The notes under the pieces were generated by a model. It saw only the letters and a list, made by a program, of their open reading frames with translations, did no database searches and was not told the DNA's origin. This document shows positions 1 through 57,634 of a DNA stretch of 57,634 nucleotides, in pieces. The stretch's first letter is position 1. Each line of letters starts with the position of its first letter. This stretch comes from Chloroflexota bacterium (lineage in GTDB: Bacteria; Chloroflexota; Dehalococcoidia; UBA2247; RBG-13-53-26): NCBI GenBank assembly GCA_003551705.1, contig PUNJ01000105.1, positions 1-57,634 of the forward strand, in the 5' to 3' direction. The position numbers were made by a program, and so were the translations under genes.

Positions 1-474
1 ACCTTGATCGGTCCAATGGAGAGCTATCTGGCCTTCTGGTCCCTCATGAAGGGCACAGTAAGCGAGGACAACCTGGATGGTATAATCACAGGCCACTGGA
101 CCAAGTGGTATAGCGACGACACGGACTTGATGCGAGAAATCAAGCATTACGCTGAGAAATACCATACGCCCGCACAACTGAAGGATATCTATCTGGGTAC
201 TGGTCAGTTCAATGGCTGGCTTGCCGGTATGATTCTCGTCGATGCGTTGCACAGGGCCGTCAAGAAAGTAGGACCTGGGAACGTCACCGGGGCCGAGTTA
301 CATCAAGCATTACTGGCCACCGATTTAGCAATTGAGGGCCTACCGGAGACCGCCAAGATCCGTCCGGGTTCCAATTGCTTCATCCGCACTCCTTTCCTGA
401 TGGAATACCAAGCCGCGGAGAGCGACTGGGTACGTATCACAGAACCGACCGTACCGCCTTCCCTGGCAGGATAA
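1..474 (+). CDS. ABC transporter substrate-binding protein (branched-chain amino acid/urea type), C-terminal fragment
   Basis: ORF open at the left window edge; periplasmic-binding-protein type sequence (GQFNGWLAGMILVDALHRA); partial. Confidence 0.6.
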   Translation, partial: TLIGPMESYLAFWSLMKGTVSEDNLDGIITGHWTKWYSDDTDLMREIKHYAEKYHTPAQLKDIYLGTGQFNGWLAGMILVDALHRAVKKVGPGNVTGAELHQALLATDLAIEGLPETAKIRPGSNCFIRTPFLMEYQAAESDWVRITEPTVPPSLAG

Positions 475-497
475 CAGGCCGAAACTTACGGCCAACG

Positions 498-538
498 CTC
501 GCAGGCTCCCGCAGCATTTTCCGACGGGAGCCTGCGAG
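498..538. terminator. Perfect 14-bp-stem hairpin, no U-tract
   Basis: CTCGCAGGCTCCCG - 13 nt loop - CGGGAGCCTGCGAG directly after the ABC transporter gene. Confidence 0.7.
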
Positions 539-564
539 GCAGGGTTATATTCCCAAATTCTTCC

Positions 565-593
565 TTGCAGAGCCTGGTACACGCCAGTATAAT
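565..593 (+). promoter_or_regulatory. Sigma70-like promoter for the OYE-family gene
   Basis: TTGCAG - 17 bp - TATAAT; start ATG at 640. Confidence 0.6.
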
Positions 594-639
594 ACTTCGC
601 AACGAGCCACTTTCAGGTTCCAATTGGAGGTCTCTACGC

Positions 640-2571
640 ATGGGTGCTTTTGCTTCTTTGTTTCAATCAGGTAAAATCGGGGACTTGCTCTTGAAAAACC
701 GTCTCATAATGCCCGCCATGGGCGGCATATTTGGTGATCCCGAAGGCCGCCTGAATGATGCGTTGCTGGACTTCTACCGTACCAGAGCCAGAGGCGGTGT
801 TGGGCTCATCTTCCCCAGGGCCGCCGGCATCAGCGACGATGCTCCTCTAGCCTTTCACATGTCGTTGCATGACGATACATGGATCGATGACTGGGATCGC
901 TTAATCCAGGCTATCCACGAACTCGATACCAAGATAGGCGCCCAGTTGATGCACTTCGGCATGCTTTACCTTTACGCAGGGTACATTCCCAAGGGGACTT
1001 CCATAAAGGTGCCATCAATGTCTCCCTGGCTCAACACTAACCTGCCTTACCATGTTTTGAACGAAGACGACATACAACGCTATGTAGCCGACTTCGTGGA
1101 GGCTGCTCTCAGAGCTAAGACAGCAGGGGCCGACCTAGTTGAATTGCATGCCTGTCACGGATGTCTGGTAGGCAGTTTCATGTCCCCCCTGACCAATCAG
1201 AGGACAGATCGTTACGGAGGCAGCCCGGAGAACCGAGCACGTTTCGCTCGGGAGATAATCTCGGCTATGAGGACAAGAGTTGGCTACGATTACCCGCTGG
1301 TGGCCAGGATCAACGCCAGCGACGATATAAAAGGGGGTATAACACCTGAGGAAGCAGTAGAACATGCACTCATTCTGGAATCAGCCGGGATAGATGCCAT
1401 CAGCATATCGTCTGGAATCGAATTCTGGTCGACGTCCACCATCCCCTGTTATCCCTATCCACGGGGAGCCATGCTGCCCCTGGTTGATAAAATCAAGCAG
1501 GCTGTGAAGGTGCCTGTAATCGCTACCGGCAAAATAGATGCCGAGATGGCCGAGGAAGTTGTGGCCAGCGGACGGGCGGAATTTGTTGGTATGGCCCGCC
1601 CGCTTCTTGCCGATCCATATCTGCCCGCCAAGATGCGTGAAGGGCGAATGGACGAGGCGAGGCGATGCATATACTGCATGAACTGCCTTAAGACCGACCC
1701 GAAAGCAGGGCCGGGCGCCTGCACGGTTAATCCATTCCTCTACCGAGAAAGTGCCTATCCGCTACCACACGCCGAAACTCCGGCCAGGGTGATGGTAGTG
1801 GGCGGCGGTCTCGCCGGCATGCAGACAGCGGTGCTGCTGGCGGAAAAGGGCCACAAAGTCACTCTGTACGAAAGAAGCTCTAAGCTTGGCGGCCAGTGGA
1901 ATACAGCCTCGGCTACGCCCGGCAAAGAGGGCTACGCGGCGCATGTTGACAATCTGAAGCGGCTTCTTGCCATGTACGGGGTCAAGGTTATGCTTGATAC
2001 CGAAGTGACTGCCAAAATGGTCCTGGGGGAAGGGGTCGATGCGGTGGTTGTAGCTACCGGAGCCGAGCCCGTACGCGCCAATATTCCGGGTATATGGAGC
2101 CCGAATGTGGTCCAGGCAAACGATGTCATCGACGGCCGTGCCCAGGTCAAGGGAAAGGCAGTGATAGTCGGCGGTCGGTTCATAGGCATCGAGGTGGCAA
2201 TCTGGCTGGCGGAGGAAGGCAAAGATGTCTGCCTGGTAACACAGGCCGGACTGGGACAAAACGGCATCACCCTCGAAAAACAAAGCTTCAAAACACTGGC
2301 CCAGAATCTGATTGACCTACGAGTGCCCCTATATCTGCATTCGAAATTGCTCGAGATCACGGATACTCACGTTTTCTTCCGAATGGGAGACGACATTTTT
2401 TGGCTGGAAGCGGATACCGTAATCCTGGCCATTGGCATGAAAGCGAACAATTCTCTTGCTCGTGAACTGGAAGGCCGTGTTGACAGGCTCTATATGGTCG
2501 GGGATTGCGTCCAACCGCGAGACGCTGCAGAGGTGGCCTATCAAGCCATGAAGGTAGCATCTGAGATCTGA
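640..2571 (+). CDS. NADH:flavin oxidoreductase / 2,4-dienoyl-CoA reductase-like (OYE barrel + FeS + NAD(P)/FAD domain)
   Basis: N-terminal FMN barrel (LKNRLIMPAMGG, ELHACHGCLVGSFMSP), FeS motif CIYCMNCLK...C, C-terminal dinucleotide fold VVGGGLAGMQTA. Confidence 0.85.
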   Translation: MGAFASLFQSGKIGDLLLKNRLIMPAMGGIFGDPEGRLNDALLDFYRTRARGGVGLIFPRAAGISDDAPLAFHMSLHDDTWIDDWDRLIQAIHELDTKIGAQLMHFGMLYLYAGYIPKGTSIKVPSMSPWLNTNLPYHVLNEDDIQRYVADFVEAALRAKTAGADLVELHACHGCLVGSFMSPLTNQRTDRYGGSPENRARFAREIISAMRTRVGYDYPLVARINASDDIKGGITPEEAVEHALILESAGIDAISISSGIEFWSTSTIPCYPYPRGAMLPLVDKIKQAVKVPVIATGKIDAEMAEEVVASGRAEFVGMARPLLADPYLPAKMREGRMDEARRCIYCMNCLKTDPKAGPGACTVNPFLYRESAYPLPHAETPARVMVVGGGLAGMQTAVLLAEKGHKVTLYERSSKLGGQWNTASATPGKEGYAAHVDNLKRLLAMYGVKVMLDTEVTAKMVLGEGVDAVVVATGAEPVRANIPGIWSPNVVQANDVIDGRAQVKGKAVIVGGRFIGIEVAIWLAEEGKDVCLVTQAGLGQNGITLEKQSFKTLAQNLIDLRVPLYLHSKLLEITDTHVFFRMGDDIFWLEADTVILAIGMKANNSLARELEGRVDRLYMVGDCVQPRDAAEVAYQAMKVASEI

Positions 2572-2591
2572 ACCCTCACAGTAATCAGGTC

Positions 2592-4355
2592 TTACGACCG
2601 GGCTCTATGCTCAAAGGCTCTGATGTCCGATGCCATCATAGATTTTACTTCCTCAAGGGACAGCTTGCCTTGGTCCTCGCCGCTGCGTAACCGAACGGAG
2701 GCGGTATCGGACTCGGCCTCCTTATCTCCGACAACAAGCATGTACGGGACTTTTTGCAACTGCGCCTCCCTGATTTTTAGATTCATCCGTTCCGAGCGAC
2801 TATCGACCTGGACCCTGTAACCGGCGGACCGAATTTCGGATGCCAGTCTGTAAGCATAGTCCAAGTGACGATCGGCTATGGGTATCACAACACCTTGCAC
2901 GGGCGCCAGCCACAACGGAAAAGCCCCGGCATAGTGCTCTATGAGACAAGCCAGGAACCGCTCCATACTACCCAGGACCGTCCTGTGTATCATGGCCACC
3001 GGGTGCTCTCTACCATCCTCACCTATGTAAGTGACATCAAACCGTTCAGGCAGATTGAAGTCCACCTGAATGGTGGGTCCCTGCCATGCCCTGCCCAAGG
3101 CGTCTTGGAGTTTGATATCTATCTTCGGCCCGTAGAACACTCCCTCCCCCGGATCTACCTCATAGACCAAGCCCAGCCGCTGCAGGGCCTTCTCCAGCAT
3201 GTCTGTGGCTTGTTCCCACTTGTCAATGGTACCCGCATACTTGTCCGGGCGGGTGGAAAGCATAATCTGGTATTCGTCAAAACCAAAGGACCGCAGCATG
3301 AAGCGGGCCAGTCCCAGCACGTCCACGATCTCCTCTTCTATCTGTTCGTGCCGGCAGAAGATGTGCGCATCGTCCTGGGTGAAACCCCGGACCCTGGCCA
3401 AACCGTGGAGCACGCCGGAGCGCTCATAGCGATATACCGTGCCCAGTTCCGCCCATCTGATGGGCAGTTCCCGATAGCTATGTAACCTGGTCTTGTACAT
3501 GAGAATGTGACCCGGGCAGTTCATGGGTTTGACAATATATTCCTGACCGTCCACGTCCATGGGCGAGAAAAGGTTCTCCCGATACATCTCCCAATGGCCA
3601 CTGGTCTTCCAAAGGCCGGCCTTGAAGATGTGCGGTGTGTATACGATATCATAGCCGCGCCGCAGATGCTCCTCTTTCCAGAAGTCTTCAATGGTCTTGC
3701 GGACCATGGAACCTTTGGGGTGCCACAGGACCAGTCCCGGTCCAGCCTCCTCCTGAATACTGAAGAGATCAAGTTCCCTTCCCAGCCTCCTGTGATCGCG
3801 GCGTTCCGCTTCGGCCAGATTATGGAGAAACTTGTCAAGGCCTTCCTGGGTCTCAAAGGCGGTGCCATAGATGCGCTGAAGCATGGGCCGGCGTTCGTCG
3901 CCCCTCCAGTAGGCGCCGGCTATGCTGAGTAGCTTGAAGGGTCCGATTTCGCCCGTCCTCTCCACGTGAGGACCGCGACAGAGGTCGACGAAGCCGTCAT
4001 GTTGATAAAGGCTGACAGTTTCCTGATCTTCCAGATCATCGATCAACTCGAGCTTGTAAGGTTGTTCCGCAAACTCCCGCCGGGCCTCTTCCCTGGTGAT
4101 CTCCCTCCGGGCAAAAGGCACATCAGCGGCTACTATGGCCCGCATTTTCTCCTCGATGACAGGAAGGTCTTCGGGCGTGAGACTGCGCGACAATTCGAAA
4201 TCGTAGTAGAAACCATCCTCGGTGGACGGGCCGATGCCAAGTTTGGTCTCAGGGAAGATACTGGCGACGGCATCCGCCATCACGTGTGAAGCTGAGTGTC
4301 TTATGGTCTGAAGTCTGTTAGGATCGGACAATGTATTTCTCTCCTGCTCGCTCAA
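2592..4355 (-). CDS. thrS: Threonyl-tRNA synthetase (lacks an obvious TGS domain)
   Basis: HSASHVMADAV editing-domain motif, class II motifs, MNCPGHILMYK; TTG start. Confidence 0.95.
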   Translation of the reverse strand: MSEQERNTLSDPNRLQTIRHSASHVMADAVASIFPETKLGIGPSTEDGFYYDFELSRSLTPEDLPVIEEKMRAIVAADVPFARREITREEARREFAEQPYKLELIDDLEDQETVSLYQHDGFVDLCRGPHVERTGEIGPFKLLSIAGAYWRGDERRPMLQRIYGTAFETQEGLDKFLHNLAEAERRDHRRLGRELDLFSIQEEAGPGLVLWHPKGSMVRKTIEDFWKEEHLRRGYDIVYTPHIFKAGLWKTSGHWEMYRENLFSPMDVDGQEYIVKPMNCPGHILMYKTRLHSYRELPIRWAELGTVYRYERSGVLHGLARVRGFTQDDAHIFCRHEQIEEEIVDVLGLARFMLRSFGFDEYQIMLSTRPDKYAGTIDKWEQATDMLEKALQRLGLVYEVDPGEGVFYGPKIDIKLQDALGRAWQGPTIQVDFNLPERFDVTYIGEDGREHPVAMIHRTVLGSMERFLACLIEHYAGAFPLWLAPVQGVVIPIADRHLDYAYRLASEIRSAGYRVQVDSRSERMNLKIREAQLQKVPYMLVVGDKEAESDTASVRLRSGEDQGKLSLEEVKSMMASDIRAFEHRARS

Positions 4356-4361
4356 GATAAA

Positions 4362-4390
4362 AACCTCCCGACTCTAAGTGGCGAGAGGTT
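4362..4390 (-). promoter_or_regulatory. Hairpin overlapping the thrS Shine-Dalgarno, between tRNA-Val and thrS
   Basis: On the minus strand AACCTCTCG...CGGGAGGTT followed by TTTTATC-TTG; GGGAGG lies in the 3' arm. Confidence 0.55.
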
Positions 4391-4431
4391 CTCGAACGAA
4401 ACAATTGTGTTCGCAATTGCAACCCAATTCA

Positions 4432-4509
4432 TGGTGGGCGATACTGGAATTGAACCAGTGACCTCTGCGATGTCAACGCAGCGCTCTAAACCCCTGAGCT
4501 AATCGCCCA
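4432..4509 (-). tRNA. tRNA-Val(GAC), with encoded CCA
   Basis: Minus strand TGGGCGATTAGCTCAGGGGTTTAGAGCGCTGCGTTGACATCGCAGAGGTCACTGGTTCAATTCCAGTATCGCCCACCA; cloverleaf with anticodon loop TTGACAT. Confidence 0.93.
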
Positions 4510-4517
4510 ACAGAGAA

Positions 4518-4546
4518 AAGTTATCAAATATGATTGTTCAAGTCAA
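4518..4546 (-). promoter_or_regulatory. Sigma70-like promoter for tRNA-Val/thrS
   Basis: Minus strand TTGACT - 17 bp - TAACTT just upstream of the tRNA. Confidence 0.55.
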
Positions 4547-4697
4547 GCTGTGTTGCCTCCCATGGCCAATGGTCCCTCCTGCGAATGCGCCAGCCGATCG
4601 ACTGCACTTTCGCATTATCATTGAAGAATGACGTTCCCCCACACCCGCCAAGCACGTCTAGCAGAAGACACGGCGACAATCAAGGAGATACACGCAA

Positions 4698-5198
4698 ATG
4701 CCGATTGTTCCGGCTACCAATGATTTGATGGACCAAGCCGAGACCATCGTCCGGTCCGTTTTCGGCTGGATGTCCCTGACCGAAAGACTCAGCTTCATCG
4801 TACTCAGACGTCCGCAGAGTCTCATCAGCTGTATCCTGATGCATCTCGCGGGCATCAAGGACATCGTTGCTTTCGAAGTCTACGTGGACCAGCAGAAGAA
4901 GGTACTCGGCACTACGGGACTGTACCGCTACAAAAAGGACGCCCATGAAGCTGTCTGGCTGGCATGGTTCAGTGTACACCCTGACGCAAGAAGGCAAGGC
5001 ATAGGTCAAGCCTTGATCGAGCATACCGAGATGCTGGCCCGGAGGACCGGGGTCTCCCGGATCAGGCTCTATACCTCCACCGACCCCAGCGAAGCGGCCG
5101 CACAGAAACTGTATGAGAAGAACGGATTTAGGGAAATCGGTAGAAGGAAAAGGCGCTTTGAAACACTGTTGTTTCGTGAGAAGGTGATTGACGGCTAA
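4698..5198 (+). CDS. GNAT family N-acetyltransferase
   Basis: VHPDARRQGIGQALIEHTEMLARRTGVSRIRLYTS; motif A of GNAT. Confidence 0.85.
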   Translation: MPIVPATNDLMDQAETIVRSVFGWMSLTERLSFIVLRRPQSLISCILMHLAGIKDIVAFEVYVDQQKKVLGTTGLYRYKKDAHEAVWLAWFSVHPDARRQGIGQALIEHTEMLARRTGVSRIRLYTSTDPSEAAAQKLYEKNGFREIGRRKRRFETLLFREKVIDG

Positions 5199-5421
5199 CA
5201 GTGGTCGGAGGCCATCTCCGGCCGTTTCCGAAGCAAACCGGCTTTTGGTCTCAACCTTGTTGCCTCGTCCCGGTGGTCCAGCGAGAGTTCGTACTACACC
5301 GCCAGCGTACGCCGGTGGTAGCGAAGATCAACGCTTTTGTACTATCATGGAGTCTTCACAAATGGGAAGGCCAAGCAAGGGAGTTTTTATCGAGGCTTAG
5401 TAATGGCAAGAAGGAGGTCAG

Positions 5422-5988
5422 ATGTCAGAGTTGTCCGACTACAGCGGTGAATTCCGACCGGACTTGAAGATGGAGGACTTCTCCAAGGAGGCGCTGGTGC
5501 GCCTCTGGAAAGCAGGTGGCAAAATGTACGTGGGTCTGGACGGCCTGTGGTATAACGCCATCCAGGACGCGTACGGTGACGATGTAGCGAGAAAGATGAG
5601 CGAGTCGATCTGGCTGGAGCGAGGCGGGTCTGAAATGGAGGTACGCCGTGTAAGGGAGGCAGGCAATATCACGGAAGACGATGTGGCCTCCTATCTGAAG
5701 ATGCTGCAGATCGACCCTGGCTTTGCCGCCGTAATGGACATCCAGTGCGAGCTGCTTGATGAGAAGCGAGGAGTAGTCACCGTCAAGAAATGCCGGGTCT
5801 TGCAGGCGCTTGAAAGAATGGGAGACCCTTCCCGGATTGAGCATCTATGCCATATCATCGAACCGCACGGCTTCCAGGTGGGAGTGGAGCAGTTCAACCC
5901 GCAGATGAAAGCAACTCCTCTGCAGTTGCCCCCTCGGAAAGACAAGAACGATATTGCCTGCAAGTGGGAGTTCCGGATCGACGAATAG
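5422..5988 (+). CDS. DUF6125-like protein
   Basis: 188-aa ORF, RBS AAGGAGG; sequence pattern LWKAGGKMYVGLDGLWY and Cys-containing C-terminus. Confidence 0.55.
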   Translation: MSELSDYSGEFRPDLKMEDFSKEALVRLWKAGGKMYVGLDGLWYNAIQDAYGDDVARKMSESIWLERGGSEMEVRRVREAGNITEDDVASYLKMLQIDPGFAAVMDIQCELLDEKRGVVTVKKCRVLQALERMGDPSRIEHLCHIIEPHGFQVGVEQFNPQMKATPLQLPPRKDKNDIACKWEFRIDE

Positions 5989-6068
5989 GGTACCGAGGAC
6001 CTGATCCCGGTCGACTGCGGAGCCCCCCCTGGTCCTTACTGGACCTAGGTCCTGCAGCAGAGATCAGC

Positions 6069-6100
6069 AAGGCAGTCGGACCATCGGTCCGGACTGCCTT
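6069..6100. terminator. Hairpin between convergent genes, no U-tract
   Basis: AAGGCAGTC-GGACC-ATC-GGTCC-G-GACTGCCTT. Confidence 0.65.
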
Positions 6101-6138
6101 CACCCGGAGTCGAGGAAAACACCTTACAGGGTAAGACT

Positions 6139-7332
6139 CTAGATGACCTCCTCGGTCTTAAGAGCCGCCAGGTCCTCCGGCGTCAGGCCCAATAGCCTCC
6201 CGTATACCTCCTCATTGTTCTCGCCCACTTTGGGGGCACGGCGATCAATACTGCCGGGGGTCTTGGACATCTTTATTGCCACACCCGGAATAAGAAGCTC
6301 GCCCAGACCCGGATACTCCATGGGCACCAGTGCCTGCCGCTCTTTGACCTGCGGGTCCTCAATCATCTGCGGGATGTTGTTCACACGGCTGCACGGCACC
6401 CGCGCCTTGGTGAAAATCTCCACCACATCATCAACGTACCTCTCCTTAACCCACGCGGCAACTATGGGGCTCAATTCGGCAGCATTCAGGTAGCGGATCT
6501 CGTCATTCTTGGCGAAGCGGGGATCATCCATGATGTCTTCCCTGCCAATGGCCCGGCAGAACCTGCGCCAGATTGGATTGCTGGTCACCCCCAGCATGAC
6601 CCATCCATCCTTGGCCTCATAACAGTCGGTGAACGAGTGAAAACTGCGATTCCCTTGCCTGGGACGGATAAAACCGGTCTTCTGATACTCAGGGGCCACC
6701 GACAAAGCACATGTGGCCGTCACCGCCACGTCAAGCAGAGCTACATCGATTTCCTGGCCCTCGCCCGTCTTCAGCCTGTGATACAAAGCGAACATGATGC
6801 CCAGTCCAAGGTGGGCACCGGCGCTGAAATCAACCCACGGTGCCCCGGATCTGGTCGGCGGACCTTCGGGGAAACCTGTATAACTCATGGAACCGGAGAG
6901 CGCCTGGGCTATGGTGTCGAAACAGGGCCGTTGAGCATAAGGACCCGTCGCACCAAACCCCGAAACAGCAGCCACGATAATATCCGGCTTTATCTGCTTC
7001 AGGACATCATACTTGATTATTTCGTGATCAGGTGAGCCGACCACAGAGTTGTGCACCAGTACGTCAGCTGTCGCGACCATCTTGTACAGCATCTCCTTGC
7101 CCTTGGGTTTGGAGATGTCCAGAGTGACACCCAAGCGGTTCTGGAGCGTACTCATGGTTAACATGCTTTCCCCTTCAAGAGTAAAGGGTCCGAAGTCCCT
7201 CTCCGTTTCGTCCTTGGGCCTCTCCACCCTTATCACCTCCGCCCCCATGTGGGATAGAAGTGTAGCACCCAGAGGACCAGCCAGCCAGCGCGACAAATCA
7301 AGAATCCTGATGCCTGTAAGAGCTTTATTCAT
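6139..7332 (-). CDS. CaiB/BaiF family CoA transferase (type III)
   Basis: ILDLSRWLAGPLGATLLSHMGAEVIRVE...; family III CoA-transferase signature. Confidence 0.9.
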   Translation of the reverse strand: MNKALTGIRILDLSRWLAGPLGATLLSHMGAEVIRVERPKDETERDFGPFTLEGESMLTMSTLQNRLGVTLDISKPKGKEMLYKMVATADVLVHNSVVGSPDHEIIKYDVLKQIKPDIIVAAVSGFGATGPYAQRPCFDTIAQALSGSMSYTGFPEGPPTRSGAPWVDFSAGAHLGLGIMFALYHRLKTGEGQEIDVALLDVAVTATCALSVAPEYQKTGFIRPRQGNRSFHSFTDCYEAKDGWVMLGVTSNPIWRRFCRAIGREDIMDDPRFAKNDEIRYLNAAELSPIVAAWVKERYVDDVVEIFTKARVPCSRVNNIPQMIEDPQVKERQALVPMEYPGLGELLIPGVAIKMSKTPGSIDRRAPKVGENNEEVYGRLLGLTPEDLAALKTEEVI

Positions 7333-7377
7333 ACTTAAGGAGCCTCCTGGAATTAAGCGAAACGCGGTGGAATGGCA

Positions 7378-9714
7378 CTAGTCTTCCTCAGCCACAGCGC
7401 CATCCTCGCTGGTCTCTTCCCCATTGAGCCTGCTTTGCTTTTCGGCCTGTAATTGCTGGAGAAGCTGCTCAGCTCGGGCCAAGCCAATGCGCAATTGTCT
7501 CTGCAGGAAAGAGGGTGATACTTGCGAGTGCTGCATCGCCAGACGGCGCGCCTGCTCCAAGAGCGGGTCTTGGACTGAGAAATCCTCAACCGGTGCCGCA
7601 AAAATCTCTGCAGCCTGAGTCTTTGCCTGGTCACGCCAAAAACTTACCACCCGTTCGATCTCCTCGGGGGAAATAAAGCAGCCTTGCAACCGCTTGGGTT
7701 TGACCATGTCTGAAGTCTGATATAGCATGTCGCCCCTGCCCAGCAGTTTCTCAGCACCCATAACATCGAGTATGGTGCGTGAGTCTATTTGCGATACAAC
7801 TGCGAAGCTGATACGGGTGGGAAAGTTGGCCTTGATCAGGCCGGTTATGACGTCCACCGAGGGACGTTGCGTGGCCACGACCAGGTGTATTCCCACGGCC
7901 CGTCCCATCTGGGCAAGCCGGCAAAGCAGCGGCTCGACCTCGTCGGACTTGGCCATCATCAGATCTGCAAGTTCATCCACGACCACGACGAGAAAAGTCA
8001 TGGGCTTGTTGACCTTGGGGCTTCTGTTATACCTTTCGATGTTCTGGACACTGACTCCCGCCAACCTGCGGTAGCGGCTATCCATCTCCTGCTCCACCCA
8101 CTTGAGCATGTCTACGGCTTTCTCATTCTCCGTTATCACCGGCGTCAACAGATGAGGCACCCCGTTAAAGGCTACCAGTTCAACCCTCTTTGGATCGATC
8201 ATCACGAAACGTAACTCATCAGGACTGTTGAATATGAGCAGGGACGTGATTATGGAATCCAGGCACACGGTTTTACCGCTGCCCGTCGCCCCTGCAATCA
8301 GGACGTGCGGCATCTTTGTCAGGTCGGCAGCCGCTACCTCGCCCGCAGTGGCCTTGCCAAGGGATATTATGAGCTTCGATCTCGTAGCGATCTTCTGCAA
8401 TACGGCGCTTTCCAATACCTCTCTGACCGAAACAGTACCCATGGAGGTATTTGGCACCTCTATACCTACGAGAGATGTCCCCGGTATCGGGGCTTCTATG
8501 CGAATACTGGTGGCAGCCAAAGCGAGAGCCAGATTGCTCTCCAGCGACTTGATACGCTCGACCTTGACCCTAGTCCTAGAAACCTCCTCAGGCCTGACCA
8601 GCACATTGCCGTTCTGGTCCCTTTCCTTGACCTCCTTGACCTTGCGGTCCCACCCCGGCTCAACACCAAACTGGGTCACAGCAGGTCCCACATTCATCTG
8701 CACCACCTTGGCCTCGACACCATAGCTGGCCAAGGCTTCTTCGATCTTGCGTGCCCTCTTCTCTATTTCGTTCTGGCAAAGCTCCGCCTTGGCTGTTTCG
8801 TTCAAGACTTCAAGGCTGGGAAGCTGCCACCGGCCCAAGTAGGGCAGTACCATCTGGGGCGTTGCCGGCTTGCCGGCAGGTGCAGTAGTTGTTGGTTCGC
8901 TATCAGCCCTGGGCACGGCTTGAGGTGCAGCGGGAGGTGCGGATGTACGCGTAAATGTGGGCGTGTATGCCGGTGCCTCCTGCCTGACCGGAACAGTCGT
9001 TACCGCTTCGTCATCGTCTTCATCTGTTTCGGACTTATCAGACTCCTGATGCCACTGCGGTGTCTCTGGTATCGAAGGAGAGGATGTATTCATCATCTTG
9101 ACCTGAGCACTTTTGCGCCTGTTTCTGATCCAGTTCATAGCCATCTCATGTAAAGGGTGCTGTAAATAGAAGATACGCAGGCGTTCCCAGCCATCTTCAG
9201 CAGCAACCTTTATGCGTGCCAGCATGGGTCTGCTTCTTCTGGCCCCGTCTCGCGAGACCTTCCAGGAGAAATAGGGAGCAATGCTCACTATTCCCACAAT
9301 CGTCAGGCTAACCAGAATCAACACACCCAAGGCGTTTGCTTCAATAATAATGGCCCTGCCGCCATACCCTCCCAGAGAATAGTCATAAAATATGCCGTAT
9401 CCGGGAGTGAAAAAGGCCAGCAGTCCCAGGAAAGCAGCGGTGAATGCGAAGATGCCGGCCCATCTATACCAGGCTTGCAGGAACACAGGCAAGCGTCTAC
9501 TGTGCATGATCCAGGTCAAGAGTCCAGCCAACGCCACGGGAATAAAGATGCCGGCTCCAAGGGCCCGTAACAGAGGAAGATGAAAACCAGCTACCAGCCC
9601 GATAGTAACCAGCAACAGCCACAAGCGGCGAAAAACCCTCGAAGTGAAGATGTATTTGACAAGTGTGGTCAGCAGACGCCAACACCAGCCGAGAATTCTG
9701 AACAAAATGGCCAA
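7378..9714 (-). CDS. ftsK: DNA translocase FtsK/SpoIIIE family
   Basis: N-terminal TM helices, Walker A IAGATGSGKTVCLDS, Walker B VVVVDELADLMM, ATQRPSVDVITGLIKANFPTRISF. Confidence 0.93.
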   Translation of the reverse strand: MAILFRILGWCWRLLTTLVKYIFTSRVFRRLWLLLVTIGLVAGFHLPLLRALGAGIFIPVALAGLLTWIMHSRRLPVFLQAWYRWAGIFAFTAAFLGLLAFFTPGYGIFYDYSLGGYGGRAIIIEANALGVLILVSLTIVGIVSIAPYFSWKVSRDGARRSRPMLARIKVAAEDGWERLRIFYLQHPLHEMAMNWIRNRRKSAQVKMMNTSSPSIPETPQWHQESDKSETDEDDDEAVTTVPVRQEAPAYTPTFTRTSAPPAAPQAVPRADSEPTTTAPAGKPATPQMVLPYLGRWQLPSLEVLNETAKAELCQNEIEKRARKIEEALASYGVEAKVVQMNVGPAVTQFGVEPGWDRKVKEVKERDQNGNVLVRPEEVSRTRVKVERIKSLESNLALALAATSIRIEAPIPGTSLVGIEVPNTSMGTVSVREVLESAVLQKIATRSKLIISLGKATAGEVAAADLTKMPHVLIAGATGSGKTVCLDSIITSLLIFNSPDELRFVMIDPKRVELVAFNGVPHLLTPVITENEKAVDMLKWVEQEMDSRYRRLAGVSVQNIERYNRSPKVNKPMTFLVVVVDELADLMMAKSDEVEPLLCRLAQMGRAVGIHLVVATQRPSVDVITGLIKANFPTRISFAVVSQIDSRTILDVMGAEKLLGRGDMLYQTSDMVKPKRLQGCFISPEEIERVVSFWRDQAKTQAAEIFAAPVEDFSVQDPLLEQARRLAMQHSQVSPSFLQRQLRIGLARAEQLLQQLQAEKQSRLNGEETSEDGAVAEED

Positions 9715-9735
9715 AACTGCTCCTCGTATCTCCGC

Positions 9736-10353
9736 CTAAAACATGCTCAACTGTTTGGGTTCTTCACCCGTCTTTGGCACTGCGGTTATGTCCTCCGTCA
9801 TGTCCAGCAGAGTGCGAATTCTCTGCATATCCATTTCAATGGTACGGCGCAAGGACTGTTGGTGCAAAGCGGCGGCAGGATGATACATCGGAAAGTAAAT
9901 GACACCATTCTCTTGGCGTTCCCTGCCATGAACCTTGCTGATTGTGACACCTGGGAAGAATCTCGCCATGGAATGACGACCCAGAGTTACTACGATCTTC
10001 GGCTTGATGATTTCAAGTTGAGAGTCCAACCACTTCCGGCAGGACACGATCTCCTCGGGCATTGGGTCCCGGTTGCCGGGTGGGCGGCATTTCAGGACGT
10101 TGCAAATGTAGACTCGATTACGTTTCAAGCCGATGGAGGCAAGCAATTCCTCAAGAAATTTGCCCGCGGCACCAACGAAAGGGCGTCCTTGCCGGTCTTC
10201 ATGAAGGCCGGGGGCTTCTCCTATCAACACTATGCGGGCATTTTCGTCGCCTTCTCCCGGCACCACCCTGGTCCGGTGCTTGGCAAGTTCACAAGCACAG
10301 CAACCTAGAATCTCGCGGTGCAGGTCCGCTAATGTTGACAAACCGTCCTCCAA
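9736..10353 (-). CDS. Type-4 uracil-DNA glycosylase
   Basis: IGEAPGLHEDRQGRPFVGAAGKFLEELL, NVLKCRPPGNRDP, YHPAAAL; Cys residues for FeS. Confidence 0.9.
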   Translation of the reverse strand: MEDGLSTLADLHREILGCCACELAKHRTRVVPGEGDENARIVLIGEAPGLHEDRQGRPFVGAAGKFLEELLASIGLKRNRVYICNVLKCRPPGNRDPMPEEIVSCRKWLDSQLEIIKPKIVVTLGRHSMARFFPGVTISKVHGRERQENGVIYFPMYHPAAALHQQSLRRTIEMDMQRIRTLLDMTEDITAVPKTGEEPKQLSMF

Positions 10354-10588
10354 CTTGCCGTGATAGTAACACAGGGTTTCAAGTCAAGTCAATGCCTCCT
10401 TGTGCCTGCAGAAAGCGCCTTGGCTTAGTCATATCGTCCAAGATATTATGCAGTTGCAGGCACAAAATGCCTCGGTTTACCTGCTGATTATATCTTGTTG
10501 CCTTCGCCTGTTCGCTATGTTAAACTAGACGACCAGAGACCCAGTCTCATTGTATAATTGTGTTGGGTTCCCGTACTCAGGAGGCCAA

Positions 10589-12004
10589 GTGAACGAACTG
10601 ACACCCAAGCTCATCGTACAAGAGCTAGATAAATATATAGTCGGGCAACAAGAAGCCAAGAAAGCTGTGGCAATTGCTCTGTCCAACCGGGAACGGAGAC
10701 GCAAAATCAGTCCCGACATGCGAAGGGAAGTATTGCCCAAGAACATCCTCATGATCGGGCCCACCGGTGTAGGCAAGACGGAGATTGCCCGGCGTATGGC
10801 CAATCTGATCAATGCTCCTTTTCTCAAGGTGGAAGCAACCAAGTTCACCGAAGTCGGATATGTGGGCCGTGATGTGGAGTCCATCGTTCACGATCTAGTC
10901 GAGGCCAGCACAAGCAAGGTATACCAGGAAGAGTTGAGCAAGATCGAATCCCAGGCTGAAGGCCTGGCTACGGAAAGAATAATCAGTTATCTTTGCCAGC
11001 AACTTGGCCAGAAGAGGAGTAAGAGAGTATCGGGCCAGGGACAGGGCCAGGTAGCCAGCAACATGGCCGAGATGTCCAAGAAGGCGTCCGCTTGTGCCGG
11101 GACGGGTGCCGACCAGGGGAGGACCCGGCAGCGGGTGTCCAAACTACTCCGTAACCATAAGCTGGAAGAGCAGTTGATTGAGATTGAAGTTGGTACAGAC
11201 TTCGAAATATCGGAGGCCTTGACTGAACCACGTCTTGATGTCGACCTTGAGGACGACGGCTTATTTGACGAATACTACAAGAGTGCAAGGCCGCACGGGG
11301 GACAGCGAAAACGACGGGTTGCCGTAAAGGAAGCCAGGAGAATACTTACCCGTGAGGAAGCCAACAAGCTGCTCGACTTCGATGAAGTTGTGGAGAGGGC
11401 CATAAACCGTACCGAAGAGAACAGTGTGGTGTTCATCGACGAGATAGATAAGCTGTGCGGCCCCAGGATGGATATGGGGCGAGATATTTCCGGCGAAGGT
11501 GTGCAACGCGATTTGTTGCCGCTTCTGGAAGGAACTACAGTCATGACCCGATACGGTCCTTTGCGGACCGAGCACGTACTTTTCATAGCTGCCGGAACTT
11601 TCTCTCAGAACAAACCTTCAGACCTGATACCGGAACTGCAGGGAAGACTTCCATTACGAGTGGACTTCCAAGCTCTGCACCAGAAAGAACTGGAGAAGAT
11701 ACTCATAGACCCCGAGCACTCGCTCATTAAACAATACCAGGCTTTATTGGCAACAGAAGAGGTATCTCTGGAGTTCACTCCGGGAGGCATACAGGAAATG
11801 GCCCGCCTGGCCATGTTGATGAATGAACAAACCGAGAATATCGGTGCCAGGCGACTATATACTATAATAGAGAGGTTATTGGAGGACATTAGTTTTAATG
11901 CCTCCGAAAGGAGAGGTGAAAAAGTGGTAGTGGATGCCAGTTACGTTAATAGACAGGTGGGCGACCTGATCAAAGATGAAAGCCTGAGCAGGTACATCCT
12001 CTAA
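10589..12004 (+). CDS. hslU: ATP-dependent protease ATPase subunit HslU
   Basis: GPTGVGKTEIARRMA, pore motif GYVG, VVFIDEIDK, C-terminal SLSRYIL; GTG start after AGGAGG. Confidence 0.93.
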   Translation: MNELTPKLIVQELDKYIVGQQEAKKAVAIALSNRERRRKISPDMRREVLPKNILMIGPTGVGKTEIARRMANLINAPFLKVEATKFTEVGYVGRDVESIVHDLVEASTSKVYQEELSKIESQAEGLATERIISYLCQQLGQKRSKRVSGQGQGQVASNMAEMSKKASACAGTGADQGRTRQRVSKLLRNHKLEEQLIEIEVGTDFEISEALTEPRLDVDLEDDGLFDEYYKSARPHGGQRKRRVAVKEARRILTREEANKLLDFDEVVERAINRTEENSVVFIDEIDKLCGPRMDMGRDISGEGVQRDLLPLLEGTTVMTRYGPLRTEHVLFIAAGTFSQNKPSDLIPELQGRLPLRVDFQALHQKELEKILIDPEHSLIKQYQALLATEEVSLEFTPGGIQEMARLAMLMNEQTENIGARRLYTIIERLLEDISFNASERRGEKVVVDASYVNRQVGDLIKDESLSRYIL

Positions 12005-12008
12005 AGCC

Positions 12009-12848
12009 ATGACTCAAGCAGTTTCAAATTCCGTATCGATCAAATTACTGTTAGAAGCCGGGGCTCACTTCGGCCATCAGGCAGGTCGTTGGCACCCACG
12101 CATGAAGAAGTACATCTTTATTCAGCGTAACGGTATTCACATCATTAATCTCGAACAGACAATCGTGTTGCTTGAAAGGGCCAGCCGGTTCGTAACCGAC
12201 CTGGTAGCTGGAGGGGGAGACCTGCTCTTCGTAGGCACGAAGAAACAGGCTCAAGAGGCAATCGAGCAGGAAGCCAACAGATGCGGCATGCCTTATGTCA
12301 ATCAACGATGGATAGGCGGTATGCTGACCAATTTCAAGGTCATACAGTCTCGAATTGATTACCTGGTACAGCTTGAAGACCAGCGAGACCGTGGGGCATT
12401 TCTGCGTCTGCCCAAGAAGGAAGCACTCAAGTTCGAGAAAACGATTCAAAGACTTAACCGGCAGATGGGAAGCTTCAAGGAAATGACAAAATTCCCTGAT
12501 GCCATATTTATAGTCGATCCTTCCAAAGAAAGGATTGCCGTTGCGGAGGCCAGGATCGTCGGCGTGCCCATAGTTTCCATCGTGGACACGAATTGCAATC
12601 CTGACGAGATTGATTATCCGATTCCGGCTAATGACGATGCTGTGAGAGCCGTCCGGCTTATATGCAGCAAGATGGCTGATGCTGTACTCGAAGGAAAGGG
12701 CATTCGGGAGAAGGCCGAAGAAGAGCAGGAAGAGTTGGCCGGCGAAGAAGCCATAGAAGCCCTTGGATCACTTTCATTCGCACCAGAGGAGGAGAAAAGC
12801 AGTGGAGATATCGGTGACGCAGATCAAGGACTTGAGGGAAAAAACTAG
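12009..12848 (+). CDS. rpsB: 30S ribosomal protein S2
   Basis: LLEAGAHFGHQAGRWHPRMKKYIF, RWIGGMLTNF, VDTNCNPDEIDYPIPANDDA. Confidence 0.97.
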   Translation: MTQAVSNSVSIKLLLEAGAHFGHQAGRWHPRMKKYIFIQRNGIHIINLEQTIVLLERASRFVTDLVAGGGDLLFVGTKKQAQEAIEQEANRCGMPYVNQRWIGGMLTNFKVIQSRIDYLVQLEDQRDRGAFLRLPKKEALKFEKTIQRLNRQMGSFKEMTKFPDAIFIVDPSKERIAVAEARIVGVPIVSIVDTNCNPDEIDYPIPANDDAVRAVRLICSKMADAVLEGKGIREKAEEEQEELAGEEAIEALGSLSFAPEEEKSSGDIGDADQGLEGKN

Positions 12849-13305
12849 CGCCGGCGTCATTGAATGCAAGAACGCCCTGTTAGAAGCAGAAGGCAATATC
12901 GATAAAGCATGCCAGATACTTCAAGAAAGAGGTCTAGCCACAGCAGAAAAGAAGAAGGGCAGGGAGACCTCCCAAGGCATGATTGATGCTTATATACACG
13001 CAGGCGGCCGCATCGGTGCCATGGTCGAATTGAACTGCGAAACGGATTTCGTGGCCAAGACCAAGGAATTCAGGGACCTGGCCCACAATTTAGCCCTCCA
13101 GATAGCCGCCTCCAGTCCCCAATTCCTCGCTCCTGAAGATGCTCAGGGAGAGAATTGTCCCGCGCTTGAGGAGGTCTGCCTTCTCGAGCAACCTTTTATC
13201 AAGGACGAATCCAAGAAGATCAAAGACCTGGTGACCGAGGTAGCAGCCAAGATGGGCGAAAATGTGAAGATAAAGAGGTTTGCCAGGTTCGAACTGGGCG
13301 ATTGA
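12802..13305 (+). CDS. tsf: Elongation factor Ts (short form)
   Basis: MEISVTQIKDLREKTSAGVIECKNALLEAEGNIDKA, ELNCETDFVAKT; GTG start preceded by AGGAGG; overlaps rpsB by 47 nt. Confidence 0.93.
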   Translation: MEISVTQIKDLREKTSAGVIECKNALLEAEGNIDKACQILQERGLATAEKKKGRETSQGMIDAYIHAGGRIGAMVELNCETDFVAKTKEFRDLAHNLALQIAASSPQFLAPEDAQGENCPALEEVCLLEQPFIKDESKKIKDLVTEVAAKMGENVKIKRFARFELGD

Positions 13306-13636
13306 AATAATCCTCGTAGCGTGGTAACCACGACACCTGGAAGGTTCGTTCCCTTTGTAGACCACGACAGGAGCGGGCCATGGTTGCTGCAAACATGTTT
13401 GCTGGGCCGGCACCAAACGGGGGCATCTACTATGGAGGAAGTACTAAGTATACACGAGACCGGTTCCAAGGACTCATACTCCACATTCCAGCATTTTCTT
13501 CTCGATCCCCATTTGTGTTGTCCGCTCAATCCACCAGTAGATACCGCGTTCGCCGGCGAGCCTTGCTGGCTATCTTCTTGTTACACCCTTCAACACCATC
13601 TCTACCGAGATTGTGTAAACGGTGGAAAGGCCTGAT

Positions 13637-14362
13637 ATGCTGGACACCATGTATAAACGCATTCTACTCAAAATAAGTGGCGAAGCCCTCATGGGTGATG
13701 GAGAGTATGGCATTGATTCTTCAACCTTGATCATGATCGCTCAGCAAGTCAAAGAAGTCCAGCAAGCAGGCGTGGAAACCGCTATCGTGGTCGGCGGGGG
13801 CAACATCTGGCGTGGGTCGGACGCTGAGGCGGCAGGTATGGACAGGGCTGCCGCAGATTACGCCGGCATGCTGGCCACGGTGATTAATTCCCTGGCACTA
13901 CAGGATGCCCTTGAGAAACAGGGGTTGGTCTCCCGTGTTCAATCGGCAATTCCAATCCAGTCTGTAGCTGAACCCTACATTCGTAGAAGAGCCATGCGTC
14001 ACCTGGAAAAAGGTCGCGTGGTCATTTTCGCAGCAGGTACCGGCAACCCATATATGACCACTGATACGGCAGCCGCACTCAGGGCTGTTGAGATAAAGTC
14101 TGAAGTACTTCTCATGGCGAAAAACAGAGTAGATGGCGTTTACAGTGCCGATCCTTCAAAAGATCCCAAGGCCAAGAAGTTTGCTCAGCTGACCCACCGG
14201 GAAGCCCTGTACATGGGCCTTGAAGTCATGGACAGCACCGCATTTTCGCTCTGTATGGAAAACCGTCTCCCTATAGTGGTCTTCGACCTTCGAGCCGAGA
14301 ACAGTATTCAACGGGCCGTAGCCCGGGAACCAATTGGAACTCTAGTCTCGTCTGAGGTATAG
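13637..14362 (+). CDS. pyrH: UMP kinase
   Basis: [32 protein letters not shown]; start uncertain among 13622/13637/13649. Confidence 0.93.
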
Positions 14363-14364
14363 AA

Positions 14365-14922
14365 ATGGTGGAAGAAGTTTTTTCGAAAACCCAGGACAAA
14401 ATGCAAAAGAGCGTTCAGGCCCTGAACAGGGATCTGGACACAATCCGCACAGGCCGGGCGAATCCAGCCTTGCTGGATGGGATACAGGTGGAAGCCTACG
14501 GGACGTCAACCCCCCTGGTGCAACTGGCCTCCATCTCAACCCCGGACGCAAGAACCCTCCTTATCCAACCATGGGACAGGCATACCTTGGGTGATATTCA
14601 GAAGGCTATTCAGAAGTCCGATCTGGGGCTGAATCCAATGAACGATGGCATTTCCATCCGTCTTTCGATACCGGACCCAACCGAGGAACGCCGCAAGGAA
14701 ATGGTCAAGCTGGTGAGGAAGAGGGTCGAAGACGTGAAGGTGGCGATCCGCAACGTGAGACGGGATGCTGTCGAAGAACTGCGAAGAATGGAAAAGGACA
14801 AAGAGATATCCCAGGATGAAAACCGGCGCTCTCAAGACAAGCTTCAGAAGCTCACCGACAGCTTCATTGAAAAGGCATCCCAAGTAGGCCAAGCGAAAGA
14901 GAAAGAAATCATGGAGATCTAG
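14365..14922 (+). CDS. frr: Ribosome recycling factor
   Basis: LDTIRTGRANPALLDGIQVEAYG, VKLVRKRVEDVKVAIRNVRRDA. Confidence 0.96.
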   Translation: MVEEVFSKTQDKMQKSVQALNRDLDTIRTGRANPALLDGIQVEAYGTSTPLVQLASISTPDARTLLIQPWDRHTLGDIQKAIQKSDLGLNPMNDGISIRLSIPDPTEERRKEMVKLVRKRVEDVKVAIRNVRRDAVEELRRMEKDKEISQDENRRSQDKLQKLTDSFIEKASQVGQAKEKEIMEI

Positions 14923-14949
14923 CTTGGACGACTTCACAGGAGAGTTTTC

Positions 14950-15687
14950 TTGGACCTCTTGCAAAGAAATACAATCGACGATGTGGGGGCCGGGGGAGAA
15001 ATAGACCCACTCCCCACCCATGTAGCCGTCATAATGGACGGCAACGCCAGGTGGGCTGGTCACCATAATTTGAGTCGCTTCGAAGGCCACCGCACGGGTA
15101 CAGAAAATATCAGGCGCGTGGTGGAGACGTTTGCGCGCTTCAAGGTGCAATACCTGACGTTATACGCCTTCTCCACCGAGAATTGGAAACGTTCAAAGGT
15201 AGAGGTAAGGGGCCTTATGACCATCCTCGATCGAGTAATCAAGAGTGAAAGCAAAGCATTACACGAGAAGAATGTGAGACTTCGCCATCTCGGCAGGCTC
15301 GACCGTCTATCGGAAAAATTGCAGCGGCAAATTCGTAGAGCCATAAACTTGACCAGCAACAATACCGGCATGACCTTAAGCGTGGCCTTTGATTATGGCA
15401 GCAGGGCGGAGATCGTCGAAGCCGTCCGCCAGATAATTAATGATGGTTGTTCTCCTGAAACGATCAACGAAGAGTTTTTTAGCAAGCATCTATATAGCAA
15501 TGGCCTGCCCGACCCTGACCTGATAATCCGCACGGCGGGCGAAGTAAGGCTCAGCAATTTCCTTTTATGGCAGTCAGCATATAGCGAATTGTACTTCACT
15601 GACGTTACCTGGCCAGAATTTAATGAGGACGAGGTCAAGAAGGCCTTACTGGCATATAGTAAGAGACAGCGCAAATTCGGAGGTTGA
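14950..15687 (+). CDS. uppS: Isoprenyl transferase (undecaprenyl diphosphate synthase family)
   Basis: VAVIMDGNARWA, YAFSTENWKRS, DLIIRTAGEVRLSNFLLWQSAYSELYF. Confidence 0.93.
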   Translation: MDLLQRNTIDDVGAGGEIDPLPTHVAVIMDGNARWAGHHNLSRFEGHRTGTENIRRVVETFARFKVQYLTLYAFSTENWKRSKVEVRGLMTILDRVIKSESKALHEKNVRLRHLGRLDRLSEKLQRQIRRAINLTSNNTGMTLSVAFDYGSRAEIVEAVRQIINDGCSPETINEEFFSKHLYSNGLPDPDLIIRTAGEVRLSNFLLWQSAYSELYFTDVTWPEFNEDEVKKALLAYSKRQRKFGG

Positions 15688-15718
15688 TGCCCATCAGAGA
15701 TCCCATAGTCAGGTCTGC

Positions 15719-16540
15719 ATGAAGAAGAGAATCCTCACCACCCTCCTGGGCCTACCCCTCGTCCTGGTCTTCGTCTGGTTTGAACCCGCTGGGTTCCCCA
15801 TCTTCGTCCTGCTCGTGCTTGGCATAGGGTTCGTTGGCATCCTTGAATTCTATCGTTTTGCCCTGCTCACCGGGGCGCGGCCATTGGTCCTGTTCGGAGC
15901 ACTCTGGGCTTCACTATTCATAGCCGAGCCCTTCCTTACAGAGAATTATGGCCTTGAATACCTGCTGCCTGCCCTCCTGGCTTCAGCCCTGATACTCCCC
16001 CTGGCATGGTTTTACCTGTTCTCCCGCCAGAGGGGAGCCATGAGATGGGCTTGGACCGTGGCCGGCATATTATATCTGGGATGGTTGCTGGGGCATGCAG
16101 TGGGACTCAGGGTATTTGAGGATGGCCGCGAATGGGTCCTGCTTGCGTTGTTTACCACCTTTGCTTGCGATACAGGGGCCTTCCTGGTAGGCAGGACCTG
16201 GGGCCGGCGACCTATGGCGCCGGTATTAAGTCCCAAGAAGACCTGGGAGGGTGCCCTTGGAGGCTTTCTCGCTGCCCCTGCGGCGGCCCTCGCAATCAAT
16301 GCATTGTTCGATCTGGCTGGCATCGGAGTTCCATTAGGTGCAGCTAAGATCGTCGGTCTGGGGATTCTCATCGGCATCTTCGCTCAGCTTGGTGACCTCC
16401 TGGAGTCCGTATTGAAGAGGCGGGCCGGAGTCAAAGATTCCGGAGCACTTCTGCCGGGACACGGGGGCGCCCTGGACAGAATCGATAGCCTTGTATTTAG
16501 CATGGCCGTTGTCTACTATTACATTTTATGGACCACATAG
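15719..16540 (+). CDS. cdsA: Phosphatidate cytidylyltransferase
   Basis: Multi-TM; CDTGAFLVGRTWGRRP, SPKKTWEGALGG, KRRAGVKDSGALLPGHGGALDRIDSL. Confidence 0.93.
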   Translation: MKKRILTTLLGLPLVLVFVWFEPAGFPIFVLLVLGIGFVGILEFYRFALLTGARPLVLFGALWASLFIAEPFLTENYGLEYLLPALLASALILPLAWFYLFSRQRGAMRWAWTVAGILYLGWLLGHAVGLRVFEDGREWVLLALFTTFACDTGAFLVGRTWGRRPMAPVLSPKKTWEGALGGFLAAPAAALAINALFDLAGIGVPLGAAKIVGLGILIGIFAQLGDLLESVLKRRAGVKDSGALLPGHGGALDRIDSLVFSMAVVYYYILWTT

Positions 16541-17676
16541 CCAAGAGGATCGCTGTACTGGGCTCAACAGGCTCTATCGGCAGACAAACACTGGAAATCG
16601 TTCGCGTCCTTCGAGACAAGTTCCAGATTGTAGCCCTGGCAGCCGGCCGGAACACCGATCTGCTTGTGCAACAAGCGCTGGAGTTCAGACCGAATCTGGT
16701 ATACTTTGAGGAAGGCATATCCTCGAAGCCAGATTGTCTAGACTTTTGTACTTTTGCCAGCTTGGAAGAGATCGCCGGGCACCCCAACGTGGACCTGGTA
16801 CTCGTAGCAACCTCCGGAAAGGCTGGCCTGAACCCAACGATCGCCGCCCTCCGGGCACGAAAGCAGGTTGCCCTGGCCAACAAGGAAGTGCTGGTTTCGG
16901 CGGGAAACCTGGTGATGGCAGAGGCTTGTCATGCGGGCATTGACATCCTGCCAGTAGATAGCGAACACAGTGCCATTTGGCAGTGCTTGCGGGGAGAGCG
17001 AACCGCCGAGATAGAGCGGTTAGTGCTGACCGCATCAGGCGGGCCCTTTTTCCGGTATGGTCATGAGGCCATGTCAGGGATCACGCCTGAACAGGCACTC
17101 AGGCATCCAACATGGCAGATGGGCAAGAAGGTAACAATAGACTCGGCAACGCTGATGAACAAGGGAATGGAAATTATCGAAGCACGGTGGCTCTTTAACG
17201 TGGCCCTGTCACAAATTGAAGTAGTCATACACCCAGGAAGCGTTGTCCATTCCTTGGTGGAATTTCGAGACGGCTCGGTGAAGGCGCAACTAAGCCCACC
17301 CGACATGCGTTTGCCCATACAGTACGCGTTAACTTATCCCGAGCGCCTTCCCAACGATCAGTTGCCAAGAATGAAGTGGGACACACCTATGTCACTCTCT
17401 TTCGAGAAGCCCGACTGGACGAGATTTCCATGCCTTACCCTGGCGAGAGAAGCGGCCGAAAAAGGGGATACCTATCCCGCCGTACTCTCCGCAGCAGATG
17501 AAGAGGCGGTAGAACTGTTCTTAGCACACCGCATAGGGTTCACGGATATTGCTAAAATAGTAGAAGCAACATTGGAGAAACACGAACCCGTAGAGAATCC
17601 TGCATTGGAGGCCATTTTGGAAGCTGATGCCTGGGCAAGACAATTTACCGCCGATTGGAGTTTGAATAAGCTATGA
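16528..17676 (+). CDS. dxr: 1-deoxy-D-xylulose 5-phosphate reductoisomerase
   Basis: IAVLGSTGSIGRQTLEIVR, ALANKEVLVSAG, VDSEHSAIWQCL. Confidence 0.95.
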   Translation: MDHIAKRIAVLGSTGSIGRQTLEIVRVLRDKFQIVALAAGRNTDLLVQQALEFRPNLVYFEEGISSKPDCLDFCTFASLEEIAGHPNVDLVLVATSGKAGLNPTIAALRARKQVALANKEVLVSAGNLVMAEACHAGIDILPVDSEHSAIWQCLRGERTAEIERLVLTASGGPFFRYGHEAMSGITPEQALRHPTWQMGKKVTIDSATLMNKGMEIIEARWLFNVALSQIEVVIHPGSVVHSLVEFRDGSVKAQLSPPDMRLPIQYALTYPERLPNDQLPRMKWDTPMSLSFEKPDWTRFPCLTLAREAAEKGDTYPAVLSAADEEAVELFLAHRIGFTDIAKIVEATLEKHEPVENPALEAILEADAWARQFTADWSLNKL

Positions 17677-19007
17677 CGATGTTTCTTATAATACTTGGCT
17701 TTGCCGGAGTACTGCTGGTCTTGATAGCCGCTCATGAACTGGGACATATGCTGGCTTCCAAGAGAGCGGGAGTACCTGTGGAGGAATTCGGTATAGGCTT
17801 CCCTCCACGCCTGATATCGATCAAACGAGGCGAAACCAGATACTCGCTTAATCTGATACCCCTCGGTGCTTTTGTCAAAACAGCCGGCGAGAACGATCCA
17901 TCCATGCCCGGGAGCCTGGCAGAGAAAGGTCCCTGGACCCGGATGGGAGTCTACGCGGCTGGACCCGTTGTCAATATATTCCTGGCCTTCGTATTACTGA
18001 GCGCCTTCTTCATGCTGCCGAGTCAAATCGTGCGCGGCGACGGAGCCATGGTCCACACAGTGTCGGACGGCTCGCCCGCAGAGACCGCCGGCATCCAGGT
18101 TGGAGACATTATCCTTCGAATAGATGATCACCAAATCCGGGAGTGGCAGGACGTGCAAACAGCCGTCAATGCTGATGACGGCGGGGAAAAGGCCCTCCTC
18201 ATTGAGAGAGAGGGTTCGGAAATAGAGATGACCATGACCCCGGAATACAATGCCGACTACGGCAGATACACCATCGGCGTTCTCCTGGCTTGGGGAGTGA
18301 TCACCGGCGTCGAGGAAGGGTCTGCAGCAGAAACTGCCGGAATACAGACAGGTGATACCGTTTTGGCTGTGGACAACCAGCCGGTTTACAGTGACGCCAG
18401 CCTGCTGGAAGCCATAGAGACCGCTAATGAGACCGCTACCGTGGCTTTTCTGAGGACCACAGACGGCGAGACCAGCTTGAAGACAGCGGACCTCGACATT
18501 GGCACAGCATCCACCATCGAGGCAACAGGACTGGAGAAGCTATGGGTCTCAAATACGACGATTGAGACGTCCAGGCTACCCGTCGGAAGAGCTATCTGGA
18601 CTGGTGGCAGTTACATAGTGAACCTGCCCTCTCTAATCAGTGAATCTGCGCCCCTCATCAGAGAGGACCCCAGCAAAATAGCAGTCGGAATAGTAGGAGC
18701 CGGCCAGTTGACTGTCGAGGCGGTAAGGACCACCGGCTTCAGCAACCTTCTGCTTCTCGGTGGAATGATCAGCCTGGGACTTGCCCTGTTCAACTTCATT
18801 CCAATACCGCCTTTGGATGGAGGCGGCATGCTAATCGCCTTTATTGAAGGTGTACGCAGAGGCAAGAGGCTTTCCCCGCGCACGATCCGGTATGCCTATA
18901 TTGTCGGAACAGCCTTCATGATATCGGTATTCGTAGGTATCATGTACAGTGATATAGCAAGGCTCGTCAGATCGATCATGACTGGAGAAAGCGGTTTTGG
19001 TCTATAG
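17673..19007 (+). CDS. rseP: RIP/site-2 metalloprotease with two PDZ regions
   Basis: AAHELGHMLASKRAGV HExxH motif, two PDZ-like segments, FNFIPIPPLDGG. Confidence 0.92.
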   Translation: MTMFLIILGFAGVLLVLIAAHELGHMLASKRAGVPVEEFGIGFPPRLISIKRGETRYSLNLIPLGAFVKTAGENDPSMPGSLAEKGPWTRMGVYAAGPVVNIFLAFVLLSAFFMLPSQIVRGDGAMVHTVSDGSPAETAGIQVGDIILRIDDHQIREWQDVQTAVNADDGGEKALLIEREGSEIEMTMTPEYNADYGRYTIGVLLAWGVITGVEEGSAAETAGIQTGDTVLAVDNQPVYSDASLLEAIETANETATVAFLRTTDGETSLKTADLDIGTASTIEATGLEKLWVSNTTIETSRLPVGRAIWTGGSYIVNLPSLISESAPLIREDPSKIAVGIVGAGQLTVEAVRTTGFSNLLLLGGMISLGLALFNFIPIPPLDGGGMLIAFIEGVRRGKRLSPRTIRYAYIVGTAFMISVFVGIMYSDIARLVRSIMTGESGFGL

Positions 19008-20079
19008 AAAACGCAGGGTTTCCCATCCTTTGCGGATTGGGAATGTCACTATCGGAGGAGACGCCCCCATAGCCGTCCAGTCCATGACAAAGACCGATAC
19101 CCGGAATGTTAAGGCAACTGTCCAGCAGATCGGCGAGCTTGAAGAATACGGTTGCGATATTGTCCGCATAGCTGTGCCTGACGAGGAAGCCGCCCAGGCC
19201 CTCGCGGCTATCAAGAAACGCACCAGGCTTCCCATCATAGCCGACATCCATTTCGATTACCGCCTGGCCCTTCAGGCCCTGGAATCGGGCGTAGATGGGC
19301 TCCGGTTGAATCCAGGTAATATAAGATCGGCCGAGCACGTAGCAGCCGTCGTCCGTGCCGCCAAGGAACGCGAAGTCCCGCTTCGCGTAGGCGTCAATGT
19401 CGGCAGCCTTCCCAAGTCCCTCCTTCCTGAAGCTCCCTTGCCGGACAGGATGGTGGAAGCGGCTATGGAGCACATACGTATACTGGAGGACCACGACTTT
19501 GACCTCATCAAGATATCGCTCAAAGCCTTCGATGTTCCCACCACCATTGAAGCCTACCAGTTAATGTCCGAAAAGGTGCCTTACCCCTTGCACTTGGGTG
19601 TTACCGAAGCCGGATTACTCAAGGCAGGGAGCATACGCAGTACTCTCGGCATAGGTATCCTGCTCTACTTGGGTATCGGCGATACCATCCGTGTTTCTCT
19701 GACCGCCCATCCCAGGGAAGAGGTGATCGCCGCCTACGAGATTCTCAAGGGGCTCAACCTTACGCAGCGGGGCCCAACCCTGGTCAGTTGCCCCACCTGC
19801 GGCCGGTGCGAAGTCAACCTGGTTTCACTAGCGGAAGCCGTGGAAGCGAGATTGTCCCGCATAAAAGAACCTATCAAGGTTGCTGTCATGGGATGTGTGG
19901 TAAACGGCCCTGGTGAGGCCATGGACGCGGACGTCGGTATAGCCTGCGGCAATCGTCGTGGCGTCATATTCAAGAAAGGGGAGGTAGTGCGGACGGTGGA
20001 AGAGAAGGACTTCCTCGAAACCCTGATGAGCGAGATCATGGAGGTCGCCCGGTCCGGCGGCAATCAGTTTAAGGGGTGA
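18997..20079 (+). CDS. ispG: 4-hydroxy-3-methylbut-2-enyl-diphosphate synthase (IspG)
   Basis: PIAVQSMTKTDTRNV, IADIHFDYRLAL, SCPTCGRCEVN, GCVVNGPGEA. Confidence 0.96.
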   Translation: MVYRKRRVSHPLRIGNVTIGGDAPIAVQSMTKTDTRNVKATVQQIGELEEYGCDIVRIAVPDEEAAQALAAIKKRTRLPIIADIHFDYRLALQALESGVDGLRLNPGNIRSAEHVAAVVRAAKEREVPLRVGVNVGSLPKSLLPEAPLPDRMVEAAMEHIRILEDHDFDLIKISLKAFDVPTTIEAYQLMSEKVPYPLHLGVTEAGLLKAGSIRSTLGIGILLYLGIGDTIRVSLTAHPREEVIAAYEILKGLNLTQRGPTLVSCPTCGRCEVNLVSLAEAVEARLSRIKEPIKVAVMGCVVNGPGEAMDADVGIACGNRRGVIFKKGEVVRTVEEKDFLETLMSEIMEVARSGGNQFKG

Positions 20080-20085
20080 AGATAG

Positions 20086-21777
20086 ATGCGCGTATCCAGG
20101 CTCTTGACCAAGACCTTGCGAGAGGTACCCAGCGAAGCGGAGACTGTTAGTCACCACTACCTGCTCCGTTCCGGTATGGTGCACCAAATCGCCGCAGGGG
20201 TTTACGCGTATCTTCCACTAGGCTGGAAAGTCCTGCGCAAGATTGAGAACATCATCCGGGAAGAATTGGACAGCGCCGGCGCCCAGGAAATTATGATGCC
20301 GGTACTGCAACCTCTCGAACTCTGGGAAAAAACCCAACGGCACCACGCTTTCGGCAAGGCGCTATTCACCCTCACCGACCGGCGTGATCGTACCCTGTGC
20401 CTGGGTCCTACTCACGAGGAGGTGGTCACTGAACTGGTTAGACATCAGGTCAGAAGCTACCGGGACCTGCCTCTTCTCATATACCAGCTCCAAACGAAAT
20501 TCCGGGATGAACCCCGCCCGAGGGCCGGCCTGATGAGGGTCAGGGAGTTCACCATGATGGACCTTTACAGCTTCGACACCAACGAAGAAGCTCTGGATAT
20601 CAGCTATCAGAAGATGAGAAAGGCCTATCGTAACATCTATGAGCGTTGTGGACTGCCCACCCTGGAGGTAGAGGCAGACAGCGGGGCCATAGGCGGCAAG
20701 GACTCTCACGAGTTCATGGTTATCACTGATACCGGAGAAGACGAAGTCATCCGCTGCACGACTTGTGAATATGCTGCCAATGTGGAAAAGGCAGAAAGCA
20801 TAAAACCAGCCGGCGAAAGAAGATCCCTTGAGCCGGTGGAGGAAGTTGCCACTCCCGGAATGAAGTCTATCGAGGAGGTAGCAGATTTCCTGCAAGTGCC
20901 AAGAAACCGCACAATGAAGGCTGTATTCTACTCCGCCGACGGCAATCTGGTGTTCGCGGCCATCCGGGGCGACCTCGATGTGAACGAAATCAAGTTGAAA
21001 AACGCACTGAAGTGTACCGAGTTGCAATTGGCTTCCGAGCAGCAGGTCCGCCTGGCAGGACTGGTGGCTGGCTCTGCATCACCCGTTGGCCTGACCGGCG
21101 TGAAGGTGGTGGCTGACGATTCCATTACTCTGGGCACCAATTTCGTAGCCGGGGCCAACCGGCCGGACCGTCACCTGCTAAACGTGAACTACCCCCGTGA
21201 CTTCAAGGTGGACATCATGCAGGACATAGCCGCTACCAGGGCGGGATATGCCTGTCCCCGTTGCGGGCATGTTCTTACCTCTACCCGCGGAGTCGAGGTA
21301 GGACATATCTTCAAACTCGGCACCCTGTTCAGTAACACCCTGGGCGCGTTTTTCCTGGACAATGAAGGTCGCCAGCAGCCCATCGTTATGGGCTGTTATG
21401 GCATAGGCGTTGGCCGCCTTATGGCGGCGGCCATTGAACAGAACCATGATGACCAGGGCATCATCTGGCCGGCTCCCCTGGCCCCCTATCAAGTGTACCT
21501 TTGCGGGATAGGCATGGACAAGACCGAAGTAGCAACCGCAGCGGACAGCCTTTACGAGGACCTGCGGGCAAACGGCGTGGAGGTACTGTATGACGACCGG
21601 GCGGAGTCACCGGGCATCAAGTTCAACGACGCCGATCTTCTGGGCATACCCCTGCGGGTTGTCATCAGCCCGCGCACCCTCAAGCAGCAGGGAGCAGAGG
21701 TCAAGAGGCGCAACTCCAAGGAGAGCCAGATTATGCCGCTGGACGACCTCATACGTCAACTCAAGAGCTGGTCTTAA
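20086..21777 (+). CDS. proS: Prolyl-tRNA synthetase
   Basis: Class II motifs, internal YbaK-like editing insertion, TKFRDEPRPRAGLMRVREFTMMDLYSFD. Confidence 0.95.
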   Translation: MRVSRLLTKTLREVPSEAETVSHHYLLRSGMVHQIAAGVYAYLPLGWKVLRKIENIIREELDSAGAQEIMMPVLQPLELWEKTQRHHAFGKALFTLTDRRDRTLCLGPTHEEVVTELVRHQVRSYRDLPLLIYQLQTKFRDEPRPRAGLMRVREFTMMDLYSFDTNEEALDISYQKMRKAYRNIYERCGLPTLEVEADSGAIGGKDSHEFMVITDTGEDEVIRCTTCEYAANVEKAESIKPAGERRSLEPVEEVATPGMKSIEEVADFLQVPRNRTMKAVFYSADGNLVFAAIRGDLDVNEIKLKNALKCTELQLASEQQVRLAGLVAGSASPVGLTGVKVVADDSITLGTNFVAGANRPDRHLLNVNYPRDFKVDIMQDIAATRAGYACPRCGHVLTSTRGVEVGHIFKLGTLFSNTLGAFFLDNEGRQQPIVMGCYGIGVGRLMAAAIEQNHDDQGIIWPAPLAPYQVYLCGIGMDKTEVATAADSLYEDLRANGVEVLYDDRAESPGIKFNDADLLGIPLRVVISPRTLKQQGAEVKRRNSKESQIMPLDDLIRQLKSWS

Positions 21778-21804
21778 CCGGCGGGCACACTCAAGGGCCT
21801 TGGC

Positions 21805-23529
21805 TCACACCTGCTTCGCCGAGTTCCGCACCCGCTTTCTAACCTTCCACAACTGCTCCACCAGTGAGGCGGGCTCCTCCTTGCCTTGCTCCTCCCATGG
21901 CTTACCCAGACCCAAATCGCTCGCAATGATCTTGTAGCAGTTGTAGGACTCGGAAGCACCGGCGTTGGAGCCCACATGCCAGCACCCTCCGGTGGCATAT
22001 AGATTCTTAACCGGTGTGCGATGATTTGCCAACTCAGGCGTCGGCCGCTTGTCCACGTTCTGGTAGGCAGGACGATCGATTCCGGCCATGGTGCCCCGAG
22101 GCCCCAGGTTCTTCATGCGTAGATTATCATAGGGGCTGTTGGTATCCACACCGATGACGTTGCTCCATGTCATGTTGGGAGCATACTGCTGCCAGATGCC
22201 TATCAGTTCGTCAGCATAGCGCTCCTTGATTTCCAGCCACTCCCTCTCCGTGTAGCGTGTCGCCGGCGGCGCCAGCTGCTCGCTCTGGGCAACGTGCTTG
22301 CCGGGCGGCGCATAGGAGGGATCTACAATGCTGTGACAGGTCACCGTAGGGCAGTAGTCTTCCAGAGGGGGCCATGTCTCCAGCTTCTCGTACATGCACT
22401 CTCGGACTATATGCATGGGATCGGGGTCCGGTTGCAGCCCCAGCCATAGGCAGTCGTGAATATCCGGATTGAAGCTTTCCGCGACGTATTCAGGCGCTTC
22501 ATGAAGGGCAAAAGTATACCACATCAGGCAGCCGAAATTGGCCTCCAGCAAATCGACCCGTTTGGCGGTTAGCTTGTCCAGGTACTCCCGGCCGATAAGG
22601 TCGAAGCAGAGTTGCCACGGACTCATGCCCGCACTGACCACCAGCTTCCGGGCAGCAATTTGGCTCCCGTCGGCCAGCCTTACTCCAGTAGCAGTACCAT
22701 TTTCAATGATCACCTTATCGACTTCCGCATGCGTAAAAAACTTGCAACCGTTTTGCACCAGGATCTGGTGAGCGGCATGTGCGACCTGGTGAGTGCCACC
22801 TCGGGCAAAACCTATGGTCGGCAAGGTCGTGGCCATACCCAGTGCGTTAATGCCGTCGCCGAGTTGCGTAACATCAGTCACGCCCGATACTGCGAATCGC
22901 AGGATACACGACTGCAGTTCCGGACTTTCATACCATTCCCGGCACATGCGGAGTACGCTGGCCGACATGACCAGGCCATCCGGATTGAAACCGGCCTCAA
23001 GAAGCTTCGGGTACACGGCTATCTGTCTCTCGAGGAATTCCGGTTGCATTCGCCACTCGGCCGGATTGTACAGCGTGTCCATCTGCACGTTCTGCCATTC
23101 ATCCGTATGCTCCAGAGCGGACACCCTGAGCCAGGTCTCCGCGTCAGCCTGGGAAAATCTGGCCAGTTCTTTTGCTGTGCGCTCCTGGTGGGGGTCATGC
23201 TTGTCACTGTAGATGGCCAGGCACGTTCCATTGTCCCGGAATACGAAGCCATCGCTGCAGAGATGCTGCTCCCACCGGGCGCCATATTCCCAGAACTCCG
23301 GAAAGTCTCGCCACACCGGCAGATAGTACCAGGGCAAGATAATGTTAGCATGGTCGTTACCCCGGAAGCCGGGCGCCGACATCTCTTCAGTCGACAGGCA
23401 ACCGCCAATCTCGTGGCGCCTCTCGAAGATACCCACGCTCATGCCGGCGTACTTGATCAGATACATGGCCAGCAGGAGTCCCTTGTTCCCGCCCCCGATA
23501 ATAACGGCATCATAAGTTGCGTCCGCCAT
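21805..23529 (-). CDS. Phytoene desaturase-like NAD(P)/FAD-dependent oxidoreductase
   Basis: DAVIIGGGNKGLLLAMYLIKYAGMSVGIFERRHEIGGCLSTEE; C-terminal NLYATGGCWHVGSNAGASESYNCYKIIA. Confidence 0.8.
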   Translation of the reverse strand: MADATYDAVIIGGGNKGLLLAMYLIKYAGMSVGIFERRHEIGGCLSTEEMSAPGFRGNDHANIILPWYYLPVWRDFPEFWEYGARWEQHLCSDGFVFRDNGTCLAIYSDKHDPHQERTAKELARFSQADAETWLRVSALEHTDEWQNVQMDTLYNPAEWRMQPEFLERQIAVYPKLLEAGFNPDGLVMSASVLRMCREWYESPELQSCILRFAVSGVTDVTQLGDGINALGMATTLPTIGFARGGTHQVAHAAHQILVQNGCKFFTHAEVDKVIIENGTATGVRLADGSQIAARKLVVSAGMSPWQLCFDLIGREYLDKLTAKRVDLLEANFGCLMWYTFALHEAPEYVAESFNPDIHDCLWLGLQPDPDPMHIVRECMYEKLETWPPLEDYCPTVTCHSIVDPSYAPPGKHVAQSEQLAPPATRYTEREWLEIKERYADELIGIWQQYAPNMTWSNVIGVDTNSPYDNLRMKNLGPRGTMAGIDRPAYQNVDKRPTPELANHRTPVKNLYATGGCWHVGSNAGASESYNCYKIIASDLGLGKPWEEQGKEEPASLVEQLWKVRKRVRNSAKQV

Positions 23530-23896
23530 AGTGCCTCCTTTTGTGAACCAATTCCCCCTGCTGCCGAGGAACATGGGTGTGCAGGTCTTGGAACGGACTT
23601 TCTTGGGAAGTCTCTTGGACTTGCCAAGGACTTGCATACAGAAAGTCGGGTACGATACCTGGTGGAAATAATACACTGCAAGTATAAGAAAGTTATGAGG
23701 CAGGAATTAGAGCAGGGTTATACCGCCTTCGAACTAGTCCGAGACCAGATGTCGACTCTGTAAATCTGAGGGCACTCACTGATCTTGACGTCACGTACTC
23801 AGAGAAGTTCCTGGATTCACAGCGAGTGATGGCTCTCCACCATGTCGATCGCGGCGTACGGGAGTTATCTGCCCCATAGCGAGATGGCGGGAATGT

Positions 23897-24409
23897 TCAT
23901 GGAGAAAGCCTCGCTATCTGCTCCCCAAACTCCGGATACGCCGCGATAAGCGCATCGCGATTCCCCGTCTCGTAGTCCGCATAATCAAATCCAGGCGCCA
24001 CGGTTGTGCCCATAAGGGCAAACCGGCCACCTGGTATGAGCCTGGCCCCTTGCCAAGCACCCCGGGGGATTACTATCTGCGGGCTCATTCCCGCAGCCAG
24101 ATCAGTGCCCAGCACCTTCTTGACTCCGTACCCGCCCGGAAATAGAAGCAGCATTTCCACAGGGTCACCCGCGTAGAAGTGGAAGATCTCATCGCTCTGC
24201 AGTTTGTGCATGACGGAACAGGTCTCCGGCGTCAGCATGTAATAAATGGCCGTCCCCAGAGACCGGCCGCCCTTGTAACGGTCCGGTAACCCGCCGGATG
24301 TGGACGGAAGCAACTGCTCATTCGCCCTGTATGTTTCCACGAAGAACCCGCCCTCTCTGGGATGGGGCTGCAGTTTGAGCCATTCCTTCAACTGCTCGAC
24401 AGTCATCAT
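23897..24409 (-). CDS. Cupin domain protein (DUF985-like)
   Basis: LQPHPREGGFFVETYRA, IYYMLTPETCSVMHKLQSDEIFHFYAGDPVEMLLL; GGAGGAG RBS before ATG 24409. Confidence 0.85.
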   Translation of the reverse strand: MMTVEQLKEWLKLQPHPREGGFFVETYRANEQLLPSTSGGLPDRYKGGRSLGTAIYYMLTPETCSVMHKLQSDEIFHFYAGDPVEMLLLFPGGYGVKKVLGTDLAAGMSPQIVIPRGAWQGARLIPGGRFALMGTTVAPGFDYADYETGNRDALIAAYPEFGEQIARLSP

Positions 24410-24439
24410 GCGCGTCTCCTCCAAACAGGCGTGTTCGGT

Positions 24440-26062
24440 CTATTCGAAAACGCTGGTCGGTTCGAACCTGTCCACGTCAAAGAGACCCCGGTCGGTCATT
24501 TTTAACCGGGGAATAACAGGAAGAGCCATGAAGGACAGGGTCATGAAGGGAGCGGTCAGGGACGAACCCAGGTCCTTGGCCGAGCGATCGATGCGGGTAT
24601 AAAGAGCAGCCACCTCTTTGCCGTCCAGGTCGCTCATGAGACCGGCCACAGGCAGGGGCAACACCAGCTCCTGGGACCCTTTGACTGTACAGATCCCGCC
24701 GCGTTGGGCCATTACTGCATTGATGGCCGCACAGATATCCTCGTCGCCTGCACCTACGGCTATAACGTTGTGGGAATCGTGGGCAATAGAGGCAGCGATG
24801 GCCCCGCCTTTTATGCCAAACCCCCGAATGAAACCGATGGCCGGAGGAGCCTCCTGGTAGCGATTGATCACGGCGATCTTCAGAATATCCCGTTCCAAGT
24901 CCGAAACCACGTTGCCTCCCATGACTTTCGGAGACTCCGTTGACCTGCCGGTGTAGAGTTGTCCATCAAGGGCCTCTATTACCTTGAGATTATTGCCTTC
25001 ATCTCTCACCACCAACTCGGCAGCACCCACCGATCTCTGTTTGAAGTTGTTGACTATGCCGGCTGCCACCATTGGAAAACGGGCTTCCCCCCTCTCAGCA
25101 ACAAGCTGGCCGTCAATAAACGTACGTAACACGTTGAAGTCGGACAGATTGTCTACCTCGAGGAAGTCGGCAGCATCACCCTCCTGCAGCAGGCCCGCGT
25201 CGAGTCCGTAATGCTGCACCGGGGTCAAAGAGGCACATCGCAGTACCTTCATCCGGTCCAGTCCCGAAGCCAGCGCTCTCTGCACCAGAACATTGATATG
25301 GCCCGCCACCAAGTCGTCAGGGTGCTTGTCATCGCTGCAAAACATACACTGTTCCGGATAGGTATCCAGGAAGCCGATGAAGGTGTCGAAATCCTTGGCC
25401 GCAGACCCCTCCCTGATCAACAACTTCATGCCCAAGGCCAGTTTCTCCTGTGCCTCTTCACGGGCCAGTGTTTCATGGTCGGTTGTGATACCTGCCTTGA
25501 AGTACTTCTTCAAAGCTTCGCCTGTGAGCCCAGGAGCGTGCCCATCAACAGGCTTGCCACTCTTTGTGGCTGCTGCTATCTTGGCCATGACTTCGGGGTC
25601 ATTATTGAGGACACCCGGAAAATTCATCATCTCGCTCAGATACTTTATATCGTCACGCCTGAGAAGTTCTTTCACATCCTCAGTACCGATACTTGCGCCG
25701 GAGGACTCGAAAGGCGTTGCCGGCACTGAAGACGGCGCGCCAAAGTAGAACTTGAATGGGACCAGCTTGCCATCTTGGACCATGTAATCGACCCCCGGCA
25801 CGCCCAGAACATTGGCTATTTCGTGCGGGTCCGAAATCGAGGCTACGGTCCCGTGCCTGACCGCCAACCTGGCGAATTCAGATGGGACCATCATGGAACT
25901 CTCGATATGTACATGAGAGTCCACCAGTCCCGGCGTGATGAAGGTATCGTAGTGCTTGCCGGACTCCTTCTTGATGCGAGTTATGACACCCTCGCTGATC
26001 TCGATTATGCCAGGGTAGATGGCGTTCTCGACCAAATCAACGATATTCCCCGATATCTCCAT
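24440..26062 (-). CDS. ade: Adenine deaminase
   Basis: TFITPGLVDSHVHIESSMMVPSEFARLAVRHGTVASISDPHEIANVLG. Confidence 0.92.
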   Translation of the reverse strand: MEISGNIVDLVENAIYPGIIEISEGVITRIKKESGKHYDTFITPGLVDSHVHIESSMMVPSEFARLAVRHGTVASISDPHEIANVLGVPGVDYMVQDGKLVPFKFYFGAPSSVPATPFESSGASIGTEDVKELLRRDDIKYLSEMMNFPGVLNNDPEVMAKIAAATKSGKPVDGHAPGLTGEALKKYFKAGITTDHETLAREEAQEKLALGMKLLIREGSAAKDFDTFIGFLDTYPEQCMFCSDDKHPDDLVAGHINVLVQRALASGLDRMKVLRCASLTPVQHYGLDAGLLQEGDAADFLEVDNLSDFNVLRTFIDGQLVAERGEARFPMVAAGIVNNFKQRSVGAAELVVRDEGNNLKVIEALDGQLYTGRSTESPKVMGGNVVSDLERDILKIAVINRYQEAPPAIGFIRGFGIKGGAIAASIAHDSHNVIAVGAGDEDICAAINAVMAQRGGICTVKGSQELVLPLPVAGLMSDLDGKEVAALYTRIDRSAKDLGSSLTAPFMTLSFMALPVIPRLKMTDRGLFDVDRFEPTSVFE

Positions 26063-26086
26063 TCGTCTCCTTTCGACACCCTCCAA

Positions 26087-27286
26087 TTAAATCACGCCCC
26101 GTTCCCTTACAGATTCTATCTGAGAGGGTGACATACCGGCTATGTCCCGTAGCACCCCTTCTGTGTCCTGTCCAAGATCAGGACTCGTCCTAACAACGGA
26201 AGCAGGCGTGCGCGACAGCTGGACCGGGGAGTTGACAACCCTGTACTTCCGGTTCTCAGGCCCGACGACCTCCGTAAACATGTTCCTGGCCACCACTTGA
26301 GAGTCCACGGCCACCTGGTCTATCCTGTTCACCGGCCCGCAAGAAATTCCTGCTTCTTCAAACCCGCGTATCCACTCAAAGGTATCTCTGGACCTGAAGG
26401 CAGCATTCAGAATGGGCTCCAGTTCTGCGTAATTCTGTGTCCTCAGATAGCCGTCCGCAAATCTGGGATCATCTATGATATCAACCCGATCGATGACTGC
26501 GCAGAATAGGGGCCATTGGTCGCCCGCTATGGCCACGGCCACATGACTGTCACGGGTAACAAAGACCTGGAAAGGACTAAAGACCGGATGTCGGGTACCC
26601 AGTGGACCGGGAACTTCGCCCGTGGCAAAATAGCGGGCGAAGGCGTTCTCTTGAAGCGCCACCTGGCAGTCAAGCATGCTGATATCGATCATCTGACCCA
26701 GCCCGCTTCTGGACCTCTCCTGCAAGGCTGACAGGACTCCAATACACAAAAACATCCCGGCCATGATATCACCAATGGATGCGCCCGGCCGGACAGGAGG
26801 CCCGCCAGGCTCTCCAGTCACACTCATAATGCCACCCATGGCCTGTACGACCACATCGAAGGCAGGTTTACCGGCATAAGGTCCCGTCTGTCCGAACCCG
26901 GAGCAGGAAGCATACACCAAACCGGGATTATGCTCCCGGACAGCCTCGTAATCAAGGCCGAGGCGTTTCATCGTCCCCGGTACGAAGTTCTCCACAAGCA
27001 CGTCCGATTTGCGGACGAGTTCCAGCAAGATGTCCTTTCCCTCCGGCCTGGACAGGTCCAACGTAATGCTCCTCTTGCCCCGGTTGATGCTCATGAAATA
27101 GGAGCTTTGGCCATCAATGAATGGGCCATTTCCCCTGGCTATGTCTCCCCGGCCCGGTTGCTCTACCTTGATCACTTCCGCACCAAGGTCATTCAAGACC
27201 ATGGTTGCGTATGGACCTGCCAGTACCCTGCTCAGGTCAAGAATTCGTATTCCTGCCAGTGGCCCGTTCGGGAATGACTCCGCCAT
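26087..27286 (-). CDS. CaiB/BaiF family CoA transferase (type III)
   Basis: IRILDLSRVLAGPYATMVLNDLGAEVIKVEQPGRGD, GASIGDIMAGM. Confidence 0.92.
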   Translation of the reverse strand: MAESFPNGPLAGIRILDLSRVLAGPYATMVLNDLGAEVIKVEQPGRGDIARGNGPFIDGQSSYFMSINRGKRSITLDLSRPEGKDILLELVRKSDVLVENFVPGTMKRLGLDYEAVREHNPGLVYASCSGFGQTGPYAGKPAFDVVVQAMGGIMSVTGEPGGPPVRPGASIGDIMAGMFLCIGVLSALQERSRSGLGQMIDISMLDCQVALQENAFARYFATGEVPGPLGTRHPVFSPFQVFVTRDSHVAVAIAGDQWPLFCAVIDRVDIIDDPRFADGYLRTQNYAELEPILNAAFRSRDTFEWIRGFEEAGISCGPVNRIDQVAVDSQVVARNMFTEVVGPENRKYRVVNSPVQLSRTPASVVRTSPDLGQDTEGVLRDIAGMSPSQIESVRERGVI

Positions 27287-27339
27287 GTTGGACTCATTGT
27301 AGCAAGACGGGGAAACCGATACAAAAGAATGGCAAAAAG

Positions 27340-27714
27340 TCAGCCGCGCTTCTGCAACGCCTTGTATATGGTGTCCATCAGTACTTGTGGGCTGGAAGGT
27401 TTGACCAGATAGGCAAAGGCCCCCATTGCCACTGCTTCCTCAGCCTTCTCCAATGAGGTGAGGCCGGTGAGGATTATAACCTCTGCCGTATAACGGGACT
27501 CCTTAAGCTTGCTGAGAAGTGTCATTCCGTCCATATCTGGGAGGGTCAGGTCCAGCAGGACGATATCAAACGGTTTCTTGCCCAGCTTGTCCAGGGCCTC
27601 CTGGCCGGTAGATGCCTGGTCTGTTCGGTACTGGCTCTTTAACTCGACAACATCGGTCAAAGCCATCCTTACCGCCTCATCGTCATCGACCACTAGTATG
27701 TCTGCTGTTTTCAT
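27340..27714 (-). CDS. Single-domain response regulator (CheY-like)
   Basis: ILVVDDDEAVRMAL, IVLLDLTLPDMDGMTLL, LVKPSSP; no output domain. Confidence 0.9.
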   Translation of the reverse strand: MKTADILVVDDDEAVRMALTDVVELKSQYRTDQASTGQEALDKLGKKPFDIVLLDLTLPDMDGMTLLSKLKESRYTAEVIILTGLTSLEKAEEAVAMGAFAYLVKPSSPQVLMDTIYKALQKRG

Positions 27715-30700
27715 TCCAACGTTTCCTCTATGACCGGCAGGCCTACGGTGAAGGTTGTCCCCACCCCTTCCCGGCTCTGGACCCGAATATAACCGCTCTG
27801 TTTTTCGACCAGGGCCTTGACAATAGACAGGCCAAGACCTATTCCCTTGGCTTTGGTAGTGTACAGGGGCTCGAATATCTTGTCCATACTATCCTCGGGT
27901 ATTCCAACGCCGGTGTCACTTACAACCATTTCCGCGGATTCACCCCTGTGGCTAGTCGAGACTGTGAGCGTGCCTCCCCGGGGCATGGCCTGGACCGCAT
28001 TTGTGATCAGATTATGCAAGATACGGCTTACATGACCTGCGTCCGCCCGCACGCCCGGCAGGTCAGGGGAAAGCAGGGACTGTACAGCAACGCTTTTCGG
28101 CACGAGTATGCCTTCGAATATCCCGTAAGCGACTTGATTTATGTCAACCCTGCCAAGCTCAGTCTCCTTTGGACGCGAGAAGTCAAGGACGTCGGCAATA
28201 GTCTTGTCGCAAGCATTGATTTGCTTCTCCAACATTTCGAGATGCCTTTGTATCTTCTCATCAACAAGCGAGCCTCTCGCGGAGTCCTTGTCCAGCCTGG
28301 ACCTTAGGTACTCCACGGAGAACCGAATTGCTGCCAGAGGACTGCGTAATTCATGCCCCAGGCCACCGGCAAGTTCACCAATCGCCGCCAGCTTCTCTGC
28401 GCGAATCAGTCTCTCTTGGGCATCGGTCAATTGCCTGGTGCGATCGGCAACCATCCGCTCAAGATCGTCAGAGTGCTCCTCCATCCGTTTCTCAATAATC
28501 TTACGTTCGGTTATGTCGGTCATGATGCCGGTGATTCCCAGCCAACGTCCATCCTTATGGGCAGCTCGACCGGAAACCCGTACATAACGGATGGTGTAAT
28601 GCCGGTCCAGAACACGCAGCTCAAAGGGTTCTACCTGGCCAGCCACTGTACGCTGCAGGTTCTCGAACAGTGCGTTCAGATCGTCGCCGTGGACAAAGCG
28701 GGTGAGTGTCTCTCCAACCAGCTGCTCAGGCTCGAACCCCAGCAGTAGGGAGATAGCCGGACTGACATAGGTGAAGCGCCCTAGAGCATCCAGGTAGAAT
28801 ATTACGTCATTTGTGTTCTCGACCAGGTTCCGGTACTTCGCCTCCGATTCCAATATTTCCCTCTCAGCCCGCCTGCGTTCCATGGCATTGGAGATTATCT
28901 CCGAGCATATTCGGATGACAGACAGCTTCTCCAAGGCCTGGTCATCGTCGCCCGCCGCAATTTCGCAGCTCAGGATACCGGCAGGCCGGCTGCCAATGAT
29001 GATGGGCGACGCCAGAACAGTAGCGATGCCATGCGCCAGGAGAACGTGTTTGTCCATGACAGCCTCATCGGGCAGATCAAGTACACCAATCCGCAATGTT
29101 TCCCCGTCAAGTATGCGTTTTGCCAACCAGGGACAAGTCTCCACAAAAATGCTGCCTGACAAGGCCTCGCGGCTTTCCATGTGCTTGCACGGCCACATGT
29201 GAGTGATACCCGCATTACAGCCATCTTGGGGAAGAACGTATACGCTGGCTCTGCGCGCCCCGACAAATCGGCCAATATCTTCGAGTGATTGCCTGATTGC
29301 CTCGTCCACGTCCTCAGTCTGTATAAAACGCGACGAGACATCGGCAATAACCTTCTCCATCTCCAGCTTTCTTTGAATGATGCCCTCAGCCTGCCTGCGT
29401 TCGGTTATATCACGGGCAACTCCCAGGATACCGGCCGGCCTGGAATCCTGGTCCAGTATGAAAGTGAACTGTATTTCAGTCCACTTATGAGAACCATCTT
29501 TGCAGAGCAACTCTACCTCTGCAGTCCATGGATGCCGCTCGTTCCCGTGCCCTTCGTTAAGGGAGTCCACTTCGGCGCGCATTCTGCGGAGCACCAGCGC
29601 ATGCGAGTCCGGCAACAGGTTCGTAGACAGGTTGCGACCCCTTAGCTCGTCAGCGACGAAGCCGGTCAGATGAGTAACGGAAGGACTGACGTACGTGTAT
29701 CGCAAGTCCATATCCGTCGTCAGTATAACGTCGGACGCGTTCTCGGCCAGCAGCCGGTAACGCATCTCCTCCTGTTGAAGGACCTTCTGAGATTCGGATA
29801 GTGCCCCAAGCATCCCGTCGATACTGCCGGCCAGCGTTGAAAGCTCGTCCGTCCCGGGTATTTGCACGCTCCCCGTCGGATTTCCGCTGGCGCTGATCGT
29901 GTTAACATTGGCTGTCAGACGGGCCAACCGCGACAGCACCCATCGTTCAGTGATGAAAATAGTCAAGGCGCCAAAACCAAGACCGAGCACGATGAGGCCC
30001 AAAAGGAAGTAGGTCATGGTCTGGACTCCTTGCTGATAGATGGTCCTCGGCATCTCGGTAACCAGCACCACCGCCGGGTCCCCATAGATGTCGTCCAGTA
30101 CCATGTAACCAGCGATAGACTGGCTTCCCAGCGTCTCCAGCACTATCGGTAATTCCTTCTGAGAGTCGGGGCGTTCTTCACGCAAGCTCTCAGGCAGGCC
30201 GGGTTCACCATATAGCCGAAAGGCCAGTGAAAGCTGCGTAACCCCGGACAACTGCTCAATCTCTGCCTTGCTCAGATATCGGCCCATTATGATCCAACCC
30301 CGGGGTGGGCCCTGGTCCCTGCTGGTAAGGACCGGCCGGGAGGCGACTACAAGTGCCCGATCATCCAGGACCAAAATACCTTTCACTGCCTCATTTGCCA
30401 GTCGGTAACTCTGTAAGACGTGCTCCTCCATACCCTTGGAGACCGGCACTTCTTCATCGTTCTCCAAGTCGAAGGCTTTACCGTGAACGATATTGCCCAT
30501 CGTATCAACGTACAGCAGCAGGTTGAGTCTAAGCCCCTTGAAAGTCCCGTCGGCAAGATTTGATTCGATGAAGTCCTCGTTTTGGTCATGCATGAAGTTC
30601 CATGAGTCATCCCAGGAACCCCAATCATAAGCCCATGCATCGAGGTTGTACAAGCTCCTGTCCAAGGCCCCAAAGGTGCGCATGACATTCTGCCGGGCTT

Positions 30701-30803
30701 CCTGTTGCTCGAGGTCGGAGAAGCTGTTAAGGACCGTGATACGGGTGGTCAGAAACAAGGCTACTATGAGCGCAAAGAAGGTGAAGCCTATGGCCAGTAT
30801 CAC
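27711..30803 (-). CDS. Membrane sensor histidine kinase: CHASE4-like/HAMP/PAS/GAF/PAS/HisKA/HATPase
   Basis: [18 protein letters not shown] (CHASE4-like), PAS-PAC segments, [19 protein letters not shown], HATPase [30 protein letters not shown]; start may be further upstream. Confidence 0.88.
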
Positions 30804-30909
30804 TTTCTTGCGCAGGCTTATGGGTTCGGTTTTCAGGAACTTAATCGAGTTGTCTCCCAGGTTCTAGACAAGGTAACGGAACAATCCTTCAGATGCACCG
30901 CAGGGGCCT

Positions 30910-31266
30910 TTAGATTGCGTCCTTGATCAGTTCTATCCTTGTTACACGTCCCTGGCCGTCCAGGTCCATGGCCACTACATCAAACCGGCAGGCATCGGGC
31001 AAATCTTTATGTGTCTGTAGGTAGGTCAGGCCGGCGGAGACCAGCCTCCTTTGCTTCGCCCCGTTTATTGACTCCTCTGGAGACACCAGACCGGGCACAG
31101 TCCTGGAACGCACCTCTACAAAAACGAGACAATCTTCGTCCTGGGCTACGATGTCGATTTCGCCCGTCCGGCACCGGTAATTGGTCTCCTTTATGCGGTA
31201 TCCCTTCTTCCTGAGGAAGTCCGCTGCCTTGCTCTCGCACAGCTTCCCCATACTCTCCCTGCTCAA
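30910..31266 (-). CDS. yraN: YraN family endonuclease-like protein (UPF0102)
   Basis: GKLCESKAADFLRKKGYRIKETNYRCRTGEIDIVAQDEDCLVFVEVRSR. Confidence 0.9.
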   Translation of the reverse strand: MSRESMGKLCESKAADFLRKKGYRIKETNYRCRTGEIDIVAQDEDCLVFVEVRSRTVPGLVSPEESINGAKQRRLVSAGLTYLQTHKDLPDACRFDVVAMDLDGQGRVTRIELIKDAI

Positions 31267-31886
31267 GGCTTGATCACCTCCTTGTAAGGTGCGAAGGAAC
31301 GACGGTGTATTGAGGAGAAGCCAAGGTTCTTGAGACTCCGCAGGTGCTCCGCTGTGGCATACCCCTTGTGCACAGCCAGCCCGTATCCCGGATAGAAGCC
31401 GTCCAGTTCAGCCATGTAGCGGTCACGAGTAACCTTGGCAATGATAGATGCACAGGCAATCGACAAGCAGATTCGATCGCCGTGCACTACCGGGCATTGA
31501 GGAAGCCGTACCCTGGGCAGAGACAAGGCATCAACAAGTATGTAGTCCGGCGCTGTCCTTAACCGGGAAACGGCCAGGGTCATGGCTGTTCTTGTCGCCC
31601 GGACGATGCCGACGTTGTCTATATCGATGTGAGATACGATGCCCACACCGTAGGGAATTGCAGCCTCCCTTACCATTTCATAGATACTCTCCCTTTTTCC
31701 CGCCGGCAATTGCTTGCTGTCCCGGACCTGGCAAAGCCACGGTATGCTTGGATCCACGGGAAGTATAACGGCTGCAGCCACTACCGGACCGGCAATGGCA
31801 CCGCGTCCCACTTCATCAACGCCAGCTATCGACCAATAGCCCTGAGCCCTAACTTCCATTTCCTTGATAAAAGTAGGCGGTTCCAT
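31263..31886 (-). CDS. rnhB: Ribonuclease HII
   Basis: [38 protein letters not shown]. Confidence 0.95.
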
Positions 31887-32960
31887 CTAAGCTGCCTCAA
31901 TTGTCCCGCCACCCAGCAACCGCTCACCGTCATAAAAGACCGTTGCCTGGCCCGGCGTTACAGCCCTCTGCGCCTTATCAAATACAATCTCTGTCCGATC
32001 TTCACCGGGAAAAAGCGTCGCACTGGTTTCCGGTGACCTGTAGCGGACCTTGGCCTTCACGTTCAACGGCCCTATCGGTACCTGGTCCACATAGTGGACA
32101 CTGCTTATGGCAAACCTGGAAATATAGAGATTCTCAGAACTGCCCACCACCACCGTGTTATTCTCCGCATCGATGCCGGTAACGTAAAGGCGTTCCCCCC
32201 CTGAACACCCCAGCCCTGCACGCTGGCCCACTGTATAAAGCGCTACTCCGCCGTGCCTGCCCAGCACCCTGTTGCCCGCGTCTACCATGTTACCCGGCAC
32301 CATCTCAACTCGATTCTTCACGAAGTCCCGGTACCCGCCGTTCGCCGTAAAGCACAAATCCTGGCTTTTCCTTTTGTCCGCAACCGGTAGACCTCTTGTC
32401 CTGGCCATATCCCGCACTTCCGACTTAAGGTATTCGCCAAGAGGAAACAAAAGGTATTGTAGTTCGGACTGCCCCAGAGTATAGAGAAAGTACGTTTGAT
32501 CAGAGGAGGCATCCAGTGCCTTGTACAGTCCATACCTCCCGTCCTGCTGTTTGATTCTGGCGAAGTGCCCCGTGGCCAGACAAGCTGCGCCCATAGCTCG
32601 CACCCGAGCCAGGAGCAGATCAAACTTCACGTGCTGATTGCAGGCTATGCATGGATTGGGCGTCCTGCCCCTGACGTACTCCCTGCAGAAATAGTCGACA
32701 ACACAGGAATCAAACTCCTCTTCCAGGTTTAGCACATAGTGGGGTATACCCAGAATCCCACAAACATGGCCGGCATCGCCCAGGTCCACAGCAGAGCAGC
32801 AAGCAGGTTGGGTATGGTCCATACCATGTCGTTGCTCACACCAGAGCTTCATGGATACCCCGAAGACATCATAGCCGGCTTCCTGAAGCAAAGCTGCTGC
32901 AAGCGAGGAGTCTACGCCGCCGCTCATGGCCACAGCCACCCGGGTCCTGTTAATTACCAT
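31887..32960 (-). CDS. mnmA: tRNA-specific 2-thiouridylase
   Basis: VAVAMSGGVDSSLAAALL, PNPCIACNQHVKFD, DQTYFLYTL. Confidence 0.95.
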   Translation of the reverse strand: MVINRTRVAVAMSGGVDSSLAAALLQEAGYDVFGVSMKLWCEQRHGMDHTQPACCSAVDLGDAGHVCGILGIPHYVLNLEEEFDSCVVDYFCREYVRGRTPNPCIACNQHVKFDLLLARVRAMGAACLATGHFARIKQQDGRYGLYKALDASSDQTYFLYTLGQSELQYLLFPLGEYLKSEVRDMARTRGLPVADKRKSQDLCFTANGGYRDFVKNRVEMVPGNMVDAGNRVLGRHGGVALYTVGQRAGLGCSGGERLYVTGIDAENNTVVVGSSENLYISRFAISSVHYVDQVPIGPLNVKAKVRYRSPETSATLFPGEDRTEIVFDKAQRAVTPGQATVFYDGERLLGGGTIEAA

Positions 32961-32991
32961 CGTTTCAATTCCAGGCTTGCCGCTGGGATAT

Positions 32992-33612
32992 CTATGGCGT
33001 TGTATTGGGCAATAAGGCCTGGACCTCCGCCCAAATCCGGCCTCGTATCTGCTTCAGCGGCAGGGTTGCGTCAATCACACGCCAGCGCTGGGAATCCTGT
33101 CCCGCAAGATCGAGGTAGCCGTCCCGCACACGCTGGTGAAAGGCAACTTCTTCATCTTCAAAACGATCGGGACGGAGCGACTTCTTTCGGGCCAAGCCGA
33201 CATGGGCAGGCACATCCAGCAAGAACACCAGGTCCGGATGGATGCCTTGTGTAGATATCTTATTCACAAGTTCTATAGACCGGAAGTCAACCCCCCTGGC
33301 ATATCCCTGGTAAGCTTTTGTCGACTCAGTGTACCGATCGCAGACTACTATTATACCTCGTAACAGGTTTGGTTGTATCAATTCTGTAACCAACTGAGTC
33401 CGAGATGCCGCGATAACGAACAACTCAGCCAGCGGTGTAATATGCTTCACACGTGGACTTTTGAGTAGGTGTCTGAGCCTGTTGCCAAGAGGGGTACTCC
33501 CCGGTTCGTGAACCAGGATGGCGTCCAGACCAGCATCCAGTAACTTGCGATGAAGTTCCCTGGCCTGAGTACTCTTGCCGCTACCCTCGCCGCCTTCAAA
33601 GCTTATGAACAA
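32992..33612 (-). CDS. tmk: Thymidylate kinase
   Basis: MFISFEGGEGSGKSTQARELH, DRYTESTKAYQGYARG. Confidence 0.94.
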   Translation of the reverse strand: MFISFEGGEGSGKSTQARELHRKLLDAGLDAILVHEPGSTPLGNRLRHLLKSPRVKHITPLAELFVIAASRTQLVTELIQPNLLRGIIVVCDRYTESTKAYQGYARGVDFRSIELVNKISTQGIHPDLVFLLDVPAHVGLARKKSLRPDRFEDEEVAFHQRVRDGYLDLAGQDSQRWRVIDATLPLKQIRGRIWAEVQALLPNTTP

Positions 33613-33625
33613 AGCCGGCTACTTT

Positions 33626-35170
33626 CTACTCACGGAATATTTCCACACTGCGCTGCGGTTCCTTGCCCGAACTGCGAGAGGCAAGACTGTGACGCTCGGC
33701 CATCATATGCTGCAACCTTCGGATGTAAGCGCTGCGCGGGCTGAGTTGTACGGCCTCCCTGCCGCCAATGATTTCAACGATCGCCTCTTCCGCTTCCTTG
33801 AGGGCATGGTCCAAGGTTGTCGCCCTGCGCTTGCTCGAAGAAACCGATTCAAGGAACTGTCTCATATCAGCTATGTTGCTGCTTTTGAGAACGTATACCG
33901 GTATCCCGGCTGCCTCCGCGTCTCTCACTCTCTGGGGCTTTCGCCGGTAGTAGGTCTTCGAGGTAACCAGCAGATCAGCTTCGCGAAGGTCCGCCACGAC
34001 GCTTATCGGAATCTGCTTCTCTTTGGCTACCTGACGCAGTTTGGCCTGATTAATGCCGAAGGGATAGATGCTGGGCAGCGCCTCGCTTTCCACGAACGGT
34101 TCAGATTTGCTTGCTGTCTCAGGGGTAGCCGGGGAGGCATAGGACTGGATCCTTTCTCCCTTCTTGTGGAGTACGCCCTCCTCATCAAGCCAGCGCACCT
34201 GTGTGGTGATACGCCGCCCTCTGAGGATTGCATCGACTACCTCGGCCACATCGGGATGGACCGCAATCATGTTGAAACCCTGGATCTCGATAAGAACGTC
34301 GAAGGTAGGAGGAGCCTTTCTCTCCAGGATCGATTTCTGGGTCTTGCGGCGGCGAGCTTCTTCATCGCTGAGGGTGACTGTCTGTATTCCGCCTACCAAG
34401 TCCGATAGTGTGGGGTTGAACATCAGATTCTCCAGAGTGTTCCCGTGTGCCGTACCCACAAGCTGCACCCCCCTCTCAGCAATGGTGCGGGCCGCCATGG
34501 CTTCCAGCTCGGTGCCTATTTCATCAATGACGATGGCCTCTGGCATATGGTTCTCCACAGCTTCAATCATGACAGCGTGCTGGAGCAATGGGGTAACCAC
34601 CTGCATTCTCCGTGCATGGCCGATAGCGGGATGCGGTATATCGCCGTCTCCGGCTATTTCGTTGGACGTGTCCACGATGATAACCCGCTTGCGCAACTCA
34701 TCTGCCAGTACACGCCCCACCTCTCTTAGCATGGTTGTCTTACCCACGCCCGGGCGGCCCAACAGGAGTATGCTCTTGCCCGACTGAACAAGGTCTTCGG
34801 TCAGCTTGATGGTGCCGAACACCGCCCGGCCAACACGGCATGTCAGACCGATGATCCGGCCTTGCCTGTTACGAAAAGCCGATATCCTGTGAAGCGTCCT
34901 CTCAATACCCGCACGGTTGTCCTCACCAAAAGCACCTATCCTTGAAGTCACGTACTCTATATCCTGATAAGTCACCTCATCACCATTAACGGTGATTTCG
35001 TAATTCATAAACCTGGCTTCGGGCATCCTGCCCAAGTCCATGACCACTTCGAGAAGTTCGGCGCGATCCTCATGCCGCCTTATTGGCCCCGCTATGGGGG
35101 GAGGCAGAACATCAAAAAGGGCATCCAGGTCGTCGATTATAGTCTGTTGCATTCTCCACTCTTCCCTCAA
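33626..35170 (-). CDS. AAA ATPase with C-terminal R3H-like nucleic-acid-binding region (SpoIIIAA/Ycf45-like)
   Basis: LLLGRPGVGKTTMLREVGRVLADELRKRVIIVDTSNEIAGDGDIPHPAIGHARRMQV; C-terminal SPRSAYIRRLQHMMAERHSLASRSSGKEPQRSV. Confidence 0.85.
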   Translation of the reverse strand: MREEWRMQQTIIDDLDALFDVLPPPIAGPIRRHEDRAELLEVVMDLGRMPEARFMNYEITVNGDEVTYQDIEYVTSRIGAFGEDNRAGIERTLHRISAFRNRQGRIIGLTCRVGRAVFGTIKLTEDLVQSGKSILLLGRPGVGKTTMLREVGRVLADELRKRVIIVDTSNEIAGDGDIPHPAIGHARRMQVVTPLLQHAVMIEAVENHMPEAIVIDEIGTELEAMAARTIAERGVQLVGTAHGNTLENLMFNPTLSDLVGGIQTVTLSDEEARRRKTQKSILERKAPPTFDVLIEIQGFNMIAVHPDVAEVVDAILRGRRITTQVRWLDEEGVLHKKGERIQSYASPATPETASKSEPFVESEALPSIYPFGINQAKLRQVAKEKQIPISVVADLREADLLVTSKTYYRRKPQRVRDAEAAGIPVYVLKSSNIADMRQFLESVSSSKRRATTLDHALKEAEEAIVEIIGGREAVQLSPRSAYIRRLQHMMAERHSLASRSSGKEPQRSVEIFRE

Positions 35171-36084
35171 GCACTGGCCGGGATCAGGCAGGGCAGCTTC
35201 TTGCGGTATACTGGCTCCTTGCTCAGGACTTCATAACTGCCTAGGACAGAGAACCCATAAGATTGCAGCAAGCTCGACACACGTGCCTGATGACTCGGCA
35301 GAAGACAGGCTCTAGTACGGCAGCCTTCAAGGAGACGTAGCCCGTTGTCCACAATCTGTTCCATTTCTTCTTCGGGTAGCGTCAGTATATCAAGCTGTCC
35401 GTGCTGTCTTTTCCTTCGCATGTTAAACCAGGCACTGATCTGGCCGCCTTTCTCAAAGACCCATTCGCTCCCCAAACCTCGCTCCCTGTTCACCTTCCAG
35501 TCCTTGTAAGTTAGTCCTTCGACCCGTTGTATGGAAGCAGGCACGGTCTTCCGGTACAAATCAAAAAGCCCGTATTCGTCCTCCCATCTTCTGCGGCGCA
35601 ATAGAGTAGGACCGTCATCTACAAATCCGGCTCCGCTGTCTTCGTTGCTGCAATAATACAGGTCTTCGCGAAGATATGGCGAGAAACCCGCGTTACAAGC
35701 AGCATCGAGAAGGGAATCATCTGCGGGAAGCCGGAGGAAGATCCTTTCAATTCCCAGTTCACCCCCGGTCAAGCTCAATCTTTCCAGTAGCGAGGCGGCA
35801 CAGTCAGTATCGCAATTCTTGAGGACCAGATGTTCCACTTCCCACGTACACAGGTGTGCACGACTTCTCACCGCTGCCAGTCCCCGGAAATCGAGTCCAT
35901 TCATCTTGACCCAGGTATGGCGTCTGTCTCGCAGGTTCATGGACCGGATCAGAAGTCTTGCCATGCTGGGCAAAATAGCAGCTTCTGAAGAACCCACATT
36001 CTCCTTAGTGCTGGCCACATCCGACAGCAAGCCGTTTTGCGTGACTATCACAAAAAGGTCTATGGGTAGAAAGGACCGTATCAT
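35167..36084 (-). CDS. Hypothetical protein, possible GNAT-fold
   Basis: ORF in the same strand run, 4-bp overlap with 33626-35170. Confidence 0.6.
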   Translation of the reverse strand: MIRSFLPIDLFVIVTQNGLLSDVASTKENVGSSEAAILPSMARLLIRSMNLRDRRHTWVKMNGLDFRGLAAVRSRAHLCTWEVEHLVLKNCDTDCAASLLERLSLTGGELGIERIFLRLPADDSLLDAACNAGFSPYLREDLYYCSNEDSGAGFVDDGPTLLRRRRWEDEYGLFDLYRKTVPASIQRVEGLTYKDWKVNRERGLGSEWVFEKGGQISAWFNMRRKRQHGQLDILTLPEEEMEQIVDNGLRLLEGCRTRACLLPSHQARVSSLLQSYGFSVLGSYEVLSKEPVYRKKLPCLIPASA

Positions 36085-36095
36085 TTAACTCAATC

Positions 36096-36977
36096 TTACC
36101 AACCCCTGGTTGCTATCAACTCTTCCCCCGGTATCGTTCTTATATCCAGCCCGGGCATGGCCTCACCCAAACCCCTGGAAACCTCAGCAACGATCTTTGC
36201 ATCTTGATAGTGGGTTGTAGCCTTGACGATGGCTTTCGCTCTCGCTTCAGGGTCCGACGATTTGAAGATTCCCGACCCTACAAAGACACCATCCGCTCCC
36301 AACTGCATCATTAGCGCCGCATCTGCAGGTGTTGCAACACCCCCGGCAGCAAAATTTACTACCGGCAACTTGCCCGCCTTCTGCACTTCCATGAGCAAAT
36401 CCATAGGCGCACCTAGGGCTTTAGCCTCGGCCATCAATTCTTCACGTGGCATATTCATTATCTTCCGCAGTCCATCCATAACCGCTCTGATATGCTTGAC
36501 AGCCTCCACGATATTCCCTGTTCCAGCTTCCCCCTTGGTGCGGATCATGGTTGCACCCTCAGCTATGCGCCTTAACGCTTCACCAAGATCACGGCATCCA
36601 CAAACGAACGGCACCTTGAAATCGTGCTTCCACACATGGTGTGACTCGTCTGCAGGAGTCAATACTTCCGATTCGTCTATATAGTCCACCCCGAGAGCCT
36701 CCAGCACCTCGGCCTCGACAAAGTGGCCAATCCGGCATTTTGCCATAACTGGAATACTGACACTCTTCATTATAGCCAAAATAATGTCCGGGTCTGCCAT
36801 ACGAGCCACTCCGCCTGCCGCTCTAATATCGGACGGCACTCGCTCCAGGGCCATAACCGCGCAGGCTCCGGCTTGCTCCGCTATCCTCGCGTGCTCGGGA
36901 GTGACCACATCCATGATTACCCCGCCCTTCAACATCTGAGCGAGACCCGTCTTGACAGCCCAGGTCCCTTTTTCCAT
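36096..36977 (-). CDS. pdxS: Pyridoxal 5'-phosphate synthase subunit PdxS
   Basis: [56 protein letters not shown]. Confidence 0.96.
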
Positions 36978-37150
36978 TCCTACCTCCTACCATACAGAGG
37001 ATAATCTTAGCAGTTATAATCTTCAATACAGCAACAAACTGCCTCTGACTCCTGATCGTATCCACTACGAGTTTATGTTATATTTTATAGCGGTGGTCTG
37101 TCATTTAGCAAGTGATACGGCAGCTATCTGGATCAAGCAGGGGTATAGAT

Positions 37151-38338
37151 TTGTACGATACACTCATAATCGGCGCAGGGCCTACCGGGAACTACATTGC
37201 TGCTCAACTGGCCCGGTTCGGACACAGGGTCATGGTCATAGAAAGGCAGGTCCGTTTCGGCAAGTCTACCTGCTGCACAGGGATTGTAGGCAAGGAATGC
37301 CTGAATACCTTTTCCATAGGCAGGGAAGCTGTCGTTAACGAAGCAAGATCGGCCACTTTCTTCGCTCCATCCGGCAAGTCCCTGGAACTTTCCAGGCCGG
37401 ATACTCAAGCATATATCCTGGACCGAAAGATATTCGACGATTACTTGGCCCGCCATGCCCAAGCGCAAGGTGTGGAATACCTGATGAACACCCGTGTGAA
37501 TGACATCCAGACCTCCTCCACAGGCGTACGTGTGGCGGCCGCCAGCAACGGACGCAAAGTTGTGCTGGAAGGCAAGTGTGCCGTTCTTGCCTGTGGATTT
37601 GGCTCGAATTTGCCGGTAGGTTCACGCTCGGGCAAAGAGGGTGACTTCGTGATGGGTGCACAAGCTGAAGTGGCGCTATCCGACGACCGGGGAGTGGAAG
37701 TCTATTTCGGCAACAGTGTTGCACCAGGTTTTTTTGCCTGGCTTGTACCTACCATAGCCGGTCAAGGGCTGGCCGGCCTGATGACACGAAGCCATACAAG
37801 TTTGCACATGCAAGAGTTTCTCCACAGCCTGCAAGCGAGCGGCCGTATAGGCTCCCAGCAAGGAGAAGTCAAATTCGGCGGCATCCCGCTCAAACCTTTG
37901 CGGCGGACTTCCGGCAAAAGAATACTCTATGTCGGCGACGCGGCTGGGCAGGTGAAACCGACCACCGGTGGGGGTATTTACTATGGGCTGACTTGTGCCC
38001 GGATAGCAGTAGATGTCCTGCACCGGGCAATCAGCAGGAACGAATTCAGCAGCCGGACAATGTCAAGATATGACAGGCGTTGGAAGAGGCTGCTATTGCG
38101 GGAACTGAGGATGGGCCACCGGGCTCGCTGGCTATTCGAAAGACTGGATGACCATCAGATAGAACGTCTCTTCGATCTGGCGCGAGCCAGGCAGATAGAC
38201 CGATGGATGCAACACTACGATGGGTTCTCCTTTGACGGGCACGGACAGCTTCTACTGGCAATCGCCCGTTACCTGGGGCCTTTCGGTTGCTTTTCCGCAG
38301 TGCGCACGCTGTCAACCGGCTGGCTGAGACCCCGGTGA
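37151..38338 (+). CDS. Geranylgeranyl reductase-family NAD(P)/FAD-dependent oxidoreductase
   Basis: LYDTLIIGAGPTGNYIAAQLARFGHRVMVIERQ, GKSTCCTGIVGKECL, VGDAAGQVKPTTGGGIYYGLTCARIAVDVL; TTG start. Confidence 0.82.
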   Translation: MYDTLIIGAGPTGNYIAAQLARFGHRVMVIERQVRFGKSTCCTGIVGKECLNTFSIGREAVVNEARSATFFAPSGKSLELSRPDTQAYILDRKIFDDYLARHAQAQGVEYLMNTRVNDIQTSSTGVRVAAASNGRKVVLEGKCAVLACGFGSNLPVGSRSGKEGDFVMGAQAEVALSDDRGVEVYFGNSVAPGFFAWLVPTIAGQGLAGLMTRSHTSLHMQEFLHSLQASGRIGSQQGEVKFGGIPLKPLRRTSGKRILYVGDAAGQVKPTTGGGIYYGLTCARIAVDVLHRAISRNEFSSRTMSRYDRRWKRLLLRELRMGHRARWLFERLDDHQIERLFDLARARQIDRWMQHYDGFSFDGHGQLLLAIARYLGPFGCFSAVRTLSTGWLRPR

Positions 38339-38416
38339 TTAGTCCCAAACCTGTTTACCTTTCTCAAGGTTTGCGGTTAAACTGTTCCCACTTATATTAT
38401 CATGAGGAGGTGCGGC

Positions 38417-39424
38417 ATGAGTGGAAGCCTGTGGGACCGTGAATTCAAACCCTCTGATGATGCCTTGCATCCTTCGGAATCGCCGGGCAGGTGGGAGTGG
38501 TGGTATTTCGATGCCGATTTTACAGACGGCCATTCCATTGCCGGTTCTTTTCATTTTGGCAGCCCCCGACCACCCGCCTATCCAGATGCCAGGTTCATAG
38601 AGATCACACTTTACGACCCCCAGGGGAATAAGCAGCTTACCAGGAAGCGTTATCCAATTGAGCAGTGCTACGCTTCGCTGGATGCGTGCAAGGTCACCAT
38701 CGGTCCTAACATCTACGAGGGAGACCTCCCGAATTACCACATAGCGTTCCGGGAGGGCGCTTTCGGTTGCGATCTGCATTACGAGAGCCTTGTACAGCCG
38801 TACGGCCCTGTAGAAACAGGATGGGGCGGCAGCACCATGGGCTGGTCAAACAGCGCCGCCCGGTCGAAAGTTACAGGTACCATCACTTGGGAGGGCAAAA
38901 CCATCCCTGTTAGGGGCGAAGGATACCACGACCATAACTGGGCCGATGCTCCCATGTCGGCAGCTACCCTGACCGCCAACGCCTTCTGGGGCAGGCTGTA
39001 TCTGGAAGAATGGACCTTGAACTGGCAGGGTGGCCGGATGATCAGGAAAATGGACCACCGCCCGGCCGGGCGTCTGATCGTATGGAAGAACTGGGATATC
39101 GTAGCAATCACGGACAAGGTGAGCGGCACACCCACGGGGTACACCACAACAGAGACCGGCATCGAATACCCCCGCCGCATAGTTATCTCTTGCCACGACC
39201 CCGGGGTCGCCGAGGGCGATATGAGACTACAGGTAGAAAAGGTCATCCACTTCATGGACCTTCATAGCAGGCTCAAACCTTTTGAAAGGTGGTTCGAGGA
39301 AACCTTCGTTGGGCCTTCCCGCTACTACCGTCACCGCTTTGCTTATGACTTGGACCTGCTCATCTGCGGAGAGAGAGTGCATAACACAGGTTCCAGTTGG
39401 TGCGAGCACCATCGATGGGCGTGA
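38417..39424 (+). CDS. CrtC/AttH lipocalin-like protein (hydroxyneurosporene synthase-like fold)
   Basis: WEWWYFDADFTDGHSIAGSFHF, GEGYHDHNWADAPM; RBS GAGGAGG. Confidence 0.7.
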   Translation: MSGSLWDREFKPSDDALHPSESPGRWEWWYFDADFTDGHSIAGSFHFGSPRPPAYPDARFIEITLYDPQGNKQLTRKRYPIEQCYASLDACKVTIGPNIYEGDLPNYHIAFREGAFGCDLHYESLVQPYGPVETGWGGSTMGWSNSAARSKVTGTITWEGKTIPVRGEGYHDHNWADAPMSAATLTANAFWGRLYLEEWTLNWQGGRMIRKMDHRPAGRLIVWKNWDIVAITDKVSGTPTGYTTTETGIEYPRRIVISCHDPGVAEGDMRLQVEKVIHFMDLHSRLKPFERWFEETFVGPSRYYRHRFAYDLDLLICGERVHNTGSSWCEHHRWA

Positions 39425-39482
39425 CCGCCATGGCCACCACCCGAATAACTGGAATAGTGAGGAAGAAAGGGGGCACGGCAAA

Positions 39483-39950
39483 ATGACGGACAACATGAAC
39501 GAGAAGCTGGCAGCCAAGCTGGCTGAAGTAGTTGACAAGGCCCGTGAGACCTTCACGGACCTCTGGGCCGAGAGGGCAGACGCAGGCGGCAGCCCGATGA
39601 GCGAGGACGATAAGAGACTGGTGGAGAAGCTGTTTTCGAGTGTGGTCAATGGTCATGTGGTGACTGAACTGATGGCCCTGACCTCTTACCGGATCTATGC
39701 TGGAACGAATGAGACCGGAATACTCACCAAGATCGTTCCTTCCCTCCTGGGGGCGATTGAGGATAAGACGGAAGAACTTCCCAATACGGTCAGTGAGAAG
39801 GTCGGTGGGCTGGACGAAATGGCAAGAAACATGTTGGAAGCGTCCGCTGAAAATGACCCTCTCATAAGGCATCTCTTGCAGGGCGTCGCGGAAGGAACCC
39901 CACTCAGGGTGTCCTTCAATGCCGTGGTCCTGGGACTGCTGGAACGGTAG
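39483..39950 (+). CDS. Hypothetical protein (about 155 aa)
   Basis: ORF with ATG start; downstream of the CrtC-like gene. Confidence 0.6.
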   Translation: MTDNMNEKLAAKLAEVVDKARETFTDLWAERADAGGSPMSEDDKRLVEKLFSSVVNGHVVTELMALTSYRIYAGTNETGILTKIVPSLLGAIEDKTEELPNTVSEKVGGLDEMARNMLEASAENDPLIRHLLQGVAEGTPLRVSFNAVVLGLLER

Positions 39951-40044
39951 GAAGGGACTTCTATGCTGCCCCAGGGAGCGTAGCGCAATAACTTAGGCTC
40001 AAGCATTCTCTGCATTTTGTGCCCGCTACGCCATGCCGGAGGTA

Positions 40045-40073
40045 TTGTCAAACTGGACCGATCGCGCTAGAAT
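40045..40073 (+). promoter_or_regulatory. Sigma70-like promoter for the hybrid kinase
   Basis: TTGTCA - 17 bp - TAGAAT. Confidence 0.65.
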
Positions 40074-40078
40074 CGCGC
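40061..40078 (+). repeat. Direct repeat ATCGCGC-N4-ATCGCGC (11-bp period)
   Basis: Read directly; flanks and overlaps the -10 element. Confidence 0.75.
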
Positions 40079-40159
40079 AAACGTCTCCCCCTTATTCTGG
40101 GAAACCGCACATGAATGAGGAGCCGTAGACTGTTTCTGCCTGCTGCAGGGGGTGTCCAC

Positions 40160-42832
40160 ATGGACAAGAAAAAAGCGCCGGTCAGCAATAGCAACACTGC
40201 TGTCGAGATAAGACCCGTCATCTTGGAAAATAGCGACGCCCTTGTCTTTACCGTCGATTTTCAAGGCAAGGTACTATTCGTAAATGACCTGTGTTCGAAA
40301 TTTACGGGATACGAACCGATAGAGGTAACCGGTAGAAACCTGGGAGACTTCATCCTTCGCGACGACCGTCCATTATGGTCTGCCTTGGTCCAGCGAGCAC
40401 TCGATGAAGGCCTACCCGGAATCGGGAATGACGCTGGCGAACAAGAAATCCGCCTGGTCCACGAAGAAGCTGGGGTGATCTGGGTAGGATGCAAACTCTT
40501 CCCCATGAGCAGGGGCCGGAGAGCAATGAACACGCTGTCGGGCTTCATGAGAGACCTTACCCAGGAAAAGCAGAGAGTGGCAGACCTCGAGTCCACATTC
40601 GAGGAACTGTGGCGTGCTTTTGAAGATACCAGGCTGGAGATCTTCAGGATAGACCGCCATTGTACCATAATCAGCCTGGAAGACCAGGTCGAGAATATTC
40701 TTGGCTATGAAAGTTCTCACGTGGATGGAAAGAAACTGGATGCTGCCGGCCTTGTCAGCCAGCCTGACTTGCAGGAACTCATCACCGCCTTCCAGTGTGC
40801 GGCGCAGCATCATAGCGACCTGCTCAAGTCCATAACAGTCCGGAAGAAGAATGGGACCACCGCCAACCTCCAAGTAAGAGTCAGGTATGACCGGAATACA
40901 GGTCACCTGGAGGGCATTTTCTACGTCTTGGCCGACGCTGGCCGGCTCAGGCGCATACAAGAGGACCTGAGGGTGGGTGAGCTTAAATACCGGCTCCTGG
41001 CCGAAAATGTAACCGACGTTATCTGGACTCAAGACAACGAAGGGCGATTCACCTACCTTAGCCCCTCAGTTAGAAGCCTGATTGGGTATAGCGTGGAGGA
41101 GGCCATGCAACTCATACCTCTCGAGGCTCTCTCGCATTCCTCCCGGGAACTTGCCCAGCATACGGAAGAGCAACGGCGCCAGCTTTTCGAACGTATAGGA
41201 CCAGCCGACGGCACCGACAGCCTGACCCAGGAGTATGAGCTGGTCCGCAAGGACAGGTCGAGAATATGGACCGAAACCGCCACAACTTTGCTTCGCGACG
41301 CCAGGGGCAGAAAGGTTGGCGTGCTGGGCGTGACACGAGACATTACCGAACGCAAGCAGGCGGAGCAGAGGTTACAACTGCTCTATGAGCAAGAAAAAGA
41401 GCTAAGGCAACAAATTGAAAGAGAGATGTCCAAGAGAATTGAGTTCACCAGGGCACTGGCCCATGAACTGAAGACGCCATTGACTCCCATACTGGCTTCC
41501 GTCGATTCCCTGCTGTCCCAATTGCATCAGGAGCCTCAGATCAGCCTCGCCTCCAACATTAGCCGCGGGGCCGAGACCTTGCGCCGCAGGATTGACGAAC
41601 TGCTGGACTTGGCAAAGGGCGAAATCGGGATGCTGCAGCTGGAGCTTGAGTGGATCGACCTGCTGCCCATCTTGCGCGATTCAGCGCAGTCCATCACACC
41701 TGTATCCGCCAGACAAGGACAATCCCTATTATTGCAACTGCCTCCATCGCTCCCACTGGTGCGGGCCGACGCCGGCAGGATACAACAAGTATTGTTGAAC
41801 CTTTTGCAGAACGCCATCAAGTTCACGCCCCGTGACGGCAAGATCAAGCTCCGTGCTAAGGAACAAGACTATGCTGTAATCGTGGAAGTACACAATACCG
41901 GGCCGGGCCTGGACAAGGAGGAGCAGAATCGCATCTTCGAACCATATCACCGGCTGCCCAAGAAACAGAGCAATGAACAACTGGGCGGGCTGGGACTAGG
42001 TCTAGCCCTATGCAAGACATTGCTGGATTTGCACGGGGGAAAGATATGGAGCAGAAGCCGTCCCGGCAAAGGGACCACATTCGGCTTTACGCTGCCTCTT
42101 CAACTAGACGGTTCCCGCCCCTCTTCGCCGGAAAGGATAGCAAAGCTGTGGAACATACTGGTTATAGAGGACGATAGAGAGACCCTGGACTCCATTGTCC
42201 TCGCCTTCGCCATGGACTGGCCTGAAGCCAATGTGCTCGCAACCCGCATGGGCGAAGAAGGTCTAGACCTTATCGAATCGGAGAACCCAGACATGGTCAT
42301 CCTGGACCTGGCATTACCTGATATGGATGGGTTCGAAGTCCTGAAGCAGATCCGCCTCTTTTCTCCGGTCCCGATAGTGGTCTTGACAGTGAGCAACGAA
42401 GAGGCATGTATTATCAAGAGCTTCGAGCTGGGGGCGGACGACCATATTTCCAAACCCTATAGAAAGAGAGAGCTGATATCACGATTGAAAGCCCAATTAC
42501 GAAAACGTACGGCCACAGATGGGGCATCCCCGATCATCTGCGGTACGCTACGCCTCGATCCCACCACATTTGAGCTTGACCACGGTGGAAGGCAGGTAAA
42601 CCTTACCGTGGTCGAGGGTCGAATCCTGAAGCACCTCATGAGAAATGCAGGCCATGTGAATCCGTATTCATCAATCATGGAAACCGTGTGGGGGGAGGAC
42701 CATGCCGAGGCCATTGAGAACCTGCGTGTGTACATTTCCTACCTCAGGCGCAAACTGGAGACCGACCCCGCACAACCCAAGCTGATACGCACCAAAGCCG
42801 GGGTAGGTTACTGGTTGGCAAAGCCCGAATAA
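40160..42832 (+). CDS. Soluble hybrid histidine kinase: PAS repeats-HisKA-HATPase-REC-OmpR winged helix
   Basis: LAHELKTPLTPILASVDSL, HATPase GGLGLGLALCKTLLDLHGGKI, ILVIEDDRETLDS...MVILDLALPDMDGFEVL...KPY, C-terminal LTVVEGRILKHLMRNAGHV...ENLRVYISYLRRKLE...RTKAGVGYWL. Confidence 0.88.
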   Translation: MDKKKAPVSNSNTAVEIRPVILENSDALVFTVDFQGKVLFVNDLCSKFTGYEPIEVTGRNLGDFILRDDRPLWSALVQRALDEGLPGIGNDAGEQEIRLVHEEAGVIWVGCKLFPMSRGRRAMNTLSGFMRDLTQEKQRVADLESTFEELWRAFEDTRLEIFRIDRHCTIISLEDQVENILGYESSHVDGKKLDAAGLVSQPDLQELITAFQCAAQHHSDLLKSITVRKKNGTTANLQVRVRYDRNTGHLEGIFYVLADAGRLRRIQEDLRVGELKYRLLAENVTDVIWTQDNEGRFTYLSPSVRSLIGYSVEEAMQLIPLEALSHSSRELAQHTEEQRRQLFERIGPADGTDSLTQEYELVRKDRSRIWTETATTLLRDARGRKVGVLGVTRDITERKQAEQRLQLLYEQEKELRQQIEREMSKRIEFTRALAHELKTPLTPILASVDSLLSQLHQEPQISLASNISRGAETLRRRIDELLDLAKGEIGMLQLELEWIDLLPILRDSAQSITPVSARQGQSLLLQLPPSLPLVRADAGRIQQVLLNLLQNAIKFTPRDGKIKLRAKEQDYAVIVEVHNTGPGLDKEEQNRIFEPYHRLPKKQSNEQLGGLGLGLALCKTLLDLHGGKIWSRSRPGKGTTFGFTLPLQLDGSRPSSPERIAKLWNILVIEDDRETLDSIVLAFAMDWPEANVLATRMGEEGLDLIESENPDMVILDLALPDMDGFEVLKQIRLFSPVPIVVLTVSNEEACIIKSFELGADDHISKPYRKRELISRLKAQLRKRTATDGASPIICGTLRLDPTTFELDHGGRQVNLTVVEGRILKHLMRNAGHVNPYSSIMETVWGEDHAEAIENLRVYISYLRRKLETDPAQPKLIRTKAGVGYWLAKPE

Positions 42833-42835
42833 CAC

Positions 42836-42856
42836 CCTGGCCGAAGGATGGCCAGG
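42836..42856 (+). terminator. Hairpin after the hybrid kinase
   Basis: CCTGGCC-GAAGGAT-GGCCAGG. Confidence 0.6.
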
Positions 42857-42873
42857 ATATCATAATAGCATCC

Positions 42874-42902
42874 TTACATTGTTCTAATACTGCCTTTATA
42901 TG
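42874..42902 (+). promoter_or_regulatory. Putative promoter of the molybdoenzyme operon
   Basis: TTACAT - 17 bp - TATATG, about 150 nt upstream of the ATG. Confidence 0.4.
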
Positions 42903-43053
42903 ATTGATATATAGTCGTTTACGAGCCTCAATTTGGAGGCGGTTCTATCAAATCCGGCTTACGACAAAGGCCAGCCGTGTATGGACTTGGCCGGCCAGGC
43001 GCCGGAATGCCATCTGCAAAATAAGGGCAAATCATCCCCGCTCAGGGAGGACC

Positions 43054-45291
43054 ATGACCTTTGCTAAGACAAGGCTGGAGACCGGGGGAAAGGTGGTTCG
43101 GACCGTATGCCCGCTGGGCTGCGGTATCGGTTGCGGTATTCTTGCCCACACCAAGGACAGCGTTCTCACCAGGGTTGAACCGGGGGACCATCCCGGCACC
43201 GGGCACATATGCGCCAGAGGACTGTGTGGCCCCAAACTGGTGTACCACCACGACAGGCTAAAGCATCCCTTGAAACGGCAAGGGCGGCGCGGGGAAGGAA
43301 AATGGGAACGGGTATCCTGGGAAGAAGCCATGGATTCCATCGCCGGCAGGTTCAGCGAGATAGCCGCCAAATACGGCTCCAGCGCCCTCGCCTTTGTTTC
43401 TACGGGAGTAGGCGCAATGACAAACCTGCTGACCGTTGGCTTTGCCGGGGCCTGCCAGGGGACCTTCATCCTGCCCGCCGGACTCGGCGATTCTGCAGGA
43501 CCTTGCGCCGACCAGGTATGCTTTGGTTCCTTCATGTGGTTCGGTGAGGATTACTTGAACCGCTTCGATATCCCCACGCTGTGCCTTGTCTGGGGCAATA
43601 ATCCAGCCGAAACCGAGCCGTTCAAGTGGCGCCGTATCAGGGACGCCACCGAACAAGGAGCCAGACTTATTGTCATCGATCCCAGATTTACCACAACAGC
43701 CTCGAAGGCGGATGAATATATCCCCATCAGGCGCGGCACAGATGCCGCTCTGGCACTCGGCATGATGCAGGTTATTCTGAAGAGAGAGTTGCACGATATC
43801 CCCTTCATCACGAAACATACTGTTGGACCCTTCCTGGTCAGGGATGACAACGGCCTCTTCCTCCGGGGCAGGGACATCGGCCTGCCGGATGCTGATGCTT
43901 ACCTCGTCTGGGACCAGCATACCTTCCAGCCGTCTGCACATGCGACAGCCGGGACAAAACCTGCACTCACCGGATCCTATCAAGCCTCCGGTATAGCCTG
44001 CAGGCCAGCCTTCCAAAGGTTGTCGGACATGACGGCCGGTTACACCCCGGACAGGGTGGCGGAAATTACCGAAGTACCAGCCGCGACGATCACTGCACTG
44101 GCTATCGAATATGCCGCTGCCAGACCTGCTGCCTCTTACCGGGGCATGGGCTGCACGCGCGGCTCCTTTCACGGAGACCTCAGTTTCCGCGCCATCAACA
44201 CTCTGGCGGCTATCACCGGCAATATCAGCTTCGAAGGTCACTCGACCACGATGCACGACATGGCCCTGTTCTTCACCCATGGTTTCCCATCCTTCGTCAC
44301 CCTGCTGCAGTCCTACGAAGCCATAACCGCCGGCAACCCCCACCCTATCAAAGCCTTATGGCTAGCCAGACACAACCTGGTGAACCAGGACCCCAACTTC
44401 AACAAGATAACCGGTGAGCTTATACCCGACCTGGAATTCATAGTGGCGGTGGACATGTTCATGACCACCACAGCCATGTATGCCGACATCGTCCTGCCGG
44501 TGGCCAGCTTCTACGAATTTAATGACCTGATCGTTCCCATAGGCAACGGCTCCCATCCATATCTGCAGCTCCAGCAGAAAGTGATCGAGCCTTTATATGA
44601 ATCAAAGTCCGACCTGGATATCTACAGTACCCTGGCGAAACGCCTGGGACTGGAGGGTTACCTGGACCAAGGCGATGAAGACTATATAAGGACCATGCTG
44701 GGCACGGGGCACCCATCCCTGGAAAACATTACCTTGGAGAGACTCAGGGAAAGTCCCATGCCGCCCGCACCCCATGATGTTCCCGACTTTGCCACGACTT
44801 CCGGGCGGCTCGAGTTCTACTGCGAACGGCTGGTCCACCTTGGCCAGGAGTTGCCGATCCACATGGAACCCCTGGAGAGCAGCTGTTCGAAACTGGCGGA
44901 CAGGTACCCGCTGTCTTTCTCCCAAACACACCCGAAATACCGGCTGCACACCATGTTCACCAACATACCGTGGATACGTGAACTCGACCCTGAACCGCTT
45001 CTTGAAATGAACCCCGTCGATGCTGCTCCGAGAGGGATCGAGGACGGTGATCTGGTACGGGTGTACAACAATAGAGGCGAAATCAGGCTCAGGGCCGCGG
45101 TGCATCCAGGCATCAGACCCGGGCAGACCAATGTATGTCAAGGCTGGTCTCCAAGCCACTATCATAGCGGGACTCACCAGGCATTGACCCATGAAACCAT
45201 AAACCCTGCTCAAGCTGCTATATACGAGCCCAACTCGGCCTTCTATGATGTGCAGGTCGAGGTTGAGAAAGCGAGCGAAGAGCAAACGTGA
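43054..45291 (+). CDS. Molybdopterin-dependent oxidoreductase (DMSO reductase/MopB family), catalytic subunit
   Basis: N-terminal FeS motif CPLGCGIGC...HICARGLCGPK, WEEAMDSIAGRF, GNNPAETEP, IVIDPRFTTTASKADEYIPIRRGTDAALALGM; RBS GGGAGG. Confidence 0.9.
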   Translation: MTFAKTRLETGGKVVRTVCPLGCGIGCGILAHTKDSVLTRVEPGDHPGTGHICARGLCGPKLVYHHDRLKHPLKRQGRRGEGKWERVSWEEAMDSIAGRFSEIAAKYGSSALAFVSTGVGAMTNLLTVGFAGACQGTFILPAGLGDSAGPCADQVCFGSFMWFGEDYLNRFDIPTLCLVWGNNPAETEPFKWRRIRDATEQGARLIVIDPRFTTTASKADEYIPIRRGTDAALALGMMQVILKRELHDIPFITKHTVGPFLVRDDNGLFLRGRDIGLPDADAYLVWDQHTFQPSAHATAGTKPALTGSYQASGIACRPAFQRLSDMTAGYTPDRVAEITEVPAATITALAIEYAAARPAASYRGMGCTRGSFHGDLSFRAINTLAAITGNISFEGHSTTMHDMALFFTHGFPSFVTLLQSYEAITAGNPHPIKALWLARHNLVNQDPNFNKITGELIPDLEFIVAVDMFMTTTAMYADIVLPVASFYEFNDLIVPIGNGSHPYLQLQQKVIEPLYESKSDLDIYSTLAKRLGLEGYLDQGDEDYIRTMLGTGHPSLENITLERLRESPMPPAPHDVPDFATTSGRLEFYCERLVHLGQELPIHMEPLESSCSKLADRYPLSFSQTHPKYRLHTMFTNIPWIRELDPEPLLEMNPVDAAPRGIEDGDLVRVYNNRGEIRLRAAVHPGIRPGQTNVCQGWSPSHYHSGTHQALTHETINPAQAAIYEPNSAFYDVQVEVEKASEEQT

Positions 45292-45878
45292 ATAAGCGGT
45301 ACGCCCTCGTCATCGACATGCACCGGTGCACAGGCTGCCAGGCCTGTGTGTTGGCCTGCAAGGTAGAGCATGATTTTCAGACAGGCTCAGGCATGAGGAT
45401 GGACAGGAGCGGCAGACATTCTATCGGGATGGATACAGCCGCGGGAGAGTTCCCCAACCTGTTTATGCACTTCCGGCCAATTGCCTGCATGCACTGCGAG
45501 AGTCCGCCCTGCGCCGGCGTCTGCCCAGAAGGAGCCCTATACAAGGATATTGGAGGCATAGTGGTCTTGGACCAAGCAAAGTGCAACGGCTGCCAGGCAT
45601 GTATACCGGCTTGCCCGTACCAGGCCGTTTTCTACGAAGCTGGCCGAGATTCGGTGTTCAAATGCGATCTTTGCAGTGAGCGGGTGAAGGATGGATTCGA
45701 ACCCTTCTGCGTCGTCTGCTGCGGCGAGGAAGCAATCTATTTCGGCGACATCATGGACCCGGGCAGCCGGGCTTCACAAATCATAGCGGGAAAGAGTGCG
45801 GTCCCACTCAAAGAGGAACTATTGACAGGGCCCGGCACTCACTACTGTCCGCCAAGGCCCCGGCGCGGTCGGGGCTAG
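45288..45878 (+). CDS. 4Fe-4S dicluster ferredoxin-type subunit (DmsB-like)
   Basis: CTGCQACVLACKVEH, CMHCESPPCAGVCPEGA, CNGCQACIPACPYQA, CDLCSERVK; GTG start overlaps the stop of the catalytic subunit. Confidence 0.9.
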   Translation: MNKRYALVIDMHRCTGCQACVLACKVEHDFQTGSGMRMDRSGRHSIGMDTAAGEFPNLFMHFRPIACMHCESPPCAGVCPEGALYKDIGGIVVLDQAKCNGCQACIPACPYQAVFYEAGRDSVFKCDLCSERVKDGFEPFCVVCCGEEAIYFGDIMDPGSRASQIIAGKSAVPLKEELLTGPGTHYCPPRPRRGRG

Positions 45879-45905
45879 CCATCAACTTTGGAGGAGGTGA
45901 ACTTG

Positions 45906-47000
45906 ATGTTGACCAAATATGACGAGTTTATGTGCCACCAGATACCCTCTACCATGGACCATCCGTATACCAGCGCTCGAGAATGGACGGAGAGAACATG
46001 GTTCAGCGCCCATGACATCTCGGGGAAGATGCACATGGTAAGCAGCATCGGCCTGTATCCCAATCGCAATATCATCGATACCTACGGCGCAGTAGCTATA
46101 GATGGCAAGATGGAGTACCTGGTAAGGGCTTCACGCGAACTCCGGCCGGCGCGGGACGAAACAAAGATCGGGCCCTTCACCTATGAAATCGTCGAACCGA
46201 TGAAGAAAGTTCGCAAGTCACTCGCCGAGAACGAACATGGTCTGAGCTACGACATCCTCTTCGATGCGTCCTTCCCGGCCCTTGAGGAACAACCGCAGTT
46301 CTCCCGGCACAGGGGCAGGGTGCAGGAGAACATCGTTCGTTATGTGCAAATGGGTCGACCCAGCGGCTGGATCAAGGTGGACGGCAAGACCTACGACATC
46401 GACAGCAACACCTGGCGAGCAGAGAGAGACCATTCGTGGGGCATCAGGCGGGGAGGAGGGGTGCCGGAAACGGGCGTGCAGCCCGGCGAGATTCCGGAAG
46501 GGTACCTTTTCAACTTCCTGGTGGTCCAGTTTGATTCCTGGTGCGCCAGCTATCATATCAGAGAGCTATGGGACGGCACGCGGCTGATGTTCAGCGGCGG
46601 CATAGCCTACCCCCTGGGGAGCCCGGTCAAAGAAATACCTTTAACGGACGTAGACCATTTCTTCAAATTCCGGCCGGATATGCGATTTCCGACCGGTGCC
46701 GATGTAGTTTTGAAGGGACCGGACGGCCTCAAGAAAGAGCTTTCCCTCAAGCCCTTGGGTTGCTGCTATCTGAGGCCGGGCGGGTACTTCGGCTACAACG
46801 AATTCACCCATGGCTTGTGGATGGGCCAGTCCTGGATGGACGGGCTCAGGCTGGATATATCGGATCCGGCGGTGGTGAGGGACATAAGCTTCCTTGACGA
46901 CGTAATGTGTGAAGTCAGGTGCGGCGACGAAGTGGGCTACGGCATCACCGAGATCGTGGTTACGGGCAAGTACCCCAGGTATGGGTACGAGGGTTACTAG
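45906..47000 (+). CDS. Lipocalin-like protein (ERDHSWGIR motif; DUF7064/7065-type), paralog 1
   Basis: 364 aa; AGGAGG RBS; co-linear similarity to paralog 2. Confidence 0.72.
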   Translation: MLTKYDEFMCHQIPSTMDHPYTSAREWTERTWFSAHDISGKMHMVSSIGLYPNRNIIDTYGAVAIDGKMEYLVRASRELRPARDETKIGPFTYEIVEPMKKVRKSLAENEHGLSYDILFDASFPALEEQPQFSRHRGRVQENIVRYVQMGRPSGWIKVDGKTYDIDSNTWRAERDHSWGIRRGGGVPETGVQPGEIPEGYLFNFLVVQFDSWCASYHIRELWDGTRLMFSGGIAYPLGSPVKEIPLTDVDHFFKFRPDMRFPTGADVVLKGPDGLKKELSLKPLGCCYLRPGGYFGYNEFTHGLWMGQSWMDGLRLDISDPAVVRDISFLDDVMCEVRCGDEVGYGITEIVVTGKYPRYGYEGY

Positions 47001-47067
47001 CACTCCTTCAAAGGGTGGCGGCTACCGGCCCGGTGATCGACCCAGTATGGATGGAAAGGGGTCTTGA

Positions 47068-48162
47068 ATGCTGACCAAATACGATGAATATCTGTGCCAT
47101 CAAATACCGTCCACATTCGATCATGTGGAGACAAGCAGCCGGCAATGGACGGAGAGGATCATACTCCATACCCATGACACGACAGGGCAGCTTCACATGA
47201 GCAACGGGTTCGGACTCTACCGGAACCGGAATATCATTGATGCTTTCGCCTGCCTTACAGTCGATGGCAAGACCCAGTACAACGTCAGGGCTTCTCGAGA
47301 GCTTCTGCCGCAGATCGATGAGGTCAAGGTAGGCCCGTTTTCCTACGAAGTAACGGAGCCTCTCAAGAAGGTCCGCTATACTCTGCAGGACAACGAATAC
47401 GGTCTCAGCTACGATCTGATGTTCAATGGAGTAATGCCCGCGCATGAAGAGGATGCCCAGTTCTTCCGGTTGAAAGGCAGGGTGGAAGAGGATATGCAGC
47501 GTTTCGACCAGGTAGGAAGGGCCAGCGGTTGGATCAAGGTAGAGGGCAAGACCTACAGTCTCGATGAATCGAATTTCTATGTGGAGAGGGACCATTCATG
47601 GGGAATCAGGCGGGGCGGGGGCGTACCCGAAACAGGAGTGGAACCCGGTGACATCCCCGAAGGCTACCTCTATAGCTGGGGCGTCATACAGTTCCCCTCC
47701 TGGGGAGCCGCATATCACATCAGGGAAAGCTGGGACAGCAAGCCGCTACTGGCCAGCGGCGGCGTCTTCTACCCCTATGGCACAGATAAGGAAGACCAAC
47801 ACTTCACCGCGATCGATCACAACTTCCAGCTTCGCCGTGACCTGCGCAAAATCAATTCGGGAGAACTCACCTTTCATCTGGCCGGGGGAGAACAGAAGAC
47901 CATTTCCATGCGCCCTCTGAGCTTCTGCTGCCTGAAGGCGGGCGGATATTTCGGCTACAGGGATTTCGTCCACGGCCAGTGGATGGGTCCGTACTTCATC
48001 GACGGTTTCAAGCTCGACCTTTCGGACCCTGCGGTTCTGGCTGACGTCTCTTTCCTGGACAATACGTCATGCGAGTTGCAGTGCGATGGTGAGACAGGCT
48101 ACGGGGTTTTCGAACTGGTCATAACGGGCAAATATACCAAGTACAATTTCGCTGGATACTAG
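47068..48162 (+). CDS. Lipocalin-like protein (ERDHSWGIR motif; DUF7064/7065-type), paralog 2
   Basis: 364 aa; MLTKYDEYLCHQIPST..., ERDHSWGIRRGGGVPETGV shared with paralog 1. Confidence 0.72.
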   Translation: MLTKYDEYLCHQIPSTFDHVETSSRQWTERIILHTHDTTGQLHMSNGFGLYRNRNIIDAFACLTVDGKTQYNVRASRELLPQIDEVKVGPFSYEVTEPLKKVRYTLQDNEYGLSYDLMFNGVMPAHEEDAQFFRLKGRVEEDMQRFDQVGRASGWIKVEGKTYSLDESNFYVERDHSWGIRRGGGVPETGVEPGDIPEGYLYSWGVIQFPSWGAAYHIRESWDSKPLLASGGVFYPYGTDKEDQHFTAIDHNFQLRRDLRKINSGELTFHLAGGEQKTISMRPLSFCCLKAGGYFGYRDFVHGQWMGPYFIDGFKLDLSDPAVLADVSFLDNTSCELQCDGETGYGVFELVITGKYTKYNFAGY

Positions 48163-48196
48163 GTTGGAATTTCAATTCGTTGAGGAGGTATAACCG

Positions 48197-49183
48197 GTGA
48201 CAAGCAGAGATGTTTATGAAGAATTGGCAGACATGCAGGACAAGGAGGATGTCGTTGGTATCCCGAAGACCGAGTCCTTCCTCAAGCTCCTGCGGCTTCA
48301 GTTTACTCCGGAGGAAGCCGAGCTGGCTTTGAAAGTGCGTTTCACACCCATGACCCTGTCCGAAATTCACGAGAAGACGGGCATGGACAAAGAACGGCTC
48401 AAAAACATGCTCCTGACCATGGCTGACAAGGGGACCGTGTTTTATGACCCGGCCGAAAAAGACCCTGCCTACAAGGTTGTAGGTTCGGCGGCGCCCGGAC
48501 TGATTGAGACCGGCCTCTGGGGCAACATAAAGTACCCCTACAGCATAGAGTTGGGCAAGGCGCTCTACAATGTACTGAAGGAATGGTGCGATGCGAAGCT
48601 CTGTACGCTGGGCTTTCCCTTCGCTCCGGTATGGGGTGGCACGATCGCTCTGCCCGTAGACGCCCAGCCCGCTGAAAACCTGGCCGAAATAATGAAGCAG
48701 AACGACCATTTCAGCGTGTCTCCGTGCCCCTGCCGCCTCTCTCACTGGCTAGTGGACCCAGGAAATCACTGTGATCACATTTTGGAGACCTGCCTGCACA
48801 CCGGCGAACTCAGTCGCTGGGCAGTGAAACACGGCATGGGGCGCCAAATAACACTTGATGAGACACTGGCCCTGCTCGAAGCTGCGACCAGGGACGGCCT
48901 CGTATCGACACTCAATATCAACGGATGTGTCTGCAATTGCTGCGTTGATTGTTGTGCCATCTTTCACGGACAAAAGAAAGGCGTTTCCGTCTTCGTCCCT
49001 TCACCGTTCGAGGCCAAGGTAGATGAAGATGCCTGCAATGCATGCGGCGACTGTGCTGATCGGTGTCCGGCAGATGCCATCCAGGTAAATGGCATCGCCG
49101 CTGTCCAGTCTGAGAATTGTCTCGGCTGCGGGGTCTGCGTTCCAAATTGCAGGAGCCAGTCCATGAAGCTGGTCCGCCGTTAA
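48197..49183 (+). CDS. 4Fe-4S binding protein with N-terminal helix-turn-helix-like region and Cys-rich centre
   Basis: CVCNCCVDCC, C-terminal ferredoxin CNACGDCADRCPADA and CLGCGVCVPNC; GTG start after GAGGAGG. Confidence 0.8.
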   Translation: MTSRDVYEELADMQDKEDVVGIPKTESFLKLLRLQFTPEEAELALKVRFTPMTLSEIHEKTGMDKERLKNMLLTMADKGTVFYDPAEKDPAYKVVGSAAPGLIETGLWGNIKYPYSIELGKALYNVLKEWCDAKLCTLGFPFAPVWGGTIALPVDAQPAENLAEIMKQNDHFSVSPCPCRLSHWLVDPGNHCDHILETCLHTGELSRWAVKHGMGRQITLDETLALLEAATRDGLVSTLNINGCVCNCCVDCCAIFHGQKKGVSVFVPSPFEAKVDEDACNACGDCADRCPADAIQVNGIAAVQSENCLGCGVCVPNCRSQSMKLVRR

Positions 49184-49227
49184 CGACTCAGTTGATTCTA
49201 TATATCCACTTATGGAAGGAGGCAACC

Positions 49228-50604
49228 ATGGATCAGGACCTTACGGGCAAACAAACCGAGCTGGTAGCCTGGATTCAAAAACAGATGCCCCATGCCACCG
49301 ACGTATCCATCTCGGAAATGGAGAAACCGGGTATGGGCCTCTCAAGCGAAACATACCTGCTGCATTTGCACTGGAAGGAGGGGGGCGTACCGAAGACTAC
49401 GGGAGCGGTACTTCGTGCGGCACCCCAAAGCCGGGGAATCTTCCCCGAGTATGATCTGGGCCTCCAATTCCGCATAATGCAGATTCTCCAGGCGAACACC
49501 GATGTGCCCGTTGCCGAGATGTTATGGTTGGAGGAGGACCCGGCCGTGCTGGGAGTGCCGTTCTTCCTGATGAAAAGGTTGGAGGGCGACGTTCCCCAGG
49601 ACTTCCCATCCTATCACGGCACAGGCATGTATTTCGAAGCGACACCCGAGATCCGGCGCAAGATGTGGTGGGACTCTCTTGACAAGCTGGTAAAGATTCA
49701 CAAACTCGACTGGAAGGGATTGGGGCTGGATTTCGTCGGCGTTCCCGGGCCGGGGATAGCGCCGGTTAAAAGACAAATCGATTATTGGGACCATCACCTC
49801 AAGTGGCTCAAGGAGACTCCTGAAGAGTCGCATCCCACCATGGAATCCACTCTGACCTGGCTGAAAGAGAACATGTACGAGCCGGAGCGGGTCACGCTAT
49901 GCTGGGGTGACTCTCGCATAGGCAATGCCCTCTTCAGCAGGCCGGACCGGGACGTACTGGCCATCATGGACTGGGAGATGGCCTTCCTTGGCGACCCGGA
50001 GGCGGACCTGGTCTGGTTCTACACCATAGACAAGCAGGCCAGCCGGGGCTACGGCCTGCGGCCCCTGGAAGGAACGCCAACCCAGGAGGAAGTGGTCGCC
50101 CGCTATGAGCAGCTTACCGGCTGGAAATCGAAAAACCTCGTCTACAATGAAGTCCTGGCCACCTTCAGGTTCGGACTGACCGTAATCGCCGCCATGAAGA
50201 ACTTGCGCAGCCGGGGGATCCCCATTCCTGACGAAATGCTACTTAACAACTTTCCCACGCAGCACTTGTCAAAGCTCCTGGGGCTGCCCTCGCCGGGACC
50301 CGATCAGTATGCTGAGGAAAAGGTAGACCCCAGCCAGGTTGTGGCCACAGTCCAGTTCCACTTCACGGGACCCAGCGGCTATGACTGGTACCTGCTCTCG
50401 GACAAGGGAAGCCTGTCCAAGCACACGGGCTGTGTGGACAATCCCACTTGCACCATAAAGGTTTCGCCTGAGGACTGGAAGGCTATCCAGAGCGGTGATC
50501 TGAACCGGTTGGAGGCCTGGTCAGCCGGAAGATTGGTAACGGAAGGCGATCACGGATTACTGTCCTTCTTGGAAGCCGACATAGCCAAGTACAGCCAGAT
50601 GTAG
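49228..50604 (+). CDS. APH-family phosphotransferase fused to SCP2 sterol-carrier domain
   Basis: Kinase motifs LCWGDSRIGN and IMDWEMAFLGDPEADL; C-terminal SCP2-like YDWYLLSDKGSLSKHTGCVDNPTCTIKVSPEDWKAIQSGDLNRLEAWSAGRLVTEGDHGLL. Confidence 0.82.
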   Translation: MDQDLTGKQTELVAWIQKQMPHATDVSISEMEKPGMGLSSETYLLHLHWKEGGVPKTTGAVLRAAPQSRGIFPEYDLGLQFRIMQILQANTDVPVAEMLWLEEDPAVLGVPFFLMKRLEGDVPQDFPSYHGTGMYFEATPEIRRKMWWDSLDKLVKIHKLDWKGLGLDFVGVPGPGIAPVKRQIDYWDHHLKWLKETPEESHPTMESTLTWLKENMYEPERVTLCWGDSRIGNALFSRPDRDVLAIMDWEMAFLGDPEADLVWFYTIDKQASRGYGLRPLEGTPTQEEVVARYEQLTGWKSKNLVYNEVLATFRFGLTVIAAMKNLRSRGIPIPDEMLLNNFPTQHLSKLLGLPSPGPDQYAEEKVDPSQVVATVQFHFTGPSGYDWYLLSDKGSLSKHTGCVDNPTCTIKVSPEDWKAIQSGDLNRLEAWSAGRLVTEGDHGLLSFLEADIAKYSQM

Positions 50605-50633
50605 ACCCGGGGTGCATCACGATACGCCCCCCT

Positions 50634-50680
50634 GGCCGATGGGGTACCACCTTACCCCATCGGCCACTCCTTTTGTTCCT
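50634..50680 (+). terminator. Rho-independent-type terminator
   Basis: GGCCGATGGGGTA-CCACCT-TACCCCATCGGCC (13 perfect bp) then ACTCCTTTTGTTCCT. Confidence 0.85.
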
Positions 50681-50719
50681 TGTTTCGACCATGAGGATGG
50701 TAGCTGTGCCGAGAGCATA

Positions 50720-50770
50720 GGTGGCGGACAAGGGGGGCCCGCCCCTACGGGAGTAGCGTCCCCGCCTGAC
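50720..50770. repeat. Candidate REP-like GC-rich inverted element
   Basis: GGTGGCGGACAAGGGGGGCCCGCCCCTACGGGAGTAGCGTCCCCGCCT in non-coding gap. Confidence 0.35.
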
Positions 50771-50884
50771 CGCGTAATGCAATTTCGCGGGTAAGGTGGC
50801 CTGAACGGCATGAGCACTCGGCAACATGGTCGATGTGAGGGGCGTCCTTGGGTATCGGACCCAACCTGACCTTGGGCTACGCTG

Positions 50885-52396
50885 CTAGCTGCTCCTGGCC
50901 GGCTCCGGCGCGCCTGCGGCCAAGGACTCCTTCTTCTTGTGGGGAACCGAGAACTCCCGTTCGATGGCCTCGCGGTGAATGGAATTCATGGCACAGAAGG
51001 GAATCAGCCTCGCCTTCGTCTGCTTGTCCAGAACACCGTAATGCAGGCAGCAATGATGTGCTCGATCAACATCAAAGTTGTACGGGTCCATGAAGTGCAT
51101 GGTCGAGATGGTCAGCCAGTTGTTCGGCATCCAGTCCTCGGTCATATGCCGGTAGGCCTTGTAGTTCTTGGCAGCAATGACAGGCAGAAACTTGAGCCAC
51201 AACCTGGGACTCACATACTTAAGAAAGCCCAGGGCCAATTCATACTGCAAGCGGAGCCTGCCTGTATGCTTGGCCAAAACCGTCTTCATATGGTCGTAGA
51301 AGAGATCATTCTTGACATGTCGAACGATAGGCTTCAGCTTTCCCTTTTCCACAGAGACCATGGTTATAACGCCGCAATGGGGGTGCGGAGCAGCATCGAC
51401 CCTGGTGGGACTCAGTTTGGTTATCATCTTGCCCAGGGTATTGTTCATGGGCAGGGAATAGAAATCGCTCCGTAACAACTCGCCGCCTGTCTGCTCTTCA
51501 CAGAGTCGTGTAATGTCGGACACCGTAATTCGCTTGTTCCTCAGGTCCTGTAATTCAATCCGACCCGAGAAGCTGGCTGGCTGGAAAACGAGGTGTTTGA
51601 CGATATCCGAATTCTCCGCAGCGAACCTGACCATATCTCCAACCTGGTGATCGTTGATAGACTTGACCAGGGTAGGCACGAGGACAACCTTTTTGAAACC
51701 AATCTTGCGGGCGTTCTCCAACACCTTCTGCTTCACAGGCCAAAGGTCGCGTCCGCGTATGTGCATGTAGGGTTCGGCCGACATACCGTCAAATTGCAGA
51801 TAAAGGTATACATTGAGATCACAGAACTTCTTGAAATAATCGATATCCTCCGCAAACCGTATCCCATTGGTAGCCAGGAGGGTATAATCATAACCCAGTT
51901 CCCTTTCCATGGCTATGATGTCCAGCAGGTCCTCTCTCAGCGTGGGCTCGCCCCCGCTGTGCTGTACACCGTTTACACGGACCGGGTGGTTCACTTCCTG
52001 GGTGTATTCCAGGATCTGTCTGATCTGGTCCTTGGTAGGCTCATACAGATATTCGTCCGCAAGAGCAGCGGAAAAACAGACAGGACACTTCAGGTTGCAC
52101 CTGTTGGTCAGGTCCATGATCAACAACGTGGTGTGCGATTTGTGGTTGAAGCAAATGCCACAGTCCAGTGGACAACCTAGCTTCGACTCCAAGGGCTGCC
52201 CGACGCACCGACCGTCATCTAGGTATTTCCCTGCCTTGAGGTATTGGTCATATTCACTCCAGATGATGTCCTCATAATTGCCATGCTCCGGACAGGACTT
52301 CTTCATGATGACCTGTCCATCGATCTCCCAGAGTTGCGCGTCAATGACCTTCAGATCTTCGGGACAAATGGATCGCGTCTCGCTTAGCAGCTTCAT
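50885..52396 (-). CDS. Radical SAM protein of the tetraether synthase (Tes/MJ0619)-like group
   Basis: MDLTNRCNLKCPVCF (CxxxCxxC), SCPEHG, LGCPLDCGICFNHKSHTTL, NGVQHSGGEPTLREDL, C-terminal HHCCLHYGVLD...IPFCAMNSIHRE. Confidence 0.75.
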   Translation of the reverse strand: MKLLSETRSICPEDLKVIDAQLWEIDGQVIMKKSCPEHGNYEDIIWSEYDQYLKAGKYLDDGRCVGQPLESKLGCPLDCGICFNHKSHTTLLIMDLTNRCNLKCPVCFSAALADEYLYEPTKDQIRQILEYTQEVNHPVRVNGVQHSGGEPTLREDLLDIIAMERELGYDYTLLATNGIRFAEDIDYFKKFCDLNVYLYLQFDGMSAEPYMHIRGRDLWPVKQKVLENARKIGFKKVVLVPTLVKSINDHQVGDMVRFAAENSDIVKHLVFQPASFSGRIELQDLRNKRITVSDITRLCEEQTGGELLRSDFYSLPMNNTLGKMITKLSPTRVDAAPHPHCGVITMVSVEKGKLKPIVRHVKNDLFYDHMKTVLAKHTGRLRLQYELALGFLKYVSPRLWLKFLPVIAAKNYKAYRHMTEDWMPNNWLTISTMHFMDPYNFDVDRAHHCCLHYGVLDKQTKARLIPFCAMNSIHREAIEREFSVPHKKKESLAAGAPEPARSS

Positions 52397-52425
52397 TAGC
52401 TCCTCCCACGCTAGCTAGAGTAGTT

Positions 52426-52449
52426 GATAAGCCCTTTGATAAGCCCTTT
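52426..52449 (-). repeat. Tandem 12-mer GATAAGCCCTTT x2
   Basis: Two perfect adjacent copies in the leader of the radical SAM gene. Confidence 0.8.
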
Positions 52450-52468
52450 TGCCTGGTCAGGCACGATG

Positions 52469-52497
52469 AACCTAACACACAAATTCGCAAATGTCAA
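52469..52497 (-). promoter_or_regulatory. Sigma70-like promoter for the radical SAM gene
   Basis: Minus strand TTGACA - 17 bp - TAGGTT. Confidence 0.6.
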
Positions 52498-52560
52498 CGA
52501 TCCGGTCTTCAGCGATTGAGGGTTTTGCTTCCCTTCAAACGGTCTAATATACTTGTCGCG

Positions 52561-53385
52561 ATGCCCGATCTGTATGTAGTAGCCACTCCCATCGGAAATC
52601 TCGAGGACGTCACCTTCCGAGCCGTTCGCATCTTGAAGGAGGTGCCACTCATTGCCGCCGAGGATACCCGCAAGACCAGGCGGCTGCTGGCCGCCTATGA
52701 CATCAAGACACGCCTGATCAGCTATCACGAGCACAGCACGAAATCCAAACTGGACCATCTCCTGGAATGGTTGCAAGACCAGGACTTGGCGCTTGTTTCG
52801 GAGGCGGGCATGCCTGGTATAAGCGATCCAGGGTACGAACTTATCGCCGCTGCCATCGGGCAGGGGACTACCGTCGTGCCCATACCTGGCCCGTCGGCCC
52901 TGATCGCCGCCCTGGCGGCGTCAGGACTACCTGCAGAGCAATTCACGTATACCGGTTTTCTTCCCCGAAAAGCGGGGGAGAGAGAACAATTGCTCAAGTC
53001 CGTGACCTCCGAACCGAGAACCCTGGTCATGTACGAAGCACCCCACCGCCTGACAGCCACCCTCAAGTCACTACTTGACATCCTTGGAGACAGGAACATC
53101 ACGGTGGCAAGGGAGTTGACCAAAATCCATGAAGAGTTCTTCCGGGGTACCGTAAGGCAAGCCTTGGACCATTTCCGGGAACCCAGGGGAGAGTTCACCC
53201 TCGTAATTCAAGGTTCCAAGTCCCCAACGGGAGCCATTTCTTTGGCCGAAGTCGAAGATAGACTCCGCCAACTGCATCGCGAAGGCGTACCAGCCAAGAA
53301 AGCCGTCGCCGAGGTGACAGAAGCAAGCAGGTTCCCCAAGAACCAGGTCTACCAGGCCTGGTTGCGGGTAAAGGAAACATCATAA
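52561..53385 (+). CDS. rsmI: 16S rRNA (cytidine 1402-2'-O)-methyltransferase
   Basis: LYVVATPIGNLEDVTFRAVRILKEVPLIAAEDTRKTRRLL, SEAGMPGISDPGYELI. Confidence 0.95.
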   Translation: MPDLYVVATPIGNLEDVTFRAVRILKEVPLIAAEDTRKTRRLLAAYDIKTRLISYHEHSTKSKLDHLLEWLQDQDLALVSEAGMPGISDPGYELIAAAIGQGTTVVPIPGPSALIAALAASGLPAEQFTYTGFLPRKAGEREQLLKSVTSEPRTLVMYEAPHRLTATLKSLLDILGDRNITVARELTKIHEEFFRGTVRQALDHFREPRGEFTLVIQGSKSPTGAISLAEVEDRLRQLHREGVPAKKAVAEVTEASRFPKNQVYQAWLRVKETS

Positions 53386-53448
53386 GGGTGCTCCACAAAG
53401 AAGCCGGTATTCCATCTGCGACTCGTACTTGGAGGGCGACAGGCAGAA

Positions 53449-53477
53449 TTGATTTCATTCAGCTCGGCAATTATGGT
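53449..53477 (+). promoter_or_regulatory. Sigma70-like promoter upstream of metG
   Basis: TTGATT - 17 bp - TATGGT. Confidence 0.5.
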
Positions 53478-53499
53478 AAAATCGCTGTGAGGTTCTTAG

Positions 53500-55218
53500 T
53501 TGTCGGAGCGAATCTTCATAGGCGTTGCCTGGCCATATGCCAACGGTTCCCTGCACCTGGGTCATATCGCCGGTGCATATCTACCAGCCGACATCTTTGC
53601 CCGATATCATCGCGCCAAGGGTAACGAGGTGCTCATGGTCTCGGGTAGTGACCAGCACGGTACGCCCATCACTATCAAGGCTGACCAGGAGGGCAAGACC
53701 CCGGCGGAAATCGCCGAAAGGTATCACAGGGAATTCCTCATATCATGGGCCAAACTCGGTGTCGAATTCGATCTCTTCACTGCCACGGAAACTGAAAATC
53801 ATACCCTTGTTGTGCATAACGTCTTTCTCCAGCTTCTCAACAAAGGTCATATCTATCTGAGCAACATGTCCCTGCCCTATTGTCCGCGCTGTGCGCGATT
53901 CCTGCCGGATAGATATGTGGAGGGCAAATGTCCCTACTGTAGTTTCGCCGATGCCCGGGGAGACCAGTGCGACGGTTGTGGCAAACCCATGAACTACGCC
54001 GATCTCATCGGTCCTCGTTGCCGCATCTGCGGTGAAGTCCCTGAACCTCGTGAATCGGAGCATTTCTTCCTTCGTCTGAGTGCGTTTCAGGATGAACTGC
54101 TGGCATGGGTTAAGAAGCAGACACACTGGAGACCGAATGTTCTGAACTTCACCCTGCGTTACATTGAAGATGGCCTCAGGGACAGGGCCATCACGCGGGA
54201 TATGGAATGGGGTATCCCAATACCCCTGCCGGGATTCGATCAGAAACGGATTTACGTATGGTTTGATGCCGTTATCGGCTATCTGTCGGCCAGCGTCGAA
54301 TGGGCGAGAATCCAGGGAGACGAGGAAAAATGGCGCCCCTTCTGGCAGGACGAACAATGTCGCTCCTATTACTTCATCGGTAAGGACAATATTCCTTTCC
54401 ATACCATGATTTGGCCGGCGATGCTGCTGGGCTACGGGGGCATGAATCTGCCATACGATGTGCCGGCCAATGAATTCCTTACTGTGGAGAGCAGGCAACT
54501 GTCCACCAGCCGCAACTGGGCTGTGTGGGTCCCCGATTATCTGGACCGTTACGACCCCGACCCACTACGTTATGCGCTGGCCGCCAACATGCCTGAAACG
54601 GGTGATTCCGATTTCTCCTGGCGCGAGTATGTACGACGTAACAATGACGAGCTTCTCGCTAATTACGGAAACCTGGTCCACCGCGTACTGACTTTCACAA
54701 CCAAGCACTTCGGCGATAGCATACCGGTCCCCGATGGTCTGGACGCTGCTGACCGGACACTCCTGTCCAGGACAGAGTCAATATTTGATACAGTCGATAG
54801 CCTGTTGGACCATTGCCGCTTCAGAGAGGCTGTCAGGATCGCCATGGCACTGGCCCAGGATGCCAACCGCTACCTTGAGGAGACTTCGCCTTGGAAGAGC
54901 ATCAAGACCGATAGACAAAAGACTGCCAACTCCTTATTCACGGTCTTGTCGGTGATTTCCAATTTGAGGCTTATCTTATATCCTTTCCTGCCCTTTACCT
55001 CACAGAAACTTCACCAGCTTTTGGGCTACGAAGGCCGTGTCAAAGAAGTTCCCTGGAGGTACCATGAATTACCGCCCGAGCAGAAGCTTGCAGCGCCCGA
55101 GCCGCTGTTTGTCAAGCTGGACGATTGCATAATCGAACAGGAAATGGACCGAATGGGTACAGTCTCCACATTAGGCAACACCCCTGCAGGTCTGGGGAAA
55201 GGAGAGCTTTGTCAGTAG
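53500..55218 (+). CDS. metG: Methionyl-tRNA synthetase
   Basis: GVAWPYANGSLHLGHIAGAYLPADIFARY, Zn-knuckle Cys pairs, VWFDAVIGYLSAS; TTG start. Confidence 0.93.
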   Translation: MSERIFIGVAWPYANGSLHLGHIAGAYLPADIFARYHRAKGNEVLMVSGSDQHGTPITIKADQEGKTPAEIAERYHREFLISWAKLGVEFDLFTATETENHTLVVHNVFLQLLNKGHIYLSNMSLPYCPRCARFLPDRYVEGKCPYCSFADARGDQCDGCGKPMNYADLIGPRCRICGEVPEPRESEHFFLRLSAFQDELLAWVKKQTHWRPNVLNFTLRYIEDGLRDRAITRDMEWGIPIPLPGFDQKRIYVWFDAVIGYLSASVEWARIQGDEEKWRPFWQDEQCRSYYFIGKDNIPFHTMIWPAMLLGYGGMNLPYDVPANEFLTVESRQLSTSRNWAVWVPDYLDRYDPDPLRYALAANMPETGDSDFSWREYVRRNNDELLANYGNLVHRVLTFTTKHFGDSIPVPDGLDAADRTLLSRTESIFDTVDSLLDHCRFREAVRIAMALAQDANRYLEETSPWKSIKTDRQKTANSLFTVLSVISNLRLILYPFLPFTSQKLHQLLGYEGRVKEVPWRYHELPPEQKLAAPEPLFVKLDDCIIEQEMDRMGTVSTLGNTPAGLGKGELCQ

Positions 55219-56162
55219 AGACTATTTATCAGCCCGTTCTGCCCCAGATGGCTATGGTCGAGGACAAAATCCTGGAAGTAGCCAATGAAGCTCCAACGGA
55301 CCTGGTGGAACAACTTAGCTATGTTCTCAAGAACGGCGGCAAGCGCCTGAGACCCGCGCTTACCCTCCTGTCAGGCAAGTTCTACCAATACAACGTAGAA
55401 CAGCTCCTATACACGGCCGCAGCCATTGAGGTCCTTCACACGGCTACGCTTGTGCATGACGACACAGTGGACGAGTCCAATTTGCGCCGGGGGCGGCTGA
55501 GCTTACACTGTCTCTGGGGAAACTCGAATGCTGTGCTGTTGGGGGACTATCTGTTTGCAGCTTCCGCCCGCATGACCGCCGAGACCGGAAACCTGCGCGT
55601 CATCAAGCTGTTTTCGGATACTCTGATGGCAATTTGCTGCGGGGAGCTTCAGGAATCCCTGAACCCCTTCAATAGGAACCGGGACTGCTATTTGCAGGCC
55701 ATAGGCAACAAGACAGCTTCACTCATATCTGCAGCTACCGAGTCTGGCGCAATCCTGAGCGAAGCCCCTGAAGAGGTCATCCAGGCCCTCAAAGGATATG
55801 GGTATGATCTCGGGATGGCCTTCCAGATTGTCGATGATATATTGGACTTCACCGGAGAGAAAGAGACCTTGGGCAAGCCGGTAGCCAGTGATCTGGCCCG
55901 CGGCATATTCACGTTACCCGTCATCATGATGCTGGAACGTCCCGAATCGAACGGAATCGCCGACCTTCTTGGACAGAACTTTGATGAAGGAGCTGACAGG
56001 CTAATAGGGATGATCCAGGACTCTTCCGTAATCGATGAGTGCTATCGGGTGGTCCATGCCTTCTGTGATCGTGCCCGCTCCGCCCTTGACCATCTGCCAA
56101 GGAATCCTGTCTACGACTCGCTCCACCATCTGGCTGACTTCGTTACAGAACGCAACCGCTAG
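55209..56162 (+). CDS. Polyprenyl (all-trans) diphosphate synthase
   Basis: GGKRLRPALTLL, HDDTVDESNLRRGR (FARM), DDILDFTGE (SARM); TTG start overlapping metG. Confidence 0.9.
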   Translation: MSVETIYQPVLPQMAMVEDKILEVANEAPTDLVEQLSYVLKNGGKRLRPALTLLSGKFYQYNVEQLLYTAAAIEVLHTATLVHDDTVDESNLRRGRLSLHCLWGNSNAVLLGDYLFAASARMTAETGNLRVIKLFSDTLMAICCGELQESLNPFNRNRDCYLQAIGNKTASLISAATESGAILSEAPEEVIQALKGYGYDLGMAFQIVDDILDFTGEKETLGKPVASDLARGIFTLPVIMMLERPESNGIADLLGQNFDEGADRLIGMIQDSSVIDECYRVVHAFCDRARSALDHLPRNPVYDSLHHLADFVTERNR

Positions 56163-56230
56163 ACCGAGACGTTGCTGGACGAATACAACCCTACATGGCT
56201 TCTAATGGGTCGGGGGGACAGCAATCGAGG

Positions 56231-56617
56231 TTACTCTGTAACCTCTTTCTCCCAGAGTGGCGTCACCTCTTTGAAGCGATCGAGCGCGAACTGGGCGGCC
56301 TCGAAGGCCTGCTGACGATGCACGGATGATATGGCAAACACGGAGGTCAGCTCTCCAACCTCAAGCCTGCCCAATCGATGGGAAATAGCCACCTTGCCTA
56401 TATCAAAACGGGCTTTCAATTCGTCAGCTATCTCCTGCAGCTTGCTCCGGGCCAGACCCTCTGCTCCAAGATCGTAGTCAAGACAGACTACCTTCTTGCC
56501 GTCGTTCGAGACCGCGCGCACAGACCCAACAAAGACAACCGTGGCACCGTAGGTCCTGTCTCGCACCTTGCCTATATTTACATCCGGGCGCAACGGCTCT
56601 CTGCTAATCTCTATCAT
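56231..56617 (-). CDS. moaE: Molybdopterin synthase catalytic subunit MoaE
   Basis: TYGATVVFVGSVRAVSNDGKKVVCLDYD, ISHRLGRLEVGE, FKEVTPLWEKE. Confidence 0.88.
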   Translation of the reverse strand: MIEISREPLRPDVNIGKVRDRTYGATVVFVGSVRAVSNDGKKVVCLDYDLGAEGLARSKLQEIADELKARFDIGKVAISHRLGRLEVGELTSVFAISSVHRQQAFEAAQFALDRFKEVTPLWEKEVTE

Positions 56618-57634
56618 GAGACGTTCGCTCCATTGCCGGATACTTCTCCCAGGTCTTCGGGGACGGGATCATTGAACAGAGATTCCAGGACCTCGCCTTC
56701 AAGGCTCTCGTCGACCATGAGCCGGTTGGCCATCCAGGTAAGCCGTTCCTTCTCTGCTTGCAAGATTGAATAGGCTGCTTCCCGGGCCTTTGCTATGAAT
56801 GACTGGACTTCCTCATCGATCTCCTGCGCAACCTTGTCACCGTAGTCCCTCTGCTCGGAAATCTCCTTACCGAGGAATATCAGCTCTTCCTTGGTACCGA
56901 AGCTGCGCGGTCCCAGCTTTTCACTCATGCCATAAGCCGTCACCATCCGCCGGGCCAGCTTGGTGGCACGCCCGATATCATCGGAAGCTCCCGTTGTGAG
57001 TTCGTTAAAGATAAAGGATTCAGCAACGTGACCCGCCAGAGTCACCGCGAGAATGTCGTTGAATTGCGAACGGGTCCACAGGTGCCGGTCTTCAACAGGC
57101 AGCAATCTGGTATAGCCCCCCATTCTGCCCCTGGCCACTACAGAGACCTTGTGGACCGGGTCTGCATTAGGCAGTCTCTTGGCCACCAGAGCATGACCTG
57201 CCTCATGAAAGGCAATCATGAGCTTTTCTGTCTGGTTTATGACCCTGCCCTTCTTCTCAGGTCCGGCGATAACCCGGTCAACAGCATCTTCAAATTCATG
57301 AAGGCTGATGGTCTTCTTGCCGCGCCTTGCCGCCAGGATGGCCGCTTCATTGACCAGGTTTGCCAGGTCCGCCCCGCTGAAGCCAGGCGTCTGTTTGGCA
57401 ATAACTCCGACATCAACTGTTTCATCCAGAGGTTTGCCCCTGACATGGACGCTGAGTATACCCTTCCGTCCATTGATATCGGGGCTGTCCAGGATCACCT
57501 GCCTGTCAAACCTCCCCGGCCTGAGCAACGCCGGGTCCAGGATATCGGGCCGGTTTGTGGCCGCAAGAACGATGATGTTGGTGGTGGTGTCGAAACCGTC
57601 CATCTCCACGAGTATCTGGTTAAGCGTCTGCTCT
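56614..57634 (-). CDS. ftsH: ATP-dependent zinc metalloprotease FtsH, C-terminal part (truncated by window edge)
   Basis: AATNRPDILDPALLRPGRFDRQV, AFHEAGHALVA. Confidence 0.95.
   Translation of the reverse strand, partial: EQTLNQILVEMDGFDTTTNIIVLAATNRPDILDPALLRPGRFDRQVILDSPDINGRKGILSVHVRGKPLDETVDVGVIAKQTPGFSGADLANLVNEAAILAARRGKKTISLHEFEDAVDRVIAGPEKKGRVINQTEKLMIAFHEAGHALVAKRLPNADPVHKVSVVARGRMGGYTRLLPVEDRHLWTRSQFNDILAVTLAGHVAESFIFNELTTGASDDIGRATKLARRMVTAYGMSEKLGPRSFGTKEELIFLGKEISEQRDYGDKVAQEIDEEVQSFIAKAREAAYSILQAEKERLTWMANRLMVDESLEGEVLESLFNDPVPEDLGEVSGNGANVS

Follow-up and report, generated by a model that had tools for sequence, protein, structure and literature searches.

A Chloroflexota operon of molybdoenzyme, kinase and phosphosteroid lyase-family genes that may open saturated tertiary carbons without oxygen

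Six genes of an uncultured Chloroflexota bacterium may together open a hydrophobic, isoprenoid-like molecule to oxygen-independent attack at a saturated tertiary carbon, at a branch point, by molybdenum-dependent hydroxylation, phosphorylation and phosphate elimination. We hold this reading of the operon to have somewhat better than even chances. Judged by homology and motif conservation, the kinase–lyase function of the core is well supported; that the molybdoenzyme, MopB, acts as the hydroxylase of the pathway is what we infer for the remainder. In the window—the whole stretch of DNA that was analysed, 57,634 nt in length—ORF calls place the six genes on the plus strand at 43054–50604, with successive intergenic distances of −4, 24, 67, 34 and 44 bp, in agreement with the tightly spaced same-strand run described in an earlier note made from the sequence. 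Direct reading revealed a Shine-Dalgarno-like purine-rich stretch before each start except that of the second gene, which overlaps the end of mopB by 4 bp, so that the individual ribosome-binding sites claimed previously hold for five starts. An intrinsic terminator follows (50633..50666, + strand; folding energy −28.6 kcal/mol, z −5.5 versus shuffles), comprising a perfect stem of 14 bp rather than the 13 bp reported, a 6-nt loop and a T-rich tail.

The third and fourth genes, PSL1 (45903..47000, + strand) and PSL2 (47068..48162, + strand), encode Rv3169-family paralogs that are probable phosphate-eliminating C–O lyases. Both exceed the curated family cut-off of 150 bits (NF053593; 344.9 and 339.0 bits, respectively), and their sole solved relative is 25-phosphosteroid lyase (25-PSL; PDB 9fzn; E = 7.9e-42 and 1.8e-40). 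‘Lipocalin-like’, as they had been called, was a fair guess at the fold, but membership of this lyase family is the informative identity. Residues common to all three proteins are D7, H12-Q13, R139, R146, Q149, an RDxSWGxR motif and H252 (PSL1 numbering), and PSL1 and PSL2 probably eliminate phosphate from a tertiary phosphoester. Given their relationship to 25-PSL, phosphorylation most likely activates a hydroxyl group for elimination to an alkene, a step absent from the earlier proposal of hydroxylation and subsequent phosphorylation of a lipid-like molecule, which was otherwise close to the homologies. Identity to 25-PSL is only ~30%, and C11, R55, E79 and W156, invariant across the window’s PSL group, differ in 25-PSL, suggesting that the substrate is probably another one. 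PSL1 and PSL2 are 55% identical and fall into separate clades of the PSL tree; actinobacterial Rv3169-type proteins nest inside the same family, and the deeper branching order of the subgroups is poorly supported (10–14).

The last gene (49228..50604, + strand) encodes an APH-fold kinase with a C-terminal SCP2 (sterol-carrier) domain. Both domains score above cut-off (PF01636 APH, 69.0 bits; PF02036 SCP2, 34.9 bits), and the catalytic motifs WGDxRxGN (WGDxRxxN type) and DWE are conserved. The best solved match, PDB 9fsg (E = 3.5e-44), carries only the name ‘aminoglycoside phosphotransferase-like protein’ and is probably 25-hydroxysteroid kinase (25-HSK), which points to a probable tertiary-alcohol kinase. 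Further matches are Rv3168 (3ats; E = 9.9e-32), ACAD11 (8v3v; E = 2.7e-17) and 3dxp, a putative APH annotated as acyl-CoA dehydrogenase. With 9fsg, Rv3168 and ACAD11 as its nearest relatives, we discarded an aminoglycoside resistance enzyme as the identity of the kinase.

Genome contigs searched with an alignment yielded named PSL loci; a single-protein PSL1 query confirmed no relative. Of the 103 non-redundant PSL genes retrieved, 73 have an APH-type kinase gene on their strand within 3 kb, and 62 within 200 bp. Thirteen of the remaining 30 are at contig ends, and three have a PPDK-type phosphotransferase gene immediately upstream in the kinase’s place, implying that the pairing of kinase and lyase survives a change of kinase fold. 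Such pairs are common in relatives and in other phyla, often adjoining a tungsten aldehyde oxidoreductase; in 11 non-redundant PSL loci, one of them on host contig C52, a same-strand AFOR gene is no more than 2.5 kb away. By comparison, MopB adjoins PSL and kinase genes in two genera only. In the second, a member of the same family (locus L033), one run comprises kinase–SCP2, PSL, FeS, an FeS–MopB fusion and a second MopB; thus, one putative molybdenum hydroxylase is grouped with kinase and lyase in the window and two in L033, the latter set matching a two-hydroxylase cascade. Ten PSL-bearing genomes of other phyla were checked for a MopB of the window’s clade and nine lacked it, suggesting that the kinase–lyase pair does not need it. 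The earlier note had named a non-conserved neighbourhood, or a MopB firmly in a clade with a characterised unrelated substrate, as grounds against its proposal: these do not apply to the kinase–lyase core but apply in part to MopB, which lies outside the type II clade and is linked to kinase and lyase in just one other genus.

The 745-aa MopB itself (43054..45291, + strand; Pfam Molybdopterin, 176 bits) is a catalytic subunit of the DMSO-reductase superfamily, followed by a DmsB/PsrB-style electron-transfer FeS subunit (45288..45878, + strand) whose 16 cysteines are placed for four [4Fe-4S] clusters; in L033 and L096, both relatives, MopB and this subunit form a single protein. Pfam and NCBIfam profile scores, for MopB and the FeS subunit far beyond chance level, agree with the earlier assignment of both subunits and of the APH/SCP2 fusion. 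D146 of MopB, invariant in 21 homologues, aligns with the Asp molybdenum ligand of NarG, PcrA and EbdA in a MAFFT alignment with references and is predicted to be the molybdenum ligand; a phmmer alignment alone had suggested the neighbouring Asp, which the reference alignment and the invariance disfavour. The FS0 ligands are all Cys (C19/C23/C27/C53), with C19 in the first-ligand column where type II enzymes have His. As the sequence contains no twin-arginine (Tat) motif, MopB is predicted to be cytoplasmic, and the operon contains no gene for a haem-b gamma subunit. A structure model, built from 19 sequences only (mean pLDDT 80), has PcrA (TMq 0.82–0.83) and EbDH (0.76) as nearest solved folds. 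S25DH belongs to the type II clade. Against the TIGR03479 profile MopB scores 338.5 bits (cut-off 984.75, passed by no protein in the host genome), and in a tree with EbDH, and no S25DH sequence, as the type II hydrocarbon-hydroxylase reference, it falls into a clade of its own, apart from the type II enzymes, which group together with 100% support. Profile score, FS0 ligand and tree placement led us to reject a canonical S25DH/EbDH as its identity. Host MopB paralogues lie on other contigs (C6, C99 and C94/C73), on C94/C73 as another MopB–FeS set.

Between PSL2 and the kinase lies a Cys-rich protein gene (48197..49183, + strand) with a CxCR...CNCCxxCC centre; its C-terminal 2x[4Fe-4S] ferredoxin domain bears out the 4Fe-4S assignment made earlier. 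The protein is presumably an electron carrier, and close homologues adjoin PSL, kinase and AFOR genes in L047 and L050. Directly upstream of the operon, a PAS-histidine kinase-receiver-wHTH hybrid regulator (40115..42832, + strand) possibly controls it. Further upstream, genes for a geranylgeranyl-reductase-family flavoprotein (37112–38338, + strand; TIGR02032, 188 bits, cut-off 158.8) and a CrtC-type lipocalin protein (38402–39424, + strand; PF07143, a marginal 23.2 versus 22.5 bits) are possibly related isoprenoid genes. The operon’s flanking genes also include a tetraether-synthase gene. No haem-copper oxidase was found in the 94.8% complete host genome, and the bacterium is apparently an oxygen-independent anaerobe.

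In the pathway we propose, MopB–FeS would use water to hydroxylate a tertiary carbon; the electrons would leave by way of the FeS subunit and, perhaps, the Cys-rich ferredoxin protein. By analogy to 25-HSK, the kinase, with the hydrophobic substrate bound to its SCP2 domain, would then phosphorylate the tertiary alcohol at the expense of ATP, before PSL1/PSL2, like 25-PSL, would eliminate phosphate to yield an alkene. To judge from the neighbourhoods, another MopB from this clade could oxidise the newly allylic carbon, followed by AFOR and CoA-dependent steps, with the corresponding genes elsewhere in the host genome or in relatives. Candidate substrates are a sterol, a terpenoid or a hydroxyacyl-CoA.

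The hydroxylation–phosphorylation–elimination logic is already published. Sterolibacterium denitrificans attacks the side chain of cholesterol anaerobically by an experimentally demonstrated cascade (S25DH, 25-HSK, 25-PSL, S26DH; PMC7411048, PMC8449060), in which a molybdenum enzyme first makes a tertiary steroid alcohol with water and kinase and lyase then dehydrate it at ATP cost (PMC7411048, PMC8449060, PMC11061730); tertiary C–H hydroxylation is periplasmic there, with cytochrome c or artificial acceptors (PMC7411048), and no lyase candidate lies near 25-HSK (PMC8449060). The window shares this oxygen-independent logic—a DMSO-reductase-superfamily enzyme, an APH-type kinase and a 25-PSL-family lyase—but clusters the genes, has two lyase paralogs and an SCP2 domain fused to the kinase, and contains a cytoplasmic (as predicted) MopB of another clade without a haem subunit gene, in an uncultured anaerobe. 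The combination, for which the earlier note knew of no described pathway, has thus been described in part. New are the co-occurrence of kinase, lyase and molybdoenzyme genes in one operon; the separate, non-S25DH clade of MopB, with its predicted location and Asp ligand; and the abundance of kinase–lyase pairs, often next to tungsten aldehyde oxidoreductase. A literature search, covering few subscription papers, returned no publication on this gene set in Chloroflexota. Mycobacterial Rv3168–Rv3169 likewise joins an APH-fold kinase to an Rv3169-family protein, but no MopB, FeS or AFOR partner was found beside annotated actinobacterial pairs. Type II DMSO reductases (EbDH, PcrA, ClrA, NarG) share the Asp column and the nearest folds, yet differ from the window’s shorter MopB in FS0 ligation, Tat signal, haem subunit gene, clade and TIGR03479 score. 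A MopB–FeS pair arranged in this way occurs on Novosphingobium pentaromativorans pLA3, an alphaproteobacterial plasmid, followed by an FAD oxidoreductase and with no PSL or kinase alongside; the two MopB proteins share 36% identity across 98% of the MopB length.

Might MopB–FeS merely be co-transcribed with a kinase–lyase core that works as proposed? We consider this a real though minority possibility, under which MopB would perform another redox step, such as S26DH-like oxidation or allylic hydroxylation of the alkene product, or an unrelated reaction. Its linkage in two genera only, its absence from most PSL-bearing genomes of other phyla and the host paralogues elsewhere fit this idea; the tight spacing, 4-bp overlap and common terminator, and the recurrence of the gene set with two MopB genes in L033, argue against it. 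Slightly less probable is that the kinase acts on a hydroxyacyl-CoA instead of a free lipid alcohol, with SCP2 binding acyl-CoA and PSL eliminating phosphate to an enoyl-CoA. Such phosphorylation–elimination is attributed to ACAD10/11 and LvaA, and is in line with the kinase’s matches to ACAD11 and 3dxp and with thiolases, DUF35 proteins and CoA-transferases beside PSL/kinase in L052; however, the closest solved kinase is 9fsg, the closest solved lyase 25-PSL, and the operon lacks acyl-CoA dehydrogenase and CoA-transferase genes.

We regard it as unlikely that MopB is reductive, the operon removing a hydroxyl in fermentation or respiration by dehydroxylation or alkene reduction. Molybdenum catechol dehydroxylases of gut bacteria provide a parallel, and an apparent anaerobe without haem-copper oxidase, with a cytoplasmic MopB and FeS partners only, would suit it, but reductive dehydroxylation would leave no need for dehydration by kinase and lyase, and the hydroxylase EbDH is among the nearest folds (though so is the reductase PcrA). 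Marginally less likely again is modification of the cell’s own envelope or isoprenoid lipids rather than catabolism, as suggested for the mycobacterial Rv3167c–Rv3169 region (PDIM). The nested actinobacterial proteins, the appearance of Rv3168/Rv3169 in a paper on PDIM (PMC5340868) and the flanking geranylgeranyl-reductase, CrtC-like and tetraether-synthase genes speak for it; against it, the genes found next to homologous pairs, for AFOR, thiolase, CoA-transferase and ABC-type binding proteins, suggest catabolism, and no comparable flanking lipid genes are labelled in L033.

In anoxic sediments, saturated isoprenoids are persistent compounds, and to our knowledge only a few pathways of anaerobic attack on them have been described. 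If the proposed hydroxylation, phosphorylation and elimination take place, oxygen-independent entry chemistry akin to the attack of S. denitrificans on the cholesterol side chain may be widespread in anaerobes, and the operon and its relatives name candidate genes for it in deep anaerobic lineages, together with a co-encoded MopB. They also suggest a possible function for members of the widespread Rv3169 family, those of mycobacteria included, and for APH-like genes that carry an antibiotic phosphotransferase annotation.

The operon comprises six genes in the order and with the spacing that the earlier note had described, subject to small corrections: MopB, the DMSO-reductase-superfamily catalytic subunit (43054-45291), the electron-transfer subunit FeS (45288-45878), the Rv3169-family proteins PSL1 (45903-47000) and PSL2 (47068-48162), a Cys-rich FeS protein (48197-49183), and a kinase with an APH fold and a C-terminal SCP2 domain (49228-50604). 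The genes cover 43054-50604 and are followed by a terminator at 50633-50666 (-28.6 kcal/mol, z -5.5), whose perfect stem measures 14 bp rather than the 13 bp claimed. Convergent with the operon lies a gene for a tetraether lipid synthase, Tes, here in a bacterial genome (50885-52396, minus strand; NF045702, 474 bits, cut-off 450), and the window also encodes a BaiCD/FadH-type NADH:flavin oxidoreductase (565-2571; NF041087, 450.6 bits, below the cut-off of 825). The draft genome to which the window belongs, as contig C82, measures 2.81 Mb and is 94.8% complete; no haem-copper oxidase was found in that assembly.

The APH-SCP2 protein matched 9fsg (E 3.5e-44), Rv3168 (3ats, E 9.9e-32), and ACAD11, and its WGDxRxGN and DWE motifs align with 9fsg. 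The deposition title of 9fsg reads only ‘aminoglycoside phosphotransferase-like’; from entry codes close to those of the phosphosteroid lyase 25-PSL, we infer that it represents 25-HSK, the kinase that phosphorylates steroids at a tertiary C25 alcohol (PMC8449060).

Both PSL proteins, which are of DUF7064/7065 type, scored well over the cut-off of NCBIfam NF053593 (Rv3169 family), and the only solved structures related to them are those of 25-phosphosteroid lyase (9fzn/9g2i, 9g4c; E 8e-42 and 2e-40, ~30% identity). Residues common to 25 homologues and 25-PSL include D7, H12-Q13, R139, R146, Q149, the RDxSWGxR motif, and H252, whereas C11, R55, E79, and W156 are invariant within the window's PSL group and different in 25-PSL. 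PSL1 and PSL2 fell into separate clades, their local groups each having support 99, and were joined with other close homologues at a node with support 100. PSL genes also occur in pairs at L049/L052 and at L118; of the two L118 copies, one shares 59% identity with the 25-PSL reference, and the adjacent one 58% with PSL1. Two unlike lyases per cluster are therefore a recurring arrangement.

The neighbourhood conservation that the earlier note wished to see checked held for the kinase and lyase, and only in part for MopB. Among 103 non-redundant PSL genes—collected by PSL similarity, and hence describing neighbourhoods rather than a random survey—73 have a same-strand APH kinase within 3 kb (62 within 200 bp), and 13 of the remainder sit at contig ends. 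Three MAGs, one from Spirochaetes and two from Deltaproteobacteria, encode a PPDK/PEP-utiliser-type phosphotransferase immediately upstream of the Rv3169-family gene (L147:6561-8954, L150:6512-8911, L152:6576-8984). This enzyme apparently replaces the APH kinase, which supports phosphorylation before elimination. MopB adjoins PSL or kinase genes in the window and at L033, a same-family locus from another genus with two MopB genes; a pyruvate-formate-lyase-like glycyl radical enzyme is encoded near the conserved operon there (L033:3888-6440). Fusions of FeS to MopB at L033 and L096 support the FeS product as the partner of MopB. Among ten genomes of other phyla that carry PSL genes, only one, a Desulfobacteraceae MAG, encodes a MopB of the window's kind (59%), with an FeS partner.

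No NCBIfam subfamily exceeded its cut-off for the window MopB. In a 686-column tree—with PcrA and EbdA as partial sequences and no S25DH sequence—NarG, PcrA, ClrA, and EbdA formed one type II clade (support 100), and MopB grouped with Chloroflexota homologues outside it, the branching among this group, type II, and DmsA-like enzymes having support 27. D146, invariant across 21 homologues, aligns to the Asp column of type II enzymes, the first FS0 ligand is Cys rather than His, and MopB lacks a twin-arginine motif. A model predicted from 19 sequences, with a mean pLDDT of 80, was closest in fold to PcrA, then EbDH. A second host MopB, probably one gene divided across two contig ends (C94:3-698, C73:57892-59298) and with its own FeS partner on C73, is a candidate second hydroxylase. 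The host is unusually rich in Mo/W enzymes, with dozens of MopB matches and at least eight close paralogues (48-64% identical) of the PSL-associated tungsten aldehyde oxidoreductase (AFOR). On Novosphingobium pentaromativorans plasmid pLA3, a MopB-FeS pair followed by an FAD oxidoreductase lies between TonB-dependent receptor genes (L110:11956-14846); its MopB is 36% identical to the window's.

In the pathway we propose, MopB-FeS would place a water-derived hydroxyl on a tertiary carbon, the kinase, by homology, would phosphorylate it, and a PSL would likewise remove the phosphate to leave an alkene. Judging from neighbourhoods, another MopB with AFOR or CoA steps may then oxidise the activated end: 11 non-redundant loci, including the host's own contig C52, have a same-strand AFOR gene no more than 2.5 kb away, and thiolases, DUF35 proteins, CoA-transferases, and an alcohol dehydrogenase adjoin PSL-PSL-kinase at L052. 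The SCP2 domain and flanking genes for a geranylgeranyl-reductase-family flavoprotein and a CrtC-type lipocalin protein (37112-39424, just upstream of a sensor-regulator gene) hint at an isoprenoid substrate; each of these two protein families acts on double bonds in isoprenoids.

The biochemical guess of the earlier note was largely sound, but the combination it considered undescribed follows a published principle: the same step order was shown in Sterolibacterium denitrificans, in work which also suggests that it might serve non-steroidal isoprenoids (PMC7411048). New are the union of kinase, lyases, and Mo enzyme in one cluster, a MopB differing in kind, the apparently anaerobic Chloroflexota host, and the wide distribution of the kinase-lyase pair, which reaches Spirochaetes, Desulfobacterota, Proteobacteria, and Actinobacteria.
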